Positions 1-64,000 of a stretch of 64,000 nt of DNA are shown here, in pieces (positions within the stretch are counted from its first letter, which is position 1; each line of letters opens with the position of its first letter). Under the pieces are notes generated by a model, which searched no databases, was not told the DNA's origin, and saw only the letters and a list, made by a program, of their open reading frames with translations. This stretch comes from Paragemmobacter kunshanensis (GTDB lineage: Bacteria > Pseudomonadota > Alphaproteobacteria > Rhodobacterales > Rhodobacteraceae). The DNA lies in contig NZ_JAALFE010000001.1 in NCBI RefSeq assembly GCF_011059185.1, positions 372,001-436,000 of the forward strand, in the 5' to 3' direction. The position numbers and the translations under genes were made by a program.

Positions 1-1
1 C

Positions 2-991
2 GGTGTATCCATCCGCGCGGTGACGCAGCGCTATGGCAGCGCACTGGCGCTGGATGCCGTCGATCTGGAGATCGCGGCAGGGGAATTCGTCGTGCTGCTC
101 GGCCCGTCAGGATGCGGCAAGACCACGCTTCTGAACATCATCGGCGGGTTTGCCGAACCCACGTCCGGCAGCGTCCTGATCGGCGGGCGGGACATGGGGG
201 GCGTCGCCCCGAAGGATCGGCCGACGACGACGGTGTTTCAGGATTACGCGCTGTTTCCGCATATGACGCTGGCCGAGAATGTGGGGTTCGGGCTGCGGAT
301 GCGGGGGGTGGCGCGCGCGGCGCGGGATGCCAAGGCCGAGGAGATGCTGGCGCTGGTGGGGCTTGCGGGGCGCGGTGCGCGGCGGCCGCATGAGCTGAGC
401 GGCGGGCAGCGGCAGCGGGTGGCGCTGGCGCGGGCCCTGGCGGTGGAGCCGGATGTGCTGCTGCTGGACGAGCCCTTGGGGGCGCTGGACCTGAAGCTGC
501 GGCGGGCGATGCAGGATGAGTTGAAGGCGATCCAGCGGCGGGTGGGGACGACCTTTGTCCATGTGACGCATGATCAGGAAGAGGCGATGGCGATTGCCGA
601 CCGGATCGTGGTGATGAATGGTGGCAGGATCGCGGATCAGGGTCCGCCAAGGGAGGTGTATCTGCGCCCGAAAAGCCTGTTTTCGGCGGGGTTCATGGGC
701 GAGGTGAACAAGGTTCCCGTGAAGGGCGGCGCGGCGGAATTTGGCCCGGTGGCGGTGCCGGACGGGGTGCTGTGCATCCGGCCGGAGGCGATTTCGGAGG
801 GGGGCCCGCTGCGGCTGGGCCCCTGCCGGGTGGTGGAGACGGTGTTCTTTGGCACGCATCTGCGGGCGCATGTGGCGCCGGTGGCTGCACCCGGGTTGCG
901 GCTGGTGGTGCATCTGCCGCAGAGGGCAGAAGTGGCTGTGGGGGCGGTGATGGATCTGGGGGCCACGGATTTCGTGGTGCTGGAGGCATGA
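2..991 (+). CDS. ABC transporter ATP-binding protein, polyamine (PotA)-type; 5' end cut off by the window
   Basis: This is the nucleotide-binding subunit of an ABC importer and would power uptake across the inner membrane. The reading frame is already open at base 2, so the true start lies outside the window. Counting from the GTG at base 20, Walker A (GPSGCGKTT) lies near residues 28-36. It is followed by a Q-loop (FQDYALFPHM), the signature LSGGQRQR, Walker B VLLLDEP and the H-loop VTHDQEEAM. The C-terminal third looks like a TOBE domain, as in PotA/CysA-type importers of polyamines, spermidine or sulfate. The stop codon overlaps the start of the next gene, and the operon goes on to an agmatinase-family enzyme, which favours a polyamine or guanidino substrate. 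That substrate is an inference; the binding protein and permeases are outside the window. Confidence 0.88.
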   Translation, partial: GVSIRAVTQRYGSALALDAVDLEIAAGEFVVLLGPSGCGKTTLLNIIGGFAEPTSGSVLIGGRDMGGVAPKDRPTTTVFQDYALFPHMTLAENVGFGLRMRGVARAARDAKAEEMLALVGLAGRGARRPHELSGGQRQRVALARALAVEPDVLLLDEPLGALDLKLRRAMQDELKAIQRRVGTTFVHVTHDQEEAMAIADRIVVMNGGRIADQGPPREVYLRPKSLFSAGFMGEVNKVPVKGGAAEFGPVAVPDGVLCIRPEAISEGGPLRLGPCRVVETVFFGTHLRAHVAPVAAPGLRLVVHLPQRAEVAVGAVMDLGATDFVVLEA

Positions 992-1719
992 TGGAACGGA
1001 TGGGGCCGGGGGATTGGTGGCGCGTGCGGCCGGTGGGCGATGGCGTCACCTGGATCGACGAGCCGCATGTGCGGGAATTCTATCGCTGCAACGTCTGGCA
1101 TGTGCGGGGGCGGGACCGCGACATGCTGGTGGATAGCGGGATGGGTGTGGTCAGCCTGCGGCAATGGGTGCCGGTGGTGACAGAGCGGCCACTTGAGGCG
1201 GTGGCGAGCCATACGCATTTTGACCATGTGGGATGCCATCACGAATTCCCCTGCCGATCCTGCCACGGGGCAGAGGCGCATCTGCTGCGCGCGCCGACGC
1301 GCGAGAACACCTTTGCCGACAAATATGTGACGGATGACATCTTCACCGCGCTGCCGCCTGATCCTTACCAATCGTCCACCTATGCGGTGCAGGCCGCGCC
1401 TGCGACGCGGCTCTTGTGGGATGGGGATGTGGTCGATCTGGGCGACCGGCAGTTCGAGGTGATCCACACGCCCGGCCATTCGCCGGGGGGGATCGCGCTG
1501 TGGGAGGCGGCGACGGGCGTGCTGTTTTCGGGCGACATCGTCTATGATGGCGATTTGATCGAGGGGACGAGCGCGCAGGAGCAGGCACAATACATCGCGT
1601 CCATGGAACGGCTTCTGGCGCTGCCGGTGCGGGTGGTGCATGGCGGGCATTTCCCAAGCTATTCGGGGGAACGGCATCACGCGATCATCCGGGACTGGCT
1701 GAAAGGAAAAGGCCGATGA
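988..1719 (+). CDS. Metallo-beta-lactamase-fold hydrolase
   Basis: This is a soluble hydrolase of the metallo-beta-lactamase superfamily, about 243 residues long. The zinc-binding HxHxDH motif appears as HTHFDH near residue 75. The further ligands also appear: the histidine in TPGHSPGG, the aspartate in SGDIVYDGD and the C-terminal histidine in GGHFPS. Two ATGs lie back to back at 988 and 991. The first overlaps the TGA of the ABC gene; the second is better spaced from the GGAGG at 982-986, so the start is uncertain by one codon. The gene is coupled by overlap to the ABC gene upstream and to the agmatinase downstream, so it probably belongs to the same catabolic operon. Its substrate cannot be told from the sequence. 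Confidence 0.85.
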   Translation: MMERMGPGDWWRVRPVGDGVTWIDEPHVREFYRCNVWHVRGRDRDMLVDSGMGVVSLRQWVPVVTERPLEAVASHTHFDHVGCHHEFPCRSCHGAEAHLLRAPTRENTFADKYVTDDIFTALPPDPYQSSTYAVQAAPATRLLWDGDVVDLGDRQFEVIHTPGHSPGGIALWEAATGVLFSGDIVYDGDLIEGTSAQEQAQYIASMERLLALPVRVVHGGHFPSYSGERHHAIIRDWLKGKGR

Positions 1720-2690
1720 AGGTGTTCAACCAACCGCTGGGCGGGAACGAGATGGCGCGATTCGGTGGGCCTGCCACGATGATGCGCCTGCCTGCGGCGG
1801 CATCGCCCGAGGGGCTGGATGTGGGGTTCATCGGGATACCGATGGATCATGGCACCTCCAACCGCTCTGGCACGCGGCTGGGGCCGCGTCAGATCAGGGA
1901 CGAAAGCCGGATGCTGCGCCCCTATAACATGGCGACGGGGGCGGCGCCGTTCGATCACCTGCAGGTGGCCGATCTGGGCGACGTGGCGATCAACACCTTT
2001 GATCTGAAGAAGACGGTGGACATCATCACCGACCATTACCGCAAGGTTCTGGCCCATGACGTGATCCCGCTGACGCTGGGGGGCGATCATACGCTGACAT
2101 GGCCCATCCTGCGCGCGATGAAGGAGAAGTACGGGCCGGTCGCGCTGATCCATATCGACGCCCATGCCGACATCAACGAACACATGTTCGGCGAGACGGT
2201 GGCGCATGGATGCCCGTTCCGCCGGGCGTGGGAGGATGAATGCCTGATCAACGACCGCGTGTTCCAGATCGGGCTGCGTGGCACGGGCTATGCGGCGGAT
2301 GATTTCGACTGGGCGCGCAGGCAGGGCTGGACGGTGGTGCAGGCCGAGGAATGCTGGGGCAAATCGCTGGTGCGGTTGATGGAGATCGTGCGCGAACGGA
2401 TCGGGGAACTGCCGGTCTATATCAGCTATGACATCGACAGCCTTGACCCCGCCTTCGCGCCGGGAACGGGGACGGTGGAGCCGGGGGGCCTGTCCACCTG
2501 GCAGGCGCTGGAGATCATCCGGGGCTGCGCGGGGCTGAACATCGTGGGGGGCGATCTGGTGGAAGTGTCGCCGCCCTATGATCCTTCGGGCAATACCGCG
2601 CTGATCGGGGCGAACCTTCTGTATGAGATGCTTTGCGTGCTGCCGGGGGTGCCGCAGCATCCGTCGCGGTTTTCAGGGCTGACGTTTTAG
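1716..2690 (+). CDS. speB: Agmatinase / ureohydrolase-family protein
   Basis: This 324-residue enzyme belongs to the arginase/agmatinase ureohydrolase family, which hydrolyses a guanidino group to urea and an amine. All three manganese-binding signatures are present: GGDHTLTWP, DAHAD and SYDIDSLDPAFAPGTGT. The C-terminal GGDLVEVSPPYD is typical of agmatinase, guanidinobutyrase and guanidinopropionase rather than true arginase. The ATG overlaps the stop of the metallo-hydrolase gene by four bases, so the two are translationally coupled. Together with the polyamine-type ABC ATPase, it suggests uptake and breakdown of agmatine or a related guanidino acid to feed polyamine or nitrogen metabolism. 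The exact substrate is not determined, and guanidinobutyrase is a real alternative. Confidence 0.85.
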   Translation: MKVFNQPLGGNEMARFGGPATMMRLPAAASPEGLDVGFIGIPMDHGTSNRSGTRLGPRQIRDESRMLRPYNMATGAAPFDHLQVADLGDVAINTFDLKKTVDIITDHYRKVLAHDVIPLTLGGDHTLTWPILRAMKEKYGPVALIHIDAHADINEHMFGETVAHGCPFRRAWEDECLINDRVFQIGLRGTGYAADDFDWARRQGWTVVQAEECWGKSLVRLMEIVRERIGELPVYISYDIDSLDPAFAPGTGTVEPGGLSTWQALEIIRGCAGLNIVGGDLVEVSPPYDPSGNTALIGANLLYEMLCVLPGVPQHPSRFSGLTF

Positions 2691-2721
2691 GGGGGTGCGC
2701 GCAGAGCGCATAGCTTAGGCG

Positions 2722-2752
2722 AAAGGCCCGGGGTGCGAACCCCGGGCCTTTT
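2722..2752. terminator. Bidirectional rho-independent terminator between speB and the RND pump gene
   Basis: A stem of 12 bp, with AAAGGCCCGGGG at 2722-2733 pairing with CCCCGGGCCTTT, closes a short loop. It has a T run on the right side and an A run on the left. It lies between two convergent genes, so it can stop transcription from both. Confidence 0.85.
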
Positions 2753-2753
2753 C

Positions 2754-5700
2754 CTATTCCGCGACGTGCAGCGTGGGTGCGCCGCGCGTCGGCGGCCTGC
2801 CATCGAGACGGGCTTCGAGCGCGTCGATCCGTTGGGCCAAGACATGGGCGGGCGGATCTTCGGGTTCGGCTTCCTTGGGGCCGATGAACCGGCTGAACAG
2901 GCGCGTGATCAGGCGCGACAGATCATCCATGATCAGGAAGAAGGCCGGCACGATCACCAGCGACAGCACCGTTGATACGATGATGCCGCCGATCACCGCG
3001 GTGGCCATGGGCGCGCGGAAGGAGCCGCCTTCGCCCACGCCCAGCGCCGAGGGCAGCATGCCCGCCGACATGGCGATGGACGTCATCACGATGGGCCTTG
3101 CCCGCTTGTGCCCGGCCTCGATCACGGCGGCATAGCGCGTCATGCCCTGATTGCGCATCTCGATCGCGAAGTCGATCAGGAGGATGGCGTTCTTCGTGAC
3201 GATGCCCATCAGCATCAGGATGCCGATCAGCACGGGCATGGACAGGGCGGAGTTGGTGAGGATCAGCGCCGCCGCCACCCCGCCGATGGCAAGGGGAAGC
3301 GAGAGGAGGATGGTGAAGGGCTGGATCACCGATTTGAAGAGCAGGATCAGCACCGTCAGCACCAGCATCAGGCCCATGATCATGGCATTGCCGAAGGCGG
3401 CCATGAGTTCCTGCTGCACCTCGGCATCGCCGGCCTCTTGCACGCGGACGCCGGGGGGCAGTTCGACGCTGGCGATCAACTCGTTGAAGCGCGCGGTCGC
3501 GGTGCCCAGCGCCACGCCGACGGGAAGGTTCGCGCCGATTGTGGCGCGGCGTTCGCGGTTGAGGCGATCCACCATCGAAGGCCCTTCGGCGATGGCGATG
3601 TCGGCCACGGCCGAAAGCGGCACGGCGGCGCCCGTGGCGGTTGTCAGCTTGAGCGCGCCGATGCGGCCCAGATCCTCGCGGCTGGCATTGTTCAGGCGGA
3701 CGCGGACCGGGATCAGGCGATTGTCGATGGACAGTTTCGCCAAAGCCGCGTCGACATCGCCGATGGTGGCCACGCGGACCACTTCGGCGATCTGGGCGGT
3801 GGTGATGCCCAGGCGCGCGGCTTCGTTCGCGCGGGGGGTGATCTGGATTTCGGGCCGGGGAAGCGCCCCTTCCGAGGCGACATTGGCCAGCAGCGGATCG
3901 CCGGAGAGCGCCTCTTCGAGGCGGGCGACGGCGGTGTTCAGATCGGCTTCGTTGTCGGCAAGGATCGAGAAGGACAGATCGCGTTCGCCCCTGTCGTTCA
4001 GCTTGAAGGCCCGCACATCGGGAACGAGGGCCAGCTTTTCGAAGATCTGCGCCTCGATCACGTTCTGCGGCACGGTGCGGCCGGTGTTTTCCACATCGGG
4101 CACGATGGCCCCGAGGAGCGGCACGCCATTCACGATCTGCGAGAGTTTCAGAAGCAGCGAGTGATCCAGACGGGTGAGCAGCACCGTCACCGAGGCGCGG
4201 CGGATGTCGCGGTCGCCGGTCGGCGAGGAGCCGACGAGGACGAAGACATTGTCGACCCATTCCACCTGCTGGATGGCCTTGACCATGGCCTGGGTGGTGC
4301 GGTCGGTTTCTTCCAGCGTGGTGCCGGGGGGCAGTTCGACCGAGATCGGGATACGGCTGACATCTTCGGGCGGGATGAAGCTGCCCGGAACCTTGAGCAT
4401 GAAGTGGACAGAGACGGCCAGAACGGCAATCGCGCCCAGCATCGTGAGGTAGCGGGCCGGGATCCGGAGGAAGCTACCGGAGGTGGTGGCACTGACAAGG
4501 CGGAGATAGCCCTTCATGATGGGGCCGTCTTCGTGGTGGTCTTCCTCGGCGTCCTTGGCGCGCATGAGGTAGGCGGCCATCATCGGCGTGATCAGGCGCG
4601 CGACGATCAGCGAAAAGATCACGGCGATGGCGACAGTCAGGCCGAATTGCCGGAAATACTGGCCCGGGATGCCCGGCATGAAGGAAACGGGCACGAAGAC
4701 GGCCACGATGGTGGCCGATGTCGCGATGACGGCGAGGCCGATCTCATCGGCGGCGTCGATGGCGGCGCGGTAGGGTGACTTGCCCATGCGGATGTGGCGG
4801 GCGATATTCTCCACCTCGACGATGGCGTCATCGACGAGGATGCCGGTGGCCAGGGTGATGGCGAGGAAGCTGACGAGGTTCAGCGAGAAGCCCAGCAGAT
4901 CCATCACGTAGAAGGTAGGAATGGCCGAAAGCGGCAGCGCCATGGCCGAGATCAGCGTCGCGCGCCAGTTCTTGAGGAAGGCCAGAACCACCAGAACCGC
5001 GAGAAGCGCCCCTTCGATCAGCGTGTGCAGGGCGGATTCGTAGTTGCCGTAGGTGTAGAAGACGGTTTCATCGACAAGCTTGATCTGCACCTCGGGATGA
5101 TCGACGCGCAGGTCATCCAGCTGGGCATTCACCGTTTCGGCGACGGACACTTCGGATGCGCCCTTCGCGCGGAAGACCGCGAAGGTGACCACCTGTTCGC
5201 CGTTCAGACGCGAGAGCGAGCGGAGTTCTTCATAGGTGTCGCTCACCTGGCCCAGTTCCGACAGGCGGACATGGCGGCCGGAGGGCAGCGCGATGGTGGT
5301 GTTGGAGAGGTTTTCCACCGTCCGTGCATCGCCCAGCGTGCGGATGGCCTGTTCCCCTGCCCCGAGTTCGGACCGGCCCGAGCCGAGATTGGCATTGGTG
5401 GCGCGCAACTGGCCATTCACCGCGCTGGCCGTGATACCGTAGCTGTCAAGCTTGACGGGATCGAGTTCGATGCGGATCTCGCGATCCGCCCCGCCGTAAC
5501 GATCCACCCGGCCGATACCGGCGCGGCCCTGCAGGCTGCGGATCACGGTATCGTCGACGAACCAGGACAGTTCCTCGATCGTCATGTCGGGGGCGCTGAC
5601 GGCAAAGGTCATGATGGCCTGGCCCTCGACGTCGATCCGGCTGACGACAGGGGCCTCGATCGAGCCGGGCAGATCGCCGCGGATCTGGTCGATGGCATCC

Positions 5701-6026
5701 TTGGTATCCTGAACCGCCTTGTCGGTGGGCACCTCCATCCGGAATTCGACGACCGTGGTGGAAACCCCGTCGGTCACCGTGGAGATGACGTTCTTGACGC
5801 CGGTAATCCCGGCGACGGCATCTTCGATTTCCTTGGTGATCTGCGTTTCCATCTCGGCCGGGGCGGCACCGGACTGGTTCACCGTGACGGCGACAAGCGG
5901 GACGTCGATATTCGGAAAGCGGGTGATGGGCAGGGTGTTGAAGCTTTGCCAGCCCAGGACCAGCAGAAGGACAAAGGCCAGAAGCGGCGCGACCGGGTTT
6001 CGGATGGACCAGGCGGAAAAGTTCAT
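2754..6026 (-). CDS. RND-family efflux pump, inner-membrane permease (HAE1/AcrB type)
   Basis: This 1090-residue proton-driven multidrug exporter would sit in the inner membrane as the pump of a tripartite system. The N-terminus (MNFSAWSIRNPVAPLLAF) is the usual first membrane helix, followed by a large periplasmic porter domain, helices 2-6, a second porter domain and helices 8-12. The TM4 proton-relay pair is present as D399-D400 in GILVDDAIVEVEN. This pair and the porter sequence fit the hydrophobe/amphiphile branch rather than the metal branch. A charged 50-60-residue C-terminal tail extends past the last helix. The gene lies 14 bp downstream of the adaptor gene, in an operon led by a TetR regulator. 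No outer-membrane factor is encoded next to it, so a shared TolC-like channel is likely. Drug range is unknown. Confidence 0.95.
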   Translation of the reverse strand: MNFSAWSIRNPVAPLLAFVLLLVLGWQSFNTLPITRFPNIDVPLVAVTVNQSGAAPAEMETQITKEIEDAVAGITGVKNVISTVTDGVSTTVVEFRMEVPTDKAVQDTKDAIDQIRGDLPGSIEAPVVSRIDVEGQAIMTFAVSAPDMTIEELSWFVDDTVIRSLQGRAGIGRVDRYGGADREIRIELDPVKLDSYGITASAVNGQLRATNANLGSGRSELGAGEQAIRTLGDARTVENLSNTTIALPSGRHVRLSELGQVSDTYEELRSLSRLNGEQVVTFAVFRAKGASEVSVAETVNAQLDDLRVDHPEVQIKLVDETVFYTYGNYESALHTLIEGALLAVLVVLAFLKNWRATLISAMALPLSAIPTFYVMDLLGFSLNLVSFLAITLATGILVDDAIVEVENIARHIRMGKSPYRAAIDAADEIGLAVIATSATIVAVFVPVSFMPGIPGQYFRQFGLTVAIAVIFSLIVARLITPMMAAYLMRAKDAEEDHHEDGPIMKGYLRLVSATTSGSFLRIPARYLTMLGAIAVLAVSVHFMLKVPGSFIPPEDVSRIPISVELPPGTTLEETDRTTQAMVKAIQQVEWVDNVFVLVGSSPTGDRDIRRASVTVLLTRLDHSLLLKLSQIVNGVPLLGAIVPDVENTGRTVPQNVIEAQIFEKLALVPDVRAFKLNDRGERDLSFSILADNEADLNTAVARLEEALSGDPLLANVASEGALPRPEIQITPRANEAARLGITTAQIAEVVRVATIGDVDAALAKLSIDNRLIPVRVRLNNASREDLGRIGALKLTTATGAAVPLSAVADIAIAEGPSMVDRLNRERRATIGANLPVGVALGTATARFNELIASVELPPGVRVQEAGDAEVQQELMAAFGNAMIMGLMLVLTVLILLFKSVIQPFTILLSLPLAIGGVAAALILTNSALSMPVLIGILMLMGIVTKNAILLIDFAIEMRNQGMTRYAAVIEAGHKRARPIVMTSIAMSAGMLPSALGVGEGGSFRAPMATAVIGGIIVSTVLSLVIVPAFFLIMDDLSRLITRLFSRFIGPKEAEPEDPPAHVLAQRIDALEARLDGRPPTRGAPTLHVAE

Positions 6027-6040
6027 GGCGGATCCCCTGA

Positions 6041-7204
6041 TCAGTTGGTGGCGGCGACGACGGGATTGATGCGGTCGCCATCGCGGACGAAGGCACCGGC
6101 CTTTGTCACCACCATGTCGCCCTCTGCCAGGCCCTCGGCGATTTCCACCCAGCCGCCATCGCGGATGCCTGTCTTGACCTGGATTCGCCGGACCTCTCCG
6201 CCCGTCACCTTCATCACCGTCGCGCCTTCGGGGGAGGATCCGACGGCGGTGACGGGAACGGCGATGGTTTCGCGCTGGGCCACCAAAATTTCGGCATCCA
6301 TGAACATCCCGGCGCGGACGCCTTCGGGATTGTCGATGGTGATGCGCGCGCGGCCAAGGCGCGTGGTCGTGTCGATAGTGGGTTCGACAAGGCGCACAGA
6401 TCCGGCAAGCCGGTCGGGCGCGCCGACGGCGACCATGCTGACGGTCTGGCCGGAGGCGAGGCGCATCAGATCAATCTCGGCCACATCGGCAGAGAGTTCC
6501 AGCGCGGCGTCGCGGATCATGGTGAACATCGGCTGACCGGCCGCCGAGGCGATGGAGCCGACAACCGCGTTGCGGTGGGTGATTTCGCCCGCGACCGGGG
6601 CCTTCACCTCGGTCCGGGACAGTTGCAGATCGACATTGGCGAGCTGCGCCTCGACCAGGGCAAGCTGGGCGCGGGCCGCTTCGAGCGACTGGGTCGCGAC
6701 GGTGACACGGGCCGTTGCGGCGATGGCATTGGCGCTGGCCTGATCGGCCGCGGCCTGAGAGGCGGTTCCCTGGGCCTTGAGCGCGGCGGTGCGTTCATTG
6801 ACGCGCTGCGCCTCGTCCGCGGCGGCGTTCGCCTCGAGCAGCTGCGCCTCGGCCTGGGCGATGGTGGCCCGGGCGGAGGCGAGGGAGGCGAGATACTGGC
6901 TTTTCTGAAGTTCCAGCGTCGTCTTGGACAGGGTGGCGAGGGTCTGGCCCGCCGTGACCCGGTCGCCCACATCGGCGAGAAGGGTTTCGATGGGCTGACC
7001 TTCGATCAGGGGGGCGACCTGCACCTCTTCCACGGGGTTCACGAGGCCCGAGACGATGACCCTGTCCTGCAGCATCCGTGATTCCACGGTCGATACGGTG
7101 ATGGCGGGAAGGATGGGTGACGTGGCCTCTGCGGCCGTGTCATCGGCGGCGTGAACCGGGGCGGCGAGGGCAATCAGAACAGGGACAAGGAACGCAAGAC
7201 GCAT
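6041..7204 (-). CDS. RND efflux periplasmic adaptor (membrane fusion protein)
   Basis: This 387-residue HlyD/AcrA-family adaptor links the inner-membrane pump to an outer-membrane channel. A Sec signal peptide (MRLAFLVPVLIALAAPVHA) is evident, with cleavage after AHA-like residues near position 20; there is no lipobox. The usual order follows: a biotinyl-lipoyl half (GDRVTAGQTLATLSK), a long alpha-helical hairpin rich in Ala/Gln between about residues 95 and 185, the second lipoyl half (KAPVAGEITHRNAVVG), then beta-barrel and membrane-proximal domains. It starts one base before the TetR gene ends and precedes the pump by 14 bp, so the three genes form one leftward operon. Confidence 0.93.
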   Translation of the reverse strand: MRLAFLVPVLIALAAPVHAADDTAAEATSPILPAITVSTVESRMLQDRVIVSGLVNPVEEVQVAPLIEGQPIETLLADVGDRVTAGQTLATLSKTTLELQKSQYLASLASARATIAQAEAQLLEANAAADEAQRVNERTAALKAQGTASQAAADQASANAIAATARVTVATQSLEAARAQLALVEAQLANVDLQLSRTEVKAPVAGEITHRNAVVGSIASAAGQPMFTMIRDAALELSADVAEIDLMRLASGQTVSMVAVGAPDRLAGSVRLVEPTIDTTTRLGRARITIDNPEGVRAGMFMDAEILVAQRETIAVPVTAVGSSPEGATVMKVTGGEVRRIQVKTGIRDGGWVEIAEGLAEGDMVVTKAGAFVRDGDRINPVVAATN

Positions 7205-7828
7205 TTACTGACCTTTCGGGCCGTCGACTTCGATTTCATCGAGGACGTGGTTGAGTGTACGGCTGATGAGCGCCACCAGATCAGGGCCGGTGTGATGCGC
7301 CTGGGCGCGATGAATGGAACTGGCCTTGATCATCATCACGAGAAGGCTGGCATGGGGGCCATAGCGCAGACGCGCCTCTTCGGCCGAAATACCCCGGACG
7401 CGCGCGAAGACGATGGTCAGATAGCGCGTGATCTCGGTTTCCATCTGAAGCGTGATCTCGGCGACTTCGGGCTTGCGCAGGGAGGCGGCCATCATCTCGG
7501 CCCAGATGCGGCCTTCGGTGGCGCAGCATTCCCCCTCGATCCGATGCTGAAGCGCGCGGCGCAGGGTGATCATCGGATCAGGGCTTTCGATGATCTGGCT
7601 GAATTCCTGTTCGACTTCGGTCAGGTCGCGGGTCACGAGGGCGGCGACGATGGCGGCCTTGGAGGGGAAGTAACGGTAGAAGTTCCCCACGCTCATGCCG
7701 CAGGCGCGGGCGAGATCCTGCATCGAGGCCCCGTCGAACCCCTTTTCGGCAAAAGCCTGACGCACGCCGTCGAGAATCTCGACGGTGCGGTGTTCAGTCT
7801 GGGGGGGGATGCGATCGGTCTGGGTCAA
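7205..7828 (-). CDS. TetR/AcrR-family transcriptional regulator of the RND operon
   Basis: This 207-residue repressor has an N-terminal TetR helix-turn-helix (ILDGVRQAFAEKGFDGAS, then MSVGNFYRYFPSKAAIVAAL) and a helical ligand-binding domain. I chose the TTG at 7828 because the open frame upstream contains no ATG for about 350 bases and the HTH would begin about 17 residues in, as is usual. Alternative starts are a GTG near 7873 and a TTG near 7900. A perfect 16-bp palindrome lies about 28 bp upstream, a likely operator. The gene is first in the operon with the adaptor and pump, so ligand-relieved autorepression is the expected mode of control. Confidence 0.85.
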   Translation of the reverse strand: MTQTDRIPPQTEHRTVEILDGVRQAFAEKGFDGASMQDLARACGMSVGNFYRYFPSKAAIVAALVTRDLTEVEQEFSQIIESPDPMITLRRALQHRIEGECCATEGRIWAEMMAASLRKPEVAEITLQMETEITRYLTIVFARVRGISAEEARLRYGPHASLLVMMIKASSIHRAQAHHTGPDLVALISRTLNHVLDEIEVDGPKGQ

Positions 7829-7855
7829 GTGTCCGGCTTCTTGTCTGGCAGCTGC

Positions 7856-7871
7856 GAATGAACGTTCATTC
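7856..7871. promoter_or_regulatory. Palindromic operator candidate for the TetR repressor
   Basis: The sequence GAATGAACGTTCATTC is a perfect 16-bp palindrome just upstream of the tetR coding start. TetR-family efflux repressors usually bind such palindromes over their own promoter. Binding by this protein is inferred from position. Confidence 0.6.
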
Positions 7872-8525
7872 ACACATACGTCGACGCTGGCATCCGTCAA
7901 GGAATTTCTCTTGGAGACAGGGCCCGAAAGGCCATTTTCGGCGGCAGATCCGGAATTTTGATCACAGGATGGGCAGGGTGCGGGGGCGGCGTTTCGGCCC
8001 TGGAGGTTAAATCTATCTGCGGTTGTTTTATGGCGTTGCGAACTATCGCGCCGCGCCAGATCGGGGCCTGCAACCCCGTGATACCGGACGATTTTCCCGG
8101 CTCTGCTCCGGCGATCACCCCCGGTCTGGCGTGAGGTGGGGATAGGGAAAATGTCCAGTTTGCGGCCAAAATGTTGCCGCTTTGCCACAAGTTTGGCAAA
8201 AGCGCGGCAAGATTATGTGAAATTTTGGTCAGAAGGCCCCGCCAGACCGGGATTCGGCCGCCTTGGGACCCGCTGAGTCCGAAAACCGGGGATCGCGCAA
8301 GCGATTCGTTTCAAGATTCAGGAACACTGTTCGGATTTTCTCAACAGTTGGCAACTTCAGGTTGTGAATTTTTCCACGAGAATACCGCCGGGCGTGAAAT
8401 GTGGCGCAATTCAGGGGGGAAAGTGACGTCAAAAAGGCGAAAATTTGACCGAATGGCGGCTCTGGCGTTAACGAAAGTTAATTACAGGCATCCGTTTGGA
8501 TGTTTGGCGATTCAGGAGTTCAGTC
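7872..8525. other. Long intergenic region between divergent tetR and the glycine-rich protein gene
   Basis: About 650 bases hold no convincing gene. Any tetR promoter lies at its left end. An imperfect inverted repeat sits at 8174-8210, where TTGCCGC plus TTTGCC pairs with GGCAAA plus GCGGCAA around a short loop. The stretch 8430-8500 is A+T-richer than its surroundings (for example GTTAACGAAAGTTAATTA at 8467-8484) and is the likely promoter or leader of the repeat-protein gene. A good ribosome-binding site, AGGAG, occurs at 8514-8518. Confidence 0.5.
8174..8210. repeat. Imperfect inverted repeat upstream of the glycine-rich protein gene
   Basis: Left arm TTGCCGC-TTTGCC (8174-8186) and right arm GGCAAA-AGC-GCGGCAA (8195-8210) pair over 13 positions with a three-base bulge and an 8-base loop. 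No T run follows, so it looks more like an operator or leader hairpin than a terminator. Function unknown. Confidence 0.4.
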
Positions 8526-9848
<1,323 letters not shown>

Positions 9849-9871
9849 GCCCTCGCTTCGGAAGAATGGCA

Positions 9872-9904
9872 AAGGCCCGCACATCGTGCGGGCCTTCTGC
9901 TTTT
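9872..9904. terminator. Rho-independent terminator after the glycine-rich protein gene
   Basis: A perfect 10-bp stem, AAGGCCCGCA (9872-9881) with TGCGGGCCTT (9887-9896), encloses a 5-base loop and is followed by a pyrimidine-rich CTGCTTTTCC tail. It lies between convergent genes and could serve both. Confidence 0.8.
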
Positions 9905-9913
9905 CCGACGGGA

Positions 9914-11290
9914 TCAGCGCAGGCGGGCCGCTTCCGCCTCATAGGCCGGGAGGCATGGCGCAAGCTGGCGCGCGAAACGCGCGGAGAAGCCGACGAGGTC
10001 TGGCCGGATCGCCCCGATGCCATCAAGGGAGCGACCTGGCGAGAGGGCGATCTCGGCCCCCTTTTCGCCTGCCGCACGGCGGAGGGCCGGTTCGTCGACT
10101 GGCATGCCGAAACGGCGCAGGGCAGACGCGGCGACGGAAACGGGATCCGATACCAGCGAGTCATGGCAGATCTCGACCATGGGATTGGGCATGGTTTCCT
10201 GCCAGCGCCGGGCCAGGTATTCCGTGCGGGCGACCGCGCGGGCCGCTGTCTCGATCCCGTAGCTGTAGCGATGGGCGGTGTTGAACTGCTTGAAGTAGAG
10301 CGAGGCCACCAGATCACGCGGTTCGCGCCGGACAAAGATGATGGGCACGTCGGGATGAAGCGGGCCCAGGAGGCCAAGCTGTTCGAGGTTGCCGGGTGTC
10401 GTGTCGATGCAGCGTGTGGCGGATCTGTCGGGGCCGGAGCGGATGCGTGCGGCGAAATGCGTGCGGATCGGAGCGTGGGGGAGCGCGCGCAGCAGGCGGA
10501 TGCTGCTGTCCGGGCCGCCGGATCGGCCAAGTTCGAGGAAGAGATCGTAGAGGAAGGTCGTCTCGCCCACGGCAAGGAGGCCCGGCTGCGTGGCCAGCAG
10601 CTTTTCCATCAGCGATTTGCCCGATCGGGGAAGGCCCACCACCAGCAGGAGGGGGCAGGGATCCCCGGCGGCAGCGGGCGCGTGGCGGCGCTGGAAGGCG
10701 GCATCCAGTTCGGGAAGGTAGCGGTTGAAGACATATTCCAGCCGGTCCGGCCCGTGCAGGGCGCGCATCTGGCGGTTGCCTTCATCGAACAGCGCGAAGG
10801 CCTGATCGTCGTCATTGGCGTTCATGTGGGCCTGCGCCCTGAGAAACCAGGTCGTTGCGCGATCGAAGGGCTTGAGCGAGGCGTCCTCGCCCGCGGCGGC
10901 GAGGTGACGGAGGATGTCATCACCGGGGGTCAGGGGGACAAGATCCATCAGTTCGCGGATGGCGTTCAGATTGCGGGGGTGATCCGCGAGAATGCCGCGA
11001 TAGAGCGCGGCGGCGGTGGCCATGTCGCGGTTGAGGACGTGGATCCGGGCCTGCATCAGGCGGTGGGTGATCGAGGCGGGAAAGAGCGATGCGGCTTCGC
11101 CTGCCGAGGCAAGGGCGTCATCCAGCCTGCGCAGGCCGATGAGCGCTTTCGTGCGGATCTTCCAGGCGGCGCTTTGCCGCGGATCGCGGCGGAGGATGTC
11201 ATCACACAGCGCGAGGGCCTGGTCGTGGCGACCGTCGGATTCGAGATCGGCCGCGTCGTCCAGCGCGGCCTGGTGATCCTGTTGATCCAT
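9914..11290 (-). CDS. TPR-repeat sulfotransferase family protein
   Basis: This is a protein of about 458 residues with two parts. The N-terminal 190 residues form tetratricopeptide-type helical repeats (for example DGRHDQALALCDDILRRDP and MATAAALYRGILADHP). The C-terminal half is a sulfotransferase domain with a 5'-phosphosulfate loop, VVGLPRSGKSLMEKLL, and the 3'-phosphate motif FVRREPRDLVASLYF, so it probably transfers sulfate from PAPS. The acceptor is unknown. I chose the ATG at 11290 (MDQQDHQAALDDAAD), which directly follows the purine-rich AAGGGGAAGG; a frame extension to 11329 exists but adds an unlikely leader. Proteins of this type are common in marine and freshwater alphaproteobacteria. 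Confidence 0.85.
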   Translation of the reverse strand: MDQQDHQAALDDAADLESDGRHDQALALCDDILRRDPRQSAAWKIRTKALIGLRRLDDALASAGEAASLFPASITHRLMQARIHVLNRDMATAAALYRGILADHPRNLNAIRELMDLVPLTPGDDILRHLAAAGEDASLKPFDRATTWFLRAQAHMNANDDDQAFALFDEGNRQMRALHGPDRLEYVFNRYLPELDAAFQRRHAPAAAGDPCPLLLVVGLPRSGKSLMEKLLATQPGLLAVGETTFLYDLFLELGRSGGPDSSIRLLRALPHAPIRTHFAARIRSGPDRSATRCIDTTPGNLEQLGLLGPLHPDVPIIFVRREPRDLVASLYFKQFNTAHRYSYGIETAARAVARTEYLARRWQETMPNPMVEICHDSLVSDPVSVAASALRRFGMPVDEPALRRAAGEKGAEIALSPGRSLDGIGAIRPDLVGFSARFARQLAPCLPAYEAEAARLR

Positions 11291-11405
11291 CCTTCCCCTT
11301 GTCCGGCATGCAGTTGGCACCGCCTGCATAAGGAAGGGCCGGAGAACATCGCGTCAATCCGGCAGGGGGATCGGCGGGCGGGGGTGGCGAAGTCCTGCCG
11401 CGGGA

Positions 11406-12062
11406 TCAGCTGTCGGGGAACATGCCCCCTGCAAGGACCGAGACCCAGCGCGAAGGTTGGCGCGGATCCTGAAGACGGAGGAAGGTGTAACCCGTCTTCT
11501 CCCACGAGAGGATGCGGTTGGTCATGTTGTCGAGGACCAGATCCTGCGCGCCCGTCCGCAGCACCAGAACGGCATGCGACTGGCGCTTGCGATCAAGGAC
11601 GGTGGCGATGAGAAGCTGTTCGGCCGGAATGCCCGCCTTGATCAGGGCCTGCTTCTTGTAGAGGGCGTAATCCTCGCAGTCGCCGCCGCGCGCCGTGGGC
11701 AGGGACCAGCGTTCCGCGACGCGGTATTGCTGGACATCCGTCACGGGACGGATGGACCGGTTGGCACGGGAGTTGATGGCGCGGACGACGGAAAGCGTGT
11801 CTTCGCCGATCAGCATCTGCTTGCCGCTGCGCATGCAGGCCCAGGCGTAGGTGTCGCAGAGGGCGGCAGCGCCGGGCGGGGCATGCGCTTCGCCGCGGAA
11901 GGCGATGAGTTGCGCCTCGGATCGACGGGCGTCGATCGACAAGGCGGGCATGGTGGCACTGATCCCGGCGACGAATGCCAGCCAGGTGATGCCAAGACGA
12001 CGGCCCCAGGTCCGTGCGCGTTGATGTTCCAAACGCAGATCTCCCCTATGGTGCGGCAGCAC
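11406..12062 (-). CDS. Transglutaminase-like cysteine peptidase (BTLCP / LapG-like), exported
   Basis: This is a protein of up to 218 residues from the bacterial transglutaminase-like cysteine proteinase family, whose best-known member is the periplasmic protease LapG that releases surface adhesins. A membrane or signal segment, GITWLAFVAGISATMPALS, lies near the N-terminus. The catalytic triad is visible as C in GGDCEDYA, H in SHAVLVL and D in DLVLDN. The ATG at 12062 opens the frame, but a TTG at 12032 has a better-spaced AGGGGA upstream and may be the true start. No lapD-like receptor or large LapA-type adhesin is encoded in the window, so the substrate is unknown. Confidence 0.82.
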   Translation of the reverse strand: MLPHHRGDLRLEHQRARTWGRRLGITWLAFVAGISATMPALSIDARRSEAQLIAFRGEAHAPPGAAALCDTYAWACMRSGKQMLIGEDTLSVVRAINSRANRSIRPVTDVQQYRVAERWSLPTARGGDCEDYALYKKQALIKAGIPAEQLLIATVLDRKRQSHAVLVLRTGAQDLVLDNMTNRILSWEKTGYTFLRLQDPRQPSRWVSVLAGGMFPDS

Positions 12063-12162
12063 GAGAGGCGTTCAGGAAATCGTCGCGGCATGTCGGGGAT
12101 TGGGCCAAAGATAGGCATTTTTGCGCAGGGCTGGTCGGCGCCCGGATGAGGTGGCGGCCGGA

Positions 12163-14064
12163 TCAGGCCCTGCCGTCGGCGCGGATCGGATCGAAGAGCA
12201 GGCGCAGGCCGTTCAGCACGACGAGCAGCGTCCCGCCTTCATGGCCGATGACGGCCAGCGGCAGGGGCAGTTCGAAGAAGGTGCTGCCGATCACCAGAAC
12301 CAGCATGGCCCCAAGCGCGAAGGCGAGGTTCTGCCGGATCACGGCCGCGGTCCGGCGGGCGAGGCGATGGGCAGCAGCGAGGCGTTCCATGTTGTCGGAG
12401 AGAAGGGCCACTTCGGCCGCCTGAAGGGCGACTTCGCTGCCGGCGACGCCCATGGCGATGCCGACATCCGCCCGGGCAAGGGCTGCGGCATCGTTCACGC
12501 CATCGCCGACAAAGGCGACGCGGCCTTCTTGTGCCAGACCGTCCACGAGGCGGACCTTGTCGCCGGGCAGAAGATCGGCGTGGATTGCGGCATCTTCCAG
12601 CCCGAGCTTCTGCCCGATGGCAAGGGCGACGGGGCGGCGATCGCCCGTCATCATCACGAGGCGTTCAATGCCCGCCTTGCGGAGGGCTGCAAGCCCCCTG
12701 GATGAGGTTTCGCGTGGCTGGTCGGCGAGGGAGATCGCGCCGAGGAGTTGCGAGCCGCGCCCGAAATAGACGACCGTCTGCGACCCCTGCTGCAAGGGGG
12801 CCAGTCGCGGGTGATCGAGTGGCGCGCCCATCCGGGCGGCGAGGCGGGGGTTGCCTGCCCAGAGGGGGCCTGTCTCATCCATCCCCTCGATCCCCTCGCT
12901 TGGCGAGGCGCGGGTGTTCCAGACGGGATTCGGGCGGATCCCGCGTTCCTCGGCCGCCATCAGGATTGCCGCGGCGATGGGATGTTCGGAATGCCGTTCG
13001 ACCCCGGCAGCAAGGGCGAGAAGCGCGGCTTCGTCGCCTTCGAGCGGCAGGATGCCTGTGACGGTGGCCTTGCCGGTGGTCAGTGTGCCTGTCTTGTCGA
13101 AGGCGAAGATCCGCACTTCGGACAGCGTTTCCAGCGCGCCGCCGCCCTTGAACAGGACCCCGCCCCTGGCCGCCGCCGACAGGGCCGACAGGATGGCGGC
13201 GGGGACGGAGATGACGATGGCGCAGGGGCTGGCGGACACCAGGATGGTGGCGGCACGATAGAGCGACTTTTCGACCGGCCAGCCGATGCGGATGAAGAGC
13301 AGGAACAGCAGGACCGAGCCGAGCAGGACCGCGACGGTGTAGCGCTGGCCGAACCATTCCGAGAAGCGTTCGGAGGGGGCCTTCATCGCCTGGGCCTCGG
13401 TCACGAGGGCGATCATGCGGGCCACGGTCGATGCGGAAAGCGGGCGTTCGACCCGCATGGCAAGGACGGCGTTCAGGTTGACGGTCGCCTCGCTGAGACG
13501 GGCGCCGGGGGATTTGTGCGCGGGAAGGGATTCGCCGGTGATGGCGGATTCGTCGAGATCGCCTTCGCCTTCGATCAGGGTGCCGTCGACCGGGATTCGC
13601 GCGCCCGGACGCAGGATGACGACATCCCCGATCTGCAGATCGCCGACGGCAGTTTCACGGATCTGCCCGTCATCGCCGCGCAACAGCGCGTTTTCCGGAC
13701 GGAGGGCCATCAGCGCCTCGACCGCGCGGCGGGCCTTTCCCATGGCGCGGTGTTCGAGTGTGGAGGAGAGAGAGAACAATGTCAGAAGGACCGCCCCTTC
13801 GAGGGCGGCCCCGACAGAGGCCGCGGCAAGGGCCGCCAGAACCATGAGAAGGTCGATGTCGAGCCTGCGGTCCGACCAGAGTTCGCGCAGGGCGGCAAGG
13901 GCCGCAGGCAGACCGCCGGCAAGATAGACCGCGAGGAGGGCGGCATCGGAAAGGGCGGGCGGAACGGCGGGCAGAACGAGGGCAGAAAGCGCGATGGCCA
14001 TGCCCGCAACGGTGACGGCAGTCAGGGCAGTGCCAAGGCGATCTGAGAGCGAGTCTTCGTGCAT
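12163..14064 (-). CDS. Heavy-metal P1B-type ATPase, P1B-4-like (Co/Fe/Zn export)
   Basis: This 633-residue heavy-metal-translocating P-type ATPase of the inner membrane starts directly with transmembrane helices and has no N-terminal cysteine-rich metal-binding domain. The TGES actuator loop, the phosphorylation site D323 in DKTGTLT and the hinge GDGVNDAA are all present. The membrane metal site reads SPC (in SASPCAIVIS) rather than CPC, and the last helices carry HEGGT. Both features define the P1B-4 group, whose known members export cobalt, ferrous iron or zinc. The physiological metal cannot be fixed by sequence. It is transcribed alone, divergent from the kinase gene, with no metal-sensor gene adjacent. 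Confidence 0.92.
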   Translation of the reverse strand: MHEDSLSDRLGTALTAVTVAGMAIALSALVLPAVPPALSDAALLAVYLAGGLPAALAALRELWSDRRLDIDLLMVLAALAAASVGAALEGAVLLTLFSLSSTLEHRAMGKARRAVEALMALRPENALLRGDDGQIRETAVGDLQIGDVVILRPGARIPVDGTLIEGEGDLDESAITGESLPAHKSPGARLSEATVNLNAVLAMRVERPLSASTVARMIALVTEAQAMKAPSERFSEWFGQRYTVAVLLGSVLLFLLFIRIGWPVEKSLYRAATILVSASPCAIVISVPAAILSALSAAARGGVLFKGGGALETLSEVRIFAFDKTGTLTTGKATVTGILPLEGDEAALLALAAGVERHSEHPIAAAILMAAEERGIRPNPVWNTRASPSEGIEGMDETGPLWAGNPRLAARMGAPLDHPRLAPLQQGSQTVVYFGRGSQLLGAISLADQPRETSSRGLAALRKAGIERLVMMTGDRRPVALAIGQKLGLEDAAIHADLLPGDKVRLVDGLAQEGRVAFVGDGVNDAAALARADVGIAMGVAGSEVALQAAEVALLSDNMERLAAAHRLARRTAAVIRQNLAFALGAMLVLVIGSTFFELPLPLAVIGHEGGTLLVVLNGLRLLFDPIRADGRA

Positions 14065-14231
14065 GGCGGCAGGCTACGCCTATTCGCGGCGTCGGCAAGA
14101 AGGCATCGCTGTTGCGGTGGATCACCGCATACAACCTTGGGGATATTGTGCTTTCAGGCATTTTAAGGAATATGACGACGGGGGTTACGTGGCCGGGTGT
14201 GGTGTTCCGGTTGCTCAGCGGGAGGATCGGG

Positions 14232-17200
14232 GTGCCCGACGAATTCTCTGTCGTTCGCATGTTGAGCGATCTGGTGCGAACGCCCCTGCCGGAACTGGAT
14301 GGTGCGGTGACCGGCGCAATCGGAGAGCTTGCCACACATGCCGGTGCCAGTTGGGCGAGCCTGTTCCGCCTGGATGGCCTGCATCTGACCAGTACGCACA
14401 AATTCACCGCGCCAGGGATGGCAGAACTGAACTGCCCGCCGGATTACATGCTTGGTCCCGGCATCGACATACTGGAGGCGAACCGGCCGCTGGTTCTGGC
14501 GGATCTGAATGACCTTCCGGCGGAGTCTCCGTTGCAGATGCTGCGGCCTGCGCGGGCACTGGTGGCGCTTCCCATCAACAATTCAGGCGTTCTGACGGGG
14601 GTTCTGGCCTTTGCCTATGTCCGCCCCCAGACCGGCCTTGATGCATCCACGCTGGACTGTCTGAAGTCCGCGGCCGAGGTGATCGAGACGGTGATCGCGC
14701 GGCGCGAGGTGGAGAAGGCCCATCAGGATACCGCGCGGCGGCTGGAGGCGACGCTGGCCGCCCTGCCCGATCTGCTGTTCGAGGTTTCGGCCGATGGGCA
14801 TTTCGCGGAATTCTCTGCAGGCCCTGCGCATCTGATGATGGTGCCGCCGGATGTGCTGCGGCATCGGCATTTCGCCACATTGCTGCCGCCCGATGTCAGC
14901 CGTGTCGTTCAGCGCGCCCTCGATACCGTGCTGGAGACCGGGCGCGTGGAAGGGGTTCGCTATCGGCTGGATCTTTCGGACGGGCCGCGGTGGTTTGAAC
15001 TGACCGGCGCGCTGAAACCGTCGGAATCGCCGGATGAGCGCCCGAGCGTGATCTTTCTGGTGCGCGATGTGACCGCGGATACGCGGATGCGGGACGAGCT
15101 TGTCCAGCTTGGAAAGATCGTCGAGACGATGTCGAACCTCGTCTGCATCACCGATCTGGATGAGAATGTGGTCTGGTGCAATGCGGCCTTCGAGCGGCAG
15201 ACAGGCTGGCAACTGGCCGAGATCCGGGGAAAGTACCTGCCCGACATCATTCGCGTGCCGGGCGAGGATCGCGGGAATTCGCTGGCGGTTTCGCAGGCGA
15301 TCCAGCGCCGCGAGGCCTATTCGGGGCAGACCGTCAACCAGGACCGGCATGGCAATCGCTACTGGATCGAGTTCAACGTGCTGCCGCTGCATGATTCCGC
15401 GGGGGAACTGGCCGGTTTCGTGACGATCGAGACGGTGGTCACGAAGATCAAGGAACAGGAAGCGGCGATGGCGCTTCTGGCGCAGAGCGCGACGGAAGCC
15501 CGCGAGCGGCTGGAGAACGCGGTGCGCGCCTTGCCGGACGGGGTGATCATCCTGGATGACAGCGAGCGGGTGGTGGTGGCCAACAAGGCCTATTGCGACC
15601 TGTTCCCCGAGATTGCGCCCTTCGTGCATCCCGGAACGACGCTGGAATCGATCCTGAGGAAGGGGGTCGAACTGGGGGTTTTCGGACCGAGGGAAGGGGA
15701 CGGGGCGCCCGACGACTGGGTGAAGGACCGACTGCAGACCTACAAGCGGTCTTTCGATCTGGACGAGATCCAGTTGCCCGATGGCCGCTGGATGCGCCGG
15801 ATCCATACCCGCACCTCGGACGGGGGGGCGGTGGCGCTGGCGATTGATGTCACGGCGCGGCGCAATCACCTTTTGGCGCTGGATGCGGCGAACCGCGAGC
15901 TGAGCGCCGCGCTGGATGAACGCGACCGGGCCGAACGGCGGCTGCGCGGCATCATGGAAGGGGCCGATGTCGGCACCTGGGAATGGGATATCGCCACCGG
16001 CACCCTGATCGTGGGCGGCAACTGGGCCGAGATGCTGGGCCGCGACATATCCGAACCGGGCATCTTCAACATCGCGGATTTCCGCGACATCGTTCATCCC
16101 GACGACGTGGGATTGCTGCCCGATCCGAACCAGCACCATGACACGGCCGCGGACGGGTTCAGCGAGATCGAGTTCCGGATGCGCCATGATGCGGGGCACT
16201 GGATCTGGGTTCTGTCGCGGTCGCGCGTTGCGGAATGGGGCGCGGACGGCCTGCCGCGCGTGATGGCCGGGGTGCATCTGGACGTGTCGGAGCGCAAGAG
16301 GCTTGAACGGCAGTTGCAGGCGGGCCGCGCCTATCTGTCGGAGGTGATGGATACCTCCATCGCCGCGCTGGCGGTGCTGAACGAGCGCGGACAGATCACC
16401 TATGCCAATCAGGAAGCCGAACGCATCCTGCATCTGGATCGCTCTGCACTGCACGGGCGGGGCCACAACGATCCGGAATGGCGGCTGGAATGCGTCGATG
16501 GCGGGCCGCTGCCGGACGAGGCGCTGCCGTTCCGGCAGGCCATGGACAAGGGCGGCATCGTGCGGGACATCCGATTTGCCCTGCATCTGCCAGAGGGGGA
16601 ACGGCGGGTGCTTTCGGCGAATGCCGTGCCGCTGACCCCGGCGGATGGAGAGCAGACGGTTGTCGTGTCCTTTTCCGACATCACGGATGAGTTGGCCTCG
16701 ACCGCGCGGCTGGAGGAGGCCCGCGCGAAGGCCGAAGAGATGAGCCGCGCGAAATCCATCTTCCTTGCCAATATGAGCCACGAGATCCGGACCCCGCTGA
16801 ACGGCGTGCTGGGGATGGCGGAAGTGCTGGACAGTATCGTGACCCCGCCGGAACAGAAGCAGATGGTCGCGACGATCCGGCGATCGGGGGAAACGCTGCT
16901 GACGGTGCTGAACTCCATCCTCGACATGTCGAAGATCGAGGCCGGGAAGATGGAGCTTGAGGTCGTGCCCATCGTGCTGTCGGACGTGCTGGCGCAGGTC
17001 GAGGCGATGCATCGGGTCAAGGCCGAGGAGAAGGGGCTGGAATTGCAGGTTCTGACCAGCGCGGGGGCTGACCTTCCGCGCATGGGTGACCCGCATAGGT
17101 TGACTCAGGTCCTGAACAACCTGTTGAGCAATGCGATCAAGTTCACCGAGGCCGGGCGGGTGCGGCTGAAACTGTCCTGCCGCGCGGGCAAGCCGGTGAC

Positions 17201-17876
17201 CATCGACATCGTGGACAGCGGCGTGGGCATGACCGAGGCGCAGCTGTCACGGGTTTTCGAAAGCTTTGAACAGGCGGACGGGTCGATGACGCGGCGCTTT
17301 GGCGGCACGGGGCTTGGCCTTTCCATCGTGCGCCAGCTGGTGCTGCTGATGGGCGGGATGATCACGATGCAAAGCCGCCCGGGAGAGGGAACCGAGGTGC
17401 GGGTCATCATTCCCCTGCCCGAGGCAGACCCCCGCACAATCGCGCCACCGATTGCCGAAGTTGCCCCCGACATCAGCAGCCTGGCCGGGCGAAACCTGCT
17501 GGTGGCAGATGACAACCTGACGAATCGCCTTGTGCTTTCGGAAATGCTGGCCCGGACCGGCGTGCGGGTCACGATGGTGGAGAACGGCCGGGAGGCCATC
17601 CATGCCTGGAACAGATCGCTTGAAGAAGGCGATCCGTTCGACCTGCTGCTGCTGGACATCACCATGCCGGTTCTTGACGGGCTGAGCGCCCTGTCCGAGA
17701 TCCGCGACAGGGAAATGCGGCAAGGGATGGCGCCGGTTCCGGCCATAGCCGTGACGGCGAATGCCATGCCAAATCAGGTGGCGGACTATATCATCGGCGG
17801 GTTCGATACCCATCTGGCAAAGCCGTTCAAGCGAAAGGAACTGCTGCATGCCCTGAAGACACTGTTGCGGAACTGA
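14232..17876 (+). CDS. Hybrid sensor histidine kinase (GAF-PAS repeats-HisKA-HATPase-REC)
   Basis: This large cytoplasmic hybrid kinase has about 1214 residues. The order is an N-terminal GAF-like domain, four to five PAS domains (for example NLVCITDLDENVVWCN, DGVIILDDSERVVVAN, GTWEWDIATGTLIVGG with PAC, TSIAALAVLNERGQIT), HisKA with H850 in NMSHEIRTPLNG, an ATPase with FGGTGLGLSIV, and a receiver with D1142 in LLLLDITMP. No membrane helix is evident. I chose the GTG at 14232 because GGAGG (14221-14225) lies six bases before it; the frame is open back to 14112 without a good ribosome site. A terminator follows, so the next receiver gene is probably transcribed separately. The sensed signal is unknown. 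Confidence 0.93.
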   Translation: MPDEFSVVRMLSDLVRTPLPELDGAVTGAIGELATHAGASWASLFRLDGLHLTSTHKFTAPGMAELNCPPDYMLGPGIDILEANRPLVLADLNDLPAESPLQMLRPARALVALPINNSGVLTGVLAFAYVRPQTGLDASTLDCLKSAAEVIETVIARREVEKAHQDTARRLEATLAALPDLLFEVSADGHFAEFSAGPAHLMMVPPDVLRHRHFATLLPPDVSRVVQRALDTVLETGRVEGVRYRLDLSDGPRWFELTGALKPSESPDERPSVIFLVRDVTADTRMRDELVQLGKIVETMSNLVCITDLDENVVWCNAAFERQTGWQLAEIRGKYLPDIIRVPGEDRGNSLAVSQAIQRREAYSGQTVNQDRHGNRYWIEFNVLPLHDSAGELAGFVTIETVVTKIKEQEAAMALLAQSATEARERLENAVRALPDGVIILDDSERVVVANKAYCDLFPEIAPFVHPGTTLESILRKGVELGVFGPREGDGAPDDWVKDRLQTYKRSFDLDEIQLPDGRWMRRIHTRTSDGGAVALAIDVTARRNHLLALDAANRELSAALDERDRAERRLRGIMEGADVGTWEWDIATGTLIVGGNWAEMLGRDISEPGIFNIADFRDIVHPDDVGLLPDPNQHHDTAADGFSEIEFRMRHDAGHWIWVLSRSRVAEWGADGLPRVMAGVHLDVSERKRLERQLQAGRAYLSEVMDTSIAALAVLNERGQITYANQEAERILHLDRSALHGRGHNDPEWRLECVDGGPLPDEALPFRQAMDKGGIVRDIRFALHLPEGERRVLSANAVPLTPADGEQTVVVSFSDITDELASTARLEEARAKAEEMSRAKSIFLANMSHEIRTPLNGVLGMAEVLDSIVTPPEQKQMVATIRRSGETLLTVLNSILDMSKIEAGKMELEVVPIVLSDVLAQVEAMHRVKAEEKGLELQVLTSAGADLPRMGDPHRLTQVLNNLLSNAIKFTEAGRVRLKLSCRAGKPVTIDIVDSGVGMTEAQLSRVFESFEQADGSMTRRFGGTGLGLSIVRQLVLLMGGMITMQSRPGEGTEVRVIIPLPEADPRTIAPPIAEVAPDISSLAGRNLLVADDNLTNRLVLSEMLARTGVRVTMVENGREAIHAWNRSLEEGDPFDLLLLDITMPVLDGLSALSEIRDREMRQGMAPVPAIAVTANAMPNQVADYIIGGFDTHLAKPFKRKELLHALKTLLRN

Positions 17877-17906
17877 GGCATTCCGCCCATCAGAACAGGC
17901 TTGATC

Positions 17907-17930
17907 AGAACCGGATTCCGGTTCTTTCTT
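17907..17930 (+). terminator. Rho-independent terminator after the first hybrid kinase
   Basis: An 8-bp stem, AGAACCGG with CCGGTTCT around ATT, is followed by TTCTTAATAATTATTTCC. It suggests that the downstream receiver and second kinase are a separate transcription unit. Confidence 0.7.
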
Positions 17931-18023
17931 AATAATTATTTCCTTCCGTCTTTTCACCACATTCTCGCCCATGAGTTGTGGTGTGGTGCTTTCGAGCGAG
18001 AGATCGCAAGTAGGGTCCAAAGT

Positions 18024-18419
18024 ATGAGCGCGGCTGAACCGAATCACAAATACCGCGTCCTCCTGGCGGAGGATGACGAGGTGAATCAGCAGATTGTCAT
18101 GGCGTTCCTGGCCGGGACGACGAATATCGAACTGACCATCGTCGGAGATGGCCGCAGCGCGCTGGAGGCGGCGCTGGGCACGAAATACGACCTGATGCTG
18201 TTCGATCACAACATGCCCCACATCACCGGCGACCGCGTCATCCGCTATCTGCGTTCGGGAAATTCCAGCAATGCAGGCACGCCGGTCATCCGGTTTACCG
18301 CGGATGCGGACCGGGCCGATATCCGCAGCAATGGCGGACTGATTGACGCGACACTGCCGAAACCGTTGAAAGCAGAAACCTTCCTGTCCACGATAGAAAC
18401 CATCCTGCAGTTGGGATGA
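18024..18419 (+). CDS. Single-domain response regulator (CheY-like receiver)
   Basis: This is a 131-residue stand-alone receiver. It has the acidic cluster LLAEDDEVNQ, the phospho-acceptor D61 in LMLFDHNMP, a Thr-Ala pair in IRFTADA and the invariant lysine in LPKPLKAE. There is no output domain. The ATG at 18024 was chosen because the fold begins about 13 residues later; the open frame back to 17901 runs through the preceding terminator and is not credible. The stop overlaps the start of the second hybrid kinase (ATGA), so the two are coupled. The protein probably shuttles phosphate or competes for it within the local relay. Confidence 0.88.
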   Translation: MSAAEPNHKYRVLLAEDDEVNQQIVMAFLAGTTNIELTIVGDGRSALEAALGTKYDLMLFDHNMPHITGDRVIRYLRSGNSSNAGTPVIRFTADADRADIRSNGGLIDATLPKPLKAETFLSTIETILQLG

Positions 18420-20488
18420 ACGACGTTCACGCGTCGGTTCTGGGGAGGCGGATGCAACAACAGCGCAACAGCGAAGAGCGGGACGGGTTCGAACCCGGAT
18501 CCGCCGCAGTGACACCCGAGGCGCTGCTGCTGGCGGAGCGTCGCCTGCGTGACGTGATCGACGGGGCGCAGGTCGGGACCTGGACCTGGGATTTCGATTC
18601 GGTCGGCCAGATCGTGAACGACGTCTGGGCGGCGATGCTGGGCTATGACCTGAAGGAGATGCCGCTTATCACCTATGAGACCTGGAGCCGACTGATCCAT
18701 CCCGATGACAAGGAATGGGTCGAGGCGGAACTGCGTCTTTGCACCAGCGGCGTGAACGATTCCTACGAGGCCGAATACCGGATGCGCCACCGCAAGGGGC
18801 ACTGGATCTGGGTGCTGGACCGGGCGCGCGTGGTGCGGCGCAAGGCGGATGGCAAGCCCAAGGTCATGGCGGGGATCCAGATCGAGATTTCCGAGATGAA
18901 ATCGCGCGAGGCCGCGCTGATGCGGGCGAAGGCCGATCTGGAAAAGGCCCTTGCACAGCGCGCCAGCGCCGAGCAGCGCTTTTCCGACATTGCCGCCGTG
19001 ACGGATGGCTGGCTGTGGGAAATCGACCAGGACATGCGGTTTTCCTTCCTTTCGGGGTCGGAACATATCGAACGGCTGGGGCTGACTTCCAGATCCGTGA
19101 TCGGCAAGACGCGCGAGGAATGGCTGGATGCCCATCCGGAGGTAAGGGCCAGCGCCGACTGGAGCATCGTTCTGGATGCGCAGCGGGAGCATCGGCCCTA
19201 TCGGAACTTCGTCTATCGCGCGCCGAATGCGCCGGATGCGCAGGAGCGGTGGTTCCGCATTTCCGGGCATCCGGTCTTTGATTCCCAGGGCGTCTTTCTG
19301 GGGTATCGCGGGGTCGGGTCGGATGTGACAGAGCTTTACCTGGCCAAGGCGCGCGCGGAAGAGGCGAGCCGGACGAAATCCATGTTCCTGGCCAACATGA
19401 GCCACGAGATCCGGACACCGATGAATGGTGTTCTGGGCATGGCCGAGGTGCTGGAATCGGCGCTGACGGACCCGGAACACAAGCGGATGATCAGCACGAT
19501 CCGGAAATCCGGCGAGACGCTGCTGAACATCCTGAACGACATCCTGGACATGTCGAAGATCGAAGCCGGGAAGATGGAGCTGGAAGAGGTGCCCTTCAGC
19601 CCGGTCGATCTGGCGGAGAGGGTCGAGGACCTGCACCGGCTGATGGCCGAAGAGAAGGGCCTGGATTTCGAGGTGCTGGTTTCCACCGGGGCGGAAACCC
19701 GGCGGATGGGCGATCCGTTCCGGGTGCAGCAGATCCTGCACAACCTGGTGTCCAACGCGATCAAGTTCACGGATCGTGGCGAGGTGACCGTCGAGGTTTC
19801 CGGGCGGCGCGGGACGCCGCTTGTGCTTGAGGTGCGCGATACCGGCATCGGCATGTCTCCGCAGGAGATCGAGCGGCTGCACGAGGAGTTTCGCCAGGCC
19901 GACAGTTCGGTGACGCGCCGGTTCGGGGGAACGGGGCTTGGCATGTCGATCACCCGGACGCTGGTGCAGCGCATGGGCGGCGACATCACGGTGACATCGG
20001 AACCGGGGGTGGGCACGACGATCCGGATCACCCTGCCCTTGCCGGTGGCCGAGATTGCGCCGGAGGCGCCGATGCGCGCGCCTGCCGCAGCGGTGGAGGC
20101 GCGGCTGGACGGGTTGCGCATCCTGGCCGCCGATGACAACGGAACCAACCGTTCGGTTCTGGAACTGATGCTGACGCGCTGTGGCGCGATAGTGACGACG
20201 GTGGAAGACGGCCTTCAGGCGGTAACGGCCTGGGAGCCGGGCAAGTTCGACGTGGTGCTTCTGGACATCGCGATGCCCGTGATGGACGGCAAGGCCGCGC
20301 TGGAGGCGATCCGCGGGCTGGAGGCGGCGACAGGCGCGGCGCGGGTGCCGATCATCGCCGTTACGGCGAATGCCATGTCGCACCAGATCGTCGAATATGT
20401 GATCTGGGGATTCGACAGCTGTGTGTCGAAGCCGCTGACGATGGCGGACATGATCAAGGCGATCACGTCGCTGCTGCCTTCGTCCTAG
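18416..20488 (+). CDS. Hybrid sensor histidine kinase (PAS-PAS-HisKA-HATPase-REC)
   Basis: This 690-residue cytoplasmic hybrid kinase has a PAS/PAC domain at about residues 40-165 (GTWTWDFDSVGQ, then GHWIWVLDRARV), a coiled linker and a second PAS at about 185-310. HisKA follows with H330 in NMSHEIRTPMNG, then the ATPase with FGGTGLGMSIT and a C-terminal receiver with D617 in VVLLDIAMPVMDG. It overlaps the lone receiver gene by four bases. Its C-terminal half is closely similar in wording to that of the large hybrid kinase upstream (SHEIRTPxNGVLGMAEVL, ILDMSKIEAGKMELE), which suggests they arose by duplication. Signal unknown; no transmembrane helix is seen. Confidence 0.93.
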   Translation: MNDVHASVLGRRMQQQRNSEERDGFEPGSAAVTPEALLLAERRLRDVIDGAQVGTWTWDFDSVGQIVNDVWAAMLGYDLKEMPLITYETWSRLIHPDDKEWVEAELRLCTSGVNDSYEAEYRMRHRKGHWIWVLDRARVVRRKADGKPKVMAGIQIEISEMKSREAALMRAKADLEKALAQRASAEQRFSDIAAVTDGWLWEIDQDMRFSFLSGSEHIERLGLTSRSVIGKTREEWLDAHPEVRASADWSIVLDAQREHRPYRNFVYRAPNAPDAQERWFRISGHPVFDSQGVFLGYRGVGSDVTELYLAKARAEEASRTKSMFLANMSHEIRTPMNGVLGMAEVLESALTDPEHKRMISTIRKSGETLLNILNDILDMSKIEAGKMELEEVPFSPVDLAERVEDLHRLMAEEKGLDFEVLVSTGAETRRMGDPFRVQQILHNLVSNAIKFTDRGEVTVEVSGRRGTPLVLEVRDTGIGMSPQEIERLHEEFRQADSSVTRRFGGTGLGMSITRTLVQRMGGDITVTSEPGVGTTIRITLPLPVAEIAPEAPMRAPAAAVEARLDGLRILAADDNGTNRSVLELMLTRCGAIVTTVEDGLQAVTAWEPGKFDVVLLDIAMPVMDGKAALEAIRGLEAATGAARVPIIAVTANAMSHQIVEYVIWGFDSCVSKPLTMADMIKAITSLLPSS

Positions 20489-20817
20489 TCCTCGAGCAGG
20501 TCTGCAAGGCCCGAGATCAGCGGGCGCAGCGCGTGAAGCAGGGCCTCGCGGCCCGCATCTTCGAGAGAGAGGCGCTCTACCTCGGCCGCGTGGAGGCCGA
20601 TCCGCGCATGGCCGAGCGACCCTGCAGTGCCGGCGATCATGTGGGCGATGTGGTGGATGTCGAACATGGCTTCGCGGACCTGCTGGCCACTGTCCAGACG
20701 CGCCCAGGCCCGGCTGAGGATGTCCAGCCGTTCCGCGGCCATCTGGCGGAACAGGCGTTCTGCCGGCGCAAGCGGATGGTCGGACTGCCAGCCCGGCCGC
20801 AAGTCTATGGCGTTCAT
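20485..20817 (-). CDS. Histidine phosphotransfer (Hpt) domain protein
   Basis: This 110-residue all-helical protein matches the Hpt fold. The phospho-accepting site is H59 in AHMIAGTAGSLGHARIG, with the HxxxGxxxxxG spacing of Hpt domains. Alanine replaces the usual basic residue before the first glycine. Such proteins carry phosphate from a hybrid kinase's receiver to a final regulator. The gene overlaps the stop of the second hybrid kinase on the opposite strand by four bases and the stop of the upstream regulator gene by four bases. It is thus cotranscribed with that regulator and probably completes the phosphorelay. Confidence 0.85.
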   Translation of the reverse strand: MNAIDLRPGWQSDHPLAPAERLFRQMAAERLDILSRAWARLDSGQQVREAMFDIHHIAHMIAGTAGSLGHARIGLHAAEVERLSLEDAGREALLHALRPLISGLADLLED

Positions 20818-21773
20818 GCGACCATCTGACCGTTCTTCGAGCGCTTCTCGGGCGGGTTCATCGCCGATTGGATGGCCCGTTCCAGGATGCGCGTCGGTTT
20901 CGTGGGCGACAGGAAGGCGCTGCGCGCGGGTTCCCCGACGCGGACCTGCGGCACCGGCAGGCGATCCGCCGCATAGATGGTTTCGAAATCCATCAGCCCG
21001 ATATTGATCAGGATCTCGAGGTCATCCGGCGACTGGCCGGGATCCCGTTCCGTCATGCAGACGAAATTGCCGCTTCCGGCGTAGGAGATCATCACATCTT
21101 CGGTCTTGAGCGCATCCACGATCTGCGCGCCGACATCGCCCAGCATCTGGACATAGGTCGCGCCCGTCGCCTTGTTGAAGATGATGCTGGCATTCTTGAT
21201 GTTGATCGCGAAGGCCGAGGTGGAATACATCCGCTTCACGCCCAGCGTGAGAAGGTAGTTCTCCATCGCCAGGAATTCGATCCCACGGTCAAAGCCGGGG
21301 ATCAGGATGGGGGTGTCAAACTCGGCCTTGATTTCGGCGGCGGCGGCGCGCTGGCCGACAAGGCGCGCGAATTCCGCAAGGCGGCGGCGTTCGGCCAGAA
21401 GCCGATCCACCATGCCGATGCGGGCGCGCAGTTCGATGATGTCGAGCGGTTTGGTGATGTAGTCGGTGGCCCCCGCAGCGAAGGCATCATCGACGGCATT
21501 CTTGCCGTTCATGGCGGTGATCATCAGGATCGGCGTCTGCCGATAGGCGGTGCGCTGGCGGATGGCCGCGGTCAGCGCGGCGCCGTCCATGTCGGGCATC
21601 TGCATGTCGGACAGGATGCAATCATAGAGCATCCCCGAGAAATCAAGCTCGTGCAGCGCCTCTTCGCCGGAGGGCATGGTCGTGACCTGTGCGTAGCCGA
21701 TCATCTTCAGCATTCCGGCCAGCAGTTCGAGAAACACAGGATCGTCGTCGATCGCCAGTATTCTCATGTTCAA
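20814..21773 (-). CDS. Response regulator with degenerate GGDEF-like output domain
   Basis: This 319-residue regulator has an N-terminal receiver (residues 3-120) with DDD at 9-11, the phospho-acceptor D56 in CILSDMQMP, the switch threonine in LMITA and the lysine in ITKPLD. A coiled linker (about 120-150) leads to a C-terminal domain whose layout follows GGDEF domains: a hydrophobic strand, the helix LGDVGAQIVDAL, then YAGSGNFVCM where GGDEF would be (residues 232-237 read AGSGNF). The catalytic acids are lost, so cyclic-di-GMP synthesis is very unlikely, although nucleotide or protein binding could remain. It leads an operon with the Hpt gene and is convergent with the hybrid kinases. The GGDEF assignment is by pattern and needs structural confirmation. 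Confidence 0.8.
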   Translation of the reverse strand: MNMRILAIDDDPVFLELLAGMLKMIGYAQVTTMPSGEEALHELDFSGMLYDCILSDMQMPDMDGAALTAAIRQRTAYRQTPILMITAMNGKNAVDDAFAAGATDYITKPLDIIELRARIGMVDRLLAERRRLAEFARLVGQRAAAAEIKAEFDTPILIPGFDRGIEFLAMENYLLTLGVKRMYSTSAFAINIKNASIIFNKATGATYVQMLGDVGAQIVDALKTEDVMISYAGSGNFVCMTERDPGQSPDDLEILINIGLMDFETIYAADRLPVPQVRVGEPARSAFLSPTKPTRILERAIQSAMNPPEKRSKNGQMVA

Positions 21774-22120
21774 GGTCCTATAGGTTGGTCACGCACCCCC
21801 CTGATGGAAGGTTCACGCGTTAATTCTGGTTACGCCCCAAAGATGAATCTGCCCGTCAATAACGGCAGAAATGGGACGTCTTAACGGTGATTACCGGCCA
21901 TCTCGACGAGGGAAAACCCAAGCATGCGGATGGTTTAACCGATTGAGCCAAAAACGGGCAAAAGGGGCGCGGTAGCCCCTGATTGACCTTGGGGAAAGCA
22001 GAAAAGGCGGGTCAAATACGCCAGAAACTGCGCCATTTCCGACAAGGAACGTTGACGCACCCTGCCCTGCGCCCCTACCTAGGTTACAGAAAAAAGAGAG
22101 CGAAGTTCAGGGGGGATCGG
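21774..22120. other. Intergenic region with divergent promoters (regulator operon and TRAP operon)
   Basis: About 350 bases between divergent genes contain no credible coding sequence. A possible sigma-70-type promoter for the TRAP genes reads TTGACG (22052-22057), an 18-base spacer and TACCTA (22076-22081). The -10 is a weak match. No clear terminator or structured RNA was recognised. Confidence 0.4.
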
Positions 22121-22705
22121 ATGCGGGGTCTGTTGGGGCTCTCGTCTTTCATTGACAGGTTCAATGAAATCGTCGGGAAGGTGATGGGATGGCTGATCCT
22201 GGTGGCGGTGCTTGTCAGTGCGACCAATGCCGTGATCCGGAAGGTATTCTCCACCTCGTCGAATGCCTGGCTTGAACTGCAGTGGTATCTTTTCGGGGCC
22301 GCCTTCATGCTGGCGGCGGCCTATACACTGCGGCAGAACGAACATGTGCGGATCGACGTCCTTTATGGCCGCGTCAGCGACAGGACGCGGCAGTGGATCG
22401 ACCTTTTGGGGCATCTGTTCTTTCTGATGCCCTTCGCCTTGCTGATGGTCTACTACCTTGTGCCCTATGTCGCGCAATCCATTCGTAGCGGAGAGGTTTC
22501 CACCAATTCCGGCGGGCTGATCATCTGGCCGGCGAAGGCGATCCTGCTGGCCGGTTTTGTTCTGCTGAGCCTGCAGGGCCTATCCGAGATCATAAAGAAA
22601 ATCGCGATCATGCAAGGGCTTATCGAAGACCCCCATCCGTTCCACAATGCCAAGGAACAGGCCGAGCTTGAAGCGCAGGCCCTGATCGAGGAGGCGCGCA
22701 AGTGA
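22121..22705 (+). CDS. TRAP transporter small permease (DctQ type)
   Basis: This 194-residue integral membrane protein with four predicted helices is the small membrane subunit of a TRAP transporter. Typical features are the first helix (VMGWLILVAVLVSATNAVIRK), WLELQWYLFGAAFMLAAAYT and EHVRIDVLYGR, which is the hallmark HVRVD-like sequence of DctQ proteins. The ATG at 22121 follows CAGGGGGG; the frame is open further upstream but without a better start. It overlaps the large permease gene by four bases. With the divergently placed TakP-like binding protein it should import 2-oxo acids or similar carboxylates, driven by a sodium gradient. Confidence 0.92.
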   Translation: MRGLLGLSSFIDRFNEIVGKVMGWLILVAVLVSATNAVIRKVFSTSSNAWLELQWYLFGAAFMLAAAYTLRQNEHVRIDVLYGRVSDRTRQWIDLLGHLFFLMPFALLMVYYLVPYVAQSIRSGEVSTNSGGLIIWPAKAILLAGFVLLSLQGLSEIIKKIAIMQGLIEDPHPFHNAKEQAELEAQALIEEARK

Positions 22706-24567
22706 TCGAATTCGTCGCGCTGAACCTGGCCCCGATCATGTTCGCCAGCCTCGTGCTGTTCCTGATCCTGGGCTATCCGGTGGCCTTTGCCCTGGCGGCG
22801 AACGGGCTTTTGTTCTTTTTCATCGGCGTCGAGCTTGCGCCCTTGTCGGGCGGGTCGATCACGCTGGACTGGCCCTTGCTGAACACATTGCCCAACAGGA
22901 TCTGGGGGGTGATGTCGAATGACACGCTGCTGGCCATTCCCTTCTTCACCTTCATGGGGATCGTGCTGGAGCGATCCGGGATGGCGGAAGACCTGCTGGA
23001 TACGATCGGGCAGTTGTTCGGGCCCATCCGGGGCGGCGTGGCCTATGCGGTGATCCTGGTGGGCGCGCTGCTGGCGGCGACGACGGGTGTGGTGGCGGCA
23101 TCGGTCATCGCGATGGGGCTGATCAGCCTGCCGATCATGCTGCGCTATGGCTATGACCGGCGGGTGGCGGCAGGCACCATCGCGGCGAGCGGGACGCTGG
23201 CGCAGATCGTGCCGCCGTCGCTGGTGCTGATCGTGCTGGCGGATCAGCTGGGGCGGTCGGTTGGTGACATGTATCACGGGGCGATCCTGCCCGCGCTGAT
23301 CCTGACCGGGCTTTACATGGTCTATATCTTCCTGTTGTCGATCTTTCGGCCCGAGGCCGTGCCGGCCCTGCCGCCCGAGGTTCGGACGCTGGGGCGCGGG
23401 GTGACATCGCTGATGGTGGCCTTTGTCGCGCTGATGGCGATCGGCTATGGCGCGCATGTCTGGCTTTATCCGACGCAAGGAGCGAATGCCGATATCCTTG
23501 GCGCTGTGGTGGGTGTTCTGGTGATCTATGCCTATACGCTGATCGACAAGGCGCTGGGGTTGAACACCATGTCGCGGCTGGCGCAGCAGGTGATCATCGT
23601 GCTGATCCCGCCGCTTGCGCTGATCTTCCTGGTGCTGGGCACGATCTTCATCGGGCTTGCCACGCCGACCGAGGCGGGGGCGATGGGGGCTGTGGGCGCG
23701 CTTGTGCTTGCCTTTCTGAAGCGGCGGTTGTCGCTGGCCGTGATCACGGGTGCGCTGACGGCGACGACGCGGCTTTCGGCCTTTGTCATGTTCATCCTGA
23801 TCGGCGCGCGGGTGTTTTCGCTGACATTCTACGGCGTGAACGGCCATGTCTGGGTAGAGCATCTGCTGACCTCTGTCCCCGGCGGCGAATACGGGTTCCT
23901 GTTCGTGGTGAACCTTGTGCTGTTCGTGCTTGGCTTCTTCCTCGATTTCTTCGAACTGGTCTTCATCATCGTGCCGCTGATCGTTCCGGCTGCCGATGCG
24001 CTGGGGATTGATCTGATCTGGCTTGGCGTGATCCTTGCGCTGAACATGCAGACCTCGTTCCTGACGCCGCCTTTCGGCTTTGCCCTGTTTTACCTGCGCT
24101 CCGTCGCGCCGAAATCGCGTTACAAGGACACGGTGACGGGCAAGCTGGAGGATCCGGTGCGGACGGATCAGATCTATGCCGGTTCGATCCCGTTCATCAT
24201 GATCCAGTTGGCGATGGTGGTGGTGGTGATCGTGTTCCCGCAGCTGGTGTTGCATTACAAGGCGCCGGTGATTGACCCGTCGACCGTGAAGATCGAGATG
24301 CCGACCCTGCAGCCGCTTGGCGGCGGGCTGGGTGGTGGTCTTGGTGGCGGCCTTGGCCAACAGCCGGGCGGATTGGGTGGCGGGCTGGGCTCTCCTCCGG
24401 GATTGCAGGCACCGGGCGGGGCCGCGGCCCCGGCCCCCGGCGGATTGGGAACGCCACCTGCGCTGCAACCGCAGGGCGGGCTTGGCGCGCCCCCGGCCCT
24501 GCAGCCGCCCGGAGGCGGGCTGGGGCAGCCACCCGCCGCCCTGCAGGCCCCGGCAGCGGGCGACTGA
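22702..24567 (+). CDS. TRAP transporter large permease (DctM type) with Gly/Pro/Gln-rich tail
   Basis: This 621-residue large membrane subunit has about 12 helices and the DctM family sequences GMAEDLLDTIGQLFGPIRGG, ASGTLAQIVPPS and LTPPFGFALFYLR. The family is usually about 430-450 residues, but some TakM-like members reach 530. Here the last 88 residues or so are a low-complexity tail of Leu-Gly-Gly-Gly runs, then Pro-Pro-Ala-Leu-Gln-like repeats, ending APAAGD. That tail is unusual and could be cytoplasmic or periplasmic depending on topology. The gene is translationally coupled to the small permease and ends just before a strong terminator. Confidence 0.92.
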   Translation: MIEFVALNLAPIMFASLVLFLILGYPVAFALAANGLLFFFIGVELAPLSGGSITLDWPLLNTLPNRIWGVMSNDTLLAIPFFTFMGIVLERSGMAEDLLDTIGQLFGPIRGGVAYAVILVGALLAATTGVVAASVIAMGLISLPIMLRYGYDRRVAAGTIAASGTLAQIVPPSLVLIVLADQLGRSVGDMYHGAILPALILTGLYMVYIFLLSIFRPEAVPALPPEVRTLGRGVTSLMVAFVALMAIGYGAHVWLYPTQGANADILGAVVGVLVIYAYTLIDKALGLNTMSRLAQQVIIVLIPPLALIFLVLGTIFIGLATPTEAGAMGAVGALVLAFLKRRLSLAVITGALTATTRLSAFVMFILIGARVFSLTFYGVNGHVWVEHLLTSVPGGEYGFLFVVNLVLFVLGFFLDFFELVFIIVPLIVPAADALGIDLIWLGVILALNMQTSFLTPPFGFALFYLRSVAPKSRYKDTVTGKLEDPVRTDQIYAGSIPFIMIQLAMVVVVIVFPQLVLHYKAPVIDPSTVKIEMPTLQPLGGGLGGGLGGGLGQQPGGLGGGLGSPPGLQAPGGAAAPAPGGLGTPPALQPQGGLGAPPALQPPGGGLGQPPAALQAPAAGD

Positions 24568-24571
24568 ATGA

Positions 24572-24603
24572 AAAACCCCCGGTCCTGCGACCGGGGGTTT
24601 TCC
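24572..24603. terminator. Bidirectional terminator between TRAP permease and binding-protein genes
   Basis: A 13-bp stem, AAAACCCCCGGTC (24572-24584) with GACCGGGGGTTTT, closes a CTGC loop and has A/T runs on both sides. It separates the convergent permease and binding-protein genes. Confidence 0.88.
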
Positions 24604-24624
24604 TTTGGCCTGTGATGGCTGCGA

Positions 24625-25755
<1,131 letters not shown>

Positions 25756-25803
25756 TTACGTTAGCATGTAGGATTTTTATTTCCGCATGCATCGGTGGCG
25801 CAA

Positions 25804-25835
25804 GCAATAATCGGCACGCAGCACCGATTAATTGC
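25804..25835. promoter_or_regulatory. Inverted repeat upstream of takP
   Basis: The arms GCAATAATCGG (25804-25814) and CCGATTAATTGC (25824-25835) match except for one extra base and are separated by nine bases. It lies about 80-110 bp upstream of takP, in an A+T-rich spot between hemY and takP. No T run follows on either strand, so it is more likely an operator for takP than a terminator for hemY. Confidence 0.45.
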
Positions 25836-25905
25836 TGAGGTAAAATTGTTTAACCCTAGGTAAACGCTTGAATTTCAGGCAACTGCCCGTGGATTGGCCC
25901 TGCCG

Positions 25906-27378
25906 TCACCCCCCCCTGCGGACGATCGCCTCCAGATCTATGGTTTCCGGTTCCGATGCGCTGGTTGCAGAAGGCTCGGGCGTTTCCTGCGGCTCTGGTT
26001 TCGGGGGGGAAACGATCAAGGGAAGCACCTCGGCCCCGGTTGCCGAGGGGCCGGTGCGTTCCGGCGGTTCGCGCCAGGAAAGCGTATCGAAACCGCCGCA
26101 ATTGTCGCAGATCGGATCCCATTTCGCATGGACGGCCTGGCATTTGTCGCAGCACCATTGCGGCCCCCGCGGCGCGGTCAGCGCCCGGGCCAGCCAGCCG
26201 CGCACCACCGCCTCATCCGCGCCTTCGCCACGTTCGATGGCGGCCATGATGGCAAGCGCGCGCTGGGTGGGATGGGTCTCCACGATATCGCCCAGCGCGC
26301 GGCGGGCTTCGGGGAATTCCTCGGCGGCGATGTTGAGTTCGGCCATCAGCAGACGGGTTTCCTCGTGCTGCGGATGGTTGGCGACGAGGGTGCGGAACCG
26401 CCGGACCCGGTCAGCCGGGGTTTCCTCGGGTTCGATCTCGGCGAAGGCGGCGGCAAGATCGGGGTGCGGCTTGGCATCCCATGCCTTTTTCAGAACGCGC
26501 GTCGCCCCCTTCCTGTCGCCCTTTTCGACAAGGGCGCGGGCAGCCATGGCCGCAGCCGGGATCAGATCGGGGGATTGGCGGTTCGCTTCGATCGCCGCTT
26601 CGCGCGAGTCGATGCTGGCGCCTTCTTCCATGATGCCTTGCGCCTCTTGCAGGGCCAGCACGGCATCGCGGCGGCGATAGACATCCTTTGGCAGCGCCCC
26701 CGCCTTCAGCTTGGCCGTCAGGGTCTTGCGCGCGCCCTTCCAATCGCGGCTTTCGGATTGCAGTTTCAGCAGAAGATCCTGCGTTTCAAGGTGGCGGGGT
26801 TTGAGTTCCAGCGCCTTGATGGCCAGTTTCTGCGCGGTCTCGGTATCGCCTTCCGCCAGTTTCTGCCGGATCAACCCCCGGATCGCGACAAAGCGCGTCG
26901 TCTCGGACGACAGAAGCTCCTTGTAGGCCTCTGTCGCGCGGCCGGTGTCGCCCACGGATTCGGCGGCCTGTGCCACGAGCAAGGTCGTCAGATGCGGATC
27001 GGCGAGGTATTTCTCGGCCTTGATCGCCCGGTTCAGCGCGAGGCGACCCTCGCCCGCGGCAAGCGCCAAAAGGCCTTCGGAAAGGGCCTGGAAGCCCTTC
27101 CTTTCGCGGTTGCGGTCGAAATAGCGGCTGATGGCGGTTTCATCGCCATTCAGGAACCGAAGGACGGCCACCAGCAGCCCGACGAACCGCATCAGGAGCC
27201 AGACCAGAACCACGATCACCATGAAGGCGATCAATGCCTGCAGCGGACCCAGCGTGAATTCATATCCGGCGGCCGAGATGCGAATGCCGCCCCCCGTATC
27301 CAGCAGAAGCCCCGCCCCAAGCGTGAGCGTGGCAACGATGAGGAAGAAGAGCAGAACCTTGGTGAGCGACCAGATCAT
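25906..27378 (-). CDS. hemY: HemY-type membrane TPR protein with C-terminal zinc ribbon
   Basis: This 490-residue protein is of the HemY N-terminal-domain family encoded with haem biosynthesis genes. Two N-terminal helices (KVLLFFLIVATLTLGAGLLL and ALIAFMVIVVLVWLLMRFVG) anchor it in the inner membrane. A long region of TPR-like helices follows (about residues 90-380), then a CxxC...CxxC ribbon (CCDKCQ ... CDNCGGFD) near residue 425 and a disordered Pro/Glu/Ser tail. Family members are thought to organise late haem synthesis, and the enzyme activity is not that of Bacillus HemY. The ATG at 27378 follows AAGGGGGG. It lies 11 bp downstream of the mic60-like gene in a leftward operon with hemD. 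Confidence 0.88.
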   Translation of the reverse strand: MIWSLTKVLLFFLIVATLTLGAGLLLDTGGGIRISAAGYEFTLGPLQALIAFMVIVVLVWLLMRFVGLLVAVLRFLNGDETAISRYFDRNRERKGFQALSEGLLALAAGEGRLALNRAIKAEKYLADPHLTTLLVAQAAESVGDTGRATEAYKELLSSETTRFVAIRGLIRQKLAEGDTETAQKLAIKALELKPRHLETQDLLLKLQSESRDWKGARKTLTAKLKAGALPKDVYRRRDAVLALQEAQGIMEEGASIDSREAAIEANRQSPDLIPAAAMAARALVEKGDRKGATRVLKKAWDAKPHPDLAAAFAEIEPEETPADRVRRFRTLVANHPQHEETRLLMAELNIAAEEFPEARRALGDIVETHPTQRALAIMAAIERGEGADEAVVRGWLARALTAPRGPQWCCDKCQAVHAKWDPICDNCGGFDTLSWREPPERTGPSATGAEVLPLIVSPPKPEPQETPEPSATSASEPETIDLEAIVRRGG

Positions 27379-27389
27379 TCCGCCCCCCT

Positions 27390-28547
27390 TCAGTTGGCCG
27401 AAAGGGCGGCAACCGCGCTTTCGGCTTCGATCCGGATCCGGGCCTGGGCCAGCCAGTCTGCCAGCGCCGGTTGGCCGGCTTCGGGCATGGCTTGCAGTTC
27501 TGCCACGGCTTCGGCAACGCGGCCCGCGGTGAGGGCAGCCTCCGCGCGCGACAGGATCGCGTCGGGATCATTCCCTTCGCGCGGGGAAAGGGACCGAAAG
27601 CCCGTCTGGCTGCGCAGGAAGCTGCCCACCCGTTCCGTCCAGCTTTCGCCCATATTGGCGCGCAGCGCGGCCTCGAGCGCATCGCGGGCGGCTTGCGGGA
27701 AACTGTCCGACAGATCTGCCACCGTCGGAAGGCCGGAGGCGGCGTGATCGGCAAGGGCCGGGGGAACCGTGCCTTCGGGCAGATCCGCCACGGCCGATGC
27801 ATAGGCGGCCCCGCTATCCAGCGCGGCGGAAATCCTGTCGATCGCCATTTCGCGCTGCGTGGCTTCGACGGTGATCCTGGCCTGATCCGCCATGGCGGCG
27901 GCGCTTTCTTCGGCGGCCTTGAGGCGGGCCTCTGCGGCTTCGGCTGCGGCGATGACATCGGCGGGCAGGCTGCCGCCAGCGCCAAGGCTGGCCACCTGCG
28001 CCTTCAGGGCGGCAAGATCGGCGGCGAGTTCGGGCGGAACTGCCCCGCCTGACGGGGCAGGCCTCCCGGCAAGATCGGTGACCTGCGCTTCCAGTGACTG
28101 CACGCGGTCTGTCAGCGCCTGAAGGGCCGAGCCTAGATCGGCAAGACCTGCGGAAAGGTCCGGATCGGGTGCCGCGGCGGGCGGTAGGGCGCCCACGGCC
28201 TCGCGCAGCGCGGCAATTTCCTGGGCCTGTGTTGCCAGGGCATCGGTGACAGAGTCGTTCCCGCCGGAAATCGGCAGAAGATCCGGCATGGCGCGGGCAA
28301 GGCCAAAGCCAAGGCCCGCGGCGACCACACCACCAAGCACCATCGAGAAGAAGGCCCCTGCCCCGCCCTGGCGGGCCGGCGCTGGCGCAGGGATTTCCTT
28401 CTGCGGCGCAGGCTGCGGCTCTGCGGGAGGGGGCGGCGCGTCTTCGCTGGCTGGTTCAGCCTGCTTTTGCGGATCGGTCGCCTCGACCACGTCCATCAGA
28501 TCGCCTTCCGGCTGGGTGGCGGGTTCTTCGGTCTTGTTTCTGGCCAT
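27390..28547 (-). CDS. Mitofilin/Mic60-like inner-membrane protein
   Basis: This 385-residue protein begins with a Pro/Glu/Ala-rich cytoplasmic segment (1-63) and has one membrane helix (about 64-87, GAGAFFSMVLGGVVAAGLGF). A long periplasmic coiled-coil rich in Ala/Glu/Leu and a compact helical C-terminal domain follow. This layout, and its position between hemD and hemY, match the alphaproteobacterial Mic60 (mitofilin) homologues, which shape intracytoplasmic membranes and are the relatives of the mitochondrial crista-junction protein. Sequence similarity in this family is weak outside the C-terminal domain, so the assignment leans on architecture and neighbourhood. It probably shares a transcript with hemD and hemY. 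Confidence 0.8.
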   Translation of the reverse strand: MARNKTEEPATQPEGDLMDVVEATDPQKQAEPASEDAPPPPAEPQPAPQKEIPAPAPARQGGAGAFFSMVLGGVVAAGLGFGLARAMPDLLPISGGNDSVTDALATQAQEIAALREAVGALPPAAAPDPDLSAGLADLGSALQALTDRVQSLEAQVTDLAGRPAPSGGAVPPELAADLAALKAQVASLGAGGSLPADVIAAAEAAEARLKAAEESAAAMADQARITVEATQREMAIDRISAALDSGAAYASAVADLPEGTVPPALADHAASGLPTVADLSDSFPQAARDALEAALRANMGESWTERVGSFLRSQTGFRSLSPREGNDPDAILSRAEAALTAGRVAEAVAELQAMPEAGQPALADWLAQARIRIEAESAVAALSAN

Positions 28548-28614
28548 GCCCGGCTCCTTTCGCCACCCCGCCGGGGCGGTTCTGACCTAACCTAATCCCC
28601 CTAAGCTTGCAGGT

Positions 28615-29346
28615 TCAAGCAGAGGGTTCGGGAATGAGCCGGGACAGGGCATCAAGCATTCCGGGCGCATCTGGCGAAGCGGCCAGTTCCAGGCGCTGCG
28701 GCGACAGCTGTTGCGCGCGGGCGGCGGCGGCCGGGCTGATCGCTGCGATCCAGAGCGGCGCCGTGAAGGGGCCGTTCTGGGCCAGCAACAGCGCGCTGCG
28801 GGGCGAGAAGAGGGGCACGATGACCGGTTGCACCCCTGCCAGAAGGGACCGTGCCTGAGGGGTCAGCTCCTGGGGGGCCTGTTCATAGACCACGGCCGCA
28901 TGGGCAGATCGCCCCTTGGCGAGAAGTCTTGGAACGATGTCGCCGCGCGCATCCTTTCCGCGAAGGTGCAGGTAGGGGCCTGGCTCATCGGAGGCGAGGA
29001 TGCGGGCGAGAAGCGCCTCGGCGTCGCCACTTGCCGACTCGGGCGTGAAGCCGGCGCTGCGGGCAGCAGCGGCGGTTCTGTCGCCCACGCAGATGGCGCG
29101 CAGCGGCAGGGTATTTCCTTCCTGCCGCAGGCGACCGGCGGCGGCGGCCCCGGTTTCGGAGGTGAGGATGACGGCGATGTAATCGGCGGGCGGCCACTCT
29201 GCCGGAATCATGCGGGTGACCATCAGCGGACTGATGACGGGGCGAAGTGCGGAACCGAAGCGGACGGCCAGTTCTTCGGCAAAGCGATCGCTTTGCGCGG
29301 CGGGGCGGGTGAGGAGGATGGGCGTGGGCTGGTGTTGCGGGGCCAT
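28615..29346 (-). CDS. hemD: Uroporphyrinogen-III synthase
   Basis: HemD cyclises hydroxymethylbilane to uroporphyrinogen III, the branch point to haem, bacteriochlorophyll and cobalamin. The 243-residue protein shows the two-lobed HemD pattern: [17 protein letters not shown] at the N-terminus, an [11 protein letters not shown] strand-helix, [17 protein letters not shown] in the middle, [17 protein letters not shown], and [12 protein letters not shown] near the end. HemD is poorly conserved, but position next to mic60 and hemY supports it. The ATG at 29346 was chosen; the longer open frame beyond it overlaps the divergent tsaD gene. Only 42 bp separate the two starts, so their promoters must overlap. 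Confidence 0.88.
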
Positions 29347-29388
29347 GTCTGGGGTGTTACCCCGGCAAGAACCCTGCGGGCAACGGAT

Positions 29389-30483
29389 ATGACAACGCTG
29401 ACCTTCCTTGGAATCGAGTCGAGCTGCGATGACAGCGCCGCCGCCATCGTGCGTTCCCGCCCGGGGCAGGCGCCCGAGGTGCTTTCTTCGGTGGTTCAGG
29501 GACAGACGGCGCTGCATGCCGCCTTTGGCGGCGTCGTGCCGGAAATCGCGGCGCGGGCTCATGCGGAAAAGCTGGATGACTGCGTGGAGAAGGCGCTGGA
29601 TCTTGCCGGGCTGCGGCTTGACGATGTGGACGGGGTTGCTGTGACGGCGGGGCCCGGGCTGATCGGGGGGGTGCTGTCTGGCGTGATGCTGGCGCGCGGG
29701 GTTGCGATTGGTGCGGGAAAGCCACTGATCGGTGTCAACCATCTGGCCGGGCATGCCCTGACCCCGCGGCTGACGCATGGGCTGGCCTTTCCCTATCTGA
29801 TGCTGCTGGTTTCGGGCGGGCATTGCCAGTTCCTGATCGCGGAAGGCGTGGACAGGTTTCATCGGCTGGGCGGAACCATTGATGACGCGCCGGGAGAGGC
29901 CTTCGACAAGACGGCCAAGCTGCTGGGCCTGCCGCAACCGGGCGGGCCGAGCGTGGAGGCCGAGGCCGCGCTGGGCGATGAGGGGCGTTTCGTCTTTCCC
30001 CGGCCCCTGCTGGACCGGCCCGGCTGCGATCTGAGCTTTTCGGGGCTGAAGACTGCCCTGCTGCGGGCCCGCGATGCCCTTGTGGCCGAGAAGGGCGGGA
30101 TCACGGTGCAGGATCGGCGGGATCTCTGTGCCGGTTTCCAGGCGGCGGTGGCGGCGGTCCTGGCCGAAAAGACAGGGCGCGCGCTGCTGTCCTATCTGGC
30201 GCTTTCACCGGCAGAGCCGGCGTTGGCCGTGGCCGGGGGAGTCGCGGCGAACAGGGCCATTCGGGCGGTGTTAGAGACTGTTTCAAGCAAGGTTGATGTG
30301 CGGTTCATCGCCCCGCCCCTGCCCTTGTGCACCGACAATGCCGCCATGATCGCCTGGGCCGGGATCGAACGCTTCCGCGCCGGGCTTGGCGATGAGGCGG
30401 ATCTTGTCGCCCGCCCGCGATGGCCGCTGGACAGCCAGGCCGCGCCGATGATCGGGTCTGGCAAGAAGGGGGCAAAGGCATGA
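29389..30483 (+). CDS. tsaD: tRNA N6-adenosine threonylcarbamoyltransferase
   Basis: TsaD transfers the threonylcarbamoyl group to A37 of ANN-decoding tRNAs, working with TsaB and TsaE. The 364-residue protein begins [18 protein letters not shown], shows the metal-binding HxxxH in [12 protein letters not shown] and [10 protein letters not shown], and ends with the ASKHA-fold features [13 protein letters not shown] and [12 protein letters not shown]. The ATG at 29389 gives the normal N-terminus; the open frame upstream covers the hemD gene and is not used. It overlaps gpsA by four bases. The partner tsaE is also in this window, at about 50.7 kb. Confidence 0.96.
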
Positions 30484-31442
30484 TCGGCATTGCAGGCGCG
30501 GGGTCCTTTGGAACGGCGCTTGCCATCGCGCTTGGGCGTGAGGGGCGGCGGGTGACGCTTTGGGCACGTGATCCCGCGCAGGTGGCCGAGATGGAACGAA
30601 CAAGGCGCAACGAGGCGCGATTGCCGGGCGTCGATCTTCCCGGAAACGTCACTGTTACAGCGGAAATGGGGGATCTTGCGGCTGCGGACATGGTTCTGCT
30701 TTCGGTGCCGATGCAATCCCTGCGCCCGCTGCTTGCCGGGCCGGGGCGGCAGTTGAACGGCCTTCCGCTGGTTGCCTGCTGCAAGGGGATCGACCTGGCG
30801 GCCCTGACCGGGCCTTCCGCCATCCTGGCCGCCTGCTGCCCCCTATCCGTGGCGGCCATCCTGACCGGGCCGAGTTTCGCGGCGGATATCGCGCGGGGTT
30901 TGCCCACCGCGCTGACATTGGCCTGCGCGGATGACGCTGCATCCGAACGCCTGCAGGCGGCGCTTTCGACCCCGGTTCTGCGGCTTTATCGCAGCGATGA
31001 CGTGCTGGGTGCGGAACTGGGTGGGGCGCTTAAGAACGTGATCGCCATCGCGGCGGGCGTCGTGATCGGGGCCGGTCTGGGTGACAGTGCGCGCGCGGCG
31101 CTGATGACGCGGGGCTATGCCGAGATGCTGCGCCTTGCGACCGCCCGGGGGGCGAAAGCCGAAACGTTGGCGGGGCTTTCGGGGCTGGGGGATCTGGTGC
31201 TGACCTGCACGTCGGAGCAATCGCGGAACTTCCGGTTCGGGCTGGCGCTCGGATCGGGGAAGGGGTTCGATCCTTCAATCACGGTCGAGGGTGCGGCGAC
31301 GGCGAAAGCAGTCTCTGACATTGCCGAAAAGGCGGGAATCGACCTGCCGGTGACGGCCATGGTTGCTGCATTGATCGAGGGCAGGCTTGACCTTTCCACT
31401 GCGATGCAGACCCTGCTTTCCAGACCGCTGAAGAAGGAGTGA
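30480..31442 (+). CDS. gpsA: Glycerol-3-phosphate dehydrogenase [NAD(P)+]
   Basis: GpsA reduces dihydroxyacetone phosphate to sn-glycerol 3-phosphate, the backbone for phospholipids. The 320-residue enzyme has the N-terminal dinucleotide fold with [13 protein letters not shown], the adenine-side segment LWARDP, CCKGID, the GPSFA signature ([14 protein letters not shown]), the catalytic lysine region [14 protein letters not shown] and [16 protein letters not shown]. The ATG at 30480 overlaps the tsaD stop (ATGA). It is followed three bases later by the YciI gene. The tsaD-gpsA pairing is widespread in alphaproteobacteria. Confidence 0.96.
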
Positions 31443-31445
31443 TCC

Positions 31446-31718
31446 ATGCGTGTGGCACTGATCTGCATCGACAAGCCCGGGCATCTGCATGTCCGGCAGG
31501 AGAACCGCGCGGCCCATCTGGCGCATATCGAGGCTTCGGGTCTGGTCGAGATGGCCGGTCCATTTCTGAATGCCGCAGGCGAGATGTGCGGATCGCTGGT
31601 GGTGCTGTCGGTGGACCGCATGGAACAGGCGCAGGACTGGGCGGCGAATGATCCCTATGCGAAGGCGGGGTTGTTCCAGTCAGTCGACCTGCGGGAATGG
31701 AAGAAGGTGATCGGCTGA
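31446..31718 (+). CDS. YciI-family protein
   Basis: This 90-residue single-domain protein of the YciI/ferredoxin-like fold family has the typical His and Asp positions (LAHIEASGLVEMAGPFL, then DPYAKAGLFQSVDLREWKKV). The biochemical role of most YciI proteins is unknown; some act as small hydrolases. A ribosome site, AAGGAG, lies at the end of gpsA, and the stop overlaps the start of the EVE gene. Conserved operon position after gpsA suggests a housekeeping role. Confidence 0.88.
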   Translation: MRVALICIDKPGHLHVRQENRAAHLAHIEASGLVEMAGPFLNAAGEMCGSLVVLSVDRMEQAQDWAANDPYAKAGLFQSVDLREWKKVIG

Positions 31719-32137
31719 TGCCCTTCTGGCTGTTCAAATCAGAGCCGGACGTCTTTGGCTGGGCAGAACAGGCAGCCAAGGGAGAGGCGGGCGAGGAATG
31801 GACCGGCGTGCGGAACTATCAGGCCCGCAACAACATGCGCGCCATGCGGTGCGGCGATCTTGGGTTCTTCTATCATTCCAACATCGGCAAGGAGATTGTC
31901 GGGATCGTGGAAGTCATCCGCGAAAGCGCCCCTGACAGCACGACGGATGATCCCAGATGGGATTGCGTGATGGTCAAGGCCGTGCGCCCCCTGCCGCGCC
32001 CGGTTTCGCTGGACCGTTGCAAGCTGGAGCCGGGGCTGGAGCAGATGGCGCTGGTGAAAAACACACGGCTGTCCGTTCAGCCGGTGTCTGACGCGGAATG
32101 GCAGATCGTGTGCCGATTGGGCGGGTTGGAAGGATGA
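31718..32137 (+). CDS. EVE-domain protein (putative modified-nucleotide binder)
   Basis: This 139-residue protein consists of one EVE domain, a PUA-like fold that binds modified bases in DNA or RNA. Family features are the N-terminal PFWLFKSEPDVFGW, EWTGVRNYQARNNMRAM, GFFYHSN and the C-terminal LVKNTRLSVQPVSDAEW. I chose the ATG at 31718, which overlaps the YciI stop; a longer frame from 31697 adds residues without a ribosome site. Stand-alone EVE proteins in this operon context are widespread in alphaproteobacteria and are probably tied to tRNA or nucleic-acid quality control. The ligand is unknown. Confidence 0.9.
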   Translation: MPFWLFKSEPDVFGWAEQAAKGEAGEEWTGVRNYQARNNMRAMRCGDLGFFYHSNIGKEIVGIVEVIRESAPDSTTDDPRWDCVMVKAVRPLPRPVSLDRCKLEPGLEQMALVKNTRLSVQPVSDAEWQIVCRLGGLEG

Positions 32138-32143
32138 ACGGAA

Positions 32144-32176
32144 ATGGGGGGCCCGCACCCCTACGGAGCCCCCCAT
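32144..32176 (+). terminator. Possible terminator hairpin after the tsaD operon
   Basis: ATGGGGGGC (32144-32152) pairs with GCCCCCCAT (32168-32176) across a 15-base loop, six bases after the EVE stop. There is no T run, so termination efficiency is doubtful. The rest of the gap to 32349 shows nothing convincing. Confidence 0.45.
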
Positions 32177-32349
32177 CCACCCCACGCGCCCCCCGTGCAC
32201 CGCGCGTGATATGAAGAAGGGATCCGGACTTGCTGCCCTAGTCTGAGGATGGCCGGATTCGACCGCAGAAGCAAAGGCATAGTACGCGGCATTTTAGTCA
32301 AAGGCACCCACCCGGCAGGGGATGGGATGCCTTGAAGGGGACGGGCCGG

Positions 32350-32691
32350 TCAGCCGTAGACCTTTTCCTTGCCGAAATGCTTGACCAGCATGTAATAGAC
32401 CACGGGCCGATACTTGTTCCTTTCGGAGCGGCCATAGGTATCAATCACGGCATTGATCGCTTCCATCAGCTTGGGCGAATCCGGCAGGCCCAGCTTCTTC
32501 ATCAGGAAGTTCTTCTTCACCGTTTCGAGTTCCGATTGGTCGGAGCCTGCGACGGTTTCGCTGTCGGCGCTGTAGATTGCAGGGCCGCAGCCGATCGTCA
32601 CCTTTTCAAGCAAGGCCATGTCAGGCGTCATCTTGCATTTGGTTTTCAAATCTTCGGCGTATTTCGCTATCAGTTCGGCTCGTTTGCTCAT
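32350..32691 (-). CDS. DUF2853-family protein
   Basis: This 113-residue soluble protein matches the DUF2853 family seen in many alphaproteobacteria. It has SKRAELIAKYAEDLKTKC at the N-terminus, the charged mid-section ETVKKNFLMKKLGL and the C-terminal DTYGRSERNKYRPVVYYMLV. The composition is helical and basic; there is no signal peptide. I used the ATG at 32691; a TTG nine bases earlier is possible. It lies downstream of ahcY on the same strand but behind a strong terminator, so it is probably a single-gene unit. Function unknown. Confidence 0.82.
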   Translation of the reverse strand: MSKRAELIAKYAEDLKTKCKMTPDMALLEKVTIGCGPAIYSADSETVAGSDQSELETVKKNFLMKKLGLPDSPKLMEAINAVIDTYGRSERNKYRPVVYYMLVKHFGKEKVYG

Positions 32692-32792
32692 GGCCTTCAA
32701 TCACTCCCTGAACGTCATCGGCTGTCCTGCAACCGCATAGAAATCTTAAGGGGCGGACCACGGGATGCAAAAGGATTTATCGACTGGTCAGG

Positions 32793-32824
32793 AAAAACCC
32801 CGCCAGACACGCGGTCTGGCGGGG
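32793..32824 (-). terminator. Rho-independent terminator of ahcY
   Basis: Read on the minus strand, a perfect 11-bp GC-rich stem (CCCCGCCAGAC / GTCTGGCGGGG) with a 5-base loop is followed by TTTTTCC. It lies about 30 bp after the ahcY stop. Confidence 0.9.
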
Positions 32825-32852
32825 CATGGCGGGCCAATCGAGGCCGGTCGGC

Positions 32853-34253
<1,401 letters not shown>

Positions 34254-34362
34254 GTGCCGTTGCTCCTTGAACCTTTATTTGGGGCGGCAGATAGCACGGG
34301 ATGACGTCACCGACAATGGAACGGTGATTAACGGAAGGACGACAGGGGAAGGCCGCGCAGTC

Positions 34363-34971
34363 ATGAAACAACCCCGCGCCTGGCAGCGCATGCTTTCGGG
34401 CCGCAGGCTGGATCTTCTGGATCCCACGCCTGTGGATATCGAGATCGAGGATATCGCGCACGGGCTTGCCTTCGTTGCGCGCTGGAATGGCCAGACACGG
34501 GGCGACTGGCCCTATTCGGTGGCGGAACATTCGCTGCTGGTCGAGATGATCTTCAGCCGCGCAAATCCCGGCATAGCGACGCGGTGGCAGTTGGCGGCGC
34601 TGCTGCATGACGCCCCGGAATATGTGATCGGCGACATGATCAGCCCGGTGAAGGCCGCCATCGGGCCGGACTATGGGGCGCTGGACGAGCGTCTGACGGC
34701 GGCGGTGCATCTGCGCTTTGGGCTGCCGGCCACGCTGCCGCCTGCGATCAAGAAGGCAATCAAGGCCGCCGACAAGATCTCGGCCTGGCTTGAAGCGGTG
34801 CAGATCGCCGGGTTTTCAGGGGAAGAGGCGGATCGTTTCTTCGGCAAGCCCGATGCGCTGATCCTGCGCGGTCTGGAGATACGGCTTCGTCCGCCCGCTG
34901 TGGTGCGGGCGGACTATGTGGCAAGGCATGAACAACTGCTGGCAGCCTGCACGGTTCAGCCACCCAGTTGA
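34363..34971 (+). CDS. HD-domain hydrolase (YfbR-like)
   Basis: This 202-residue protein of the HD phosphohydrolase superfamily has the histidines and aspartates of the metal site: H in SVAEHSLLVE, HD in AALLHDAPEYVIGD, and D in KAADKISAWLEA. It resembles YfbR-type 5'-deoxynucleotidases and the conserved phosphohydrolases of alphaproteobacteria. I chose the ATG at 34363 (MKQPRAWQRMLSGRRLDLL) because it follows AGGGGAAGG; the frame is open further back toward ahcY. It is divergent from ahcY across about 110 bp. The substrate is unproven. Confidence 0.85.
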   Translation: MKQPRAWQRMLSGRRLDLLDPTPVDIEIEDIAHGLAFVARWNGQTRGDWPYSVAEHSLLVEMIFSRANPGIATRWQLAALLHDAPEYVIGDMISPVKAAIGPDYGALDERLTAAVHLRFGLPATLPPAIKKAIKAADKISAWLEAVQIAGFSGEEADRFFGKPDALILRGLEIRLRPPAVVRADYVARHEQLLAACTVQPPS

Positions 34972-35108
34972 TTGGGCGGGGTGAAGGGGCCCGGCCGTTC
35001 GGCGCCGCGGCTGCCGTCATGCGGGGCGGGGCGGCGCTTGTGGTTCGTCTGGTGCTGCAAGCTTTGGCCGGTGGCCAGAAGCAGCGCTTCTGCAATGATC
35101 TGTAACAT
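34956..35108 (-). CDS. Possible small protein, 50 residues
   Basis: An ATG at 35108 opens 50 codons that begin MLQIIAEALLLATGQSLQHQ and end just inside the HD gene. The N-terminal half is amphipathic and the C-terminal half is rich in Pro, Arg and Gly. The ribosome site is weak (AAGGGA). It is the only frame that fills the 235-base gap before the LysR gene, but I have no homology or motif to prove that it is expressed. Confidence 0.3.
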   Translation of the reverse strand: MLQIIAEALLLATGQSLQHQTNHKRRPAPHDGSRGAERPGPFTPPNQLGG

Positions 35109-35206
35109 CTGATGTCCCTTTCCATTCGCTGGACTTGGCTTTTCTAGCCTTTTCTGTTGCTATCTCCTAATCAGAAAACTTTCAAAACTGTTAGTCTGGC
35201 TATCAT

Positions 35207-36082
35207 ATGGCGATCAACTGGCGTGATCTTCCCCCGCTCTCTGCCCTGCGCGCCTTTGCCGCCGTGGCGGAGCTTGGCGGCTTTTCCCAGGCGGCGCGGG
35301 CGTTGAATGTCACCCATGCGGCGGTGGCACAGCAGGTGCGCGCGCTTGAGGCGCTGATGGATACGCCACTGGTCGCGCGGGATGGGCGCGGGATGGCGCT
35401 GACCGCGGAAGGCCAGCAACTTGCACAGGCCCTGGCGGACGGGTTCGGCACGATCGCATCGGGCGTTGCCGCCCTGCGGGCCGGGGGATCGGATCGCCCG
35501 GTGCGCATCACGCTGACGGCCAGTTTCGCCAGCCAATGGCTCATGCCACGGTTGAAGGATTTCTGGGACCTGCATCCCGACATCGCCCTGTCCCTGCATC
35601 CCGACGCGCGCGTTTCGGACCTGCGGCGCGATGGCATGGATCTGGGCATCCGCTATGGCAACGGCGATTGGCCCGGCGTGACCGCGCGATTTCTGGCCCC
35701 GGCGCGGATGGCCATTGCGGCCGCGCCCGACCTGCTGGATGGGCGCGAGAACCTTTCGACTGCCGAGATGCAGGAGATGGAATGGATTCTGGCGCGCGAC
35801 TGGCCCGAGCAGGAGAACTATCTTCGCAGTCTTGGTCTGGATCCCCGGACCCTGAGCCGCACGGATTTTGTCAACGAGGAGTTGTCGCTTGCCGCGGCGC
35901 GCCAGGGGCTGGGCCTAGTAGTGGAAAGCCTGGCGCTGATGGAGGATGATCTGGAAGAAGGGCGGCTGATCCTGCTGCATGACAGCAAGGATCGCCTGCC
36001 CGCCTATTTCATCGTCACAAGCCCGGGGCCGCAGCGCGCGGCCACCAGGGCCTTTCTCAAATGGCTCGAATCAGCGGCCTGA
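35207..36082 (+). CDS. LysR-family transcriptional regulator (GcvA-like)
   Basis: This 291-residue LysR regulator has an N-terminal winged helix-turn-helix (LPPLSALRAFAAVAELGG, then FSQAARALNVTHAAVAQQVR) and a periplasmic-binding-protein-like co-inducer domain (VRITLTASFASQWLMPRL, MDLGIRYGNGDWPG). This pattern is typical of GcvA-type regulators. Its stop abuts the stop of hvrA on the other strand. Targets are unknown; no divergent gene pairs with it in the usual LysR manner, although it may control the neighbouring HD gene or a distant operon. The upstream 80 bases are A+T-rich, which suits a promoter. Confidence 0.9.
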   Translation: MAINWRDLPPLSALRAFAAVAELGGFSQAARALNVTHAAVAQQVRALEALMDTPLVARDGRGMALTAEGQQLAQALADGFGTIASGVAALRAGGSDRPVRITLTASFASQWLMPRLKDFWDLHPDIALSLHPDARVSDLRRDGMDLGIRYGNGDWPGVTARFLAPARMAIAAAPDLLDGRENLSTAEMQEMEWILARDWPEQENYLRSLGLDPRTLSRTDFVNEELSLAAARQGLGLVVESLALMEDDLEEGRLILLHDSKDRLPAYFIVTSPGPQRAATRAFLKWLESAA

Positions 36083-36397
36083 TCAGAGCGCCATGTCCTC
36101 GGGCTTTTTGCCGGAAGCCAATGCATCGGCAAACCAGCGCGGTTTGCGCCCGCGGCCGGACCAGGTATCCGATTTGTCGGCTGGATTTGCGTATTTCGCC
36201 GAAGCCGGGGCACGCTTGCGCGGGGCGGTCGCGCCAGTCAATTCGGCCAGGGAGAAACCGAGTTCGCGGGCCTTTTCCTCCAGTTCTGCGAGGGCCGCAC
36301 GTTTCTTGCGGTCTTCAAAACCGGCGATTGCCTTTCCGACCTGTGACTGAAGTTCCTTCAATTCCTTCAGCGACATCGAATTGAGGTCGAGGTTCAT
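36083..36397 (-). CDS. hvrA: HvrA / H-NS-family trans-acting regulator
   Basis: This 104-residue nucleoid-type regulator is related to HvrA of Rhodobacter capsulatus and Spb of R. sphaeroides, which modulate photosynthesis and nitrogen-fixation genes. The N-terminus is a coiled oligomerisation helix (MSLKELKELQSQVGKAI), followed by a linker and the H-NS-type DNA-binding core TWSGRGRKPRWFADAL. I chose the ATG at 36397 (MNLDLNSMSLKEL); the frame is open upstream but a ribosome site, AGGAG, directly precedes this ATG. It is third in the senC-regA-hvrA operon. Confidence 0.93.
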   Translation of the reverse strand: MNLDLNSMSLKELKELQSQVGKAIAGFEDRKKRAALAELEEKARELGFSLAELTGATAPRKRAPASAKYANPADKSDTWSGRGRKPRWFADALASGKKPEDMAL

Positions 36398-36465
36398 TTC
36401 GGCACACTCCTTATGGCGAATGCCTGCCGTTATTGCCGAATTGCGCCGCGAATTCAATAAAGGGA

Positions 36466-37020
36466 TTATTTGGGGCTGCGTTTTGCCAGAATGCGCTGCA
36501 GAGTCCGGCGATGCATGCTGAGGCGACGCGCGGTTTCCGATACATTGCGATCACACATTTCATAGACGCGCTGAATATGTTCCCACCGCACGCGATCCGC
36601 CGACATCGGGTTTTCCGGCGGAGCGGGAAGGGTTTCCGTGCGGGACAGAAGCGCATTCATCACGTCATTGGCATCTGCCGGCTTAGACAGGTAATCCGTG
36701 GCGCCGATCTTTACCGCGGCGACGGCCGTTGCGATTGCCCCATATCCGGTAAGAACGACGATCCGGCAATCCGGACGGCGTTCGCGCAGGGTTTCCACGA
36801 CGTCGAGTCCGTTTCCATCCTCGAGCCGCAGATCGACGACGGCGTAGGCAGGGGGCCGCGCCATGGCGATGGCCCGGCCAGCCGCCACGCTTTCCGCCGT
36901 TTCAGGGACGAAACCGCGCTTTTCCATCGCCTTTGCAAGCCGCTTCACAAAGGGTTCGTCATCATCGACGAGCAGGAGCGTACGGTCCGCGCCAAGCTCG
37001 GCAATCAGGTCGTCAGCCAT
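36466..37020 (-). CDS. regA: Redox response regulator RegA/PrrA
   Basis: RegA is the DNA-binding partner of the RegB kinase and controls photosynthesis, carbon and nitrogen fixation and respiration genes in response to redox state. The 184-residue length equals that of R. capsulatus RegA. The receiver holds the acidic LLLVDDDEPF, the phospho-acceptor D63 in VVDLRLEDGNGL and the lysine in YLSKPADAND. The C-terminal Fis-type helix-turn-helix reads NVSETARRLSMHRRTLQRIL. The ATG at 37020 was chosen to match the known length. It follows senC and precedes hvrA. Confidence 0.97.
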   Translation of the reverse strand: MADDLIAELGADRTLLLVDDDEPFVKRLAKAMEKRGFVPETAESVAAGRAIAMARPPAYAVVDLRLEDGNGLDVVETLRERRPDCRIVVLTGYGAIATAVAAVKIGATDYLSKPADANDVMNALLSRTETLPAPPENPMSADRVRWEHIQRVYEMCDRNVSETARRLSMHRRTLQRILAKRSPK

Positions 37021-37093
37021 CGGGTTCCCCTTTGTTCTGTTCTTGCCGCAAAAGGTAGGCGGGAATGGCGGCAGCGTCAAACTGAACCAAAGG

Positions 37094-37705
37094 TCAATGC
37101 GTCAGGAAGCAGGCCGTGCGTTCGGCCATTTGTTCGGCGGTTTCATCCCGCTTGAAAAAATCCACGAAGCCGGTCTCGGGCAGGACGAGGTAGGTAAATG
37201 TCGAGTGATCGACCAGGTAGTAATCCGGATCATCCGAATCCTGTTTGCGGAAATAGGTCTTGTATGCCTGGGATGCGGCCTTGACCTGTTCTTCGCTGCC
37301 AGTCAGGCCGATCATCCTGGGATGAAGGTTCGCCGCGAAGTCGCGAACCACCTCGGGCGTATCACGGGCCGGATCAATGGAGATGAATACCGGCGTGACG
37401 TCAAAGCCGCGCTCTTCCAGGATATCGACTGCTTCTACATTGCGCGCATTATCCAGAGGGCAGACATCCGGACAGAAGGTATAACCGAAATAGACAAGGC
37501 TGGGTTTTGCAAGCACGTCCTTTTCGGTGACGGTCGCGCCATCACCATTCACCAGCGTGAAAGGCCCGCCGATATCACCGCCAACCGCCCCTGCCCGGCA
37601 TTCGGCAAAGCGATCATCCGATTTGCCAAGCTGACCGTAGGCAAACAGGCCACCGACCATGCCCACGACGACCGCCGCCGCCAGACCAGCATAAAGTTTG
37701 CTCAT
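37094..37705 (-). CDS. senC: SenC/PrrC, SCO1-family copper chaperone
   Basis: This 203-residue membrane-anchored thioredoxin-fold protein of the SCO1/SenC family delivers copper to cytochrome oxidase and influences RegB signalling. An N-terminal anchor helix spans about residues 5-23. The copper-binding CxxxC is C78-C82 in YTFCPDVCP, and the distal histidine lies in YYLVDHSTFTYL. I chose the ATG at 37705 (MSKLYAGLAAAVVV). It is the first gene of the senC-regA-hvrA operon and is divergent from regB, with about 90 bp between the two starts. Confidence 0.95.
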   Translation of the reverse strand: MSKLYAGLAAAVVVGMVGGLFAYGQLGKSDDRFAECRAGAVGGDIGGPFTLVNGDGATVTEKDVLAKPSLVYFGYTFCPDVCPLDNARNVEAVDILEERGFDVTPVFISIDPARDTPEVVRDFAANLHPRMIGLTGSEEQVKAASQAYKTYFRKQDSDDPDYYLVDHSTFTYLVLPETGFVDFFKRDETAEQMAERTACFLTH

Positions 37706-37797
37706 CCTGAAGTTCCTTGCATTCCCTGCTGCATTCATCGCCAACTCGGGGCGCAGGAACAATCCGTAACTTTGTCGCGCATGAGAAACAGACGCCC

Positions 37798-39186
37798 ATG
37801 ATCAACCCGAGCCTCGGCCTTTTCGCACGCGACACCCGCAGCGACTGGGTTCGCCTGCGGACCTTGATCCTGCTGCGCTGGATGGCGATCACCGGGCAAC
37901 TGGCCGCGATCACTGTCGCGCATCATGTCTATGGCATCCAGCTTCCGCTTGGCCTTTGCTACATGGCCGTGGGCGCATCCATCATCGCCAATCTTATTTC
38001 GATCTTCGTCTATCCGGAGAACAAGCGCCTTTCGGAATTCGAGGCGATGCTGACGCTGTTGTTCGACCTGTCTCAGCTTTCCTTCCTGCTTTATCTGACG
38101 GGCGGCCTGACAAATCCCTTTGCGCTGCTGATCCTTGCGCCGGTCACGATTTCCGCTTCGGCACTGGAACTGCGGACGACGCTTCTGCTGGGTGCGCTGG
38201 CCATCCTCTTCACCTCGCTGATCTCTTTCGTGAACGTGCCGCTTTACTTCGCGGACGGAGAGATGCTGCGCGTGCCGCTTGTGTTCGAGTTCGGGTTCTG
38301 GTTGGCGATCGTGATCGGGATCGTCTTTCTGGGCCTTTATTCGCGGCGGATCGCGATGGAGATCAGATCCATGTCGGATGCACTGCTGGCGACGCAGATG
38401 GCGCTGGCGCGCGAGCAGAAGCTGACGGATCTGGGCGGGGTGGTGGCGGCTGCGGCGCATGAACTGGGCACGCCGCTGGCCACGATCAAGCTTGTCAGCG
38501 CCGAGATGATGGAAGAACTGGGCGATCACCCCGAGCTTCTGGAGGATGCCAGGCTGATCCGGGATCAGGCCGACAGATGCCGCGATATCCTGCGCGGCAT
38601 GGGCCGAGCGGGAAAGGACGACCTGCATCTGCGGCAGGCGCCGCTGGCATCGCTGCTGCGCGAGGCGGCAGAGCCGCATATGGGGCGGGGAAAGCAGGTG
38701 GAATTCTCGCTAGCGCCCGGGCCATCGGGCAGCGAACGGCAGCCCACCGTCCTGCGTCGGCCCGAGGTGATCCACGGATTGCGGAACCTGATCCAGAATG
38801 CCGTCGACTTCGCGCGGACGACCGTCTGGGTGGATGGCGAATGGACCGACCGGCGCATCACCATCCGCATCGTCGATGATGGCGAAGGCTATCCGCCCCA
38901 GGTCATCGGCCGGATCGGGGATCCCTTTGTCAGATCGCGCAGATCGGCGCAGGAACTGGAGAAGAGGCCCGAATATGAAGGCATGGGTCTGGGCCTGTTC
39001 ATCGCCAAGACCTTGCTGGAACGGACGGGGGCGGAACTGTCCTTTGCCAATGCCTCGGATCCCTTCCTGACCCCGGAAGAACGCCCTGACCGATGCGGCG
39101 CGATCGTGGAACTGGTCTGGGAGGCGAAGGATCTGCTGGCCCCCGAAGCGGCCGAATTGGGCGAGAACCAGCGGTTCACCGTGTGA
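37798..39186 (+). CDS. regB: Redox sensor histidine kinase RegB/PrrB
   Basis: RegB is the membrane sensor kinase of the RegB-RegA global redox system. The 462-residue protein has six predicted membrane helices (about residues 25-185) and the quinone-sensing loop GGLTNPF (102-108). The phosphorylated histidine is H221 in AAHELGTPLATIKL. The redox-active cysteine is C261 in DRCRDILRGMG, four residues earlier than the C265 reported in R. capsulatus. The ATPase domain ends with EGMGLGLFIAKTLLERTG. The ATG at 37798 gives the known N-terminus (MINPSLGLFARDTRSD). It is divergent from senC, as in other Rhodobacter genomes. Confidence 0.97.
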   Translation: MINPSLGLFARDTRSDWVRLRTLILLRWMAITGQLAAITVAHHVYGIQLPLGLCYMAVGASIIANLISIFVYPENKRLSEFEAMLTLLFDLSQLSFLLYLTGGLTNPFALLILAPVTISASALELRTTLLLGALAILFTSLISFVNVPLYFADGEMLRVPLVFEFGFWLAIVIGIVFLGLYSRRIAMEIRSMSDALLATQMALAREQKLTDLGGVVAAAAHELGTPLATIKLVSAEMMEELGDHPELLEDARLIRDQADRCRDILRGMGRAGKDDLHLRQAPLASLLREAAEPHMGRGKQVEFSLAPGPSGSERQPTVLRRPEVIHGLRNLIQNAVDFARTTVWVDGEWTDRRITIRIVDDGEGYPPQVIGRIGDPFVRSRRSAQELEKRPEYEGMGLGLFIAKTLLERTGAELSFANASDPFLTPEERPDRCGAIVELVWEAKDLLAPEAAELGENQRFTV

Positions 39187-39202
39187 CCGCCAGCGCGGCG
39201 CG

Positions 39203-40009
39203 CTAGGCGATCAGAACCTCGATCCCGCGTGCGCGGAATGCATTGGCATCGGAGTCTGAAATGCCGGAATCGGTGATGAAGGAATGGATCATCTCCAGCG
39301 AGCCGAAGCGGGTGAAGCTGGATTTGTTGATCTTGGTGCTGTCGGCCACGAGGTAGACCTTGCTGGCCGCCTTGATCATCGCCTCTTTCAATTGCAGGTC
39401 GGCGAAGGAGGGATAGGTCAAACCGGCATCCAGCGCGACGCCCGCAGTGGCCAGGAACAGTTTCCCGGCAAAGATATTGCGGAAGTAGTCGACGGACTTG
39501 TCACCCGAAAGCGAAAGCGTGGGGGCCTTGAACTGCCCGCCCGGCATGTGGACGGCGTTTCCCGGAACGGCACCAAGGATGATCGCGATGTTCAGCGCGT
39601 TTGTGATGACGGTCAGGTTTCGGCGGTTCACAAGGCGGAGGGCGATTTCCGTCGTGGTGGTTCCGGCGTCGAGGATGATCGTTTCCCCATCCTTGACCAG
39701 ATCGGCGGCGAGAACGCCGATCCGGCGCTTCTGATCCATGTTTTCCTGATGGTGCAATGTCATGGTGCCGACCTGCGCCGGCACCGTGTTCAGAAAGGCC
39801 CCGCCATGTTCGCGGGTGATCTGGCCGTCCTGTTCCAGGCGTTCCAGATCCTGGCGGATCGTGGCTTCGGATACTTGGAAGGCAACCGCCAGTTCGCGGA
39901 CACGGGCCGAGCCTTCCTCCTGGATCCAGTCGAGGATACGGCGGCGGCGGGGTTCGGACAGCAAGCCTGTCACAGGTTCCTGCCGCACGGGATCGGCTTT
40001 CGGTTTCAA
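39203..40009 (-). CDS. DeoR/GlpR-family transcriptional regulator of the sugar locus
   Basis: This 268-residue sugar-operon repressor has an N-terminal DeoR helix-turn-helix (RRRRILDWIQEEGSARVREL, then VSEATIRQDLERLEQDGQI) and a C-terminal sugar-phosphate sensor domain (DAGTTTTEIALRL, LVADSTKINKSSFTRFGSL). The frame starts at a TTG preceded by GGGTGGA; there is no ATG near the expected N-terminus. It lies 87 bp after the permease gene, at the end of the transporter operon or under its own promoter. Members of this family usually bind sugar phosphates made by the adjacent pathway. A cluster of repeats at 44556-44599 is the likely operator. Confidence 0.92.
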   Translation of the reverse strand: MKPKADPVRQEPVTGLLSEPRRRRILDWIQEEGSARVRELAVAFQVSEATIRQDLERLEQDGQITREHGGAFLNTVPAQVGTMTLHHQENMDQKRRIGVLAADLVKDGETIILDAGTTTTEIALRLVNRRNLTVITNALNIAIILGAVPGNAVHMPGGQFKAPTLSLSGDKSVDYFRNIFAGKLFLATAGVALDAGLTYPSFADLQLKEAMIKAASKVYLVADSTKINKSSFTRFGSLEMIHSFITDSGISDSDANAFRARGIEVLIA

Positions 40010-40096
40010 CTTCGTCCACCCTTAAGTGAAAGTGATCGCGGCCGAGCGTAGTTGACCGAAAGGGGAAATCCAACCGCCGTGAAGCGGGACCGCCCC

Positions 40097-41155
40097 CTAG
40101 CGATTGGCCGACGCCTCCTGTGCCAGGGCTACCCTCGCCTGCAGCCGGCTTTGGGCCTGGTCGATGACGACGGCCAGCACGATCACCACGCCCTTGATCA
40201 CGGTCTGCCAGAAGCTGGACACGCCCATCATGATCAGCCCGTCCGACAGGATGCCGATGACGAAGGCGCCGATGATCGTGCCCAGGACGCGCCCGCGCCC
40301 GCCCGACATCGAGGTTCCGCCCAGAACCGCCGCGGCGATGGCGTTCAGTTCGAAGGTTTCCCCTGTAGCCGGATGCGCGGCCTGAAGCTGGCTTGCGATG
40401 ATGATGCCGACCAGTGCCGCGCAGAAGCCCGAGAACATGTAGACGAAGAGCTTGACCCGGTTGACCTTTACCCCCGAAAGCGCCGCCCCGCGTTCATTGC
40501 CGCCGACGGCATAGATGTGGCGGCCCAGCGGGGTTCGGCGCGAGACGTAATGCGCAGCAAGGGCAACCACCACGAGAAGCCAGACCATGACGGGAAGGCC
40601 CAGAACGCTAGCCGTGCCGATCAGGGGGAAGGAGGTGGTTCCGAATTCCTCGCTTCCGCCAAGGTTGGGGAAAGTGCGCCCGCCCGAAGAGAGCAGCGCC
40701 GCCCCCCGCGCGATATAGAGCGTGCCAAGCGTGGCGATGAAGGGGGCGACGTTCAGGCGCGTGATCAGCAGGCCGTTCACAAAGCCGACCCCGATGCCTA
40801 CGGCAAGCGTCAGCGCCACGATTTCATAGGTGTTGAACCAGATCGTATAGCCCAGACCGGTATCCACCCCGTTCAGCACCAGCCAACCCGCCACCATCGC
40901 GCAGAGGCCGACGATGGAGCCGACGGACAGGTCGATCCCGCCGGTGATGATGACGAAGGTCATGCCGATGGCCAGCAGGGCATTCAGCGCCACATGCTTT
41001 GTCACGATGACGGCATTCGCGCCGGTCAGGAAGTTCGGCGCCATGAACGAGAAATAGGCCAGAACAAGGATCAGCGCGACGAAGGTCCGCAGGCGAAGGG
41101 CCAGAAGCAGCAGGTTCTGTGGGGTTGATGCGGCAGCTTGCTGTCTGGTCGTCAT
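40097..41155 (-). CDS. Sugar ABC transporter permease (RbsC family)
   Basis: This 352-residue integral membrane subunit of a ribose/xylose-type importer has eight to ten helices. Family sequences include ITGGIDLSVGSIVGLCAMVAG, GTLYIARGAALLSSGG, the coupling-helix region RRTPLGRHIYAVGGNERGAA and AAVLGGTSMSGGRGRVLGT. It overlaps the ATPase gene by four bases. It follows the order binding protein, DUF2291 lipoprotein, ATPase, permease in one leftward operon. Confidence 0.95.
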   Translation of the reverse strand: MTTRQQAAASTPQNLLLLALRLRTFVALILVLAYFSFMAPNFLTGANAVIVTKHVALNALLAIGMTFVIITGGIDLSVGSIVGLCAMVAGWLVLNGVDTGLGYTIWFNTYEIVALTLAVGIGVGFVNGLLITRLNVAPFIATLGTLYIARGAALLSSGGRTFPNLGGSEEFGTTSFPLIGTASVLGLPVMVWLLVVVALAAHYVSRRTPLGRHIYAVGGNERGAALSGVKVNRVKLFVYMFSGFCAALVGIIIASQLQAAHPATGETFELNAIAAAVLGGTSMSGGRGRVLGTIIGAFVIGILSDGLIMMGVSSFWQTVIKGVVIVLAVVIDQAQSRLQARVALAQEASANR

Positions 41156-42678
41156 GCGGAGGGTTCCTTCAAGAAGCTTGGTGTCGCAGCGGCGATGACG
41201 GTGGCGGGATCCGTGCCTGCGGGGAATTCGCCGGTAATCCTGCCGTTGGCCATGACGAGGACGCGGTCCGAAAGCGCGAGAACCTCATCAAGATCGGAGG
41301 TGACGAAGAGGATGCCCAACCCCTGACCCGCAAGCGCGCGCATCGTGGTGAAGACTTCGGCCTTGGCGCCGATGTCGATGCCGCGGCTGGGTTCATCCAT
41401 CAGCAGGATCTTCGGCGAGGTCATCAGTGCCTTGCCGATGACGACCTTCTGCTGGTTTCCCCCGGAAAGCGAGGAGACGGGGTTTTCGGGGCTGGCGATC
41501 TTGATGGCCAGGCGGCGGACGAAATCCAGCGCCCGGGCGGCTTCGGCCTTCAGGTTCAGGTGAAAGCCGCGGGTGAAGAGGCCCAGCGATGACAGGGTCA
41601 GGTTTTCGCGGATCGCCATGATCTGGACCAGGCCATCTCGCTTGCGGTCTTCGGGGATCAGGGCGATGCCCCGCGCGATGCGACCGGCCACGTCACGTTC
41701 GATGACGGGGTGGCCGTCCACGAAGATGCGTCCGGCCGATGCGGGATGCTGGGCCATGACGCATTCCAGGAATTCGGTCCGGCCTGCGCCCATCAGGCCA
41801 TAGAGCCCGACGATCTCGCCCCGGCGAACAGAGAGACTGACGCGATCCACGGCAAATCCGCCGCCTGCACGCGGCAGGGTGACGTGATCGGCGCGAAAGA
41901 TTTCCTCACCGAAGGACGGAGCTTCCGTTCTGGGAAATTCCTTCGACTTTTCACCGATCATCGCCCGCACGATCCAGGGGATATCCACCCCCTGCATGGG
42001 CCGCGATCCTGTGATCTCGCCATCGCGAAGAACGGTGATGTAGTCGCCGACGCGGATCAGTTCATCGAGGCGGTGGCTGATATAGACGATTCCCACGCCC
42101 TGCGATTTCAGTTCTTCGATCACGCCGAAGAGAACCTCGACCTCGGCCGCGGAAAGGGCGCTGGTCGGTTCATCCAGGATCAGGATGCGCGCGTCCTGCG
42201 ACAGGGCCTTGGCGATTTCCACGATCTGCTGCTGGCCGACGCGCAGGTGATCGAGCGGGGTATCCGGGTCGATGTCCTGTTCCAGCCGGGCCATCAGAGC
42301 CCTGGTGGCACGGGCCTGGGATCGCTGGTCGATATCGAGGCCGGCCCGGACGGGTTCATGGCCGATGAAGATGTTTTCGGCCACGGTCAGGTTCGGGAAC
42401 AGGTTCAGCTCCTGAAAGACGATGCCGATCCCTTCGCGGACGGCATCGGCCTTGTTGCGAAAGCGGACTTCGCGGCCCTGCAGTTCGATCCGGCCTTCGG
42501 TCAGGCTTTCGACGCCCGCGATGACCTTCATCAGCGTGGACTTGCCGGCACCGTTTTCGCCGACCAGGACGTTCACGGCGCCCATGCGCAGATCGAAATC
42601 CACGCCCTTCAGGGCGCGCGTGCCGGGATAGACCTTCACGCCGCCCCGGATCGAAAGCCCGATCGGATGGTCGGTCAT
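41152..42678 (-). CDS. Sugar ABC transporter ATP-binding protein (RbsA/MglA type, two domains)
   Basis: This 508-residue double ATPase has two nucleotide-binding domains in one chain. The first has Walker A GENGAGKSTL, signature-like LRVGQQQIVEIAKAL and Walker B ILILDEPTSAL. The second is degenerate in the usual RbsA way (GLMGAGRTEFLECVM), followed by SGGNQQKVVIGKAL and ILLMDEPSRGID. The start overlaps the DUF2291 gene by four bases and the stop overlaps the permease start by four, so all three are translationally coupled. Confidence 0.96.
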   Translation of the reverse strand: MTDHPIGLSIRGGVKVYPGTRALKGVDFDLRMGAVNVLVGENGAGKSTLMKVIAGVESLTEGRIELQGREVRFRNKADAVREGIGIVFQELNLFPNLTVAENIFIGHEPVRAGLDIDQRSQARATRALMARLEQDIDPDTPLDHLRVGQQQIVEIAKALSQDARILILDEPTSALSAAEVEVLFGVIEELKSQGVGIVYISHRLDELIRVGDYITVLRDGEITGSRPMQGVDIPWIVRAMIGEKSKEFPRTEAPSFGEEIFRADHVTLPRAGGGFAVDRVSLSVRRGEIVGLYGLMGAGRTEFLECVMAQHPASAGRIFVDGHPVIERDVAGRIARGIALIPEDRKRDGLVQIMAIRENLTLSSLGLFTRGFHLNLKAEAARALDFVRRLAIKIASPENPVSSLSGGNQQKVVIGKALMTSPKILLMDEPSRGIDIGAKAEVFTTMRALAGQGLGILFVTSDLDEVLALSDRVLVMANGRITGEFPAGTDPATVIAAATPSFLKEPSA

Positions 42679-43325
42679 GGCAGGATATCCAGTGTGACCG
42701 CCGTCACCAGCCAGGCATCCGTCGCCGATTTGAGATCAACCGTGCCAGAGAAACGGAGGATCCGGCCCGTCAGATCGCCCTCTGGCACGTCAAGCGCCGC
42801 CGAGGCGCGATCGTTCAGGGCGCGTGCGAGCTTGGCGAATTCGATCTGGTCGCGGAAATCGCCAAAGCGGTAGAAGGGGGCGACGTCGCGCAGGGATGTT
42901 CCCTTGATCACCGGGCCAAGCTGAAGGGTCAGGTCGGGGGCGCCGTCGCCATCGGTATCCAGCATGGCCTTTCGGGCGCGAGAGGTGAGGTTCGCCTCGA
43001 CCACGCGGCCTTCGCCCCTTACGGCAAAGTTCCAGGCCGCTCCTTCGCCGGATCCCTTGTTGCCGTGTGCGGCACCGGCTGTTTCGAGCCCACCTGCTAG
43101 GGCAGCACGCAAATCGGCCACGGGCAGCGCCCGTTCGGCGACAAGCGGCAGAAGCTCTGTTTCATATGTCCTGTCCAGAAGGGCGGCGATCCGGGCGTCA
43201 TCGCCCGCTTCGCCCTGTTCGCTGGCCGCCGTGGCCGCGCCGGGGGCGGGGGTCTTGACGATCTTGCAGCCCGAAAGGGCAAGCGCTGCGCCAAGGATCA
43301 GCGCGACAAAGGTCTTTTGGGCCAT
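42675..43325 (-). CDS. DUF2291-family lipoprotein of a sugar ABC operon
   Basis: This 216-residue protein has a lipoprotein signal and lipobox (LALSGC, lipidated cysteine at about residue 20), so it is likely anchored in a membrane facing the periplasm. The rest fits the DUF2291 family, which is repeatedly found inside sugar ABC transporter operons; it includes ISxxAR-like positions such as NLTSRARKAMLDTDGDGAPD and VKGTSLRD-like VIKGTSLRDVAPF. Its function is unknown; an accessory role in sugar uptake is inferred from position. It lies between the binding-protein and ATPase genes, behind an intercistronic hairpin. Confidence 0.88.
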   Translation of the reverse strand: MAQKTFVALILGAALALSGCKIVKTPAPGAATAASEQGEAGDDARIAALLDRTYETELLPLVAERALPVADLRAALAGGLETAGAAHGNKGSGEGAAWNFAVRGEGRVVEANLTSRARKAMLDTDGDGAPDLTLQLGPVIKGTSLRDVAPFYRFGDFRDQIEFAKLARALNDRASAALDVPEGDLTGRILRFSGTVDLKSATDAWLVTAVTLDILP

Positions 43326-43344
43326 GTCTGTCTTCCAGGGGAAA

Positions 43345-43373
43345 GCCCGGCGCGACGAGACTGCGCGCCGGGC
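43345..43373 (-). terminator. Intercistronic hairpin after the sugar-binding-protein gene
   Basis: A perfect 10-bp stem, GCCCGGCGCG with CGCGCCGGGC, closes a 9-base loop and on the minus strand is followed by TTTCCCC. It sits between the abundant binding-protein gene and the downstream DUF2291 gene. It is probably an attenuator or mRNA-stabilising element that raises binding-protein levels over the membrane subunits. Confidence 0.7.
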
Positions 43374-43389
43374 AGTGGGCCGATCCGGA

Positions 43390-44657
<1,268 letters not shown>

Positions 44658-46124
44658 ATGACCAGCATCTTCCGCCGCAGAATCAGCCTTGGGGTCGTCA
44701 TCGGATCGCGGGCCTTCTTCAGCCCCGCCCCCTGCAGATCAGCGCGCGAGGATGTGCTGGCGCAACTGGAGCGGCTGGGCATCGACGCCGTCATCCTTCC
44801 CTTCGAGGCAACGGCCAACGGGGCGGTTCAGTCCATCGCCGATGCCGATCTCTATGCAGCGCATTTCCGCGCGATGGCGGAGCGGATCGACGGGCTGGTG
44901 ATCTGCCTGCCGAATTTCGGGGACGAGATCGCCGTGGCGGAACTGGTGAACCGTGCCCGGCTGAATGTGCCGATCCTGCTGCAGGCCTCGAATGACGAGT
45001 TGTCGAAGGTCGATGTCCATTCCCGCCGCGATGCCTTTTGCGGCAAGATCAGCGTGACCAACAACTTCTGGCAGTATGGCGTTCCCTTTACGGAAACCAC
45101 CAGCCACACCTGCGATACCTGGGGCGAGGAATTCGGGCGCGACCTGGAGCGCTTTGCCCGCGTCTGCCGCACGGTCAGGGGGTTGCGCAATGCGCGGCTT
45201 GGGTCGATCGGGGCGCGGACGGGGGCCTTCCAGACCATGCGCTATTCAGAAAAGCTGCTGCAGGCGGCAGGCGTCACCGTCGTGACGGTGGACCTGTCCG
45301 AGATGATGGGGGCGGCATCCGCCATCGCAGGCGATGACCCGGCCCTGATCGCCACGCTTGAACGCGTCAAGGGCTATGGCCGCATCCCTGCCCATATCCA
45401 GCCCGCCCAGATCGAGAAGCAGGCCCGCTGGACCCTGGCCGTGAACCGCTGGATCGAAGAGAACGGTTGCGACGCCTCGGCCATCCAGTGCTGGCGTTCG
45501 CTGCAGGACAATTTCGGCTGCGCGACCTGCCTGACCATGTCGATGATGGGCGAGGATCTGATGCCCTCGGCCTGTGAGGTGGATATCATGGGGGCGTTGT
45601 CGATGTATGCGCTTGCGCTTGCCTCGGGCGCGCCGCCCGCAATCCTTGACTGGAACAACAACTATGCCGACGAGCAGGATCTTTGCGTCTGCACCCATTG
45701 CGGCAACTATCCGAAATCCTTCATCGGCGACACGCCCGAGGTGGGCGAACTGGATGTGCTGGGCGAAAGCATCGGTCGGTCGAAATGCTTTGGCGCGGTG
45801 AAGGGCAAGGTGAAGCCCGGCCCGATGACATTCTTCCGGCTGTCGACCGATGATCGTCGCGGCACGGTGAAATGCTATCTGGGCGAAGGGGAGTTCACCG
45901 ATCATCCCTTTGCCATGGATGGCGGTATCGCGGTGACGCGGGTCGCGGGGCTGCGCAAACTGATGAAGTTCGTGACCCAGAACGGGTTCGAACATCATGT
46001 CGCGATGGTGCGCGGGCATCATGCCGATGTGGTGAACGAGGCCGTGTCGCGTTACCTCGGCTGGCCCTTCTATCACCACGGGCAGGAACCCGAGCCGCAG
46101 CTTTTCCAACCGAACCGGTTCTGA
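44658..46124 (+). CDS. L-fucose/L-arabinose isomerase-family sugar isomerase
   Basis: This 488-residue enzyme of the FucI/AraA fold family should interconvert an aldose and a ketose using a metal. The manganese ligands of FucI have clear counterparts: E307 in PSACEVDIMGAL, D331 in AILDWNNNYAD and a C-terminal histidine in FEHHVAMVRGHH (about 446-455). The substrate-side residues differ from classic FucI and the chain is about 100 residues shorter, so the natural sugar is not predictable. The ATG at 44658 follows AAGGGGGG. It leads the operon with split transketolase and FGGY kinase genes; the next start is one base after its stop. It could also be an unrecognised tetrose or branched-pentose isomerase. 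Confidence 0.85.
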   Translation: MTSIFRRRISLGVVIGSRAFFSPAPCRSAREDVLAQLERLGIDAVILPFEATANGAVQSIADADLYAAHFRAMAERIDGLVICLPNFGDEIAVAELVNRARLNVPILLQASNDELSKVDVHSRRDAFCGKISVTNNFWQYGVPFTETTSHTCDTWGEEFGRDLERFARVCRTVRGLRNARLGSIGARTGAFQTMRYSEKLLQAAGVTVVTVDLSEMMGAASAIAGDDPALIATLERVKGYGRIPAHIQPAQIEKQARWTLAVNRWIEENGCDASAIQCWRSLQDNFGCATCLTMSMMGEDLMPSACEVDIMGALSMYALALASGAPPAILDWNNNYADEQDLCVCTHCGNYPKSFIGDTPEVGELDVLGESIGRSKCFGAVKGKVKPGPMTFFRLSTDDRRGTVKCYLGEGEFTDHPFAMDGGIAVTRVAGLRKLMKFVTQNGFEHHVAMVRGHHADVVNEAVSRYLGWPFYHHGQEPEPQLFQPNRF

Positions 46125-46125
46125 C

Positions 46126-46941
46126 ATGCATATGAATGACAAGATCCCGTTGATCCGGGAAAAGGCGTTGTGGATGCGGCGCACGGCCTTTGCGATGGTG
46201 CATCGCGCGCAGCTTGGGCATCCGGGGGGCGATTTCTCGGCCATCGACATACTGGCGACGCTGTATTTCGGAGTGATGCGTTTCGATCCCAAGCGGCCCG
46301 ACTGGCCGGATCGTGACCGTTTCGTCATGTCAAAGGGCCATGCGACCGGCGCGCTTTATACCGCGCTTTGCGCTGCGGGTTACTTTCCCGAGGATTGGCT
46401 GGCCACCTACATGCAGCCGCGATCCCTGCTGAACGGCCATCCGAACCGGAATTACCTGCCCGGGATTGAAACCAATACCGGCCCGCTGGGCCATGGCTTT
46501 CCGGTGGCGACCGGGATCGCGATTGCGGGGCAGCTTGCCGGGGCGGGCTATCGCACCTTTGTGCTGACGGGAGATGGCGAACAGCAGGAAGGTTCCAACT
46601 GGGAGGCGGCGATGGTGGCTGGGCATCGCAGGCTTTCGAACCTGACCCTGATCATTGACCGAAACCGCCTGCAGCAGGGGGCCGGCACGGAAGAGACATC
46701 GGGCCTCGATCCGCTGGACAAGCGCTATGACGCCTTCGGTTTTGACGTGACAGAGGTCGACGGCCACGATCCCGCCGCGCTGCTTGCGGTGCTGGGTGCC
46801 GCGCCCGGCAGCAAACCGCGCTGCGTGATCGCGAATACGACAAAGGGAAAGGGCGTGTCCTTCATGGAGAACGTCGCCAGTTGGCATCATGGCGTGCCGA
46901 ATGATGCGCAATTCGAACAAGCGATGAAGGAACTGGTCTGA
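46126..46941 (+). CDS. Split transketolase, N-terminal subunit (A)
   Basis: This 271-residue protein corresponds to the thiamine-diphosphate pyrophosphate-binding half of transketolase. It has the N-terminal His-Pro-Gly-Gly (LGHPGGDFSAIDILATLYF), SKGHATGALY, TGPLGHGFPVATG, and the TPP-binding GDGEQQEGSNWEAA leading to IDRNRLQQ. Ordinary transketolase is one chain of about 650-670 residues; here it is divided between two genes. Such split enzymes are known in specialised sugar pathways, for example apulose-4-phosphate transketolase. The ATG is one base after the isomerase stop, and the stop overlaps the start of subunit B. Confidence 0.93.
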   Translation: MHMNDKIPLIREKALWMRRTAFAMVHRAQLGHPGGDFSAIDILATLYFGVMRFDPKRPDWPDRDRFVMSKGHATGALYTALCAAGYFPEDWLATYMQPRSLLNGHPNRNYLPGIETNTGPLGHGFPVATGIAIAGQLAGAGYRTFVLTGDGEQQEGSNWEAAMVAGHRRLSNLTLIIDRNRLQQGAGTEETSGLDPLDKRYDAFGFDVTEVDGHDPAALLAVLGAAPGSKPRCVIANTTKGKGVSFMENVASWHHGVPNDAQFEQAMKELV

Positions 46942-47897
46942 TGGCACATGCAGCGCCTGTTGCCGCGGGATTTCAGGATTGCCGCAACATCTGGGTTTCC
47001 ACGCTGGAACAGCTTGCCGAAGCCGATCCCCGGATCGTGGCCGTTGTGAATGATTCCGTCGGATCCTCGAAGCTGAACAGTTTCCAGAAACGGTTTCCGG
47101 ACCGGCTGATCAATGTAGGCATCGCAGAGCAGGCGATGGTGGGAATCGGGGCGGGCCTTGCCAACGGGGGGCAGATCCCCTTCGTCTCGGCGGCTGGGTG
47201 CTTCATCACCGGGCGCGCGCTGGAGCAGGTGAAGGCCGATATCGCCTATGCAGGCTTCAACGTGAAGCTCGTGGGGCAGTCGTCCGGCGTGGCCTATGGG
47301 GAACTGGGCGCAACGCATCATTCGATCGAGGATTTCGCATGGCTGCGACCGCTGGCGAACCTGACCATCATCACCCCGGCGGATGCCTGGGAAACGGCAG
47401 AGGCCGTGAAATGGGCCGCCGCGCATGAAGGGCCCGTCTATCTGCGGCTGTCGCGGATGCCCGTTCCCGATCTTCACATCGCGGATCGCCAGTTCCGGCC
47501 CGGCAAGGCCGAACTGGTGCGACCGGGCGGGGATGTCACCCTGATCGCCTGCGGCACGACGGTGCATCTGGCGGCGGGGGCCGCAGGGCGCCTTGCGGAT
47601 CAGGGGATTTCTGCCCGCGTCCTGAACTTCTCGACCCTGAACCCGCTGGACGAGGAGGCGCTATACGCAGCCGCCGCGACCGGGGCCATCGTCACCGTGG
47701 AAGAGGCAAGCATCCGGGGTGGGCTGGGTGGTGCGGTCGCAGAGTTCACGGCGGCCCATCGGCCTGTCCCGGTCGAGCGGGTGGGCTTTCCCGGCTTCTT
47801 GCCGACGGGATCCGTCGACTGGCTGTTCAAGGAATATGGCCTGTCGCCGGAAGGTATCGCTGCCGCGGCCTTGCGTGCGCTGGACCGCAAGGCATGA
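46941..47897 (+). CDS. Split transketolase, C-terminal subunit (B)
   Basis: This 318-residue protein holds the pyrimidine-binding and C-terminal domains of transketolase. The catalytic glutamate that activates thiamine diphosphate is in INVGIAEQAMVGIGAGLA. It is followed by GVAYGELGATHHSIEDFAWL, ITPADAWETAEAV, PVYLRLSR and the C-terminal domain with VVTVEEASIRGGLG-like IVTVEEASIRGGLGGAV. It should assemble with subunit A to move a two-carbon unit from a phosphorylated ketose. It overlaps subunit A by one base and the kinase by four, so the three are coupled. Confidence 0.93.
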   Translation: MAHAAPVAAGFQDCRNIWVSTLEQLAEADPRIVAVVNDSVGSSKLNSFQKRFPDRLINVGIAEQAMVGIGAGLANGGQIPFVSAAGCFITGRALEQVKADIAYAGFNVKLVGQSSGVAYGELGATHHSIEDFAWLRPLANLTIITPADAWETAEAVKWAAAHEGPVYLRLSRMPVPDLHIADRQFRPGKAELVRPGGDVTLIACGTTVHLAAGAAGRLADQGISARVLNFSTLNPLDEEALYAAAATGAIVTVEEASIRGGLGGAVAEFTAAHRPVPVERVGFPGFLPTGSVDWLFKEYGLSPEGIAAAALRALDRKA

Positions 47898-49354
47898 CCG
47901 GGCCGCGCATCCTTGCCCTTGATCAGGGCACAAGCAACACAAAGGCGCTGCTGATCAACGGATCCGGCCATGTGATCGCCCGCGCCTCGGTGCCGCTGAG
48001 GACGGACTATCCGCAGCCGGGCTGGGCCGAACAATCCGCGACGGAGATCTGGACGTCGGTGCAGGCGGCGATTGCCGAGGTCATGTCCCGCGGAGGGACT
48101 GCGCCGGTCGATGCGATCGCCATCGCGAACCAGCGCGAAACGCTTGTGCTGTGGGACAGCCAGACCGGCCAGCCCATCGCCCCCGCGATGATCTGGCAAT
48201 GCCGCCGGACGGCTGCGGACTGTGCAGCCCTGATTGCGGCAGGCCATGACGCGCAGGTGATCGCGGCCACCGGCCTTGGGATCAATCCGTTGTTCCCAGC
48301 CTCGAAGCTTGGCTGGGCGATGCGGAACCTGCCTGAGGTGGCGGCGCTTCTGGCCAAGGGGCGGCTGCGCGCCGGAACCGTGGACAGCTGGCTGCTGTGG
48401 AACCTGACCGCGGGCCGGACCTTTGCAACCGATCATTCCAATGCCAGCCGGACCCAGCTTTTCGATACGGCGCGCCTTGCCTTCAGCCCGGAGCTTGCAG
48501 ACCTGTTCGGAGCCTCCGTCGATTGCCTGCCGCAGGCCCTGCCATCCGACAGCCATTTCGGGGACACGGCAGAGGGGACCACGGCGCTTGGGTCAGGCAT
48601 ACCGATCCGGGCGATGATGGGCGACAGCCATGCCGCGCTTTACGGCCATGGCATCCGCAAGCCCGGCGGCGTGAAGGCCACCTACGGGACGGGATCATCG
48701 CTGATGACCCTGACACCCGTCCGCAAGACCCCGGCCAACGGAATATCGGGGACCATCGCCTGGACGGATCGGGCGGGCACGGCCTTTGCCCTTGAGGGCA
48801 ACATCACGGTTTCCGCTCAGGCCGCCGCCTTTGCCGCGCGGCTGCTGGGCCTTCCGGATGCGGCGGCATTGTCTGCACTGGCGCAGACCGTGCCGGATGC
48901 CGGGGGCGTGACCTTCGTGCCGGCACTTGCCGGGCTTGGCGCGCCGCATTGGCACGATGGCGCGCGCGGCACCATCGGTGGCATGACGCATGGCACAGGG
49001 CCCGCGCATCTGGCCCGCGCCACGATAGATGCCATCGCCCATCAGATCGCGGATGTGTTCGAAGCGATGCAGGCAGAGATCGGCCAGCCGCTTGGCGCCC
49101 TTTGCGCCGATGGTGGCGCATCGGGGAACCGGTTCCTGATGCAGGTTCAGGCCGACCTGATCGACAGGCCTGTCCTTTCCGCCCGGGTCGAGGAAATCGG
49201 CGCAATCGGGGTTGCCGGAATGGCGCTTGCGGCCATGGGCTGCCCCGATCTGCCCGCGTTCGAAAGCGAGCGGTTTGTGCCGTGCCTCGCATTGGCAGAC
49301 CGGCAGGCAGCGCGGCGACGCTGGGCCGGGGCGATCCGTCAGGCCATGGTCTGA
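47894..49354 (+). CDS. FGGY-family carbohydrate kinase
   Basis: This 486-residue kinase of the FGGY family (glycerol, xylulose, ribulose and apulose kinases) shows the N-terminal phosphate loop DQGTSNTKALLING, GWAEQSATEIW, NQRETLVLWD, and the C-terminal ATP-site motifs YGTGSSLMTLTPV and CADGGASGNRFLMQVQ. The wording is closest to glycerol-kinase-like members. In the apiose pathway the corresponding enzyme phosphorylates apulose before transketolase acts, so this kinase probably phosphorylates the ketose made by the isomerase. It is the last gene of the operon, about 90 bp before the divL-like gene. Confidence 0.92.
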   Translation: MTGPRILALDQGTSNTKALLINGSGHVIARASVPLRTDYPQPGWAEQSATEIWTSVQAAIAEVMSRGGTAPVDAIAIANQRETLVLWDSQTGQPIAPAMIWQCRRTAADCAALIAAGHDAQVIAATGLGINPLFPASKLGWAMRNLPEVAALLAKGRLRAGTVDSWLLWNLTAGRTFATDHSNASRTQLFDTARLAFSPELADLFGASVDCLPQALPSDSHFGDTAEGTTALGSGIPIRAMMGDSHAALYGHGIRKPGGVKATYGTGSSLMTLTPVRKTPANGISGTIAWTDRAGTAFALEGNITVSAQAAAFAARLLGLPDAAALSALAQTVPDAGGVTFVPALAGLGAPHWHDGARGTIGGMTHGTGPAHLARATIDAIAHQIADVFEAMQAEIGQPLGALCADGGASGNRFLMQVQADLIDRPVLSARVEEIGAIGVAGMALAAMGCPDLPAFESERFVPCLALADRQAARRRWAGAIRQAMV

Positions 49355-49410
49355 CTTCGCTGCATTGCGTGCAAACCGTCCGGTCATGGACCAGAAGCGG
49401 AGCCGCAATA

Positions 49411-49425
49411 TTAACTAATTGTTAA
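49411..49425. promoter_or_regulatory. CtrA-type box upstream of the divL-like gene
   Basis: TTAACTAATTGTTAA is a perfect match to the TTAA-N7-TTAA binding site of the alphaproteobacterial master regulator CtrA. It ends 22 bases before the probable start of the PAS-protein gene. Regulation by CtrA is inferred. Confidence 0.6.
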
Positions 49426-49447
49426 GGATGATCACGCTAGGGTTGAG

Positions 49448-50659
49448 TTGCACCAACCTGGCGGAACGCATTTGACAATCTGGAACTGGCTAGAATTTCT
49501 GGCCCTTGCTCTTCTTGGGGCGTCATTGGGGATGGCCCTTTTGTCTGCCTTTCCCGGAAGCGGGGCACGCAGGATGGCAGATGCCAGACGGCAGGCCGAG
49601 CAGGCCGCCGAGCAGGCCCCCCTGCCGATTTGGCGGCTGGATGCTCCGGGGCGGGTGACCTGGTCGAATGCCGCCTTCCGGAACCTTCTGGAGGGGGATG
49701 CCGACAAGGCAGCCCTTGCCACGCCCGGGCGATTCCAGATCATGCAAAACGGCAAGCCACGCTGGTTTACCCTTGCCATTCATGGGGGGACCGGACTGGC
49801 CTATCCCATCGACGACCTGATCGAGGCCGAGGCCAGCCTGCGCGACATGGTGCAATCCATGGCGCGCACCTTTGCGCAACTGCCCACGGGTCTTGCGATC
49901 TTCGACAAGTCGCGGCACCTGCAAAGCTTCAACCCGGCGCTGGCCGATCTGACGGGGTTGCCGCCCGCCTTCCTGTCGCGCCGCCCCAGCCTGCTTGCCA
50001 TGTTGGATGCGATGAGGGACCGGAGCATGGTGCCCGAACCGAAGGACTGGAAAAGCTGGCGACGCCAGATCGCAGACATGGAGCGTGCCGCCGCCAGCAG
50101 CCAGTTCGACGAAACCTGGGCACTGCCAGGGGGACAAACCTATCGCGTGACGGGCCGCCGCCATATCGACGGTGGGCTTGCACTGATGATCAACGACATC
50201 TCGACCGAGATCATCCGCAATCGCCGCTTTCGGGCCGATCTGGACCTTTGCCAGGCCGTGATCGACCGGATGGAGGAAGGTATTGCGGTGTTTTCCATCA
50301 CCGGCCAGCTTGTGCTTTCGAACGCGGCCTATGCCGCGCTCTGGGGGCATGATCCCGGCACGCGCATGGTTGCCGTTTCCGTTTCCACGCTGCTGTCGCA
50401 GTGGAAGGCAGGATCTGCGCCGACAAACCTGTGGACCGAAGCCGAGGATTACTTCGCCACCCTGGAAAGCCGCCTGCCCTGGCAGGCAGAAGCGCGACTT
50501 CTGGACGGACGGCTGATCACCTGCCGCTTTGCCCCGCTGACCGATGGCGCAGTGCTGGTGGGATTTCAGCCGGTCATCAGCGCTGGCCTGCCACGGGCCA
50601 TCAGCGCCCCGCCCGATGATGCGGACCCTTCGGCTTGCGGTGGCGTTGCAGGGCGGTAA
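49448..50659 (+). CDS. divL: PAS-domain protein, DivL-like without kinase domains
   Basis: This is a protein of about 403 residues with one N-terminal membrane helix (about 11-33, WLEFLALALLGASLGMALL). PAS domains follow: RLDAPGRVTWSNAAFRNLLE, LAIFDKSRHLQSFNPAL with PPAFLSRRPSL, and IAVFSITGQLVLSNAAYAAL. There is no HisKA or ATPase domain. Rhodobacter capsulatus DivL is likewise a short PAS protein that acts on the CckA-ChpT-CtrA relay; in Caulobacter DivL is longer and keeps kinase-like domains. Position before tsaE supports the assignment. The TTG at 49448 is used; a second TTG at 49472 is possible. There is no ATG. Confidence 0.7.
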   Translation: MHQPGGTHLTIWNWLEFLALALLGASLGMALLSAFPGSGARRMADARRQAEQAAEQAPLPIWRLDAPGRVTWSNAAFRNLLEGDADKAALATPGRFQIMQNGKPRWFTLAIHGGTGLAYPIDDLIEAEASLRDMVQSMARTFAQLPTGLAIFDKSRHLQSFNPALADLTGLPPAFLSRRPSLLAMLDAMRDRSMVPEPKDWKSWRRQIADMERAAASSQFDETWALPGGQTYRVTGRRHIDGGLALMINDISTEIIRNRRFRADLDLCQAVIDRMEEGIAVFSITGQLVLSNAAYAALWGHDPGTRMVAVSVSTLLSQWKAGSAPTNLWTEAEDYFATLESRLPWQAEARLLDGRLITCRFAPLTDGAVLVGFQPVISAGLPRAISAPPDDADPSACGGVAGR

Positions 50660-50669
50660 GACTGTCGGC

Positions 50670-51146
50670 ATGACCGATGCGCCGTTGCCTGATCCCGAAT
50701 TCCTTCTGAAGGATGATGCCGCCACCGCGGCCCTGGGGGCGTTTCTGGCACCGCGCCTTGCCGCCGGGGATTGCCTGCTGCTGGAAGGGCCGATCGGGGC
50801 AGGGAAATCGCATCTGGCCCGCGCGCTGATCCGGGAAAGGCTTGGCCGTTTCGAAGATATCCCCTCGCCCACCTTCACCCTGGTGCAGACCTATGATGCC
50901 GGAGATGTCGAGATCTGGCATGCGGATCTTTATCGTCTGACACACCCGGACGAGGTTCTGGAACTTGGGCTTGAGGATGCCTTTTCAAAGGCGATCTGCC
51001 TTGTGGAATGGCCGGACAGATTGGGCGCGCATTTGCCGCAAGGCGCCCTTCGCCTGCGGCTTGCGGTCGATGGGGACGGGCGGCGCGTTGCGATCAGCGG
51101 CGGCCGGGCGGACCTGAGGGCCGCGATTGCAGGATTTGCGCCATGA
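50670..51146 (+). CDS. tsaE: tRNA threonylcarbamoyladenosine biosynthesis ATPase TsaE
   Basis: TsaE is the ATPase that drives the TsaB-TsaD complex in t6A modification of tRNA. The 158-residue protein has Walker A GPIGAGKSHLARAL, the family motif IPSPTFTLVQTY, HADLYRLTHPDEVLELGL and VEWPDRLG. The ATG at 50670 was chosen; the frame is open into the preceding gene but without a better start. It overlaps the kinase gene downstream by four bases. Its partner tsaD lies 20 kb upstream in this window. Confidence 0.95.
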   Translation: MTDAPLPDPEFLLKDDAATAALGAFLAPRLAAGDCLLLEGPIGAGKSHLARALIRERLGRFEDIPSPTFTLVQTYDAGDVEIWHADLYRLTHPDEVLELGLEDAFSKAICLVEWPDRLGAHLPQGALRLRLAVDGDGRRVAISGGRADLRAAIAGFAP

Positions 51147-52159
51147 GCGGCAGGCAGGCGCTTTCCACCGCTTTTCTTGCCCGCGCCGGATGGGGCGGTG
51201 CCGAGCGGCGCTTTCTTGCGGGGGATGCCTCGGACCGAAGCTATGATCGCCTGACGCGGCCGGACCGCAGCGCCGTTCTGATGGATGCGCCCCCGGGAAA
51301 GGGGGACGACCCCCGCGCCTTTGCCCGCATCGCACATCATCTTGCCGGGCTGGGCCTTTCGCCGCCCGCCATCCTGGCCGAGGATTTCGATCACGGCTTC
51401 CTTTTGCTTGAGGATCTTGGCGATGATCTCTTTGCCCGCCTGATCGCGAGGGATCCGGCCATGGAAGCCCCGCTTTATGCCGCGGCAACGGATGTGCTTG
51501 TCCGGCTGCAGGCGCATGAGGCCCCGGCGGGCCTGCCGGATCTTTCGGCCGCCGACTGGGCCGAGGGCGCGGCCTATGCGCTTGACTGGTATGCCTTTGC
51601 TGCCACCGGGCAGAGCCCGGACCCTGCGGATTTCATCGCGACCCTGACAGGGCTGATCCGGACCTTTGCAGACGGCCCGCGCATCATGATTCTGCGTGAC
51701 TACCATGCCGAAAACCTGCTCTGGCTGCCGGATCGAGTCGGAGTGGCGCGGGTGGGCCTGCTGGATTTCCAACTCGCCCAGATGGGGCAGCCAGGATATG
51801 ATCTGGTCTCGCTGCTGCAGGACGCGCGACGCGATGTATCCGCCCCGGTCGAGGCGGCGATGATCGCCCGTTTCTGTGCCGCAGGCGGGGTGAATCCCGG
51901 CGATTTCGCCGCCGCCTATGCCACGCTTGGTGCCCAGCGCGCGCTTCGGATCATAGGCATCTTCGCGCGGCTCTGCCTGAAGGCGGGAAAACCCGGCTAT
52001 CTTGCCTTGCTTCCCCGTGTCTGGTCGCAGCTTTGGCGGAATCTGGACCATCCGGCACTGTCGGCCCTTGCGGCGATCTGCAGGGATCACCTGCCCGCAC
52101 CAAGCCCCGAAATGCTTGAAAGGATCGGCGCGCAATGCGGCCTTCATCCCCACCGCTGA
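51143..52159 (+). CDS. amgK: AmgK-type N-acetylmuramate/N-acetylglucosamine-1-kinase
   Basis: This 338-residue protein of the aminoglycoside phosphotransferase-like kinase fold is paired with a MurU-like gene, as in the anomeric MurNAc-recycling route. The kinase motifs are visible: the glycine-rich start RRFLAGDASDRSYDRL, the catalytic loop MILRDYHAENLLWL (HxxN) and the metal-binding DFQLAQMGQPGYDL. In Pseudomonas, AmgK phosphorylates MurNAc and GlcNAc at the anomeric position, bypassing de novo synthesis of UDP-MurNAc and giving intrinsic fosfomycin tolerance. The ATG overlaps tsaE by four bases, and murU overlaps its end by 25 bases. Confidence 0.88.
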   Translation: MSGRQALSTAFLARAGWGGAERRFLAGDASDRSYDRLTRPDRSAVLMDAPPGKGDDPRAFARIAHHLAGLGLSPPAILAEDFDHGFLLLEDLGDDLFARLIARDPAMEAPLYAAATDVLVRLQAHEAPAGLPDLSAADWAEGAAYALDWYAFAATGQSPDPADFIATLTGLIRTFADGPRIMILRDYHAENLLWLPDRVGVARVGLLDFQLAQMGQPGYDLVSLLQDARRDVSAPVEAAMIARFCAAGGVNPGDFAAAYATLGAQRALRIIGIFARLCLKAGKPGYLALLPRVWSQLWRNLDHPALSALAAICRDHLPAPSPEMLERIGAQCGLHPHR

Positions 52160-52833
52160 TGCTTTTTGCCGCGGGCCTCGGCACGCGGATGGGCGCGCTG
52201 ACGGCGGATTGCCCCAAGCCGCTGATCCGCGTGGCGGGAAGGCCGCTGATCGACCATGCCCTGGCGCTGGCCGACGGGGCAGGCGTCACCCGCATCGTGG
52301 CGAATACCCACTACCTCGCCCCGCGGATGGAAGCACATCTCGCCCCGCGCGGCGTGGCGATTTCCCGGGAATCCCCACGCATCCTGGAAACCGGGGGCGG
52401 GCTGAAGGCTGCCCTGCCGCTGCTGGGATCGGATCCCGTCCTGACGCTGAACACCGATGCCGTCTGGACGGGGGCCAATGCCCTGACCCAACTGATCGAA
52501 GGATGGGACGGCGCGCGCATGGACGGGCTGCTGCTGCTGCTGCCCGCAGCAAAGGCCACGGGTCATGGCGGCACGGGCGATTTCGTGATGCGGCCGGATG
52601 GCCGTCTGGACCGAGCCAGGGGTGCCGCGGGATTTGTGTATCTGGGCGCGCAGATTCTGCGGACGGGGGCGCTTGCCGATATCAGCGATGAGGTCTTCTC
52701 GCTGAACCTTCTGTGGGACAGGATGATTGCCGAGGGGCGGCTCCATGGCCTGATCCATGACGGGGGCTGGTGCGATGTGGGGCGGCCCGAAGGGATTGTG
52801 CTGGCCGAGAACCTGCTTGGGGGCGCAGCGTGA
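52135..52833 (+). CDS. murU: MurU-type N-acetylmuramate alpha-1-phosphate uridylyltransferase
   Basis: This 232-residue nucleotidyltransferase of the glucose-1-phosphate thymidylyl/uridylyltransferase superfamily carries the N-terminal signature FAAGLGTRMGALTADCPKPL and the metal-site aspartate in LTLNTDAVW, then ISDEVFSLNLLWDRMI near the end. Next to AmgK it should make UDP-MurNAc from MurNAc-1-phosphate, completing cell-wall recycling. The start lies inside the amgK gene, so the two are tightly coupled; the stop overlaps the GTG of addB. Confidence 0.9.
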   Translation: MRPSSPPLMLFAAGLGTRMGALTADCPKPLIRVAGRPLIDHALALADGAGVTRIVANTHYLAPRMEAHLAPRGVAISRESPRILETGGGLKAALPLLGSDPVLTLNTDAVWTGANALTQLIEGWDGARMDGLLLLLPAAKATGHGGTGDFVMRPDGRLDRARGAAGFVYLGAQILRTGALADISDEVFSLNLLWDRMIAEGRLHGLIHDGGWCDVGRPEGIVLAENLLGGAA

Positions 52834-55790
52834 TCTTCCGTGAACCCGGCCCGCGCGTCTTTCACTTGCCACCCGGCGTCGATTTCGCGCCGGCCCTTGT
52901 GGCCGGGCTGCGTGCCCGCCTCGCCCCCCACCCGCCAGAGGCGATGGCGGGCGTTACGCTGTTCCTGAATACCAACAGGATGCGCCGCCGCGTGATCGAC
53001 GCCTTCTGTGCTGATGGGCCGGGCTTTCTTCCCCGGCTGCGCGTCCTGACCGATATCTCTGAAGGCATGGCCCTGCCGGGCCTGCCCAGCGCCGTATCGC
53101 CCCTGCGCCGACGGCTGGAACTGTCGCAACTCATCGCGCGATTGCTGGATGCACAACCCGACCTTGCACCCCGCGCAGCGATTTTCGATCTGGCGGACAG
53201 TCTTGCCGGGCTGATGGACGAAATGCAGGGGGAAGGCGTTTCACCAGAGATCATCGGCGCGCTGGATGTTTCGGATCATTCCGCCCATTGGGCCCGCACG
53301 CGGGCCTTTCTTTCGATTGTCGCACCCTATTTCTCGGGCGAAGGCGCGCCGGATTCAGAGACGCGGCAGCGCCTTGCCGTGAGCCGCATTGCCGCGCTCT
53401 GGCAGGCAGATCCGCCTGAGGGGCCCGTCATCGTTGCGGGCTCTACCGGATCACGCGGCACCACGGCGGCCCTGATGCAGGCCGTCGCCGCCCTGCCGCA
53501 AGGGGCGCTTGTCCTGCCGGGCCTTGATCCGGACATGCCGGACTGGGTCTGGGAACGGCTGACCGATGCGATGACGGGCGAGGACCATCCGCAGTTCCGC
53601 TTTCGGCGGCTGATGGAACGGCTGGACATCCCCGCCAGTGCCATCCGCCCCTGGACGGATGCCAAGGCCCCTGCCCCGGCGCGCAATCGCCTGATTTCCC
53701 TTTCGCTGCGGCCAGCACCGGTGACGGATCAATGGCTGGTCGAAGGGGCAGGACTGCCTGATCTGGCCGAGGCGACCGAGACTGTCACCCTGATCGAGGC
53801 ACCGACGCCGCGCACCGAAGCCCTGGCCATTGCTTTGATCCTTCGCCAGGCGGCGGAAGAAGGGACGACCGCCGCGCTGATCAGTCCTGACCGGATGCTG
53901 ACCCGCCAGGTGACGGCTGCACTGGATCGTTGGGGGATCCTGCCCGATGACAGCGCGGGGCGCCCGCTTGCCTTGTCTGCCCCCGGGAGACTTTTGCGCC
54001 ATGTCGCGTCGCTCATGGGGCGCAGGCTGACCTCGGACGCCTTGCTTGCCGTGCTGAAGCATCCGCTAGCCTTTTCCGGCGCGGATCGAGGGGATCACCT
54101 GCTGTTCACGCGGCTTCTGGAGATGCAGCTTCGCCGCAAGGGCCCGGCCTTCCCGACTGGGGAAGCCCTGCTGACATGGGCCGCGACGCGCAAGGAAACC
54201 GGGCTTTTGCCATGGGCCCAGACCCTTGCCACCCTGATCGAACGGGCAGCCGGGATCACGACCGGCACCCTTGCCGATCTGGTAGCGGCCCAATGCGAAC
54301 TGGCCGAAGCCTTTGCCCGCGGCACGGCAGCGGAAGGCAGCGGCACCTTGTGGGACAAGGAGGCCGGGGTTGAGGCACGAAAGCTCATGTCCGGCCTCGC
54401 GACCGAGGCGGATGCAGGAGGCGTGCTTGCGCCTGTCGAATACCGCGACTTGTTCGATGCCGTCATTGCGCGGGGAGAGGTGCGGGAAACTGTCGCCGCA
54501 CATCCCGGAATTCTGATCCTCGGCCCGCGCGAAGCCCGCGAGCAGGGCGCGGATCTGGTGATCCTTGGGGGGCTGAACGATGGCGCATGGCCTAGACTGC
54601 CCGAACCCGACCCGTGGCTGAACCGCCGGATGCGCAAGGAAGCCGGGCTTCTTCTGCCGGAGCGGCAGGTTGGCCTTTCGGCCCATGACTATCAGATCGC
54701 CTGTGCCGCGCCGCGCGTGGTGCTGACCCGCGCCCTTCGGGATGCCGAGGCGGAGACTGTCCCCTCGCGCTGGATCAACAGGTTGGTGAACCTGATGGAG
54801 GGGTTGCCCGAAAGGCAGGGCCGCCAGGCGCTTGCCGCCATGCGCGCGCGGGGCCGCCAATGGCTTGCCCTGGCGGCGGCGCTTGAACAGCCCACGCCCG
54901 AGATGCAGGCGGATCCAAGGCTGCAACCTGCGGGCCGTCCGTCACCGCGGCCGCCCCTGACCGCGCGCCCGAAGGAGCTTTCCCTGACGCGCATCAGCCT
55001 TCTGATCCGCGACCCCTATGCGATCTACTGCCGCTATGTCCTTCGGTTGCGGCGGCTTGATCCGCTGCGGCATGAACCCGATGCCGCCCTGCGGGGGCAG
55101 ATCCTGCACCTGATCCTTGAATCCTTCGTCAAGGATCGACCTGCTGGCGAGGATCCGGCCGGAGGCAGGGCAAGGTTGCTGGAGACGGCCGCCCGCATTC
55201 TTGGGGAACAGGTGCCATGGCCCGCTGCCCGCGCGCTCTGGCTCTCGCGGCTGGAGCGGGCGGCGGATTTCTTTCTTTCCGTCGACAGCCGGGATGGCGG
55301 CACATCGGTTGCCCTGGAAGGCAAGGGGGGTGTTGCTGTTGCCCCTCTCGACTTTCGGCTTGTCGGCACGCCCGACAGGATCGACCGCCTGCCGGACGGG
55401 CGGCTGCACATCATGGATTACAAGACCGGAACGCCACCAACGCAGGCCATGCAGAAGGCCTTTGACAAGCAATTGCTTCTGGCCGCTGCGATGGCCGAGC
55501 GGGATGCCTTTGCGGGGCTTGAAGGATCCGAGGTGGCCCGGATCACCTATGTCGGACTCGGATCGAAGCCGAAGGTGGAAGAGACCGAGATCACGCCCCA
55601 GATCACGGATGAGGCATGGGAGGGCCTGATCGCGCTTGTTTCTCATTATGCGCGGCCCGGCGCAGGCTATACCGCCCGGCGGGCCGTTCTGAAGGAGCGG
55701 TTCGAAGGCGACTATGACCATCTCTCGCGCCATGGCGAGTGGGACACGACCTCGCCACCCAGCCCCGAAACGGTAGGCCCCGACGCATGA
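52830..55790 (+). CDS. addB: Double-strand break repair protein AddB
   Basis: AddB is the second subunit of the AddAB helicase-nuclease, which processes DNA ends for RecA-dependent repair, the alphaproteobacterial counterpart of RecBCD. The 986-residue protein has a helicase-like N-terminal two-thirds of the alphaproteobacterial AddB type. It ends in a PD-(D/E)xK nuclease whose core reads HIMDYKTGTPP with the downstream Gln/Leu helix AFDKQLLLAAAM. The GTG at 52830 overlaps the murU stop (GTGA) and no ATG fits the family start. It overlaps addA by four bases. Confidence 0.93.
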   Translation: MIFREPGPRVFHLPPGVDFAPALVAGLRARLAPHPPEAMAGVTLFLNTNRMRRRVIDAFCADGPGFLPRLRVLTDISEGMALPGLPSAVSPLRRRLELSQLIARLLDAQPDLAPRAAIFDLADSLAGLMDEMQGEGVSPEIIGALDVSDHSAHWARTRAFLSIVAPYFSGEGAPDSETRQRLAVSRIAALWQADPPEGPVIVAGSTGSRGTTAALMQAVAALPQGALVLPGLDPDMPDWVWERLTDAMTGEDHPQFRFRRLMERLDIPASAIRPWTDAKAPAPARNRLISLSLRPAPVTDQWLVEGAGLPDLAEATETVTLIEAPTPRTEALAIALILRQAAEEGTTAALISPDRMLTRQVTAALDRWGILPDDSAGRPLALSAPGRLLRHVASLMGRRLTSDALLAVLKHPLAFSGADRGDHLLFTRLLEMQLRRKGPAFPTGEALLTWAATRKETGLLPWAQTLATLIERAAGITTGTLADLVAAQCELAEAFARGTAAEGSGTLWDKEAGVEARKLMSGLATEADAGGVLAPVEYRDLFDAVIARGEVRETVAAHPGILILGPREAREQGADLVILGGLNDGAWPRLPEPDPWLNRRMRKEAGLLLPERQVGLSAHDYQIACAAPRVVLTRALRDAEAETVPSRWINRLVNLMEGLPERQGRQALAAMRARGRQWLALAAALEQPTPEMQADPRLQPAGRPSPRPPLTARPKELSLTRISLLIRDPYAIYCRYVLRLRRLDPLRHEPDAALRGQILHLILESFVKDRPAGEDPAGGRARLLETAARILGEQVPWPAARALWLSRLERAADFFLSVDSRDGGTSVALEGKGGVAVAPLDFRLVGTPDRIDRLPDGRLHIMDYKTGTPPTQAMQKAFDKQLLLAAAMAERDAFAGLEGSEVARITYVGLGSKPKVEETEITPQITDEAWEGLIALVSHYARPGAGYTARRAVLKERFEGDYDHLSRHGEWDTTSPPSPETVGPDA

Positions 55791-58700
55791 CGAATGCCGC
55801 TTCAGAAAGACAGGTGCAGGCCGCCAGCCCCGTGGCATCGACCTGGTTGTCGGCCAATGCCGGATCCGGCAAGACCCGCGTGCTGACGGATCGCGTGGCG
55901 CGCCTTCTTCTGGGTGGGGTGGAGCCGCAGCACATCCTGTGCCTGACCTATACCAAGGCTGCCGCGACCGAGATGCAGAACCGGCTGTTCCGCCGTCTTG
56001 GCGAATGGGCGATGAAGCCGGACGCGGCCCTGCGGTCTGCCCTTGCAGAACTGGGCGAGGGCGGGCGGCTGGATGCGGATACGCTGGCCCAGGCCCGCCG
56101 CCTGTTCGCGCGCGCCATCGAGACGCCCGGCGGGCTGCGTATCCAGACCATCCATTCCTTCTGCGCCAGCCTGCTGCGCCGCTTTCCGCTTGAGGCCGGG
56201 GTATCCCCGCAATTCGTGGAACTGGATGACCGAAGCGCCCGCCTGCTGCAGGATGACATCCTTGAGGAACTGGCCGGAGGGCTGGCCCCGGACGTGATCG
56301 GTGATGTTGCCCGGGCCTGGACGGGAGAGGATTTCGGAACCCTGATCCGGCAGATCACTGCCAGGCGCGCGAAATTCGCAACGCCCCTTTCCCCAGAGGA
56401 TGCCCGCCGCCTTTTCGGCCTGAAGCCGGATGACACTGCAGACAGGTTGCTGGCAGAGGTCTTTCTGGGGGACGAACCGGCCTGGATGCCGGATGTCATT
56501 TCTGCGCTGGTGGCCAAGGGTGGCAATGATTCCAAGGCAGCCGGGAAGCTGGCCCCGCTCGATCTGCTTGATCCGGGGCTAGCCACCTTGTCGGTGCTGG
56601 AAGATGTCTTTCTGAACGGAGCAAAGGCCAAGGAACCCTTTACCGCAAAGATCGGCAGCTTTCCCACCAAGGACACCCGCACGGCCCTTGGTCCGCTTCT
56701 TGACCGCCTTGAGAACCTGATGCGCCGGGTCGAAGCGGCGCGCAGCAAGCGGATTGCGCTGAATGCGATGGAGCGGGCGCTGGTGCTGCATCGCTTTGCC
56801 GCTGCCTTCCTGCCGCTTTACGAACAGCGCAAGGCGCAGCGCGGATGGCTGGATTTCGACGACCTGATCACCCGCGCATCCGGCCTGCTGACCGATCCCA
56901 CGGTCGCGGCCTGGGTTCTGTTCCGGCTTGATGGCGGGATCGACCATATCCTGGTGGACGAAGCACAGGATACCAGCCCGGACCAATGGCGCGTGATCGA
57001 AAGCCTGGCTGCCGAATTTACCGCAGGTTCCGGGGCGCGCGAGGTGGAGAGGACGCTTTTCGTCGTGGGGGACAAGAAGCAATCCATCTATTCCTTCCAG
57101 GGCGCGGATGTGGCGGCCTTTGACGAAAAGCAGGCCGCCTTTCGCGCCAGATTTCAGGCTGTGGAGCGATTCTTCCAGTCGCTGGAACTGGAACATTCCT
57201 TCCGCTCGTCGCCCGCGATCCTGCGTGTCGTGGATGAGACCTTTGGTGATCGCTACCCGGCGGCGCTGGGGGGCAGATCCAGCCATATCGCTTTCTGGGA
57301 TGACATGCCGGGCAGGGTGGACCTTTGGCCGTTGGTGGAAAAGGCCGAGTCGGGCGAAGAGGATGACTGGCGCAATCCCGTCGACCTGATCACCGAAGAA
57401 CATCACACCGCCCGCCTTGCGGCACAGATCGCCGATGAAATTGCCCGCCTGATCCGCGACGGCATCGCCATCCCTGAAAACGGCTCCTCCCGCGCCGTGC
57501 ATGCGGGCGATTTCCTGATCCTTGTGCAACGCCGGTCTGACCTGTTCGCCGAGATCATCCGCGCCTGCAAGGCCCGTGGCCTGCCGATTGCCGGGGCAGA
57601 CCGGCTGAAGCTGGGGGCAGAGTTGGCGGTGAAGGATATTTCGGCCCTTCTCGCCTTTCTTGCGACGCCCGAGGATGACCTGTCCCTGGCCGCTGTACTG
57701 CGTTCGCCTCTGTGTGGCTGGACCGAGGCAGAGCTGTTTGCCCTGGCCCATCCGCGAAAGGGCTATCTGTGGGAGGCGCTGCGCGACCAGGCCGCGATCC
57801 ATGCCTCGACACATGCCATGCTGACCGATCTGCGCGATCAGGCCGATTATCTGCGGCCCTATGATCTGATCGAGCGCCTGCTGACGCGCCATGACGGCCG
57901 CCGCCGCCTGCTGCAAAGGTTGGGGCCAGAGGCCGAGGATGGCATCGACGAACTGCTGTCGCAGGCACTGGCCTATGAACGGACGGACATACCCAGCCTG
58001 ACCGGCTTTCTGGTCTGGCTTGCGACCGACGAGGTCGAGGTGAAGCGCCAGATGGACAGTGAAGGCCATCGGATCCGCGTGATGACGGTGCATGGCGCAA
58101 AGGGCCTGGAGGCCCCCATCGTGATCCTGCCCGATACCTGCGACACCACCCCCCGCGACAGGGATGAGGTGGTCGAGATCGAAGCTCTGTCCGACCAGAT
58201 CGTTCCTGTCTGGCGCACCCCCGCCGAGGAAAGCCCGGCCGGCATCGCCGCTGCCCGCGCCCGCCGCAAGGAACGCGACGCGGAGGAGCGCCTTCGCCTG
58301 CTGTATGTCGCCCTGACACGGGCGCGGTCCTGGCTGATCGTCTGCGGCGCGGGCGAGGCACGGCAGGAACAATCCTGGTATCGCATGGTTGCGCAGGGGA
58401 TCGAGGCTGCCGGGGCCGAAGCGCTGCCCGGCGGCCGCCTGCGGCATGCCTATGGGGCCTGGCCTGATCCGAAGCCAGGTCTGGTTCAGGCCGACAGCCT
58501 GCCACCTTTGCCCGGCTGGGCAGTTCAGCCCGCTGAGCAACCGCCCCGCCCGCCACAACCCTTGTCACCCTCGGATCTTGGAGGGGCCAAGGCATTGCCT
58601 GGCGAAGGGCTGGACGAAGAGGCCGCGAAGGCACGCGGCACGGCGTTGCATCTGCTTCTGGAACATCTTCCGGGTGCCGACGTCGCCGATCATCCGGCGC

Positions 58701-59107
58701 TTGCCGCGACCCTGATCCCGGATCCTGAAACGCGCGTCGAACTCCTGGCCGAGGCGCAGGCCGTCATCGAGGCCCATCCCGCCCTGTTCCGGAACGATGC
58801 CCTGACAGAGGTCGAGATCACCGCAACCCTGCTGGGGCAGCCCATGCGGGGCACGATCGACAGGCTGATCCTGCACCCCGACCGGCTTCTTGCCATCGAC
58901 TTCAAGTCGAACCGCACGCTTCCCGCCACATCCGCAGAAGTGCCCGAAGGCATCCTGCGCCAGATGGGGGCCTATGCTGCGGCACTGGCGCAGATCTACC
59001 CTGATCGCCGGATCGAAACCGCCATACTCTGGACCCGGCACGCGCGCCTGATGCCCCTCGATCCCGATATCGTGAGTGCGGCACTCTCCCGCACCACGAT
59101 CCCTTGA
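55787..59107 (+). CDS. addA: Double-strand break repair helicase-nuclease AddA
   Basis: AddA is the UvrD/Rep-type motor and second nuclease of AddAB. The 1106-residue protein has Walker [14 protein letters not shown], the early motif [15 protein letters not shown], Walker [50 protein letters not shown] and [15 protein letters not shown] in helicase order. A C-terminal PD-(D/E)xK nuclease with [12 protein letters not shown] follows. The ATG at 55787 overlaps the addB stop. The gene is followed after about 60 bases by trxA, the usual order in Rhodobacteraceae. Confidence 0.95.
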
Positions 59108-59166
59108 CGAGTCTCGCTGCGGTCCATAGCTTCACGGGCCGATATTCCATTCAGGAGATATGTCAG

Positions 59167-59493
59167 ATGGGCGCTGCGACCGTCGCCGTCACCGATGCCA
59201 CCTTCGATGCCGAAGTCCGCAAGTCGGACGTTCCGGTGGTGGTGGATTTCTGGGCCGAATGGTGCGGCCCCTGCCGCCAGATCGGCCCGGCGCTGGAGGA
59301 ACTTGCCGTTGAATATGCGGGCAAGGTCAAGATCGTGAAGGTCAATGTCGACGAAAACCCCGACAGCCCGGCGCAGCTTGGCGTGCGGGGGATTCCTGCG
59401 CTGTTCCTGTTCAAGGACGGGCAGGTCGTGTCGAACAAGGTTGGCGCAGCACCCAAGGCCGCGCTGGCGACCTGGATCCAGTCGGCGATCTGA
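59167..59493 (+). CDS. trxA: Thioredoxin
   Basis: This 108-residue thioredoxin reduces protein disulfides and supplies electrons to ribonucleotide reductase and other enzymes. The active site is [13 protein letters not shown] with the classic CGPC. The cis-proline segment is [14 protein letters not shown]. The ATG at 59167 follows AGGAGAT by eight bases; the frame is open into the end of addA but without a ribosome site. It ends just before a strong terminator, closing the tsaE-amgK-murU-addBA-trxA transcription unit. Confidence 0.96.
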
Positions 59494-59514
59494 TCCGACT
59501 CACCCTCAAGGATG

Positions 59515-59543
59515 GGGCGGCCCGGTGTGGCCGCCCTTTTCCT
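59515..59543 (+). terminator. Rho-independent terminator after trxA
   Basis: GGGCGGCC (59515-59522) pairs with GGCCGCCC (59529-59536) around a 6-base loop and is followed by TTTTCCTTTTG. Confidence 0.88.
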
Positions 59544-59588
59544 TTTGCCGCGCGCATGCCCATATTGGGCGAAAGACAGGAGGCCCCA

Positions 59589-60146
59589 ATGTCCGATGAC
59601 AAGTTTCCCGGCTGGCACGGCACTACGATCCTTGCTGTGCGCAAAGGCGGTGAAGTGGTCGTCGCGGGCGATGGCCAGGTGAGCCTTGGTCAGACCGTGA
59701 TCAAGGGAACGGCGCGCAAGGTGCGCCGCCTGTCGCCGGGTGGACGCGATGTCGTCTGCGGCTTTGCCGGATCTACCGCCGATGCCTTTACCCTGCTGGA
59801 ACGGCTTGAGAAGAAGCTTGAAGCTGCCCCCGGTCAGCTTGCGCGGGCCTGTGTCGATCTGGCCAAGGATTGGCGGATGGACAAGTATCTGCGCAATCTC
59901 GAGGCGATGCTGATCGTCACCGACGGGCGTGATCTTTTCGTCATCACCGGCGCAGGCGATGTGCTGGAACCCGAACATGACATCGCCGCCATCGGATCGG
60001 GCGGAAACTTCGCCCTGGCGGCGGCGCGCGGTCTGATGCAGGCCGACCTGCCTGCCGAAGACATCGCCCGCCGTGCCATGGCGATTGCCGCCGATATCTG
60101 CGTCTATACCAACGGCAATCTGACGGTTGAAACGATCCGGGCCTAG
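59589..60146 (+). CDS. hslV: ATP-dependent protease subunit HslV
   Basis: HslV is the proteolytic core of the HslUV (ClpYQ) protease. The 185-residue protein carries a short propeptide ([11 protein letters not shown]) that is cut to expose the catalytic threonine of [10 protein letters not shown] (T12). It is followed by [52 protein letters not shown] and [11 protein letters not shown]. The ATG at 59589 follows an AGGAGG. The ATPase gene hslU is not next to it: the following gene is on the opposite strand and the stops overlap by four bases. Confidence 0.95.
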
Positions 60147-60559
60147 GCCGCGCGATCAAGTGCCTCGTTCACCACGGCGACGATCTTTCCGAGCGGCTGC
60201 CTTGTCAGGGTCTTGGGCAGCGTCAGAACGACCCGTGCGCGAAGGTCTTCATCCAGCCGGTCGCGGATCGCGCCCAGAAGCGGAGGAGATGCCGCAAGCA
60301 CAAGGCGCTGTGCCCCGCCGCGCGCCGCTTCGCGTGCAAGGCGGCTGACGACCTGGGCGGCAAAGGCCGACGTGGCGAGCCGCCCGCGATCCGTCACTTC
60401 CGGCAGGGGGCGGCGCGTTTCAGGCACACGCGGGGCCGGTGCATCCATCCTGTCGATCAGGCGAAGGTCGGGATTTCGAACGCAGCCCGCATTCTCCAGA
60501 ATCATCGCCCCTTCGGAACAGGCAACGACGATCCATGTTCCCCGATGAAGTCTTGGCAT
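60143..60559 (-). CDS. Host-attachment-family protein
   Basis: This 138-residue protein fits the host-attachment protein family (named after an Agrobacterium gene needed for attachment), with an eRF1-like fold. Recognisable parts are [18 protein letters not shown] at the N-terminus and a C-terminal core, [19 protein letters not shown] and [17 protein letters not shown], ending [11 protein letters not shown]-like [13 protein letters not shown]. The ATG at 60559 follows AGGAGGAG; the longer frame to 60643 lacks a ribosome site. Many free-living Rhodobacteraceae carry it, so a role in host attachment should not be assumed. It is convergent with hslV. Confidence 0.85.
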
Positions 60560-60785
60560 TCCGCTCTCCTCCTGCTTGCGTTGTGGTTTCCCGTTCAACG
60601 TGGAAAGCGGGAAGCGCTGCGGAAGTGCGGCAGCCTGCCGCATCCCGGCGAAAGGGCCCGGAATGAAGGCAAATGGCTGTTGACCTCACGGCAAGTTCAA
60701 CCGCCCCGGGCGGCTGCGCGATTTTGCTTGCCAGATGGCGGGATGGCCCGTCTAACTTGTTCCCCAAACGTACAGGAGCGCAGAT

Positions 60786-61574
60786 TTGGCAGCACCCGCC
60801 GCGCAAAGCAGGACAAGCGAGGCCCCCGAAGCGATCCGCGTCGAAGGGCTGCACAAGTCCTTTGGTCCGCATGAAGTGCTGAAGGGTGTCGATCTGACCG
60901 CGCATGAAGGCGATGTGATCGCCGTCATCGGTGGGTCGGGATCCGGAAAATCCACCATGCTGCGTTGCATCAACTTTCTGGAAACGCCCAGCGCTGGAAA
61001 GATCGTGATCGCAGGCGAAGAGGTGCGCCAGCGCCCCGAAGGCGGCGCGGCGGATCGCCGACAGATCGAACGTATCCGGCGCAGCCTGGGAATGGTGTTC
61101 CAGAACTTCAATCTCTGGACGCACAAGACGGTTCTGGACAACCTGATCGAGGTGCCGGTCCATGTTCTGGGCGTGCCCAGGGCCGAGGCGACGGAGCGCG
61201 CGATGACCTTGCTTGCGCGGGTCGGCCTGGCGGAAAAGGCCGGGGCCTATCCTGCCTTCCTGTCAGGTGGCCAGCAACAGCGGGCCGCCATTGCGCGGGC
61301 GCTGTGCATGGAACCCAAGGCGATGCTCTTTGACGAACCGACCTCGGCGCTTGATCCCGAACTGGTGGGTGAGGTTCTGGCGGTGATCCGGGCCCTTGCG
61401 GCCGAAGGGCGGACGATGATCCTTGTGACACATGAGATGAAGTTCGCCCGCGAAGTGGCCAGCCATGTCGTCTTTCTGGCCAGCGGTCTGGTCGAGGAAC
61501 AGGGTCCGCCAGAACAGCTTTTCGGTGCGCCGCAATCGCCGCGCCTGCAACAATTCCTCCGGTCCGTGGGCTGA
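60786..61574 (+). CDS. Polar amino-acid ABC transporter ATP-binding protein
   Basis: This 262-residue ATPase of the HisP/GlnQ/OccP family has Walker A GGSGSGKSTMLRCINFLE, Q-loop MVFQNFNLWTHKTVLDN, signature LSGGQQQRAAIARAL, Walker B MLFDEPTSALDPEL and the switch histidine in LVTHEMKFAREVA. The frame starts with TTG at 60786; AGGAG (60774-60778) lies seven bases before it, so the TTG is the real start. The insert EGGAADRRQIERIRRSLG is typical of the histidine/lysine/octopine branch. It leads an operon of binding protein and two permeases. Confidence 0.93.
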   Translation: MAAPAAQSRTSEAPEAIRVEGLHKSFGPHEVLKGVDLTAHEGDVIAVIGGSGSGKSTMLRCINFLETPSAGKIVIAGEEVRQRPEGGAADRRQIERIRRSLGMVFQNFNLWTHKTVLDNLIEVPVHVLGVPRAEATERAMTLLARVGLAEKAGAYPAFLSGGQQQRAAIARALCMEPKAMLFDEPTSALDPELVGEVLAVIRALAAEGRTMILVTHEMKFAREVASHVVFLASGLVEEQGPPEQLFGAPQSPRLQQFLRSVG

Positions 61575-61612
61575 GAGGGACAAACAAGAAACCAGAACAG
61601 GGAGTCTGACCA

Positions 61613-62389
61613 ATGAAGAGAACCATGACCGCCGCCCTTGCGCTGAGCCTTGGCCTGATCGCCGGTGCTGCCAGCGCGCAAACCGTGAAGGTGGGTATTG
61701 CCGCAGAAGCCTATCCCCCCTTTGCCAGCCAGGATGCCAGCGGCGCCTGGGTCGGCTGGGAGGTCGAGATGATCGGTGCGATCTGCGCCGCTGCGGAACT
61801 GCAGTGCGAAATCGTTCCCGTGGCGTGGGATGGCATCATCCCGGCGCTGACCGCAGGGCAGATCGACGCGATCATGGCGTCGATGTCGATCACGGAAGAG
61901 CGGATGCAGACGATCGACTTTTCGAACAAGTATTACAACACCCCCACGGTCGTTGTCGGTGCCAAGGGCGTTGAGATGGATGCCACACCTGAGGGACTGA
62001 CCGGCAAGGTGATCGGGGTTCAGGTCTCGACCGTGCATCAGGCCTATGTGGAGAAATACTTTGCCCCTGTTGCGGGCGAGGTGAAGACCTATCAGACGCA
62101 GGATGAGGCCAACCAGGATCTGATCGCGGGCAGGATCGACGCAACGCAGGCCGACAGCATCGCGCTGGACGCCTTCCTTGCCACGCCCGAAGGCGCCGCC
62201 TGCTGCGAAGTGAAGGGGACCGTCGCGGATGACCCGGCGATCCTTGGCCTTGGCGTCGGCGTGGGTCTGCGCAAGGGCGAGGAAGAGCTGAAGGCGGCCT
62301 TCAACAAGGGCATTGCCGGGGTTCTGGCCGACGGCACCTATGAAAAGGTGACTGCGGGCTACTTCGCCTCGTCCATCTACGGCAACTGA
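61613..62389 (+). CDS. Polar amino-acid ABC transporter substrate-binding protein
   Basis: This 258-residue periplasmic protein has a Sec leader (MKRTMTAALALSLGLIAGAASAQ, cut near residue 22). The mature part follows the LAO/histidine/nopaline-binding group: KVGIAAEAYPPFASQDASG, VPVAWDGIIPALTAGQIDAI, MSITEERMQTIDFSNKYY, and a ligand-site aspartate region AGRIDATQADSIALDAF. A CC pair (AACCEVKG) near residue 205 is unusual. The ligand is probably a basic or opine-like amino acid by family, but this is not certain. Confidence 0.92.
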   Translation: MKRTMTAALALSLGLIAGAASAQTVKVGIAAEAYPPFASQDASGAWVGWEVEMIGAICAAAELQCEIVPVAWDGIIPALTAGQIDAIMASMSITEERMQTIDFSNKYYNTPTVVVGAKGVEMDATPEGLTGKVIGVQVSTVHQAYVEKYFAPVAGEVKTYQTQDEANQDLIAGRIDATQADSIALDAFLATPEGAACCEVKGTVADDPAILGLGVGVGLRKGEEELKAAFNKGIAGVLADGTYEKVTAGYFASSIYGN

Positions 62390-62421
62390 GGATGGGCTGA
62401 CGCAAGCAGGAGAGGGGCAGC

Positions 62422-63138
62422 ATGGAAACGCTGGACCTTCTGGCCCTCTCGCCCCCCGGATGGGGGGCAACGCTGCTGGCCGGGCTGTGGAATTCGCTTC
62501 TGATCGCGGTCGGGGCGTTTTCCATGGGTCTGGTTCTGGGCGGGCTTGGCGCATGGGGCAAGATCCATGGCGGGCCCATCACGCGCGACCTGCTGGCGAT
62601 GTATACGACGATCGTCCGGGCCGTGCCGGAACTGATCCTGATCCTGATCCTTTACTTCGGCGTCACTGATCTGGTGAACCAGATCCTGATCGCCTTCGGC
62701 CATGAACGTATCCAGATTTCCGGCGTGGCTGCCGGGATTACCGTGCTTGGTGTGGTGCAGGGCGCCTATGCGACCGAGGTTCTTCGCGGCGCGCTTCTGG
62801 CTGTCCCGCAGGGGCAGGTGGAGGCGGCAAAGGCCATGGGGATGCCGCCGCTTCTGATGGCGCGGCGGATCATCTTTCCGGCCATGCTGGGGCTGGCCAT
62901 GCCGGGGCTGGCGAACCTCTGGCTGATTGCCACAAAGGATACGGCGCTGCTGGCTGTCGTGGGTTTTTCCGAACTGACCTTCGCCACAAGGCAGGCCGCG
63001 GCAACCACCAAGGCGTTCTTCACCTTCTTCCTTGCGGCCGGTGTGATCTACCTGATCATCACCCTGCTGTCGGGCTGGGCCTTTGCCCGGATCGAAGCCT
63101 GGGCGCGCCGCGGCGAGCCGCGAAATGCGGGGGGCTGA
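62422..63138 (+). CDS. Polar amino-acid ABC transporter permease 1 (HisQ type)
   Basis: This 238-residue inner-membrane subunit has five predicted helices. The permease loop (EAA-type) reads QVEAAKAMGMPPLLMARRII with PAMLGLAMPGLAN, and the N-terminal helix IAVGAFSMGLVLGGLGAW and the TIVRAVPELILILILYFG stretch are typical of the HisQ/ArtQ family. It lies 32 bp after the binding-protein gene and immediately before the second permease. Confidence 0.93.
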   Translation: METLDLLALSPPGWGATLLAGLWNSLLIAVGAFSMGLVLGGLGAWGKIHGGPITRDLLAMYTTIVRAVPELILILILYFGVTDLVNQILIAFGHERIQISGVAAGITVLGVVQGAYATEVLRGALLAVPQGQVEAAKAMGMPPLLMARRIIFPAMLGLAMPGLANLWLIATKDTALLAVVGFSELTFATRQAAATTKAFFTFFLAAGVIYLIITLLSGWAFARIEAWARRGEPRNAGG

Positions 63139-63142
63139 TCCG

Positions 63143-63919
63143 ATGCGCGACTGGCTGCAACCCCACCGCATCTTCCTTTGCCTGATCGGCGCGGCGCTGG
63201 TTGTCTGGTGCGCAACCCAGATGCGCTGGGACTGGCTGCCGAAATACGCGCCCCTGATGGCCGAAGGCATCTGGCGGACGATCTGGCTGCTGGTTCTGTC
63301 CACCGTGCTGGGCATGATGCTTGCCATTCCCCTTGGCCTCGCGCAGGCGGCGGGGCCCTGGTATCTGGCGGCCCCTGCCCGCATCTTCTGCACGGTGATC
63401 CGGGGCACGCCGCTTCTGTTGCAGATCTGGCTTCTCTACTACGGGCTGGGTTCGCTTTTCCCGCAGTTTCCGTGGATCCGGCAAAGCGATCTGTGGCCGA
63501 TCCTGCGGCAGGCCTGGCCCTATGCCCTGCTGGCGCTGACCCTGTCCTATGCGGGATATGAGGGCGAAGTGATGCGCGGGGCCTTCCGTTCCGTGCCGCG
63601 CGGCCAGCTGGAGGCGGCGCGCGCCATGGGGATGCCGCGCCACATGATCCTGTGGCGGATCTGGTTGCCGCAGGCGGTGCGCGCCGTATTGCCGACGCTT
63701 GGCGGCGAAACCGTGCTGCAGATGAAGGCCACGCCACTGGTGGCCACGATCACGGTGGTGGAGATCTATGCCGTGGCCAGCCGCGTGCGGCAGGACACGT
63801 TCATCGTCTATGAACCGCTTCTGCTGCTGGCGCTGGTCTACCTTTGCCTTGCCGGGCTGATCGTGCTTCTTTTCCGCCAGATCGAACGCCGTGGCCCGAT
63901 GACGCGCCGCGCTGGCTGA
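63143..63919 (+). CDS. Polar amino-acid ABC transporter permease 2 (HisM type)
   Basis: This 258-residue inner-membrane subunit has five to six helices and the EAA loop QLEAARAMGMPRHMILWRIW followed by LPQAVRAVLPTLGGE. The region TVIRGTPLLLQIWLLYYGLG is the usual HisM/ArtM segment. The ATG at 63143 is four bases after the stop of permease 1; an ATG at 63125 is possible. The two permeases would form the heterodimeric channel of this importer. The operon probably ends here. Confidence 0.93.
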   Translation: MRDWLQPHRIFLCLIGAALVVWCATQMRWDWLPKYAPLMAEGIWRTIWLLVLSTVLGMMLAIPLGLAQAAGPWYLAAPARIFCTVIRGTPLLLQIWLLYYGLGSLFPQFPWIRQSDLWPILRQAWPYALLALTLSYAGYEGEVMRGAFRSVPRGQLEAARAMGMPRHMILWRIWLPQAVRAVLPTLGGETVLQMKATPLVATITVVEIYAVASRVRQDTFIVYEPLLLLALVYLCLAGLIVLLFRQIERRGPMTRRAG

Positions 63920-63931
63920 AAGACCGACACC

Positions 63932-64000
63932 ATGCCTGCACTCATGATTCAGGGCACCGGCTCCAATGTGGGCAAGTCGCTTCTGGTGGCTGGCCTGTGC
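63932..64000 (+). CDS. cobQ: Cobyric acid synthase CobQ, N-terminal fragment (cut by window end)
   Basis: The last 23 codons read MPALMIQGTGSNVGKSLL and continue VAGLC. This is the N-terminal P-loop of cobyric acid synthase, which amidates the corrin ring in cobalamin synthesis. A second in-frame ATG at 63944 is an equally possible start. The rest of the gene lies outside the window, so only the first 69 bases can be judged. Confidence 0.8.
   Translation, partial: MPALMIQGTGSNVGKSLLVAGLC

Follow-up and report, generated by a model that had tools for sequence, protein, structure and literature searches.

A conserved CtrA box before a PAS-only divL gene in Paragemmobacter kunshanensis, whose sole ctrA is interrupted by a prophage

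Results

The divL locus

The stretch of P. kunshanensis DNA analysed here (64,000 nucleotides, hereafter the window) contains an open reading frame at 49448–50659, read from TTG 49448. Domain searches of its product found PAS domains only (PAS_7, E 1.6e-18) and neither HisKA nor HATPase, in agreement with the first-pass annotation of a DivL-like gene without kinase domains. The predicted structure showed an N-terminal helix and three PAS-like folds with a mean pLDDT of 77; the arrangement of the domains in the model is not reliable because the pTM was 0.39. A search of the PDB with the DivL family profile gave no solved structure at E ≤ 0.01. The features of the locus and of the ctrA insertions described below are listed in Table 1.

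Table 1. Coordinates of the divL locus (window positions) and of the ctrA parts and prophages (contig positions)
Feature	Position	Strand	Basis or remark
FGGY (glycerol-type) kinase gene	47894–49354	+	upstream of divL; outside the usual neighbourhood
CtrA box TTAACTAATTGTTAA	49411–49425	+ (palindromic half-sites, readable on - too)	sequence; conserved position in 181/203 orthologues
-10-like element TAGGGT	49438–49443	+	27-32 bases past box start; conserved columns +27/+28 and +31/+32
Possible ribosome binding site GGCGGAA	49460–49466	+	sequence; similar in L143 and L144
divL, PAS-only, 395 aa	49472–50659	+	TM-like helix and three PAS-like folds predicted; no kinase domain
tsaE	50670–51146	+	directly 3' of divL; downstream of divL in 192/205 orthologous loci
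amgK-like kinase gene	51143–52159	+	neighbourhood annotation
murU-like uridylyltransferase gene	52135–52833	+	neighbourhood annotation
ctrA 5' part, residues 1 to ~178/179	C2:26950–27486	-	CtrA probe match (G000; L245, L246)
ctrA 3' part, residues 166–227	C23:142045–142230	-	CtrA probe match (G000; L245, L246)
Tyrosine integrase gene	C2:25566–26558		PHROG integrase, E 1.6e-41; 0.4 kb from ctrA junction
Prophage in ctrA of G081	C1:627833–675694 (L297–L300)		ctrA 3' part 47 kb away, single contig
Prophage in ctrA of G440	C7:7226–47668 (L311–L313)		ctrA 3' part 40 kb away, single contig

Of 150 genomes taken from the genera of the Rhodobacteraceae, at nearly one genome per genus, 138 had a DivL homologue. 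The protein has ~525 residues in most relatives and ~395 to 400 in the window genome and its genus neighbour G095. An N-terminal PAS-like segment of ~110 to 130 residues, present in most of the family, is missing in the DivL of this genus and of its nearest relatives (window 49472–50659, L014, L143 and L144). Since the window protein has one N-terminal PAS fewer and an identity of ~40 to 55% to most relatives, its effect on CckA could differ from theirs.

The qPCR primers printed for Rhodobacter capsulatus divL (rcc00042; PMC9143464) were used to compare that gene with the window divL. Translated in frame, the two primers gave PTLYAF and MTELEQ, which are DivL-family motifs, and they showed 1 to 3 mismatches over both primers with the closest DivL orthologues. 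A scan of 395 genomes for exact primer matches gave one relative (G226), which has a perfect box before its divL and which the two primers matched with 0 and 1 mismatches. By this primer comparison, the window divL appears to be orthologous to rcc00042. In addition, divL and ctrA co-occur tightly. Among the 137 genomes common to our two samples, DivL was missing in all nine that lack CtrA, as opposed to 2 of the 128 that have it (Fisher p 1.5e-12, ignoring shared ancestry).

A CtrA box conserved before divL

The perfect CtrA box claimed in the first-pass annotation is present upstream of divL and is the only TTAA-N7-TTAA in the window, whereas shuffled sequences gave none (0 expected). Genome-wide (4.46 Mb, 117 contigs), 12 such boxes were found, including TTAACTAATTGTTAA. 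Seven genes beside the other perfect boxes showed no recognisable CtrA target in Pfam searches, and the motif alone is therefore no proof of a CtrA target.

The first-pass annotation had also proposed to look for the box in relatives, where its absence would count against the idea. We searched 203 distinct divL orthologue loci with enough upstream sequence from -300 to +250 of the open frame, and 181 of them had a perfect TTAA-N7-TTAA upstream of divL, so that this check did not refute the idea. The corresponding controls were a mean of 0.4 for shuffles, 0 for the gene body, 3 for the upstream gene, 6 or fewer for any spacing from 3 to 14 other than 7, and 4 for AATT-N7-AATT. Anchored on the box, the orthologues had the consensus TTAAC-N6-TTAACC. 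Upstream of divL in G440, a genome of another genus, three TTAA-N7-TTAA boxes overlap and repeat every 11 bases (L306, 1403–1439).

CtrA binding to TTAACTAATTGTTAA in P. kunshanensis is a prediction from sequence, and the box could in principle be a chance TTAA-N7-TTAA or the site of a factor other than CtrA. However, the spacing of exactly 7 and the consensus are shared by 181 of the 203 orthologues, related Rhodobacterales have predicted CtrA sites ahead of divL and expression data that agree with them, and divL is missing in our sample wherever CtrA is missing. We consider a chance or foreign site extremely improbable. CtrA control of a kinase-less divL has already been predicted in Rhodobacterales, and the idea is not new: in the cluster B species of this order, CtrA was reported to control cckA and divL, with a DivL that lacks the kinase domain and with DivK absent (Brilli 2010, PMC2877005). 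The absence of DivK from Rhodobacterales has also been reported in PMC9430884. The box before divL is a well-documented further instance of the kind predicted in 2010.

Promoter layout, start codon and sign of regulation

The -10-like element behind the box belongs to a conserved arrangement. A hexamer WANNNT occurs at +27 to +32 from the box start in 96 of the 181 orthologues with a perfect box, compared with 2 to 17 at other offsets, and the transcription start is predicted near 49450. The promoter thus has a TTAA-N7-TTAA in the -35 region and a -10 element whose fixed distance is seen as statistical conservation. The same layout, a CtrA box at -35 with a -10 element behind it, has been described for CtrA-activated promoters and for R. 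sphaeroides osp (PMC9430884).

In the two closest relatives, divL starts at +61 from the box start (GTG in L143; GTG, or ATG at +55, in L144). The codon of the window gene aligned with these starts is TTG 49472, which lies behind GGCGGAA. Judged by this alignment, TTG 49472 is the more likely start; TTG 49448, which would coincide with the predicted transcription start, was dropped in its favour. The distance of 22 bases between box and start given earlier rested on TTG 49448 and has to be corrected, as the box lies 46 bases upstream of the likely start.

This position, less than 50 bases from the start codon and overlapping the promoter, could suit repression of divL by CtrA, and the first-pass annotation had considered repression or tight autoregulation. 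However, the box occupies the -35 region and is followed by a conserved -10-like element, so that activation fits better than repression. Published mutants point the same way. In D. shibae, there is a CtrA site in the divL promoter, and divL expression is reduced in ctrA, cckA and chpT mutants (PMC4046655); in R. capsulatus, ctrA knockouts show significantly lower divL expression (PMC6363796). On the basis of the promoter layout and these mutants we rejected repression, or negative autoregulation of a tight kind, and we regard it as very unlikely.

Interruption of ctrA in P. kunshanensis

We searched for ctrA with a Caulobacter CtrA probe, which was used only for locating homologues. In P. kunshanensis the probe matched a 5' part and a 3' part on different contigs, and no other full-length CtrA-like protein of the genome exceeded 39% identity. 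The genome has a single ctrA, and a tailed-phage prophage interrupts it at codon ~179. The two junctions are internal to contigs (C2 and C23) and not at contig ends. On C2, the reading frame departs from CtrA after ...EMFLNHL into foreign DNA. The core CTGAACCAYCTTT has exactly two copies in the genome, one at each ctrA junction. Since the two ctrA fragments are on different contigs, no single contig shows the complete prophage. The truncated CtrA matches positions 1–39 of the 77 of Trans_reg_C only, which is the first half of the winged-helix domain. As judged from its sequence, it lacks the DNA-recognition helix and would have lost DNA binding.

The relay genes chpT and cckA-like are present and intact in the genome. 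Boxes with one mismatch were found 61 bases before the ctrA ATG (GTAATCAATGTTTAA, L236) and directly before the cckA-like open frame (TTAGCGATCTGTTAA, L228). The GTA_TIM family gave four matches (L224–L227; C36, C48, C59 and C74), more than one gene transfer agent (GTA) cluster would give, and these probably represent GTA-like prophages besides the GTA.

The tyrosine integrase gene lies next to the ctrA junction on C2, and beyond it are genes for a terminase large subunit, head closure, a methyltransferase and a repressor-like HTH protein. On C23, genes for a GIY-YIG endonuclease and a tail-fibre-like protein precede the ctrA 3' part, up to the contig end. The same region is found in IMG/VR as a provirus contig (L285). 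A related integrase (61 to 62%) is also encoded on L286, a viral contig from a metagenome, but neither a ctrA fragment nor the core was found there.

Recurrent insertion at the same ctrA codon

CtrA matches at E ≤ 1e-38 were obtained in 377 of 396 sampled genomes, nearly all of full length among the matches listed. Prophages in ctrA were found in G081 and G440, which are two species of one other genus, and all three insertions are at the same ctrA codon; the empty site is visible in the intact ctrA of G095. The G081 integrase is 63% identical to that of the window genome and adjoins ctrA residues 1–178 in the same orientation, and the G440 integrase, of the same type (64%), adjoins the ctrA 5' part. 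The inserts contain genes for terminase, portal and tape measure in G081, and for terminase, head closure and DNA ejection in G440. The window-genome prophage has a terminase that shares 33% identity with its G081 counterpart and gave no match in G440; the head-closure proteins of this prophage and of G440 are 28% identical. With integrases at 63 to 64%, these values indicate different phages with a common integrase and target. The integrase at the junction, the structural genes, the duplicated core and the recurring site are those of a temperate tailed phage in ctrA, and site-specific integration is well supported. By extension, integration would alter CtrA-dependent regulation and may be reversible.

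Several broken ctrA genes were not counted as insertions, namely those of G354, G356 and G372, in which the break is at contig ends, and that of G218, which shows a frameshift. In G354 (L291; C19:3–164), the two ctrA parts stop where their contigs do, near the same codon (residues 172–187), possibly reflecting another insertion or an assembly fork. The divL of G081 (L308/L309, C5:389705–391170) has a frameshift near its middle, which may be decay after CtrA loss or a sequencing error. G440, although its ctrA is split, has an open divL. Since this genome keeps divL open together with its three boxes, the loss of ctrA is recent or reversible, or divL matters in some other way.

Alternatively, the loop could be working normally in P. 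kunshanensis, with the prophage excising in many cells or the truncated CtrA still active. The box and divL are intact, as are chpT and the cckA-like gene, and the attachment cores remain. However, the intact ctrA that a working loop needs is not in the assembly, which contains the two interrupted halves alone and no intact junction, and the truncated protein covers little more than half of Trans_reg_C. Furthermore, the new CtrA tails differ between the three genomes (SRRKKSNK..., YRSVRC-stop and Y-stop), and thus the insert does not repair CtrA. A normal loop in this strain is therefore unlikely, and we favour a loop opened by the prophage. The culture may have been a mixture that included intact ctrA; likewise, the truncated CtrA may still bind DNA to some extent, or a different regulator of the OmpR type may use the box.

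Discussion

We propose that divL has a CtrA-activated promoter with TTAACTAATTGTTAA as the CtrA box of its -35 region. Binding of CtrA to this box in ancestors and relatives would increase transcription of the PAS-only DivL, which would favour the kinase state of CckA and make phosphorylation through CckA, ChpT and CtrA self-reinforcing. Both the activation of divL by CtrA and the promotion of CtrA phosphorylation by DivL are carried over from papers on relatives; for R. capsulatus, the latter is stated, as acting via CckA, in PMC9143464 with reference to Westbye 2018. Together with the 2010 prediction and the mutant data of PMC4046655 and PMC6363796, this means that the loop is predicted and largely supported in relatives, with a positive sign. 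From these parallels we infer that CtrA binds the box in the lineage of P. kunshanensis as well and closes a positive loop there. The strain sequenced probably has an open loop, because its sole ctrA is split by a prophage at codon ~179 and CtrA has lost its recognition helix. The box is retained, but CtrA is unlikely to occupy it as long as the prophage stays in place. That box and divL are both intact points to a recent or reversible loss of CtrA. Overall, we hold it to be highly likely that the divL promoter is activated and the loop positive in relatives, and that a prophage in ctrA has probably opened it here. The feedback connection proposed in the first-pass annotation is thus supported, but it is probably broken in this strain.

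Comparison with known systems showed both shared and different features. Like the cluster B species with a kinase-less divL, the window genome combines a CtrA box in the divL promoter with the CckA-ChpT-CtrA relay and no DivK, and divL expression depends on ctrA in two of those species. Unlike in those reports, conservation is measured here over ~200 loci together with the promoter layout, the window DivL is shorter (395 aa, by one PAS), and the strain's own ctrA is interrupted. The R. sphaeroides Osp loop (PMC9430884) likewise places the gene of a CckA modulator under a -35 CtrA box. However, Osp is a receiver-domain inhibitor and forms a negative loop, as opposed to DivL, a PAS protein that presumably promotes phosphorylation of CtrA in a positive one. 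The DivL of Caulobacter crescentus is also a membrane-anchored PAS protein acting on CckA, but it responds to DivK and contains a pseudo-kinase module that the window DivL lacks.

In active lysogeny, prophages sit in host regulatory genes. A prophage within a host gene is also exemplified by SPbeta in spsM of B. subtilis (PMC13228054). In these cases as in ours, the attachment site lies within a host gene that the prophage divides, so that carriage decides whether the product is made, whereas the target here is ctrA. Our literature search, which covered few subscription papers, gave no report of a phage that attaches in ctrA; the prophage interruption of ctrA, outside the window, is what appears new here, and the search is not proof of its novelty. 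There is about an even chance that one lineage of tyrosine integrases, carried by differing temperate tailed phages of the Rhodobacteraceae, uses ctrA codon ~179 (core CTSAASCAYCT), with lysogeny shutting the CtrA programme and excision restoring it. If so, the divL loop would be off, probably along with motility and gene transfer agents, and the orphaned but intact divL box in the window would be one visible consequence.

Being conserved almost universally, the box places divL among the best-supported CtrA targets of the family. It is a textbook-quality case of the link predicted in 2010 and favours positive over negative feedback. Of greater importance than the box is the prophage in ctrA. 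A phage inserting into the developmental master regulator of its host would switch off host motility and gene transfer agent production. Such prophages would supply natural ctrA mutants, and they would offer a switch, open to direct testing, between lysogeny and a host programme that many alphaproteobacterial phages need.
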